Shown here piece by piece: positions 1 to 22,763 of a stretch of DNA of 22,763 nucleotides (the stretch's first letter is position 1; every line of letters starts with the position of its first letter). Below the pieces are notes generated by a model. It was not told the DNA's origin. It saw only the letters and a program-made list of their open reading frames with translations, and ran no database searches. Source of the DNA: a virus; the IMG/VR virus record IMGVR_UViG_3300021091_000450, positions 1 to 22,763 of that record; one strand, written 5' to 3'. The position numbers were made by a program, and so were the translations under genes.

Positions 1-44
1 TAATGATGAATAACATCACTAAGTTTTTCTTTCATATTCTCCAT
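1..44 (-). CDS. 5' end of a divergent gene (partial, unknown function)
   Basis: Read on the minus strand, an ATG at 44-42 opens a frame of 14 codons (MENMKEKLSDVIHH) that runs off the left edge. A strong ribosome binding site, GGAGG at 57-53, lies 8 nt before it. A second in-frame ATG at 50-48 is too close to that site to be preferred. A good minus-strand promoter lies just upstream (78-107). Too little protein is present to name a function. The combined promoter and ribosome site make a real gene likelier than chance. Confidence 0.45.
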   Translation of the reverse strand, partial: MENMKEKLSDVIHH

Positions 45-77
45 TGGCATTTCCTCCATTAGAGATAACGGACTATA

Positions 78-107
78 ATAATAACATTGTTTTATGATAT
101 ATGTCAA
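78..107 (-). promoter_or_regulatory. Promoter for the divergent minus-strand gene
   Basis: On the minus strand, TTGACA (107-102, perfect -35) is followed after 18 nt by TATTAT (83-78, one mismatch to the -10 consensus). Transcription would start near 71. That gives a short leader containing the GGAGG at 57-53 before the ATG at 44. It is assigned by consensus match only. Confidence 0.5.
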
Positions 108-210
108 GCTAGTTGACTAAAAATATACTTATGGTTAACTGATAATGTTATAGTTTATTTACCATATAATAAGCAAAAACACTTCCCTTCTAGAATTTTT
201 TTTGGTAGAA

Positions 211-238
211 TTGTCTTCTTACTAATTTAAAATACAAT
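211..238 (+). promoter_or_regulatory. Candidate promoter of the ribonucleotide reductase gene
   Basis: TTGTCT (211-216) and TACAAT (233-238) are separated by 16 nt, each one or two mismatches from the sigma-70 type consensus. The predicted start is near 245, 18 nt before the ATG at 263. AAAGG at 252-256 serves as ribosome binding site. The rest of 60-210 is AT-rich and noncoding. TATAAT at 165-170 is a second possible -10 but lacks a good -35. Confidence 0.4.
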
Positions 239-262
239 CGCAAAACGAGGAAAAGGTGTTTA

Positions 263-2347
263 ATGTCATATTTAGATTCATTTAAATTGTCTTCAGATTA
301 TTTTGAAGAAAAACCTATGCAACTTGTAGAAGAAAATCCTTTTTCTTATATTATAAAAAACCCATACGAAAATTTTATTGCTATATCTAGATATGCAAGA
401 TGGATTCCAGAAGAAAACAGAAGGGAAACATGGAAAGAATCTGTAGATAGATATTTTAAATTTATATTAAATCACCTTAAAGAAAAATTTGATTACACGC
501 CAGATCCAATTGTTTTATCTAATCTTAAAGATGCAGTGTATTCAAGAAATGTAATGCCATCGATGAGAGCTGTTATGACTGCGGGGGTAGCATTAGAAAG
601 AGACAACGCAGCTGGATACAACTGCTCTTATCTTCCAGTAGATAGTCTTAGATCTTTTGATGAAACAATGTATATATTAATGTGTGGCGCAGGGGTAGGA
701 TTTTCTGTTGAATACAAATACATAAATCAACTTCCAGAAGTTCCTTTGATTTTAGAAAAAACAAATGATGTTATAGTTGTTGAAGATTCAAAAACAGGTT
801 GGGCAAATGCGTACAGAAAACTTATTGAATTTTTATGGAATGGCAAAATTCCATCTGTAGATGTTACTAATTTAAGACCTGCTGGCGCTAGATTAAAAAC
901 CATGGGGGGAAGATCTTCTGGCCCCCAACCTTTAATTAATCTTTTTGATTTTACTATTAAAACTTTAAAAAATGCAATTGGGAGACAGTTAAAACCAATT
1001 GAATGCCATGACATAATGTGCAAAATAGGAGAGGTTGTTGTTGTCGGAGGAGTTAGAAGATCAGCAATGATTTCGTTATCTAATATTAATGATATTGAAA
1101 TGGCTCACGCAAAATCTGGAAACTGGTGGGAAACTAACTCTCAAAGAGCACTTTCAAATAACTCTGTTGCTTATTCTAGAAAACCACCAATGGAACAATT
1201 TATTACAGAATGGAAAAATCTTTATGATTCAAAATCTGGAGAACGTGGAATTTATAATGTCTCTGCTGCACAAAAACAGGCAGCCTTATATGGAAGAGAC
1301 CCAAACATACATTACGGGACTAACCCTTGCTCTGAAATTATTTTAAGACCGTATCAATTTTGTAACCTGTCCGAGGTCGTAATACGTGAAAACGACAATG
1401 AGGAATCAGTATCAAGAAAGGTTCAGCTAGCTGCAATATTAGGAACATGGCAATCTACATTAACAGACTTTCAATATTTAAGAGATATCTGGAAGCAGAA
1501 CACAGAAGAAGAAAGATTGTTGGGAGTATCATTAACTGGACAATTTGGAAATTCAATATTTTCTGGAAAAGCTAGAGGAGAAAAAGAATTTAATTGTGGT
1601 AAAGGTTGTTCAGTCCTGTGTTGCGATGCTGATCACATAAAAAAAGATAATTATACAAAACTTGAACATTTACTGCAAAGGCTTAGATCTCGTGCACGAG
1701 AAGCAAACGCTGTAGAGGCACAACATATAGGAATTAATTCTTCAGCAGCGGTAACGTGTGTCAAGCCTTCTGGAACAGTCTCTCAATTAACTGGAGTTTC
1801 TTCTGGAATGCATCCTTGGCACTCTGAATATTATATTCGAACGGTTCGTGGTGACAAAAAAGATCCCTTGTCTAATTTTTTAAAAGATATTGGCATTCCA
1901 TGTGAAGATGATTTTATGAACCCAAACAATACCTATGTTTTTTCTTTTCCAGTTAAATCTCCAGAAAAAGCAACATTTAGAAAAGATTTAACGGCAATAG
2001 ATCATTTAAATTTATGGCTTCTTTATCAACGTGCTTGGTGTGAACATAAACCTTCTATTACAGTTTCGGTTCACGAAGATGAATGGATGGCTGTCGGATC
2101 TTGGGTGTGGGAACATTTTGATGAAGTTTCTGGAATATCATTTTTACCATATTCAGATCATTCTTATAAGCAAGCACCATATCAAGAAATAACAGAAACA
2201 GAATATTTTGAACTTGTTGCTAAAATGCCATCTTCAATTCGGTGGGAAGATTTATCTTTTTACGAGACAGAGGACGGAACAAGCGGCACACAAACCCTAG
2301 CCTGTACCTCAGATGGCAATTGTGAGATTGTAGATATTTTGGCTTAG
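263..2347 (+). CDS. nrdJ: Class II (B12-dependent) ribonucleoside-triphosphate reductase
   Basis: Reduces ribonucleotides to deoxyribonucleotides using adenosylcobalamin to make the thiyl radical, so it needs no oxygen and no small subunit. The 694 residues resemble the monomeric Lactobacillus-type enzyme (RTPR). Visible landmarks are the N-terminal RYARW at 43-47, C121 in GYNCSYLP, and the finger-loop NPCSEI at 354-359 with radical Cys C356 and Glu E358. Also seen are C367 (partner of C121 in the reducing disulfide), the loop VKPSGTVSQL at 500-509, and the C-terminal shuttle pair C681 and C687. All catalytic residues are present, so it should be active. Residues 431-470 hold an unusual Cys-rich stretch (C445, C449, C453, C454, H458) that seems longer than in relatives I recall. 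The phage would depend on host cobalamin. The gene stands alone between two candidate promoters. Confidence 0.95.
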   Translation: MSYLDSFKLSSDYFEEKPMQLVEENPFSYIIKNPYENFIAISRYARWIPEENRRETWKESVDRYFKFILNHLKEKFDYTPDPIVLSNLKDAVYSRNVMPSMRAVMTAGVALERDNAAGYNCSYLPVDSLRSFDETMYILMCGAGVGFSVEYKYINQLPEVPLILEKTNDVIVVEDSKTGWANAYRKLIEFLWNGKIPSVDVTNLRPAGARLKTMGGRSSGPQPLINLFDFTIKTLKNAIGRQLKPIECHDIMCKIGEVVVVGGVRRSAMISLSNINDIEMAHAKSGNWWETNSQRALSNNSVAYSRKPPMEQFITEWKNLYDSKSGERGIYNVSAAQKQAALYGRDPNIHYGTNPCSEIILRPYQFCNLSEVVIRENDNEESVSRKVQLAAILGTWQSTLTDFQYLRDIWKQNTEEERLLGVSLTGQFGNSIFSGKARGEKEFNCGKGCSVLCCDADHIKKDNYTKLEHLLQRLRSRAREANAVEAQHIGINSSAAVTCVKPSGTVSQLTGVSSGMHPWHSEYYIRTVRGDKKDPLSNFLKDIGIPCEDDFMNPNNTYVFSFPVKSPEKATFRKDLTAIDHLNLWLLYQRAWCEHKPSITVSVHEDEWMAVGSWVWEHFDEVSGISFLPYSDHSYKQAPYQEITETEYFELVAKMPSSIRWEDLSFYETEDGTSGTQTLACTSDGNCEIVDILA

Positions 2348-2356
2348 TGGTACAAT
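2328..2356 (+). promoter_or_regulatory. Promoter for holin candidate and fibre genes
   Basis: TTGTAG (2328-2333), 17 nt spacer, then an extended -10 TGG-TACAAT (2348-2356). It overlaps the last codons and stop of the reductase gene. The same AGTGGTANAAT string recurs before the genes at 7653 and 20076, which supports a shared phage promoter class. Confidence 0.5.
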
Positions 2357-2361
2357 TAATG

Positions 2362-2399
2362 TTGGGTTAACACCCAAAATTCCTGGGCACAAAGCCCAG
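2362..2399 (+). promoter_or_regulatory. Tandem hairpins in the leader of the holin candidate
   Basis: Two perfect 6-bp stems stand side by side: TTGGGT/ACCCAA (2362-2377, loop of 4) and CTGGGC/GCCCAG (2383-2399, loop of 5). Neither is followed by a T-run, so a classic terminator is unlikely. If the promoter at 2328-2356 is used, the first stem sits at the extreme 5' end of the transcript. The AGGAGG at 2404-2409 follows the second stem. A role in mRNA stability or processing is possible. Confidence 0.5.
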
Positions 2400-2415
2400 A
2401 AATAGGAGGTCTTTA

Positions 2416-2643
2416 ATGAAACAAGATCTTAATAATGATGGAAAGGTAACAATGCAAGAAAAAATTCTAGCAGCGTTGGCAAGCTATGGTCGTCACTTTT
2501 TAGGTGCGGCAATTGCTTTATATATGACTGGCAATACTGACCCAGGAGATTTAATTAAGGGTGGTATAGCAGCATGCTTACCAGTTATTCTAAAGGCATT
2601 AAATCCAAATGAAAATTCTTTTGGATTTACCAAAAAGGCGTAA
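2416..2643 (+). CDS. Small membrane protein, holin candidate with EF-hand loop
   Basis: This 75-residue protein has two predicted membrane segments, about residues 17-38 and 46-62, with a short polar turn (GNTDPGD) between them and a charged Lys-rich tail. Size and topology fit a phage holin, which would permeabilise the host membrane at lysis. No endolysin lies beside it in this window, so the role is not proven. Residues 4-15 (DLNNDGKVTMQE) match the canonical 12-residue EF-hand calcium loop at positions 1, 3, 5, 6, 8 and 12. That is unusual for so small a membrane protein. Start choice is firm: AGGAGG at 2404-2409 is 6 nt before the ATG. A terminator-like hairpin follows the gene. Confidence 0.6.
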   Translation: MKQDLNNDGKVTMQEKILAALASYGRHFLGAAIALYMTGNTDPGDLIKGGIAACLPVILKALNPNENSFGFTKKA

Positions 2644-2664
2644 TTTAGTAGTCGATTAGGATTG

Positions 2665-2695
2665 CTCCTATGCTAAAATTAAGCATAGGAGTTTT
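2665..2695 (+). terminator. Intrinsic terminator-like hairpin after the holin candidate
   Basis: A perfect 10-bp stem, CTCCTATGCT (2665-2674) and AGCATAGGAG (2682-2691), with a 7-nt loop, is followed by TTTT and further T-rich sequence. The loop arm also contains TGC-TAAAAT (2671-2679), which matches an extended -10. The site could therefore double as a promoter for 2719, but the perfect stem favours a terminator. Confidence 0.55.
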
Positions 2696-2718
2696 CCTAT
2701 TTTAGGAGGCCTTAGCAT

Positions 2719-3066
2719 ATGGCAGGACAAAAAAATTGGGAAGTTGATCAAAATACTACTTTTACTTTTAAAGTAGAATATGAAGATTCAAACGCAAATC
2801 CCATTAATTTAACAGGAGCTTTTGCAAAGCTTCAGGTTAGAGATACAAAGGGTGGTAGCAAGTTAGCCTTCTCTTTAAATTCACCAGACGGTGGCATTAC
2901 TATTGATCCTTTGTTAGGAACAATAACTTGTAAAATGACACCAACTCAAACTAATAAATTGTTTTATCCAAAGTCCGCTTATGACCTTATGTTAACCGAT
3001 TCTAATTTAAATAAAACAAAACTCCTTGAAGGGTTTTTGACTCTAAATAGATCGGTTACTATATGA
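2719..3066 (+). CDS. Baseplate/fibre-associated beta-sandwich protein (BppU N-terminal type)
   Basis: This 115-residue protein resembles the small phage proteins related to the BppU N-terminal domain, which occur next to tail-fibre genes. It begins with a WEVDQNTTFTF strand and has INLTG followed by AKLQVRDTKGGSKL. An acidic GGITIDPLLGTITCKMTP segment follows, and it ends on a strand with LLEGFLTL. A virion role as fibre base or adaptor is inferred from this pattern and from position. AGGAGG at 2703-2708 supports the ATG. Its stop overlaps the next start as ATGA (3063-3066), so the two are probably co-translated. Confidence 0.6.
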   Translation: MAGQKNWEVDQNTTFTFKVEYEDSNANPINLTGAFAKLQVRDTKGGSKLAFSLNSPDGGITIDPLLGTITCKMTPTQTNKLFYPKSAYDLMLTDSNLNKTKLLEGFLTLNRSVTI

Positions 3067-3506
3067 CAAATAATGTTAAAGTAATAGAAAATGTAAACAA
3101 AGTTATCGTCAGCTCCCCAGGAGTTCAAGGATTAGCTGGTAGAACTATTCTTAACGGGAATGGAGCTCCATCAAATAATCTAGGAACTGAAGGGGATTTC
3201 TATTATAATAAATTAACAAGTGAGTTCTATGGCCCGAAACCTTCTCAAACATCTTGGACTGGCGCAGCAGTAATTAAATTGGCTCAAAAGGTATCTTTTG
3301 AATTTTCCTGGGAAATGGCTCAAGTTTTAGGGCCATCAAATGGATTATATTCAATACAAATAGCGCACAATCTTGGGTTTAGCCCAAATGTGACTGTTAA
3401 ATCTAGCGCTGGAGATGTTTTAGAAACTGGAATCGACTATAATAGTCTTAACACTTTAACACTGACTATGGCACAGCCATTTTCAGGGACAGCATACCTG
3501 TCTTAA
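3063..3506 (+). CDS. Short tail-fibre protein with C-terminal HNLG module
   Basis: The 147 residues split into an N-terminal part with a short collagen-like GVQGLAG, a GTEGDFYYN strand common in phage fibres, and a C-terminal module. That module holds IAHNLGFSPNVTV followed by SSAGDVLETG. The same HNLG-containing end domain closes the next gene (VTHNLGTKDVVVQIYE), so the two share a tip or oligomerisation domain. Translation is coupled to the upstream gene by a 4-nt ATGA overlap. The fibre role comes from composition and context; the binding target is unknown. Confidence 0.55.
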   Translation: MTNNVKVIENVNKVIVSSPGVQGLAGRTILNGNGAPSNNLGTEGDFYYNKLTSEFYGPKPSQTSWTGAAVIKLAQKVSFEFSWEMAQVLGPSNGLYSIQIAHNLGFSPNVTVKSSAGDVLETGIDYNSLNTLTLTMAQPFSGTAYLS

Positions 3507-3519
3507 GGGAGCATAGAAT

Positions 3520-4800
3520 ATGGCAAGAAAATTTTTAGTAAGCATTGATTTAAACAAGAACGAATTACTCAATGCTCGAATTCAAAACTTAGGTTCTGCA
3601 CCAAGCAGTCCAGTATCTGGTCAAGTTTACTACAACACCAGCGATAATGTACTTTACTTTTACAATGGAGCGGAATGGATTCCTACTTCTGGTTCTACAG
3701 AAGTTATTCAAGATGTAATCGGTTCCTCTGTATCAGGTGGTGTAGGTTTAACTGCTACATATAACAATGCTTCTGGTACAACAACTATAGATTTAGATAA
3801 CACATCAGTTACAGCTGGTTCTTACGGGTCATCCACAGAAATTCCAACCTTTACGGTTGATGCACAGGGTAGATTAACTGCAGCAGGCAGCTCAACAATA
3901 TCTACAGATTTAAATATATCTTCTGACTCTGGGTCAGATACAATTTCTCTACTTACAGAAACATTAACTGTTACTGGCGGAGAAGGAATTGATACATCGG
4001 TTTCTGGAAATACAGTAACAATATCAGCAGAGGATGCAACTTCTTCCAATAAGGGTGTTGCAAGTTTTGATTCAACAGATTTTTCTGTTACAAATGGTCA
4101 TGTTAGTTTAGCAAAAGATCCAGTAATTACATTATCAGGAGATGTAGCTGGTTCTGCTACAATGACAAATCTTGGCGATGTAACAATTACCACTACAGTT
4201 CAGCCTAATTCAGTAGCCCTTGGAACCGATACTACAGGTAACTATGTAGCAACAATTACAGGAACTGCAAATGAGGTTACAGTATCTGGTTCTGGATCTG
4301 AGTCAGCAGCAGTAACAATTGGTTTGCCAGATGATGTTACAGTTACTGGTAATTTAACAATTGGTGGAAACCTTGATGTTCAAGGAACAATTAACTCAAT
4401 TAGCACAACTGAAGTTAATATTGTTGACAATAAAGTTGTACTTAATACAAATGTAACTGGCGCCCCTTCAGCAAATGCTGGGTTAAAAGTAAACAGAGGA
4501 ACTTCTTCTGACGTAGAGCTACTCTGGAACGAAACAGACGATCAGTGGACTTTAACAAATGATGGTACAAATTACCACGAAATAACTAGAAAATACAAGG
4601 CTACACTTAGCACATCAGCCACAACTTATACAGTAACTCACAACTTGGGTACGAAAGATGTTGTCGTGCAAATTTACGAAGTTGCTTCTCCATATGCACA
4701 AATAGAAGCAGATGTTGAGCATACATCAACATCAGCAGTAACTATTAAATTTGCTGTAGCACCTTCAGCTGGAGAGTATAGAGTAGTAGTAATCGGATAG
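3520..4800 (+). CDS. Tail-fibre protein
   Basis: This 426-residue protein is rich in Thr, Ser, Gly, Val and Asn, as in beta-helical or triple-stranded phage fibres. The N-terminal module (MARKFLVSIDLNKNELLNAR, then GQVYYNTSDNVLYFYNG and W53) is shared with the next gene. The middle repeats beta-rich units. Near residues 280-350 is a phage-fibre segment (NLTIGGNLDVQGTIN, then VVLNTN, then WTLTNDG). The C-terminus carries the HNLG module also found in the upstream gene. AAGGGAG just upstream supports the ATG. It probably forms a trimeric adsorption fibre; the receptor cannot be read from sequence. Confidence 0.7.
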   Translation: MARKFLVSIDLNKNELLNARIQNLGSAPSSPVSGQVYYNTSDNVLYFYNGAEWIPTSGSTEVIQDVIGSSVSGGVGLTATYNNASGTTTIDLDNTSVTAGSYGSSTEIPTFTVDAQGRLTAAGSSTISTDLNISSDSGSDTISLLTETLTVTGGEGIDTSVSGNTVTISAEDATSSNKGVASFDSTDFSVTNGHVSLAKDPVITLSGDVAGSATMTNLGDVTITTTVQPNSVALGTDTTGNYVATITGTANEVTVSGSGSESAAVTIGLPDDVTVTGNLTIGGNLDVQGTINSISTTEVNIVDNKVVLNTNVTGAPSANAGLKVNRGTSSDVELLWNETDDQWTLTNDGTNYHEITRKYKATLSTSATTYTVTHNLGTKDVVVQIYEVASPYAQIEADVEHTSTSAVTIKFAVAPSAGEYRVVVIG

Positions 4801-4810
4801 GAGTTTAATA

Positions 4811-5188
4811 GTGGCCCGCAAATTTAAATCATTATTGAACTTACTAACACTAGATGAAGATCCTTTATCTGGCAGTGCAGGTGATGTTTACTTTAATGTA
4901 ATAAGCAAAAACATTAAAATATATAATGGTTTAGTTTGGGTTGATTTAACTCCTGGATCTACAGATCCCGCCCCATTCTATATACACACTCACACTTACG
5001 ATGGAAATGTACACACAGTTAACTTACAAGAAACAATTAACTTTACAGAAGATATTAATAACGAGGCGTCGGTCAATGAAGAAATTCCTGCTATAATAGG
5101 ACTTGATGGAGGCTCTCCAAATTCAACATATAGTGATCCAAATTTTACAGATTTGACACTTTTAGACGGAGGCGAAATTGGCAACTAA
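4811..5188 (+). CDS. Short fibre-type protein sharing an N-terminal module with its neighbour
   Basis: GTG start at 4811, preceded by TAGGAG at 4798-4803. The 125 residues open with MARKFKSLLNLLTLDED, then GSAGDVYFN and IYNGLVWVDLTPGS. This is the same layout as the N-terminus of the 426-residue fibre protein upstream. The rest is acidic and lacks the long fibre shaft, ending in GLDGGSPNSTYSDPN and an acidic C-terminus. It may be a fibre adaptor that keeps the attachment domain, or a shortened paralogue. The 3' end overlaps the next gene by 11 nt. Confidence 0.5.
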   Translation: MARKFKSLLNLLTLDEDPLSGSAGDVYFNVISKNIKIYNGLVWVDLTPGSTDPAPFYIHTHTYDGNVHTVNLQETINFTEDINNEASVNEEIPAIIGLDGGSPNSTYSDPNFTDLTLLDGGEIGN

Positions 5189-5729
5189 TTTCCCAACAAC
5201 TTTAGATGATTTATCTAATCCACAAAGCACAGATAGCCTAGCAGGCCATGCAGCATTACATGGAAACGTAAATGATGCACTAGAGGCTTTACAGGCTAAG
5301 GTTGGTGTAAATGGATCTAACGTAGCTACATCTCTAGATTACAAAATTTCAACATTGGAATCTCAGTTGGCTGACCTAGATAATCAATCAGATTCAACTC
5401 TAGTGCTGCTTGGCCTTGACGGCAATAATGATTTAACTATAACTGGTATAGAAAACAAGACAACCGTGGATACTTTGTCTGCCAGTACATACAGAACAAT
5501 TAAATACAGTCTACAAATAACAAGGGATAACGAATATGTATCATCTGACTACTTGTTATTAAATGATGGAACCGATATAAATGTATCAGAATCCAACATA
5601 ATATCAAATACTTCAAATTCTTTAGCAAATATCACATTTGAAGTAAATTCAGGTATAATTGGTTTATGCGTGACCCCCACAACTTCGGCTGTTACAGCCA
5701 GATTTGTGAGGACTGCGCTTAAGGCTTAA
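5178..5729 (+). CDS. Tail-fibre-type protein, N-terminal coiled region plus beta domain
   Basis: TTG start at 5178 inside the previous gene; GGAGG at 5168-5172 places it well. The N-terminus (MATNFPTTLDDL, then HAALHGNVNDALEALQAKVG) is a pattern found in many phage structural proteins. A short coiled coil follows around residues 50-72. The C-terminal domain starts at DTLSASTYRTIKYSLQI and ends at TSAVTARFVRTAL. It resembles the C-terminal domain of the next gene (NYRTAKVLVKAKHG to STEVMAHATLLV), suggesting one fold used twice. Function as a fibre subunit is inferred. Confidence 0.6.
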   Translation: MATNFPTTLDDLSNPQSTDSLAGHAALHGNVNDALEALQAKVGVNGSNVATSLDYKISTLESQLADLDNQSDSTLVLLGLDGNNDLTITGIENKTTVDTLSASTYRTIKYSLQITRDNEYVSSDYLLLNDGTDINVSESNIISNTSNSLANITFEVNSGIIGLCVTPTTSAVTARFVRTALKA

Positions 5730-5746
5730 ATAAGGGGGTTGTCAGA

Positions 5747-7222
5747 GTGGCAACAGTAAATAAAAATTTTAGAGTAAAAAATGGCCTGGTAGTTGAAGGA
5801 AGTACCGCTACCGTAAACGGCTTTGATATCTTAACAAAGAAAGACGCAGATCAATCGTATATCGTAAATCTGATAGGCGGTACCGCAACCTCCGCAAATG
5901 AAGCTAATAAGGTTGTCAAGCGTGATGGTTCTGGTAATTTTTCAGCTGGCACAATCACAGCAAATTTAACAGGTAACGTAACAGGAAATGTAACTGGAAA
6001 CGTAACAGGTAATGTTACTGGTAACGTAACTGGTACAGTTTCAGATATTTCTAATCACAGCACCACAGCGCTAACAGAAGGAACAAATCTTTACTATACA
6101 GCAGCTCGTGCAAAAGAAGAGGCTGCAAATCTTCTTGTTAATGCAATAAAAACAAATATTGAAATTTCTAAAGATGGATCAAATAATCTTACAATTACTG
6201 CTGAAAATGGCGTAGCAGATTCAAATACTGATCAGTTGTCAGAAGGTTCTTCAAATCTATACTTTACAAATGGAAGAGCTAGAAGTGCTATATCAGCAGG
6301 AACAGGAATCACATACAACGCCGCAACTGGTGTTGTAAGTGTAGCTGCAAATTCATTTGATGCATATGGCGCAGCCTCTGATGCATTACAGGATGCAAAT
6401 GACTATACTGATTCCCAGATTGGTGATCTTATAACTTCAGATATTGGAGAGGGTTCAAATCTATATTACACAGATGCTCGTGCTCGTGGGGCAGTAAGTG
6501 CAGGTTCAGGATTATCTTACAATTCAGGAACTGGTGCATTTTCGGTAAACACAGACATAATTGCTAATAAAACTTATGTTGATACAGCAATAACAAATCT
6601 TGTTGACGGAGCCCCAGGTATTCTTGATACATTAAATGAAATTTCAGCAGCAATTAATGATGATGCAAACTTCTTTACAACTATATCAAACAACTTGGCT
6701 GGTAAATTAAATCTAACTGGTGGCACACTAACTGGAGCATTAACACTTCATGCAGATCCTTCAGTCGCTCTACATGCAGCTACTAAGCAATATGTAGATG
6801 CAGGAGATACAGCAGCACAAGCAGCCGCAGAGGCAACTGCAGCAGCAGCTCTTGCCAATGTACTAGATGGCGACACAGACTTTACAGCACTTGATGTAAA
6901 TTCAGTATCTCGTCAGGTTGCGGCTACAACAGGAAATATTGCAACCGCAGCAGTTACAACTCTTCTAAGCTGGAATAAGACAAACTATAGAACAGCTAAA
7001 GTTCTTGTTAAGGCAAAACATGGTTCACATACCCATGTTTCTGAGTTAATAGTAACACTAGACACTTCAGACAATATTGCTCTTAACGAGTATGGTATTA
7101 CAACAACAAATGGATCACTCATGACAATTGACGCTGATATTGATAGCGGAAATGTCAGAATTCGTGTGACTCCAACAAACAACAGTACAGAGGTAATGGC
7201 TCACGCTACTCTGCTTGTCTAA
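5747..7222 (+). CDS. Large tail-fibre protein
   Basis: GTG start with AGGGGG at 5733-5738. The 491 residues begin with a module (MATVNKNFRVKNGLVVEGS) shared with the gene at 7287. Next come five GNVT units at 76-95. Three copies of an LYYT/LYFT-x-x-RA(R/K) motif follow, with beta-rich spacers. A segment YVDTAITNLVDGAPGILDTL and a matching DANFFTTISNNLAGKLN are typical of phage fibres and recur in the gene at 7653. An Ala-rich helix near 350-375 precedes the compact C-terminal beta domain, which is also found in the gene upstream. A perfect GC-rich hairpin lies just after the stop. Confidence 0.75.
   Translation: MATVNKNFRVKNGLVVEGSTATVNGFDILTKKDADQSYIVNLIGGTATSANEANKVVKRDGSGNFSAGTITANLTGNVTGNVTGNVTGNVTGNVTGTVSDISNHSTTALTEGTNLYYTAARAKEEAANLLVNAIKTNIEISKDGSNNLTITAENGVADSNTDQLSEGSSNLYFTNGRARSAISAGTGITYNAATGVVSVAANSFDAYGAASDALQDANDYTDSQIGDLITSDIGEGSNLYYTDARARGAVSAGSGLSYNSGTGAFSVNTDIIANKTYVDTAITNLVDGAPGILDTLNEISAAINDDANFFTTISNNLAGKLNLTGGTLTGALTLHADPSVALHAATKQYVDAGDTAAQAAAEATAAAALANVLDGDTDFTALDVNSVSRQVAATTGNIATAAVTTLLSWNKTNYRTAKVLVKAKHGSHTHVSELIVTLDTSDNIALNEYGITTTNGSLMTIDADIDSGNVRIRVTPTNNSTEVMAHATLLV
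5972..6031 (+). repeat. Five 12-nt units encoding GNVT
   Basis: Five tandem copies of Gly-Asn-Val-Thr (residues 76-95 of the fibre at 5747). The codons vary silently (ggt/gga, aac/aat, gta/gtt, aca/act) while the protein stays constant. This indicates selection on the peptide, unlike the identical DNA copies at 8581-8910. Confidence 0.85.
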
Positions 7223-7237
7223 CAACTAAATAAAATT

Positions 7238-7262
7238 GGTGGGGGACACAAAATCCCCCACC
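7238..7262 (+). terminator. Strong hairpin between fibre genes
   Basis: A perfect 9-bp stem, GGTGGGGGA (7238-7246) and TCCCCCACC (7254-7262), with a 7-nt loop. No T-run follows (next bases TAAAATTC), so an intrinsic terminator is not certain. A partial terminator or RNA processing/stability element is equally plausible. It isolates the genes at 5747 and 7287. Confidence 0.45.
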
Positions 7263-7286
7263 TAAAATTCGGGGGAAATTGAACTC

Positions 7287-7607
7287 GTGGCAACTAATAA
7301 TAAAGATTTTAAAGTTAAAAATAATCTAGTAGTCCAAGGTGGACAGGTTACACTAGGCTCAGTACCCCTAGCATTTAATACAGATAATAATAAATTAAGA
7401 ATTCAAGTTAATAATCAGTGGATTGATATATCAGACTCAAACGATATAGGATTTAATGATATTGGCTTGGCTATTGATTATAATGGTTCACCAATATATT
7501 CTGTTGGTGGAGATGGGGTTGTGACTGAGGCTATTAAATTTGCCGATGGCGGATCCCCAAGCAGTTCATCATTTGCTCTTACATTTGATTCGGGAGTGGT
7601 TTCCTAG
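7287..7607 (+). CDS. Short fibre-type protein, N-terminal module only
   Basis: GTG start at 7287 with a G-rich site (GGGGG at 7271-7275). The 106 residues open with MATNNKDFKVKNNLVVQGG, closely matching the N-terminus of the 491-residue fibre at 5747. A short beta segment follows (KLRIQVNNQWIDISD), then YNGSPIYSVGGDGVVTEAI and a Ser-rich end (SPSSSSF). It lacks any shaft or tip domain. It could be an adaptor that caps the shared attachment site, or the remnant of a shortened fibre gene. The reading frame is intact. Confidence 0.5.
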   Translation: MATNNKDFKVKNNLVVQGGQVTLGSVPLAFNTDNNKLRIQVNNQWIDISDSNDIGFNDIGLAIDYNGSPIYSVGGDGVVTEAIKFADGGSPSSSSFALTFDSGVVS

Positions 7608-7620
7608 TAAAATGAGCAAG

Positions 7621-7629
7621 TGGTATAAT
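7621..7629 (+). promoter_or_regulatory. Extended -10 promoter before the largest fibre gene
   Basis: TGG-TATAAT is a perfect -10 with the extended TG motif. No convincing -35 is seen, which extended -10 promoters tolerate. AGGGG at 7638-7642 and the ATG at 7653 follow. The surrounding AAGTGGTATAAT matches strings at 2346-2356 and 20057-20067. Confidence 0.5.
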
Positions 7630-7652
7630 TCTAATATAGGGGTATAAACAAC

Positions 7653-10025
7653 ATGGCAACAGTAAGAATTCAACTCAGAAGGGGCACTTCAAACCAATGG
7701 GATTCAGCTAATCCCACTTTGGCAGCAGGTGAAATTGGTATTGAAACAGATACCAACACATTTAAATTTGGCGATGGCGTAACGGCATGGAATAGCTTAG
7801 ACTATGCGCTATCAGACACAGTAGACGATTTTATTCCTTTATCACAAAAAGGTGAAGCAGGTGGCGTAGCTACTCTAGATGGTTCTGGCAAGGTGCCATA
7901 TGCACAGATACCAAGCATAGACGAATTGTCACAAGATGCAGTAAACGCAGCACTTGTTGCTGGAACTGGTCTTGATAAAACATATGATGATGTAAATAAC
8001 TTAATTACAATCGATATTGATTCAACAGTTGCCACATTGACTGGATCACAAACATTAACAAATAAGACTTTAACGTCTCCAGAACTTACTGGTACGCCAA
8101 CTGCACCAACAGCGGCTTCTAATACAAATAACACACAGATTGCCACAACTGCTTTTGCCAAGACAGTTGCCAATACAGCACAATCAAATGCTGAATCTTA
8201 TACAGATGGACAAATAACAGCGTTAATTAGTGCATCACCTTCAACTTTAAACACTTTAAATGAGTTAGCAGAAGCCCTTGGAGACGATCCTAATTTTGCT
8301 ACAACAGTAACAAATTCTTTAGCGACAAAAGCAAACGCATCTGATGTTGCTAGCACCTATGCACCACTTGTTTCTCCAGTATTTAGTGGAAATGTTGGTT
8401 TGCCCCTTACAACTTCTATCGGAGACGTAAGTGCAACTGAGATTGCATACATAAACGGAGTAACTTCTTCAGTTCAAGCACAGCTAGATGATAAACTTGC
8501 ATCTGCAACCGCTGCTTCAACCTATGCTCCTATTGCAAGCCCAACGCTTACTGGTACTGTTACCCTTCCAGCTTCAACAAGTATTGGTGACGTTTCCAAC
8601 GTAGAGATTGCATACATAAACGGAGTAACTTCTTCGGTTCAAGCACAGCTAGATGATAAACTTGCATCTGCAACCGCTGCTTCAACCTATGCTCCTCTTG
8701 TTGCCCCAACGTTTACTGGCAACGTTACCCTTCCAGCTTCAACAAGTATTGGTGACGTTTCCAACGTAGAGATTGCATACATAAACGGAGTAACTTCTTC
8801 GGTTCAAGCACAGCTAGATGATAAACTTGCATCTGCAACCGCTGCTTCAACCTATGCTCCTCTTGTTGCCCCAACGTTTACTGGCAACGTTACCCTTCCA
8901 GCTTCAACAAGTATTGGTGACGTTTCCAACGTAGAGATTGCATACATAAACGGAGTAACTTCTGGAGTTCAAACACAGCTAGATGCAAAAGCTCCTCTTG
9001 CTTCTCCAACGTTTACTGGTACCGTAACCCTTCCAGATGGCACAGTAACTGGTGCAATGATTGTCGATGCAACAATACCAACAGGTAAAATTGCAGACAC
9101 TGCAATTACTGCAGCAAAACTAGGAGCATCCGCTGTTGAAACTGATAAGATTAATGATCTAGCCGTAACAACAGGAAAAATTGCAGATAGCGCAGTAACC
9201 TCTGCAAAGATTGCAGACGGTACAATTGTAAATGCTGACATTAATGCCTCAGCGGAAATTGATTGGACTAAGTTAGCAATTTCATCAACAGTTTCTGCTA
9301 CAGAACTTGGATATGTTGACGGAGTAACCTCAGCAATTCAATCACAGATTGATTCTAAGCTTGCTTCATCAACTGCAGATTCAACTTACGCACCACTTGC
9401 TTCTCCAGCACTTACTGGAGCTCCAACAGCACCTACAGCAGCAGCAGCAACCAATACAACCCAAATTGCTACAACTGCTTTCGTAAAAACTGCAGTAGAC
9501 AATGTTATTGCCTCAGCCCCTGGAGCACTAGACACTCTTAACGAGTTGGCAGCAGCACTTGGCAATGATGCAAACTTCTCTACTACGCTTACAAATAACC
9601 TTGCTGCTAAAGCACCACTTGCTTCCCCAACATTTACTGGTACAGTAACGGTTTCAGAATCTGGAGTAGCGTTTACAGACGGCACACAAACAAAAGAAGG
9701 TGTTCCATCAAGAACGCCAATAAGTACAGTTACCGCTGCATATAATTTATCAACTGGCGGATTATCGCTAAGAGATACATTAGTTGAATGCAATTCTTCA
9801 TCAGCATTTACTATAACAATTCCAGCAAATTCAACCACAGCCTACCCAATAGGAACATCTATTGATCTCCTACAGGTTGGCACAGGTCAAATTACAGTTG
9901 CTGGCGCAGCAGGGGTTACATTAAATGGTACACCTGGATTAAAATTGCGTTCACAATATTCTTCAGCAACATTATTTAAGCGAGCAACAGATACTTGGAT
10001 AATTATGGGAGACTTAACAGCTTAA
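7653..10025 (+). CDS. Largest tail-fibre protein, 790 residues, with tandem repeats
   Basis: The N-terminus (IQLRRGTSNQWDSANP, then LAAGEIGIETDTNTFKFGDG) is the virion-attachment module seen in phage receptor-binding proteins such as the Mtd N-terminal type. The shaft carries a 55-residue unit repeated about four times (around residues 255-440) built on STYAPL, FTGNVTLPAS and IGDVSNVEIAYING. A segment of TGKIAD / VTSAKIAD repeats follows near 470-540. Two copies of an APTAPTAA...IATTAF unit bracket these, each followed by LNTLNELA or LDTLNELA. The C-terminal 100 residues (SLRDTLVECNSSSAFTITIP to WIIMGDLTA) form a compact beta domain, probably the receptor tip. It has its own promoter candidate. 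Confidence 0.85.
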   Translation: MATVRIQLRRGTSNQWDSANPTLAAGEIGIETDTNTFKFGDGVTAWNSLDYALSDTVDDFIPLSQKGEAGGVATLDGSGKVPYAQIPSIDELSQDAVNAALVAGTGLDKTYDDVNNLITIDIDSTVATLTGSQTLTNKTLTSPELTGTPTAPTAASNTNNTQIATTAFAKTVANTAQSNAESYTDGQITALISASPSTLNTLNELAEALGDDPNFATTVTNSLATKANASDVASTYAPLVSPVFSGNVGLPLTTSIGDVSATEIAYINGVTSSVQAQLDDKLASATAASTYAPIASPTLTGTVTLPASTSIGDVSNVEIAYINGVTSSVQAQLDDKLASATAASTYAPLVAPTFTGNVTLPASTSIGDVSNVEIAYINGVTSSVQAQLDDKLASATAASTYAPLVAPTFTGNVTLPASTSIGDVSNVEIAYINGVTSGVQTQLDAKAPLASPTFTGTVTLPDGTVTGAMIVDATIPTGKIADTAITAAKLGASAVETDKINDLAVTTGKIADSAVTSAKIADGTIVNADINASAEIDWTKLAISSTVSATELGYVDGVTSAIQSQIDSKLASSTADSTYAPLASPALTGAPTAPTAAAATNTTQIATTAFVKTAVDNVIASAPGALDTLNELAAALGNDANFSTTLTNNLAAKAPLASPTFTGTVTVSESGVAFTDGTQTKEGVPSRTPISTVTAAYNLSTGGLSLRDTLVECNSSSAFTITIPANSTTAYPIGTSIDLLQVGTGQITVAGAAGVTLNGTPGLKLRSQYSSATLFKRATDTWIIMGDLTA
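8416..8980 (+). repeat. 165-bp tandem repeat inside the fibre gene
   Basis: The marker gattgcatacataaacgg occurs at 8441, 8606, 8771 and 8936, exactly 165 nt apart. Copies 8581-8745 and 8746-8910 look identical base for base. The first copy (8416-8580) and the start of the last diverge. The unit is 55 codons, so copy changes keep the frame. Confidence 0.9.
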
Positions 10026-10047
10026 CAAAATTTGATAGGAGAAAAAG

Positions 10048-10980
10048 ATGGCAATTAATAAAAAGAGAGGTATTAAATCCTCAGCACAAGACAACTTCTT
10101 AGAGCCAAATGCAGTAACTGGCCTATCAGCAACAGACGTAGGCACAGGAAGGCCATTTAATAATGGCGCAGCCTCATTGTCGTGGTCTTTGCCAGCAGCT
10201 TCACCACCAGCTACTCTTTATACAATTACATCAAATCCTGCAACTACAACACAAACTACTGCAAACACATCCCTTACATTTCCTGGGCTTGCTTCAGGCA
10301 CATCTTATACATTTACAGTAGTTGCTTCAAATAATGCTGGATCTTCTGCTGGAGCAACAAGTGGATCTGTAACAGCAACAACTGTTCCAGCAGCACCATC
10401 TCCATCAGTTGCTTCTGGTCCACATGGAGGGTCAATTCCTTCTGGAAGCGATAGAATTACTTGGTCTAATCCAGCAACTGGCGGTAAGGCAATATCTTCC
10501 TTTAGAGTTACTTCTAATTTACGTGGTCAGTTAAGTGCTAGTGCCACTTCACCTTTTGATACTGCAGATCCATCTTTGCCAGATTCATCTGCTGATGAAA
10601 GTTATACAGTTTTTGCAAGCAATGCTAACGGAGAATCTTCTGGAGGAACAACGGCAACAGTTCAAACGTTTACTCCACCACACTTCCCGCCATTTTTCCC
10701 ACCACACTTCCCACCGTTCTTCCCACCATTCTTCCCACCACACTTCCCACCATTCTTCCCACCACACTTCCCACCGTTCTTCCCACCGTTCTTCCCACCA
10801 TTCTTCCCACCATTCTTCCCACCACACTTCCCACCATTCTTCCCACCACACTTCCCACCGTTCTTCCCACCATTCTTCCCACCATTCTTCCCACCATTCT
10901 TCCCACCATACTTCCCACCGTTCTTCCCACCACACTTCGTAGGTGGAGGAGTCTGCGGATACGGATGTAATCATTGGTAA
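10048..10980 (+). CDS. Virion protein with two FN3-like domains and a [H/F/Y]FPP repeat tail
   Basis: After a basic start ([11 protein letters not shown]), residues about 20-112 and 113-207 look like two fibronectin type III domains. The first holds LSWSLP, LYTITSN and [18 protein letters not shown]; the second holds ITWSNP and [13 protein letters not shown]. Residues 212-295 are 21 uninterrupted tetrapeptides of the form [H/F/Y]-Phe-Pro-Pro. The protein ends in [15 protein letters not shown], with two Cys, a His and a Trp. FN3 domains are common on phage virions, where they bind cell-surface glycans weakly. The repeat tail is extraordinary and probably polyproline-like and aromatic. AGGAG at 10037-10041 supports the start. 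It lies just before the prolyl-hydroxylase-like cassette. Confidence 0.75.
10681..10932 (+). repeat. 21 x 12-bp minisatellite encoding [H/F/Y]FPP
   Basis: Twenty-one units of 12 nt follow the pattern (cac/ttc/tac)-ttc-cca/ccc-cca/ccg, with almost no variation except in the first codon and the last Pro codon. Counts by eye are 7 His, 13 Phe and 1 Tyr in the variable position. The + strand is pyrimidine-rich throughout. Because the unit is a multiple of three, slippage changes length without breaking the frame. Confidence 0.95.
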
Positions 10981-10982
10981 TC

Positions 10983-11011
10983 TAGACATAGACATTATTA
11001 AATGATAAAAT
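10983..11011 (+). promoter_or_regulatory. Promoter of the oxygenase operon
   Basis: TAGACA (10983-10988, one mismatch to TTGACA), 17 nt spacer, then an extended -10 TGA-TAAAAT (11003-11011). Both boxes, spacing and the TG motif agree, making this one of the best promoters in the window. AAGGAGA at 11018-11024 and the ATG at 11030 follow. Confidence 0.6.
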
Positions 11012-11029
11012 ATATACAAGGAGAATATA

Positions 11030-11473
11030 ATGAACAAATATGCACTACTGACAAAGGCTAGCCCCACTACCTGGGAAGTTTTTCAGGTAATAAGATTAGC
11101 TGATTCAGAAGAAGACACTAGCCTTGCAAATATTTTAAATTTATCTATATCAAATAATGAGACAGTTGCTGGACTAGAAATATCTAATGTCAATACTGAA
11201 TTTTTAAAAAGAGGAGCTATTTGGGACGGTTCTTCTTTTAGTGGAGGAACAGAGTCAGGTTTTTCTACTCAAGAAACAAGAAATAAAAGATATGCTTTTA
11301 CATATGACAATAAACTTACTTTAGTTTTAACTGCAATAGAAGGTTCTGCACAAGCCGATATGTATCAGGCGGCCTTTGCTGGAGAAGTTTCTATTAAAAA
11401 AATTGAAGATGAATCAACCATTGTTGCAGCAGGCTATATTTGGGACGGTATTAATTTTAACGCTCCAGCATAA
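11030..11473 (+). CDS. Hypothetical protein, first gene of the oxygenase operon
   Basis: I do not recognise this 147-residue protein. It has two related short motifs, RGAIWDGSSFSGG near 71-83 and AGYIWDGINFNAP near the C-terminus. Between them is a long predicted helical and beta segment (YDNKLTLVLTAIEGS, then MYQAAFAGE). The IWDG-x-x-F ends suggest a small binding or capping domain, perhaps of a virion protein. A strong ribosome site (AAGGAGA) precedes the ATG. Its stop overlaps the next start as TAATG, so it heads the coupled operon. Confidence 0.55.
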   Translation: MNKYALLTKASPTTWEVFQVIRLADSEEDTSLANILNLSISNNETVAGLEISNVNTEFLKRGAIWDGSSFSGGTESGFSTQETRNKRYAFTYDNKLTLVLTAIEGSAQADMYQAAFAGEVSIKKIEDESTIVAAGYIWDGINFNAPA

Positions 11474-11715
11474 TGTCTAAATGGAAGGAATGGAAAAACT
11501 CTTTAGGAGAGGCCAGACCTTGGCACCTGTTAAGTTTAGAAAAATATGTATCTGATGAATCTGTTGCAAAAAATAGACTAAAAGTTTGTGAAGGTTGCAA
11601 GTTTTACACGATAACTAATCAGTGTTTAAAATGTGGTTGTCTCATGTCAGCAAAAGTAATGCTTTCTAATGCGGAATGTCCTATTGGAAAATGGGGAAAA
11701 GAAGAAGGAAAATAA
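11473..11715 (+). CDS. Small Cys-rich, probably zinc-binding protein (DUF6171-like)
   Basis: The 80 residues include C39-x2-C42, C51-x2-C54-x-C56 and C69. The pattern is LKVCEGCKFY, then QCLKCGCLMSAKVML, then ECPIGKW. This matches a small zinc-ribbon-like family common in phages, which I associate with DUF6171 from memory. Metal binding is a fair inference; its partner is unknown. It starts on the TAATG overlap with the gene before, and the next start follows its stop directly, so it is made with the oxygenases. Confidence 0.7.
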   Translation: MSKWKEWKNSLGEARPWHLLSLEKYVSDESVAKNRLKVCEGCKFYTITNQCLKCGCLMSAKVMLSNAECPIGKWGKEEGK

Positions 11716-12372
11716 ATGGAAAAACAAGAATTATTTCCAGGACTATGGGTTTATAGAAATGTAATAAAGCCAGAATTTGAAATTATTAATAGATTAGAAA
11801 ATACAATAAAAAACAGTAATGGTTTGTATAACTGGCAAGATGCAACGGTTGGTTATAGAGAAAAAATGCCAGAATATAGAGATTGTGTAGATTTTAAATT
11901 AAGATATTTTGATTATCCTGGCAAAGATAAGTATATGAAAGAATTTGATAAAATTTGGCAAGACGTTCATGATGCTCAAAAAATTGCTTTAGATGATTAT
12001 TGTTCATTTTATAATATTGAAATGAAATATTGGGAGGCAATGAACTTTGTTAAATATGGGCCAGGTCAACACTTTTCTTATCACTCAGATCATGGTTGGT
12101 CATACATAGCTACTGTTTCTATGGTTGCCTATATCAATGATGATTATGAGGATGGCGGGATAAGATTTGATAAAATTGATAAAACCATTAAGCCAAAAGC
12201 TGGGGATTTATACATCTTCCCTTCTAACTATTTATTTTCTCATGCAGCATTACCAGTAAAGTCTGGATTAAAATATTCAATTGTTACAATGACAGATTAT
12301 AATGATGCTACACACAATGAACAATTTTATAGACAATTTATGTCAGACAAGTCTATAAAGGATGGATATTAA
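11716..12372 (+). CDS. 2-oxoglutarate/Fe(II) oxygenase, prolyl-4-hydroxylase type (copy 1)
   Basis: These enzymes use O2, Fe(II) and 2-oxoglutarate to hydroxylate a substrate. In this 218-residue protein the iron triad is H123, D125 (in YHSDHG) and H176 (FSHAALPV). Lys186, ten residues after the distal His, takes the 2-oxoglutarate position. The strand YINDDYEDGG and the turn KPKAGDLYIFPS are the family core. Lys rather than Arg at that site is also found in collagen prolyl-4-hydroxylase. The substrate is not evident from the sequence. The start abuts the previous stop, with AAGGAA upstream. Confidence 0.85.
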   Translation: MEKQELFPGLWVYRNVIKPEFEIINRLENTIKNSNGLYNWQDATVGYREKMPEYRDCVDFKLRYFDYPGKDKYMKEFDKIWQDVHDAQKIALDDYCSFYNIEMKYWEAMNFVKYGPGQHFSYHSDHGWSYIATVSMVAYINDDYEDGGIRFDKIDKTIKPKAGDLYIFPSNYLFSHAALPVKSGLKYSIVTMTDYNDATHNEQFYRQFMSDKSIKDGY

Positions 12373-12375
12373 AAT

Positions 12376-13092
12376 ATGCAGTTTGAGATATATAAGGCTA
12401 GCCCTTATTCTGCAGAAATAAAGCCATTAACGATAAAAAGACAATGGATGGAAGAGACTTTTGATAAGCATGCATATCACTGCTTTCCAGTAACATTATC
12501 TAATGGATTGGGTTGGGGCATATCTTTTCCAGAAGAAATAAGTTTCATTTGGGATGGAATTTCAGACTCAACAGATACTCATGTAAAAATTTTAAGTGGT
12601 CATAAATATGTTTATACTGGAAGATCAAATGCTACTATTAGTTTTAAAACAGGATTAGTATTAAGAACCAAAGAAGATTTAAGCATGATGGCCATGCCTA
12701 CACCAAATTGGCCAATAGATGGAGTTTGGCCATTTACTATTTTAATAAGTACTTCCTTTTTTGCAGGAGAGTTTCCAGTGGCTTGGAGAATAACAAAAGC
12801 CAATGAAGTAATAACAATTCCAGCAAACACTCCAGTTATTTCTGTCATGCCAATTTCTTTAAAATCATTAAACAATTCAGAAGGTGTAATTAAAAAAATA
12901 TCAGATCTTCCATCTAATTTTTTCCCAGATGCGGATTACGGACAAATAGTTTCAGAAATAAATAAAAAAGGCGAATGGACAAATTTTTATAGAGACGGTG
13001 TTAACTATAAGGGAAATAAAATTGGAGACCATGAAATAAAAGTTTTAAGATTAAATATAGTTGATGGTCCAGAACAGTGTGGTATAAAATAA
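12376..13092 (+). CDS. DUF6065-like protein (first of two)
   Basis: The 238 residues fit my recollection of the DUF6065 family: FDKHAYHCFPVTLSNGLGWG, then FIWDGI, then a PTPNWPIDGVWP segment. A C-terminal half follows with WRITKANEVITIPANTPVI. The biochemical role is unknown. The next gene has a similar layout. Genes of this kind occur near oxygenase genes in phages and biosynthetic clusters, which hints at a shared pathway but proves nothing. It begins 3 nt after the previous stop. The ribosome site is weak (GGATGG), consistent with translational coupling. Confidence 0.6.
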   Translation: MQFEIYKASPYSAEIKPLTIKRQWMEETFDKHAYHCFPVTLSNGLGWGISFPEEISFIWDGISDSTDTHVKILSGHKYVYTGRSNATISFKTGLVLRTKEDLSMMAMPTPNWPIDGVWPFTILISTSFFAGEFPVAWRITKANEVITIPANTPVISVMPISLKSLNNSEGVIKKISDLPSNFFPDADYGQIVSEINKKGEWTNFYRDGVNYKGNKIGDHEIKVLRLNIVDGPEQCGIK

Positions 13093-13808
13093 TGAATAAA
13101 ATTATATTTCATTCAAATAAACATTACAATAAAGAAGATACTGTTCCTGTAACGGCAAGGAAAACCTTACCCCATTGGTGGGAAAATTCAGACACATTTG
13201 TAAAAGATCATGAAGGAAATCCAGTTGCAAATTTTAATGGTGAGGGCAAGATGCTAAGTTTTAAAGCCTGCCCTGCAGTACTTGATACTTTTCAAACTGG
13301 GTATATGTTATTGACTCCATGTGATTTAGAATTTTATGAAAAAAACGGAAGAATAAAAGTTAAAGTTCCAGTCGGTTTTGACGATTTTGTGGGAGAAAGA
13401 CCGCCAATGCAAGAATTTGCAACTCCAATAGGATGCAGTAAATGGCATTTTCATTGGTATGCAAATTGGGCTCCAGAATTACCAGAAGGTTATAGTTCAA
13501 TATATGTTCCACCAATAAATCATTTTGAATTGCCGTGGATTACTGTGGGTGGTATAATAGATAGCGATAAGGTTACAACATCTGGCCTTATTCCGTTCTT
13601 CTTAAAAGAAGGATTTACTGGAATAGTTCCAGCTGGCACTCCTTATTTACAAGTAATTCCATTTAAAAGAGAAGATTGGGAGTCTGAAATAGTTTTTCAT
13701 ACTGCAAAAGAAATTATGGCAAAAACAATGAAAACTTCTGATACATTTAGAACCAGCGAGGGCGGGGTCTATAAGAAATTATTTTGGTCAAAAAGGAAAT
13801 ATAAATAA
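13092..13808 (+). CDS. DUF6065-related protein (second of two)
   Basis: I place the start at the ATG at 13092, which overlaps the previous stop as TAATG; a longer frame from 13077 is open but has no support. The 238 residues include ARKTLPHWWEN, KACPAVLDTFQTGYML, and a PPINHFELPW segment. The end is well conserved in look: GIIDSDKV, then LIPFFLKEGFTGIVPAGTPY and LQVIPFKREDW. This resembles small cupin-like phage proteins of the same general family as its neighbour. Its function is unknown. A TAATG overlap leads into the next oxygenase. Confidence 0.6.
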   Translation: MNKIIFHSNKHYNKEDTVPVTARKTLPHWWENSDTFVKDHEGNPVANFNGEGKMLSFKACPAVLDTFQTGYMLLTPCDLEFYEKNGRIKVKVPVGFDDFVGERPPMQEFATPIGCSKWHFHWYANWAPELPEGYSSIYVPPINHFELPWITVGGIIDSDKVTTSGLIPFFLKEGFTGIVPAGTPYLQVIPFKREDWESEIVFHTAKEIMAKTMKTSDTFRTSEGGVYKKLFWSKRKYK

Positions 13809-14497
13809 TGCAAAAGCAGGTTAATACAAACGATACTCACGATTACAGGTCCCTTGGTTCTATTACCCCATCTGGATTTTTTGGTAAAGGAAAAGAAAAT
13901 ATTGTTGAATTACCTAATTTTTTAACCGAGTATGAAAAAGAAAGACTAACTAACTTTGCCAGAACAAATCAGACTTGGGATATAACCAATTCTCATAAAA
14001 ATGAAAATGGAACTGTAATATATGATGCAAATGCATGGGCCGATAGGGTGTGTACAAGACTTTCTATGGAAATATCTCACGACCCGACAATTGTAGATGT
14101 TGTTGAGGGGCTAATACAAAGATTACAGGTAGAAGTTGAAAAATTTTTTAATGTTAAAGTTCAGGCTACTGGTCCAGCAATAGTTAGATGGCCAGTTGGC
14201 GCAAGACAAGATCCTCATGCCGATAAAGAATTACACGAGGGTCCAGATGCTGGAACTCCAAATGATTTTCCTCACTATGACATAGCGTCACTATTTTATT
14301 TTAATGATGACTATGAAGGCGGAGAATTATTTTTTCCAGTGCAAGGAATAGAGTTTAAGCCAGTAGGAGGATCTGCATACTTTTTCCCAGGAGATAGATG
14401 GTATGTCCATGGAGTAAGGCCAGTAATATCTGGCGGCAGATTTACATCCCCATTTTTTTGGCAGATACTAGAACATACTGGAGAAATAAAACCATGA
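13808..14497 (+). CDS. 2-oxoglutarate/Fe(II) oxygenase (copy 2)
   Basis: The 229 residues carry H137 and D139 in DPHADKE, distal H201 in YVHGVRP, and Arg211 ten residues later for 2-oxoglutarate binding. The core strand is YFNDDYEGGELFF and the hinge is PVGGSAYFFPGD. A His/Asp-containing insert (HEGPDAGTPNDFPHYD) follows the HxD site and is not seen in its paralogues, so it may shape a different substrate pocket. The N-terminal 40 residues end in LPNFLTEYEKE, the usual entry helix of the family. Start on a TAATG overlap; its stop overlaps the next start as ATGA. Confidence 0.85.
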   Translation: MQKQVNTNDTHDYRSLGSITPSGFFGKGKENIVELPNFLTEYEKERLTNFARTNQTWDITNSHKNENGTVIYDANAWADRVCTRLSMEISHDPTIVDVVEGLIQRLQVEVEKFFNVKVQATGPAIVRWPVGARQDPHADKELHEGPDAGTPNDFPHYDIASLFYFNDDYEGGELFFPVQGIEFKPVGGSAYFFPGDRWYVHGVRPVISGGRFTSPFFWQILEHTGEIKP

Positions 14498-15354
14498 CGC
14501 TAAAGTTTGAAGAAATATATCCAAAAATTTTTGTTTACAAGAATCCATTTAAAGATCTTAATCTTTTAAAAAAAGTTATTATTGAATCAGAACAAAATCC
14601 AGAAGGGTCTATCCTAGGAGATTGGAAAGGATGGTACACTTTTGGAAAAGAAACAAACATGTTAAATTTTGATAGAGGAACTGATAGTGAAAGAAATAAG
14701 CAAGAAAAAGAAATGTGGGATGACGTTAGAGAGGTTTTTTATTTAACAACACAACATTATTCAGAAATACATAATGTGCCAATAGAAAAAGACAAAATTG
14801 TTCATGATTCAGTTGAAGACAAACAGATGAATCTTTGGCAATTAATGGGTCCTTCTATTTGTAAGTATGAAGTAGAGGGCGGCATTGATGATAATAACGT
14901 TGATTTAGCAATGCATATGCATACAGATTATCAACAGGAATATGAAAATCACAGAGGATATAAATTTACAGTAACCTGTACCATGTATTTAAACGATAAC
15001 TACGAAGGTGGAGGCCTAGAGTTTTTGGTAGGAGACAATAAATTATTTTATTATAAACCAAAAGCTGGAGATGTTTTAGTCTTTCCAGCTGGTGATCCAA
15101 ACTATCTTTCAGAGCCAGGAGAATTATATAGACATGGCGTTAAAAAAGTTTATGGTAATCCAAAATATTTTATTAGAAACCACTGGCAAAGATATTACTT
15201 AGGTTCAAAAGAATGGTTAGATCAAGAGTCTATTTATGGTAAAGACGTTTGGCAACAGATGGAGTCAGAAAGAACAAAACAAGAACGAAAAGAGGGTAAA
15301 TACCAAACCCTAGATTATGATTACATATATAAAAATGCGGAGAGAATAAAATGA
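14494..15354 (+). CDS. 2-oxoglutarate/Fe(II) oxygenase (copy 3)
   Basis: I choose the ATG at 14494, which overlaps the previous stop as ATGA, over the longer frame from 14398 that runs through the preceding gene. The 286 residues contain H143 and D145 (MHMHTDY), distal H214 (YRHGVKKVY) and Lys224 ten residues later. The core strand is YLNDNYEGGGLEF and the hinge is KPKAGDVLVFPAGD. After the catalytic domain, about 50 residues form a charged helical tail ending in a Tyr-rich stretch (DYDYIY). That tail might mediate contacts with a partner. Coupled to the next gene by ATGA. Confidence 0.85.
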   Translation: MTLKFEEIYPKIFVYKNPFKDLNLLKKVIIESEQNPEGSILGDWKGWYTFGKETNMLNFDRGTDSERNKQEKEMWDDVREVFYLTTQHYSEIHNVPIEKDKIVHDSVEDKQMNLWQLMGPSICKYEVEGGIDDNNVDLAMHMHTDYQQEYENHRGYKFTVTCTMYLNDNYEGGGLEFLVGDNKLFYYKPKAGDVLVFPAGDPNYLSEPGELYRHGVKKVYGNPKYFIRNHWQRYYLGSKEWLDQESIYGKDVWQQMESERTKQERKEGKYQTLDYDYIYKNAERIK

Positions 15355-16112
15355 CATATAATTTAAATAATCAAACTAAAATTAAAGAAGATGTTTTAAT
15401 ATTTGAAGATTTTCTTACAAAAGAAGAATGCGATAAAGTTTTAAAATATTGGGAGCACTCTGCAGAAAAAGGAAGTTTATTGTGGGCGCCGATTTCTTTT
15501 TACGACTCGTTTGCATCAAATTTACCAGATGATGAGGATAAAGATAAATTTGATTTACCACCAGATTTTTTTACAACCCTTCAAGATAAAATTCAAGAAG
15601 CCACCGCTATTTGTAGAGGAAAACCCGTAAAGCTTGTAAGTTATCATTGTCAAAAGTGGGTAGAAGGCGCATACGCTGGATACCATTCCGACAATACTGC
15701 AATTGACTCAGAAGAATATAATTCTTTTGAAAGAAGTAAATGGGCAGCATTTCTTTATTTAAATGATAATTTTGAAGGCGGGGCATTAAATTTTAGAGAC
15801 CATGATATTACAATACAACCTAAAACAGGAATGTTGGTAGCGTTTAATGGAGGACATCATAATATTCATGAAGTTCAAATGATAATTAGCGGAGAAAGAT
15901 GGACTATAGGATCTTTTTGGGATAATGAAGAGGCAGATTATAGCGAAGAAAAAAGAGCACTGTGGGAAGAAGATATTGCTGAGCAAAGAAAAAGACAAGC
16001 TGAGGATGCAGAAAAATGGGCTGAAATGAAAGAACGTGGAGAAAGAATGCAGCCAGGTCCAGATCAAACTGCTAAAAAAGATGTAGCTTTAAAAACTGGA
16101 GGACTAAATTAA
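15351..16112 (+). CDS. 2-oxoglutarate/Fe(II) oxygenase with charged C-terminal helix (copy 4)
   Basis: The 253 residues have H112 and D114 (YHSDNTA), distal H173 (NIHEVQMI) and Arg183 ten residues later. The core strand is YLNDNFEGGALNF and the hinge is PKTGMLVAFNGG. The N-terminal FEDFLTKEECDKV is the classic entry helix. Residues about 195-235 are very rich in Glu, Lys, Arg and Ala and predict a long helix or coiled coil, beyond the catalytic fold. The Arg variant matches copy 2, so two subgroups exist in the cassette. ATGA overlap before it; the next ATG follows its stop directly. Confidence 0.85.
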   Translation: MTYNLNNQTKIKEDVLIFEDFLTKEECDKVLKYWEHSAEKGSLLWAPISFYDSFASNLPDDEDKDKFDLPPDFFTTLQDKIQEATAICRGKPVKLVSYHCQKWVEGAYAGYHSDNTAIDSEEYNSFERSKWAAFLYLNDNFEGGALNFRDHDITIQPKTGMLVAFNGGHHNIHEVQMIISGERWTIGSFWDNEEADYSEEKRALWEEDIAEQRKRQAEDAEKWAEMKERGERMQPGPDQTAKKDVALKTGGLN

Positions 16113-16922
16113 ATGAAAAAAACAACAGTTTTAGAAAACGGAATGATTCGTGAAGAACTACATCCTCAAGTTTATTATTACAGAAATGCAATTCCTAATA
16201 TAAAAGAGTGGCTAGATTTAGTAAATGATTCTGAAAATTATCCAGATATCTACCCAATTCTTACTCCCTGGAATAGATGGGATGTAGATGAAAATAGATC
16301 AATGGGGCACCCATACATTTATGGTTATAAAAAATTATGTCTTTTAAATAATGTTTATAATATTGACAAAGAAGTTTCTGAAGAAACAAAAGAAATGTTT
16401 GCGAAAATTAGAGATCCACTTTTTAATGCAATAAGGTTAGTGTGTGAAGATTACAAAAAAGAACAAGGCATTGAAAAAGAACTTATACTTTTAGAACAAT
16501 TTGGGGTTCACAGATACCGTGCTGGAAATTATATGGGCGTTCACCATGATTCGCAAGAAGGCGATACAAGACTTTTGTATTCATTAGTTGTTTGGCCAAA
16601 CGATGATTATGAAGGTGGAGAACTTTCTTTTAGCATTAGGGATGGTGTAATAACTGGAACTGAAAATGCGTTAAAAGATGACCTACTTGACCCAGAAAAC
16701 GAAGGAAGATATGACTTTTACATTAAACCAGAGGCAGGAAGCATTGTAATTTTTCCTTCACCTGCTCCATTTAGTCATACTGCACATTTAGTTAAATCTG
16801 GATGGAAGTATATGCTCCCAATGTTTTGGATAGATCCAAGCGGAGAAGATGTGTTATTTAAACAGGATCCAGAATGGGAACCAACCTTTGTTTATCCAGA
16901 TAAAGAGGATTTATTTAATTAA
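16113..16922 (+). CDS. 2-oxoglutarate/Fe(II) oxygenase, prolyl-4-hydroxylase type (copy 5)
   Basis: The 269 residues contain H144 and D146 (GVHHDSQEGD), distal H222 (FSHTAHLVKSG) and Lys232 ten residues later. The core strand is WPNDDYEGGELSFS and the hinge is KPEAGSIVIFPS. Between them an insert (about 175-200, IRDGVITGTENALK then LLDPENEG) is shared with copy 6, marking these two as the closest pair. GGAGG at 16098-16102 precedes the start. Its substrate is unknown. Confidence 0.87.
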   Translation: MKKTTVLENGMIREELHPQVYYYRNAIPNIKEWLDLVNDSENYPDIYPILTPWNRWDVDENRSMGHPYIYGYKKLCLLNNVYNIDKEVSEETKEMFAKIRDPLFNAIRLVCEDYKKEQGIEKELILLEQFGVHRYRAGNYMGVHHDSQEGDTRLLYSLVVWPNDDYEGGELSFSIRDGVITGTENALKDDLLDPENEGRYDFYIKPEAGSIVIFPSPAPFSHTAHLVKSGWKYMLPMFWIDPSGEDVLFKQDPEWEPTFVYPDKEDLFN

Positions 16923-16924
16923 TA

Positions 16925-16933
16925 TGATATACT
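16925..16933 (+). promoter_or_regulatory. Weak internal promoter candidate
   Basis: TGA-TATACT is an extended -10 with one mismatch, in the only real gap of the oxygenase operon. The -35 region (16905-16910, GAGGAT) is poor. CGGAGG at 16939-16944 would lie right at the transcript start. It may simply be AT-rich spacer. Confidence 0.3.
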
Positions 16934-16949
16934 ATTTTCGGAGGTTAAA

Positions 16950-17666
16950 ATGATAGCAGAAAAACTTTTTGACAATGTTTATTATTATAAAAACGTAATT
17001 GAGGATCCAAAAAAATTAATTAATTTAATTGAATCTACTCAAGCAGACAACTTTTCAGACTTTATTACTAAATGGGAAGAGTGGTCAGCATGTAGTGGAG
17101 AAATGTATGTCTATGGAGAACATAAAAGAATTAAATGTTTGTCCATCGAGCAGGTATTAAAAGAATGTAAAGACGATGTTCTTGATGAGGCCAAGTATAT
17201 ATATAGTCAAATTTTTGACGGCATGAAGGCAGTTTGCGAAGATTACGCACAGAAGGTAAATGATGATGCTAAAATAATATTGATGACAGATACTGCGATT
17301 AAAAAGTATATGCCAGGAACCTTTATGGGGTCTCATTTTGATCAGCAAGAAGGAGATAAGAGATTAAGATATTCTTTGGTAATGTATCTAAACGACGACT
17401 ATGAGGGGGGAGAACTTTCTTTTAATGTTAAAGATGGAGTTCTTACTTCTACAGACGATGCCGCAGCTGAAGATTTTAATAGTCCGCTAAATCATAATAG
17501 AATAATGTTTCACGTTAAACCAGAAGCTGGTAGCGTAATTATATTTCCATCAGTAGATCCATATAGCCATACAGCTCATTTAATAAAAAGCGGAAATAAA
17601 TATATGGTTCCATCATTTTGGTTAAACAAAGGACAATTCGTAGACGGCGTTTTTGTTCCAGCCTAG
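16950..17666 (+). CDS. 2-oxoglutarate/Fe(II) oxygenase, prolyl-4-hydroxylase type (copy 6)
   Basis: The 238 residues have H129 and D131 (GSHFDQQEGD), distal H207 (YSHTAHLIKSG) and Lys217 ten residues later. The core strand is YLNDDYEGGELSFN, followed by the insert KDGVLTSTDDAAAEDF and the hinge KPEAGSVIIFPS. It is the sister of copy 5, from which it probably arose by local duplication. CGGAGG at 16939-16944 gives it a strong start. It could be expressed partly on its own if the weak promoter just upstream is real. Confidence 0.87.
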   Translation: MIAEKLFDNVYYYKNVIEDPKKLINLIESTQADNFSDFITKWEEWSACSGEMYVYGEHKRIKCLSIEQVLKECKDDVLDEAKYIYSQIFDGMKAVCEDYAQKVNDDAKIILMTDTAIKKYMPGTFMGSHFDQQEGDKRLRYSLVMYLNDDYEGGELSFNVKDGVLTSTDDAAAEDFNSPLNHNRIMFHVKPEAGSVIIFPSVDPYSHTAHLIKSGNKYMVPSFWLNKGQFVDGVFVPA

Positions 17667-17678
17667 AAAGATAAAATC

Positions 17679-18230
17679 ATGGCAATGTATGTTTTTCAAG
17701 AACTTTCTCCAAAAGTTTTTTATTTTACTTATTGTCTTCAAGAAATAGGTAATTATATACAATTTATTGAAGAGACGGAATCTCAACCATCTAAAGATAA
17801 TTTAATTAGTAGCTGGCAAGATAGAGAATGGGGATATGAAAAAATCTTTTCCTCAGATTTTAGTGATAAAGAAAAACCAATAGATGGAAGAGCTTTGTTT
17901 TTAATAAATAATTTAAAAGCCACTTTCCACTATTGTTTTGGACAATATAAGATATTTAATAACATTGAAGATGATGTTAACCTAGAAACAACATATTCTA
18001 TTCAAAAGTTTAATGAAAATAATACTGATGATGTTTTTACATCACATGGTAGGTATACTGCAAGACTATATATTAATAATTCATTTGATGGCGGAGAGGT
18101 AACTGTATCTGGTAGGCCTGCATTTAAACCAGAGGCAGGCAGCATTATAATCTCTCCTTCTACATTTAAAATAGAACATAATCCAGCAACAAACAACTCA
18201 AGGTATATAGCAAAGGGATACTGGGTATAA
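17679..18230 (+). CDS. Degenerate oxygenase-like protein (lost HxD motif)
   Basis: The 183 residues keep the family layout: entry segment PKVFYFTYCLQEIGNYIQF, core strand YINNSFDGGEVTV, hinge KPEAGSIIISPS, and distal H167 with R175 near. The iron ligand pair HxD is replaced by H123-G-R125 (TSHGRY), so the carboxylate ligand is missing. Some metalloenzymes of this fold tolerate loss of the Asp (halogenases have Ala or Gly), but Arg here would hinder iron binding. A non-catalytic scaffold or regulator is more likely. The frame is intact, arguing against a simple pseudogene. The ribosome site is weak. Confidence 0.65.
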   Translation: MAMYVFQELSPKVFYFTYCLQEIGNYIQFIEETESQPSKDNLISSWQDREWGYEKIFSSDFSDKEKPIDGRALFLINNLKATFHYCFGQYKIFNNIEDDVNLETTYSIQKFNENNTDDVFTSHGRYTARLYINNSFDGGEVTVSGRPAFKPEAGSIIISPSTFKIEHNPATNNSRYIAKGYWV

Positions 18231-18239
18231 AAGCTATAC

Positions 18240-18248
18240 TGATATAAT
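18240..18248 (+). promoter_or_regulatory. Extended -10 promoter, leaderless start
   Basis: TGA-TATAAT is a perfect extended -10. It ends 6 nt before the ATG at 18255, so transcription should begin at or within a base or two of the start codon. There is no Shine-Dalgarno sequence between. No clear -35 is present. Confidence 0.55.
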
Positions 18249-18254
18249 ATAAAA

Positions 18255-20012
18255 ATGTCATATTATCATAACGTATTAAAAGACCTCCCACTAGGTTTCT
18301 GGAAACTTGATGAGGTTGTTGGGTCAGTCGCATATGATAGTTCTGGATGCGGCAACAATGGAAGCTATGTTGGCAATATATTAAATACTTCAATTCCAAT
18401 AGTTTCTGGAGGATCTAGTGCTACGAAAATAACTAATACAAATTATTTAGAATTTTCAATAACTAAAGATTTTAGTGGCCTGAATGGCGTAGGAGGATTT
18501 GGAACAGGTAAAACTTCTGACAATGATTTCTCTCTTGAAATATGGTTTCATCCTAAAAGTTTAACAACATTAACTCCAATATTAGCAGACTCATCTGGAA
18601 TAGGAGTGTATTGGGATAATGGCAATATAGTGTTTAAATTAGAGCAAGAACAGATTGAATATTCGGTTCCAAATCCTAGTAGGTCTTTACATGTTGTAGC
18701 TATATACTCAGTTAAATCAATGTCATTATATTTAAACGGAAATTTAGTTGCTAATAAATCAATATCAAAAATAAATTTTACCAACGAATCTTTGTCTTTT
18801 AATTGTGGTCCAGCACCTATAAACAAATATTTTATTGTAGATGCTCCAGCAATTTATAGATATTCCCTGTCTCCTAATCAAATTCTAAACCATTATAATA
18901 ATTTTATTTCTAACACAGAGTCAAACATTGTTTTGCCAGACTCTGGAGAAATTTTTAAAGCTTCTGAAATGTATCAGAACATAAACACAACCGTGTCTTT
19001 TCCAGCACTGTTAGATTGGCAATATCACGTAGACGATAATATATTGTACAGAGAATATACTAATAGCCTATATCTTTCCCCGTCTTCAAGTTATGGAGAA
19101 TTTATAAAAGTAATTAGCTTACCACACTGGAAAAATTTTGTTTCCTCCAAATTGGAAATACTGGCTAGTGACGGAGTGTCAGTTTATATTTCTACAGATA
19201 ATCAGTCTACTTGGCAAGAGTGTGAAAACGGTAAGGCTCTTCCTGGATTTAGCCAGGGTTCTGATTTTTTAAATAAAAAAGTTATAGCAATAAAAGTAAC
19301 ATTTGAATCTGATGATTCTGAAAAATATGTTCCAGAATTGTATTATATAAAAATACATTTTTATGATGAGAAAAAGCTTTTAGCCCATGGCGGCGGCAGT
19401 ATAATTTCTGTTGAGCAACCAAATTTAGGAGACTCATGGGAAATATCTATATCCAACACAAATTCAAATATATTATTAAGAGAAAAGGATAATGGAATTA
19501 CTCCTGATAATTCAGTCTTTTATATAAATACATTAAAAGACATAAATTATCTTGAGATGATATTTTGTCCAAAATCATTATCTTCTGGATATTTGTTCTA
19601 CAATAAAACAGACGGGGTAGAGTCATCTTTGTATTGGGCCACCAATGGCACAATAACAAAGACAAATATCTCAAATTTGTATGTTAATGGTCAAGATATA
19701 ACTTCTCAAAATAATATCTCTAACTATTTATATGTTGATGAGCCTAACTATATTCTTATAAAATCGTCATCTGAAATGACAGGCCAGATTTGGATAAACG
19801 GGAAACAGGATGGCGGGAACAGATCAGGAGTACTAGATAATAATACCTATCAAAATATAGCTATATATGATTTAGAGTCAGTAGACCACTTGAAACACTA
19901 TAACCTGTATATTGGAAAAGATATTATTGAGGCTAGTGATTCTGTCATTCAGATCACAGAAGAAGCAGTCAAGACATATTCTAGAGACAGGGTTCTGTTA
20001 AATAATATATAG
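18255..20012 (+). CDS. Virion protein with two LamG/concanavalin-like domains
   Basis: The 585 residues start with PLGFWKLDEVVGSVAYDSSG and the GNNGSYVG turn typical of LamG-type domains, which bind carbohydrate. Continued strands are FSLEIWFHPKSL and MSLYLNGNLVANKS. Residues about 230-375 form a second beta-rich domain with VSVYISTDNQSTWQECENG. The last 200 residues look like another LamG-like unit (YLEMIFCPKSLSSGYLFYN, then GQIWINGKQDGG). Such proteins are usually tail or neck appendages that touch cell-surface sugars. No signal peptide is seen. The start is leaderless. It sits between the oxygenase cassette and the head genes. Confidence 0.65.
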   Translation: MSYYHNVLKDLPLGFWKLDEVVGSVAYDSSGCGNNGSYVGNILNTSIPIVSGGSSATKITNTNYLEFSITKDFSGLNGVGGFGTGKTSDNDFSLEIWFHPKSLTTLTPILADSSGIGVYWDNGNIVFKLEQEQIEYSVPNPSRSLHVVAIYSVKSMSLYLNGNLVANKSISKINFTNESLSFNCGPAPINKYFIVDAPAIYRYSLSPNQILNHYNNFISNTESNIVLPDSGEIFKASEMYQNINTTVSFPALLDWQYHVDDNILYREYTNSLYLSPSSSYGEFIKVISLPHWKNFVSSKLEILASDGVSVYISTDNQSTWQECENGKALPGFSQGSDFLNKKVIAIKVTFESDDSEKYVPELYYIKIHFYDEKKLLAHGGGSIISVEQPNLGDSWEISISNTNSNILLREKDNGITPDNSVFYINTLKDINYLEMIFCPKSLSSGYLFYNKTDGVESSLYWATNGTITKTNISNLYVNGQDITSQNNISNYLYVDEPNYILIKSSSEMTGQIWINGKQDGGNRSGVLDNNTYQNIAIYDLESVDHLKHYNLYIGKDIIEASDSVIQITEEAVKTYSRDRVLLNNI

Positions 20013-20035
20013 TTTTGTCATTTTAATTGACAAAA
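20013..20035 (+). terminator. Hairpin after the LamG-like gene
   Basis: TTTTGTCA (20013-20020) pairs with TGACAAAA (20028-20035) across a 7-nt loop, directly after the stop at 20012. It is AT-rich and not followed by T-rich sequence on the + strand; the complementary strand ends in a T-run. It may be a weak or minus-direction terminator, or a protein-binding inverted repeat next to the promoter of the head module. Confidence 0.4.
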
Positions 20036-20038
20036 AGC

Positions 20039-20067
20039 TGGACTTGAGGCACCGAAAGTGGTAAAAT
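20039..20067 (+). promoter_or_regulatory. Promoter of the head module, leaderless start
   Basis: TGGACT (20039-20044, four of six bases of the -35), a 17-nt spacer, then an extended -10 TGG-TAAAAT (20059-20067). The -10 ends 8 nt before the ATG at 20076 with no Shine-Dalgarno in between. The string AAGTGGTAAAAT matches those before the genes at 2416 and 7653. Confidence 0.55.
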
Positions 20068-20075
20068 GATTACCT

Positions 20076-20423
20076 ATGGAAATTAAAAAGATCAATGCAA
20101 AGGTTAAAGAAAATGAAACCAGGCTGGGCGTGTACGTCTGGGAAATGCCAGATGGCAGGTGGATAGGCGACGATGATGGTAATTTCCTTTCAATAGCGTC
20201 AATGAAAGACAATAGAGACAGAATCAATTTGTTGGCCAAGGCAGTAAGGGGATATGGAATTACTGAAGGCAATCCAAAGTTTCTTGAGGGAAGCAGGCAG
20301 ATTGATGATGAAGAGTTTGAGTATCAAAAGCAGAGACTAAGATGGGGCCTAACACCAGATCCATTAGATGTAGGTGTTTATAAAGATGAAACGGCTAAAT
20401 TAAGGAAGGGTCAAAATGATTGA
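20076..20423 (+). CDS. Small conserved protein upstream of the portal
   Basis: The 115 residues are acidic and basic in turn, with GVYVWEMPDGRWIGDDDGNF near 18-37. A helical segment INLLAKAVRGYGITEGNPKF follows, and the tail is charged (QKQRLRWGLTPDPLD). I recall similar small proteins just ahead of portal genes in actinobacteriophages, but not a function. Start is leaderless. Its 3' end overlaps the portal start by 8 nt, so it is coupled to the portal and may help assemble the head or packaging vertex. Confidence 0.6.
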   Translation: MEIKKINAKVKENETRLGVYVWEMPDGRWIGDDDGNFLSIASMKDNRDRINLLAKAVRGYGITEGNPKFLEGSRQIDDEEFEYQKQRLRWGLTPDPLDVGVYKDETAKLRKGQND

Positions 20424-21996
20424 GTACGAAGAAGACACATTGTCAAATGATGTAGAAATATCAAATATCACAGACTGGATTAGATTTAATTCTAGTATAA
20501 CTCAAAAAAACAATGATTCATTTTCCCTAGAAGGCGAAGAGCTTTTAAAATTATCTGGACTTAGTCCAGCATTAAGAAGAAAAGCAAGCAGAGATATACA
20601 AAAGAAATTTGTCGGGACCGAAGGAACTGGAACCCAGCAATTATTAACTCAGCAGGCAGTTAGCGGATATGCCCTATTTGATCTTGTAATGCCTGAATAT
20701 AATTTAGATTATTTATCCACAATATATGAAATTTCCCCATATAATTATGCAGCAATTAATGCTAAGGTTTCTAATATTGTAGGCCTTGGATTTGATTTTA
20801 TTGAATCTAGAAAAACTACAGATATGTTAGATGGTATTAATGATGAAAAACAATTAGAAAGAGCCCGCAGAAAATTAAATAGAATTAAACAAGATTTACA
20901 TGAGTGGCTAGAAGATTGCAATGAAGAGGAAACATTTAAAGAAACACTTATTAAGTTCTACACTGACGTAGAAGCCACTGGTAATGGCTATCTAGAGGTC
21001 GGTAGAACGACTTCTGGCAAGATAGGGTACATCGGACACATCCCTTCAAAGACAATGCGTGTAAGGCGCCTTAGAGACGGTTTTGTGCAGTTGTTATACG
21101 GTAAGGCTGTATTCTTCCGTAATTTTGGAGACACCGAAACTCCTAATCCAATAGCAGGCGCAACAGATCGTCCTAATGAACTTATTCACTTGAAGAAATA
21201 TACACCTAAGAATAACTATTATGGAATTCCAGATATTATTGCAGCACAAAATGCTATGGCAGGAAATGAGTTTGCTGGCAAATATAACTTAGATTATTTT
21301 GAAAACAAGGCAGTCCCTCGCTACATTATTACGGTTAAGGGAGCAAAATTATCTCCTGAATCTGAGCGTAAGTTGCTAGAATTTTTCCAAGTTGGGCTTC
21401 GTGGCAAAAACCACAGATCTCTATATATTCCATTGCCACCAGATTCTCCAGATTCTAAAACAGAATTTAAGATGGAACCAATTGAGGCGGGCGCACAAGA
21501 GTCTTCATTTAATGTTTATCGTCAAGCAAATAGAGATGAAATATTGATGGCACACAGAGTTCCAATTAATAAAATTGGAACGGCTACTGGAATATCTTTG
21601 GCAAATGCTAGGGATGCCGATAAGACATTTAAGGAGCAGGTATGCCGTCCATCGCAAGATATTCTTGAAAAGAAATTAAATAAAATTATTCAAGAAATGA
21701 CTGATGCCCTAGTTCTTAAATTTAATGAATTAAGTTTAACCGATGAAGATACTCAGTCTAAAATTGATGAAAGATATTTAAGATTACAAGTAGTTACCCC
21801 TAATGAAATTAGAATTAGAAAGGGTATGGTCCCAAGAGAAGGCGGAGACGAGGTAGTAGATTTAGCTGCTAAGGCCGCCGAAATTAAAGCTGAAGCTTTA
21901 AATAGCAGAACCAGGGATCAGGAGCGTGAAGCAAATTCCCCAGATAATTCAGGGGAAGGTAGAAATGCAAAGGGTGACGGCAGACAAGTCGAGTAG
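20416..21996 (+). CDS. Portal protein
   Basis: Portal proteins form the dodecameric ring through which DNA enters the head. The 526 residues show the typical landmarks of HK97/PBSX-type portals: SPYNYAAINAKVSNIVGLGF at 107-126, DVEATGNGYLEVGR at 184-197, and GHIPSKTMRVRR at 207-218. LIHLKKYTPKNNYYGIPDI and NRDEILMAHRVPINKIG follow. A helical stem is expected in between. The tail is charged and polar (NSPDNSGEG), as is common. Start at 20416 with AAGGAAGGG upstream, overlapping the previous gene. The prohead protease gene follows, giving the usual portal-protease order. Confidence 0.92.
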   Translation: MIEYEEDTLSNDVEISNITDWIRFNSSITQKNNDSFSLEGEELLKLSGLSPALRRKASRDIQKKFVGTEGTGTQQLLTQQAVSGYALFDLVMPEYNLDYLSTIYEISPYNYAAINAKVSNIVGLGFDFIESRKTTDMLDGINDEKQLERARRKLNRIKQDLHEWLEDCNEEETFKETLIKFYTDVEATGNGYLEVGRTTSGKIGYIGHIPSKTMRVRRLRDGFVQLLYGKAVFFRNFGDTETPNPIAGATDRPNELIHLKKYTPKNNYYGIPDIIAAQNAMAGNEFAGKYNLDYFENKAVPRYIITVKGAKLSPESERKLLEFFQVGLRGKNHRSLYIPLPPDSPDSKTEFKMEPIEAGAQESSFNVYRQANRDEILMAHRVPINKIGTATGISLANARDADKTFKEQVCRPSQDILEKKLNKIIQEMTDALVLKFNELSLTDEDTQSKIDERYLRLQVVTPNEIRIRKGMVPREGGDEVVDLAAKAAEIKAEALNSRTRDQEREANSPDNSGEGRNAKGDGRQVE

Positions 21997-22004
21997 TCCT
22001 ACTC
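21991..22004 (+). terminator. Small hairpin at the portal stop
   Basis: GAGTA (21991-21995) pairs with TACTC (22000-22004) around a 4-nt loop and spans the portal stop codon. It is short and only loosely followed by T-rich sequence. It could be a weak terminator or processing point before the protease promoter. Confidence 0.3.
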
Positions 22005-22014
22005 AACTAGTTAT

Positions 22015-22043
22015 TTGCCTTTAGATATATAAAAGCCTATAAT
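22015..22043 (+). promoter_or_regulatory. Promoter of the prohead protease gene, leaderless start
   Basis: TTGCCT (22015-22020, four of six), 17 nt spacer, then a perfect TATAAT (22038-22043). Eight nt later is the ATG at 22052, and no Shine-Dalgarno sequence is seen. Confidence 0.55.
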
Positions 22044-22051
22044 ATACACAT

Positions 22052-22763
22052 ATGACCATTGAAAAATCCCATTGGTCTTCTAACGGAAACGTTATTAATT
22101 TATCAGTTCCGTTCACGAAGGTCAACAGAGAAAAAAGAACAGTCTCAGGTTTTGCAACATTAGACAACCTAGATCAGACTGGCGATGTGGTTACGCAGGA
22201 AGCAAGCATGAAGGCGTTTGAAAGCTTCCGTGGAAATCTAAGAGAAATGCATCAGCCAATGGCGGTAGGCAAAGTTGCATCTTTTAGGCCAGAAACATAT
22301 TATGATCCAAAAGCAAAAGAATTTTATAACGGAGTATATGTTGATGCATATATCTCAAAGGGTGCACAAGATACATGGGAAAAGATTTTGGACGGAACCC
22401 TACAAGGATTTTCAATTGGCGGAAAAATTATAGACTCAGATACAGAAGTAAATAAGTCTACAGGACAAAGTGTCCGTTTTATTAAAGATTACTCACTTGT
22501 TGAATTATCAATAGTTGATTCTCCAGCAAATGAACTTTGCAACATATTGTCTATTGAAAAAGTCAATGGTCAAATGGTTTTCAAGGGCATAGTTGCAGAT
22601 GTAAAAATGGAGAACATTTTTTATTGTGCAGAAAGCGATTCTGTATTTATGTCAACAGAGTCTGAGTATATTTCACCAGTTACTGGTAAGAAAACAGAAC
22701 TTATTGGTTGGGTGGAATCTAATGACGCTAACAAGTCAAAAGAAATAGATAAAATTCTTGATT
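22052..22763 (+). CDS. Prohead protease (partial, runs off the window)
   Basis: This is an HK97-type serine protease that trims capsid and scaffold proteins during head maturation. The 237 codons present contain the N-terminal VSGFATLDNLDQTGDVV and the catalytic His H67 in REMHQP. The catalytic Ser S121 lies in GFSIGG, and the conserved YSLVELSIVDSPAN follows near 150. The extension after these (IEKVNGQMVFKG onward) continues past the window and may reach a scaffold or second domain. It follows the portal. The start is supported by a leaderless promoter rather than a ribosome site. Confidence 0.92.
   Translation, partial: MTIEKSHWSSNGNVINLSVPFTKVNREKRTVSGFATLDNLDQTGDVVTQEASMKAFESFRGNLREMHQPMAVGKVASFRPETYYDPKAKEFYNGVYVDAYISKGAQDTWEKILDGTLQGFSIGGKIIDSDTEVNKSTGQSVRFIKDYSLVELSIVDSPANELCNILSIEKVNGQMVFKGIVADVKMENIFYCAESDSVFMSTESEYISPVTGKKTELIGWVESNDANKSKEIDKILD

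Follow-up and report, generated by a model that had tools for sequence, protein, structure and literature searches.

A PPxF-array protein of a phage tail region and its adjoining 2OG-Fe(II) oxygenase cassette form a putative co-inherited adhesin module

Results

Genes at the locus

The window was the whole stretch of viral DNA in IMG/VR record IMGVR_UViG_3300021091_000450 (22,763 nt), in which the region of interest reaches from 10048 to 18230. The features are listed below.

7653-10025, plus strand: tail fibre protein, the upstream flank (PHROG tail fibre matches)
10048-10980, plus strand: FN3-type tail-region protein, 310 aa (Pfam fn3 match), with a short C-terminal tip containing two Cys
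10681-10932, plus strand: array of 21 tandem [H/F/Y]FPP units, residues 212-295, read from the sequence
11030-11473, plus strand: 147-aa protein, no PHROG match, homologues in some relatives only
11473-11715, plus strand: 80-aa Cys-containing protein, phrog_13558, DUF6171-like at slightly below the cut-off of that family
11716-12372, plus strand: oxygenase ox1, the cassette core (Pfam 2.9e-12), with a prolyl-hydroxylase-like predicted fold
12376-13092, plus strand: DUF6065 protein, the cassette marker (Pfam 6e-32)
13092-13808, plus strand: phrog_7084 protein (PHROG match), with a predicted dUTPase-like beta fold (moderate match)
13808-14497, plus strand: oxygenase ox2 (Pfam 2.9e-7), HxD..H kept
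14494-15354, plus strand: oxygenase ox3 (Pfam 2.4e-9), HxD..H kept
15351-16112, plus strand: oxygenase ox4 (Pfam 2.9e-10), HxD..H kept
16113-16922, plus strand: oxygenase ox5 (Pfam 7.5e-9), HxD..H kept
16950-17666, plus strand: oxygenase ox6 (Pfam 2.1e-10), HxD..H kept
17679-18230, plus strand: ox7, oxygenase-like, HxD pair absent (Pfam 0.0017, below cut-off)
18255-20012, plus strand: phrog_11584 protein (PHROG match), the common downstream flank of the swapped module
20416-21996, plus strand: portal protein (phrog_12, 2.8e-55), the marker for comparison of relatives

By direct count the array takes up 84 residues of the 310-aa protein and 42 of them are Pro, exactly as the preliminary description had given for the protein at 10048, and of the 21 units 14 open with F, six with H and one with Y. 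Tandem Repeats Finder returned a 12-nt unit in 21.5 copies at 10675-10932. The same protein contains a fibronectin type III domain (Pfam fn3, E 1.9e-11, residues 40-100), and this domain together with the place of the gene among fibre genes suggests a putative adhesin. A collagen-like protein was considered and rejected: tandem Gly-Xaa-Yaa is absent and the 84-residue array has zero Gly.

Array, 2OG oxygenases and DUF6065 gene lie in one block in the window. The enzyme operon had been placed about 50 nt downstream of the array gene; the next ORF does begin at 11030, 49 nt past the stop of the FPP gene, but neither this ORF nor the one at 11473 codes for an oxygenase. Oxygenase genes begin at 11716 (735 nt past that stop) and run on to 18230, past the earlier end at 17666. 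The ATG of ox3 at 14494 lies within a longer ORF (14398-15354), and the analyses of ox3 started at 14485, with three extra residues. The DUF6065 and phrog_7084 proteins are homologous (hhalign probability 96.4); the model of the latter matches dUTPase-like folds moderately (Z about 10), from which no function follows. No glycosyltransferase was found among the annotated cassette genes (Pfam, PHROG). In near relatives the oxygenases are likewise several paralogues of different lengths with their order kept.

Oxygenase family and predicted fold

Six of the seven ORFs score above the 27-bit cut-off of Pfam 2OG-FeII_Oxy_3 (PF13640), while the ORF at 17679-18230 lies below it at 19.7 bits. The iron-binding triad HxD...H is kept in ox1-ox6, and it is invariant across the 18 hand-picked rows of the oxygenase alignment. 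The HxD pair is gone in ox7 and is also absent from its counterparts in 23 of the 26 relatives that could be anchored, so ox7 is probably a pseudo-enzyme, as judged from its residues. The structure model of ox1 (pLDDT 88.7) was compared with the PDB, and the best 50 of 563 matches (E ≤ 0.001) were all prolyl hydroxylases with TMq 0.53-0.67, most of these rows being PHD2 entries and the fold comparison covering ox1 alone. The best sequence matches of the 18-row profile were procollagen-proline dioxygenase and prolyl 4-hydroxylases. The prolyl-hydroxylase features that had been noticed in the enzymes agree with the predicted fold of ox1 and with the best profile matches.

Phage 2OG-Fe(II) oxygenases in general have been proposed to be DNA-repair or auxiliary metabolic enzymes; PMC9146016 offers DNA repair as a guess and makes the proposal for cyanophage copies, and the PHROG label of some matched families is DNA endonuclease. 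For the present cassette such a role is very improbable and DNA repair was rejected, since the genes adjoin an adhesin array, the predicted fold of ox1 is that of a prolyl hydroxylase, and AlkB is a far weaker match of the oxygenase profile among PDB sequences (E 0.07 versus 1e-14 for prolyl hydroxylases).

Occurrence of oxygenases near tandem FPP patterns

Among the matches listed, 82/119 viral stretches with a tandem FPP pattern (74/107 clusters) have an oxygenase no more than 3 kb away, compared with 9/119 stretches for a collagen pattern (one of 120, L417, was removed as already in the Pro-Glu/Lys set), 0/120 stretches for Pro-Glu/Lys repeats, and 0/120 viral stretches (70 clusters) for random sites. 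At the scale of whole records, an oxygenase is present in 103/119 FPP records and was not found in the other 16/119 among the matches listed, including L128 (36.8 kb), L193 (38.4 kb) and L145, the last an oxygenase-free portal relative with its array gene 2.3 kb from the portal gene in a 7.3-kb record. The array rule overlooked 16/119 FPP stretches owing to a short frame, a contig edge, no start codon or a short array. Array families besides FN3 are linked less tightly to oxygenases, the next two giving 8/17 and 0/6 evaluable in a family count that left out array ORFs with fewer than 40 aa ahead of the array.

DUF6065 loci and portal relatives

All 43 DUF6065 loci with at least 4 kb upstream (28 clusters; among the matches listed) pair a tandem PPx[FYWH] array with one or more oxygenases, in a survey blind to the array in its selection step alone, because its query alignment A4 was built mostly from array-bearing loci (18/23 rows came from FPP scans, oxygenase scans or this window). 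The other 37 of the 80 listed loci were left out for having less than 4 kb upstream, and an array was still seen in 25 of them. The pairing holds down to 52% DUF6065 identity. DUF6065-profile matches without a PPxF ORF numbered 37/268 loci among the matches listed: in 26 the upstream part is shorter than 4 kb, another five (L122, L137, L159, L182, L211) are FPP stretches overlooked by the rule, and six are closer to phrog_7084 than to DUF6065 (L426, L529, L549, L692, L706, L718). Among the 26, L623 deviates, with a true DUF6065 gene, oxygenases and a collagen-like ORF and without PPxF in 4.0 kb (3.1 kb upstream).

Portal relatives were compared where at least 9 kb lay upstream, which left out 50 of 80 listed loci. 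Among the 30 retained (matches listed), an array is present in 15/15 with at least four oxygenases and in 0/14 without oxygenases, which answers the call of the preliminary description for a co-occurrence check, and L692, with a single oxygenase, lacks an array. In three of the 14 oxygenase-free loci (L713, L723, L726) the FN3 adhesin is kept with a Gly-rich C-terminal region in place of the array. The strict array rule scored three cassette-bearing loci as array-free: in L679 the FPP sits at the contig edge, L658 shares its record with the array-bearing L006, and L716 has PPDF units with a PASTA domain and its array gene on the opposite side of the core cassette. Two whole-record tandem patterns flagged 5/8 array-bearing positive records and are therefore too insensitive to prove absence; the main evidence is the ORF count. 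On the portal tree, with L716 scored as array-free, the trait changes only 4 times, and independent pairs were 2 concordant, 0 discordant and 1 tied (p 0.5).

Block exchange

The repeat unit varies (FPPx, PPxFFx, PPDF) with PPxF constant, the N-domain attached to the array may be FN3, PASTA or none, and the C-tips may be Cys-rich or Hint-like. In three pairs compared, the interval from the fibre genes to the phrog_11584 gene was swapped whole. Because array and cassette largely match in presence and absence across the surveys, they are, on genomic evidence, one co-inherited putative adhesin module. Since both are exchanged as one block, physical linkage alone could hold them together, and the array gene and the oxygenases may share an exchangeable adhesin block with unrelated jobs, as the whole-interval swaps and the few independent changes on the portal tree would allow. 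We consider such hitch-hiking improbable: the array gene of L716 flanks the core cassette at its opposite end, and a large number of cassette-bearing relatives without a proline-rich repeat, named beforehand as the finding that would speak against a link, was looked for and not found, with arrays in 43/43 evaluable DUF6065 loci and in 15/15 portal relatives that have at least four oxygenases, though the unit differs in kind.

Wider phage searches

A DNA search of a phage collection with the whole module gave zero matches, and in tblastn of this collection neither the FPP protein nor DUF6065 had a match. The ox4 and ox1 queries matched 44 and 230 records respectively, most of them from cyanophages and of low identity. 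A phage 2OG oxygenase is no general predictor of an array, because the tandem PPxF pattern was found in 0/17 control records with stray oxygenases and is absent from the 2OG regions of S-RIM50, S-MbCM7 and Melnitz-3 (22-31 kb each). The literature search, which ran outside subscription papers, found no paper on PPxF/FPP arrays paired with phage oxygenases.

Discussion

The explanation that we favour, and hold to be somewhat better than an even chance, is that the cassette oxygenases hydroxylate the array of the adjoining adhesin, the whole being one maturation module. The FN3-based tail-region protein would bear a PPxF rod ending in a small Cys-containing tip, and the co-encoded oxygenases would hydroxylate residues of the rod, most likely prolines, in the infected cell, either as virions assemble or earlier. 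The six paralogues with intact sites may serve different positions or residues, and the probably inactive ox7 and the DUF6065 and phrog_7084 proteins may help by holding the substrate or presenting it. The modification could make the rod stiffer or stickier, or mask it. The original proposal that the oxygenases modify the repeat thus gains from the co-inheritance of array and cassette and from the prolyl-hydroxylase fold of ox1, but 16/119 array records are oxygenase-free and the block swapping leaves a hitch-hiking reading.

Seven oxygenase-like genes exceed the need of one simple repeat, and this counts against array hydroxylation. The same adhesin system could instead have another target, such as fibre residues, the Cys-rich or Hint-like tip, a virion glycan or the host envelope, with the array as a structural companion. 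Paralogues of differing length in an order kept in near relatives suggest several targets, Cys-rich or Hint-like C-ends go with many arrays, and the module sits among fibre genes; on the other side, C-tips and N-domains change while the array is the constant part, and the predicted fold of ox1 resembles peptidyl prolyl hydroxylases. We regard another target as rather unlikely.

Hydroxylation of the array may, more tentatively, extend to a widespread phage class of hydroxylated polyproline-aromatic adhesin stalks, made by a multi-enzyme line that reads PPxF at any repeat length. As part of the same tentative reading, this line would consist of several prolyl-hydroxylase-like enzymes with activity, a conserved paralogue without it, and the DUF6065 and phrog_7084 proteins as helpers, and the system would parallel, in phages, the maturation of extensin or collagen.

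Prolyl 4-hydroxylase genes of viruses have been reported from viral metagenomes, and their viral use 'remains cryptic' according to a 2022 paper (PMC9301287). Viral use of a hydroxylase becomes testable here because a candidate substrate adjoins the enzymes and the two are matched in presence and absence in relatives. If array hydroxylation is true, phages would use oxygen-dependent protein hydroxylation to complete adhesins of their own, and O2 and 2-oxoglutarate would be needed at the assembly stage.

Among known systems, vCPH of Paramecium bursaria chlorella virus 1 (5c5t), a virus-encoded 2OG-Fe(II) prolyl hydroxylase, ranks with the best matches in both structure and sequence. It reportedly acts on Pro-rich peptides. 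vCPH belongs to a virus of algae, whereas the present module is of a phage, and vCPH is not known to have a multi-paralogue cassette adjoining a fixed PPxF array gene. Procollagen-proline dioxygenase (5iax), the P. putida P4H (4iw3) and the algal P4H (3gze) have the fold class and the HxD..H-type family seen here, and the bacterial and algal P4H structures share 13-19% identity with ox1 in the matches listed. 3gze was solved with a Ser-Pro peptide and 4iw3 with EF-Tu, and a PPxF rod appears in no title among the matches listed. Phage collagen-like fibre proteins resemble the array in placing a repetitive rod in fibre regions but differ in having Gly-Xaa-Yaa, which is absent here, and their oxygenase link is much weaker (9/119, as above). 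In plants and algae, hydroxyproline-rich glycoproteins (extensins) have a Pro-rich helix that is hydroxylated; the array described here differs from extensins in being PPxF in a phage, with cassette annotations that lack a glycosyltransferase.

Array gene and oxygenase cassette in the window

In the window (22,763 bases, IMG/VR virus record), the array gene lies between a tail fibre gene and, beyond the cassette, the phrog_11584 and portal genes. The features are as follows.

7653-10025, tail fibre gene flanking the array gene
10048-10980, FN3 array protein (fn3 domain match)
10681-10932, 21 [H/F/Y]FPP units, 84 residues, 42 Pro (sequence count)
11030 and 11473 (starts), two small genes between the array gene and ox1
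11716 (start), ox1
12376 (start), DUF6065 gene
13092 (start), phrog_7084 gene
13808 (start), ox2
14494 (start), ox3
15351 (start), ox4
16113 (start), ox5
16950 (start), ox6
17679 (start), ox7

The repeat count of the preliminary description proved exact, and the regularity of the array is not chance composition. The C-terminal tip of the 10048-10980 protein is short and contains two cysteines. Inside the fibre gene, a 165-bp unit is repeated 3.3 times (96%, 8439-8985).

Six window oxygenases passed the Pfam cut-off and kept the HxD...H iron site. The oxygenase-like ox7 (17679-18230) fell under the cut-off and had no HxD pair, which was also missing in 23 of the 26 relatives that could be anchored; its position is the same in near relatives. 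The AlphaFold2 model of ox1 (pLDDT 88.7) matched P. putida P4H, PHD2, PBCV-1 vCPH and algal P4H, and prolyl hydroxylases, mostly PHD2, made up all 50 structural matches listed (TMq 0.53-0.67). When a profile of 18 hand-picked sequences was compared with PDB, procollagen-proline dioxygenase and prolyl 4-hydroxylases were the best matches (E 9e-15). DUF6065 and phrog_7084 (12376-13808) were homologous (hhalign 96.4). The phrog_7084 model resembled dUTPases as a moderate match (best Z 10.1, rmsd 3.0 over 124), with a predicted dUTPase-like beta fold; phrog_7084-like genes were also observed in the array-free loci L426, L529, L549, L692, L706 and L718.

Co-occurrence of array and oxygenases

The preliminary description had proposed that the oxygenases may hydroxylate the neighbouring FPP-repeat protein, and had asked whether both co-occur in relatives. 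They do so strongly, in surveys started from the portal, from DUF6065 and from the array.

Portal relatives were taken from the best 80 of 591 loci in an alignment scan, and the 30 with at least 9 kb upstream were evaluated. Fifteen carried at least four oxygenases; in 13/15 the locus itself held a tandem PPx[FYW] array, and for the other two it lay elsewhere in the same record (L679; L658, the record of L006). One further relative (L692) had a single oxygenase and no array, and no array was found in the 14 oxygenase-free loci (0/14). The whole records of these 14 (12-78 kb) gave no PF13640 match and no match to the FPP-tandem and PPxFF-tandem patterns, the latter being a partial check because both patterns together detect 5/8 array-bearing records. 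The contrast of 15/0 vs 0/14 gave a Fisher p of 1.3e-8 with relatives treated as independent. The cassette changes four times on the portal tree, and three supported independent pairs gave two concordant, no discordant and one tie (L716 scored array-free), short of significance because the pairs are too few. A shorter portal relative (L145, 7.3 kb) had an array gene, the portal gene 2.3 kb on and no oxygenase.

The DUF6065 alignment scan was evaluated for the best 80 of 588 loci (52-100% DUF6065 identity to the window). Of these, 43 have 4 kb or more of upstream sequence (28 clusters), and every one of the 43 carried a same-strand tandem PPx[FYWH] array as well as oxygenases. The array played no part in choosing the loci, but most of the alignment used as query was drawn from array-bearing loci. 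The anchor was closer to DUF6065 than to phrog_7084 in 43/43. The repeat unit varied between FPPx (4 residues), PPxFF[S/A/G] (6 residues) and mixtures, with PPxF as common core. In 29 hand-chosen array-bearing loci, homologues of ox1, DUF6065, ox2 and ox4 were mapped in 29/29, ox6 in 28/29, ox3 in 24/29, and phrog_7084 or a second DUF6065-like gene in 19/29.

For the array survey, a degenerate DNA pattern of three tandem [H/F/Y/L]FPP units was searched in the viral collection (at least 119 stretches), and oxygenase ORFs were called by an iterated profile in FPP and control stretches alike. Flanks were equal in the controls: of the 3 kb on each side, 4.3-4.5 kb in sum was available on average. 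Counts refer to the matches listed.

Stretches with an oxygenase ORF near the pattern, among the matches listed
FPP: 64/119 within 1 kb, 82/119 within 3 kb, 85/119 anywhere; 74/107 clusters of near-identical stretches
Random 15-mer: 0/120 within 3 kb, 5 within 5 kb, 7 anywhere; 70 clusters
Pro-Glu/Lys repeat: 0/120 within 3 kb; 115 clusters
Collagen-like: 9/119 within 3 kb; 119 clusters

Whole records of the remaining 34 FPP stretches were searched with PF13640, which added 0/1 (L145), 5/10 and 13/23 (12 over the cut-off). Since these were added to the 85 stretch-level positives, an oxygenase was present in 103/119 FPP records among the matches listed; the 16/119 with none found (6.9-38.4 kb) include many short fragments. 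The distance from the FPP match to the nearest oxygenase was 13-32 kb in the five records examined for it (L130, L139, L144, L147, L160). In cellular genomes, the same pattern gave 44 stretches, eight with an array-like ORF by our array rule, and oxygenase ORFs were also found in three of these eight (L253, L263, L280).

Array families and exchange of the module

The 240 array ORFs of L001-L284 and the window were grouped by N-terminus. An oxygenase lay within 3 kb in 133/136 evaluable members of the large FN3 family (all downstream, same strand), 8/17 of a second family (PASTA in the tested member L033), 0/6 of a third with a long N-terminus and 6/11 of eight other small families together, counts biased upward because part of the ORFs were fetched with FPP or oxygenase queries. 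In L048, L050 and L062, the third-family gene is a second array gene of a cassette-bearing genome. A second, upstream PPxF-array gene on the same stretch as the FN3-type gene was observed in L033, L034, L035, L043, L048, L050, L062 and L063, and also in L064, L066, L067, L069, L752, L754, L769 and L793. In many PPxF-array proteins, the C-terminus seems to be a Hint/intein-like domain, and in others it is a Cys-rich tip. Hint-like candidates are L039 6146-7468, L716 5991-7157, L721 576-2132, L145 3-782, L157, L199, L203, L231 and L238; Pfam Intein_splicing and PT-HINT matches lay under their cut-offs in L039, L716 and L189, and the other ends were recognized by eye or C-terminal pattern.

Three of the 14 oxygenase-free portal relatives carried an FN3 adhesin in which a long Gly-rich C-terminal region takes the place of PPxF (L713 2660-4195, L723 3815-5494, L726 657-2363), and the FN3 profile had no match in the other 11. 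The adhesin of L713 occupies the interval holding the PPxF module in its sisters. The array protein of L693 and L697, which group with L713 on the tree, lacks FN3, and L716 combines a PASTA domain with PPDF units. As FN3 is kept without oxygenases and arrays occur without FN3, the oxygenases are tied more closely to the array than to the domain attached to it. Nearly the whole interval from the fibre genes to phrog_11584 was swapped as a block in L721 vs L698, L721 vs L719 and L697 vs L713; because of this exchange, we retain, as improbable, the alternative that array and cassette stay together merely by lying in a common exchange block. Collagen-like (Gly-Xaa-Yaa) phage ORFs were observed with a 2OG oxygenase on the same stretch in L529, L531, L543, L549, L551, L579, L592 and L623, of which L623 also has a DUF6065 gene and L529 and L549 a phrog_7084-like gene.

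Split reading frames in PASTA-like array genes

Seventeen FPP-array genes of another, PASTA-like class have a split reading frame (L122, L138, L169, L179, L182, L185, L188, L192, L194 with two genes, L201, L211, L221, L222, L226, L233, L239). The frames join at a CGG in frame 0 with A as the next base, where a +1 step gives GGA. Elsewhere in these loci CGG was almost unused (1/35,845 codons vs 36/38,930 in nine comparison loci), the split loci being picked by eye, the comparison loci by hand, and L122 and L182 looking identical there. A rule-based pass found no early start in 17/127 array frames, a preceding-frame CGG in 16 of these 17 and CGG at one of two fixed offsets in 15. In the related L187, the homologous stretch is read straight through. 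The pattern resembles programmed +1 frameshifting at a codon that is otherwise avoided.

Proposed function and comparison with known systems

The array as putative substrate of the oxygenases is the best of the readings. The enzymes would hydroxylate the array inside the infected cell, most likely at proline, which could yield a stiffer or surface-altered polyproline-type rod with a small tip of Cys-rich or Hint-like type. Positions or residues of the array may be shared out among several paralogues, and substrate presentation might fall to ox7 and the DUF6065/phrog_7084 proteins.

In the open literature, among the entries listed, a pairing of PPxF/FPP arrays with phage oxygenases was not found. 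PMC9301287, which cites the PBCV-1 enzyme, calls the use that viruses make of prolyl 4-hydroxylase "cryptic", and PMC9611531 includes a transcript of a viral prolyl 4-hydroxylase in a list. PMC9146016 describes one cyanophage with nine 2OG-Fe(II) oxygenases and reports an older DNA-repair proposal for such enzymes. In freshwater actinobacteria phages, according to PMC10202952, two collagen-like proteins and a portion of the tail fibre protein belong to a variable island.
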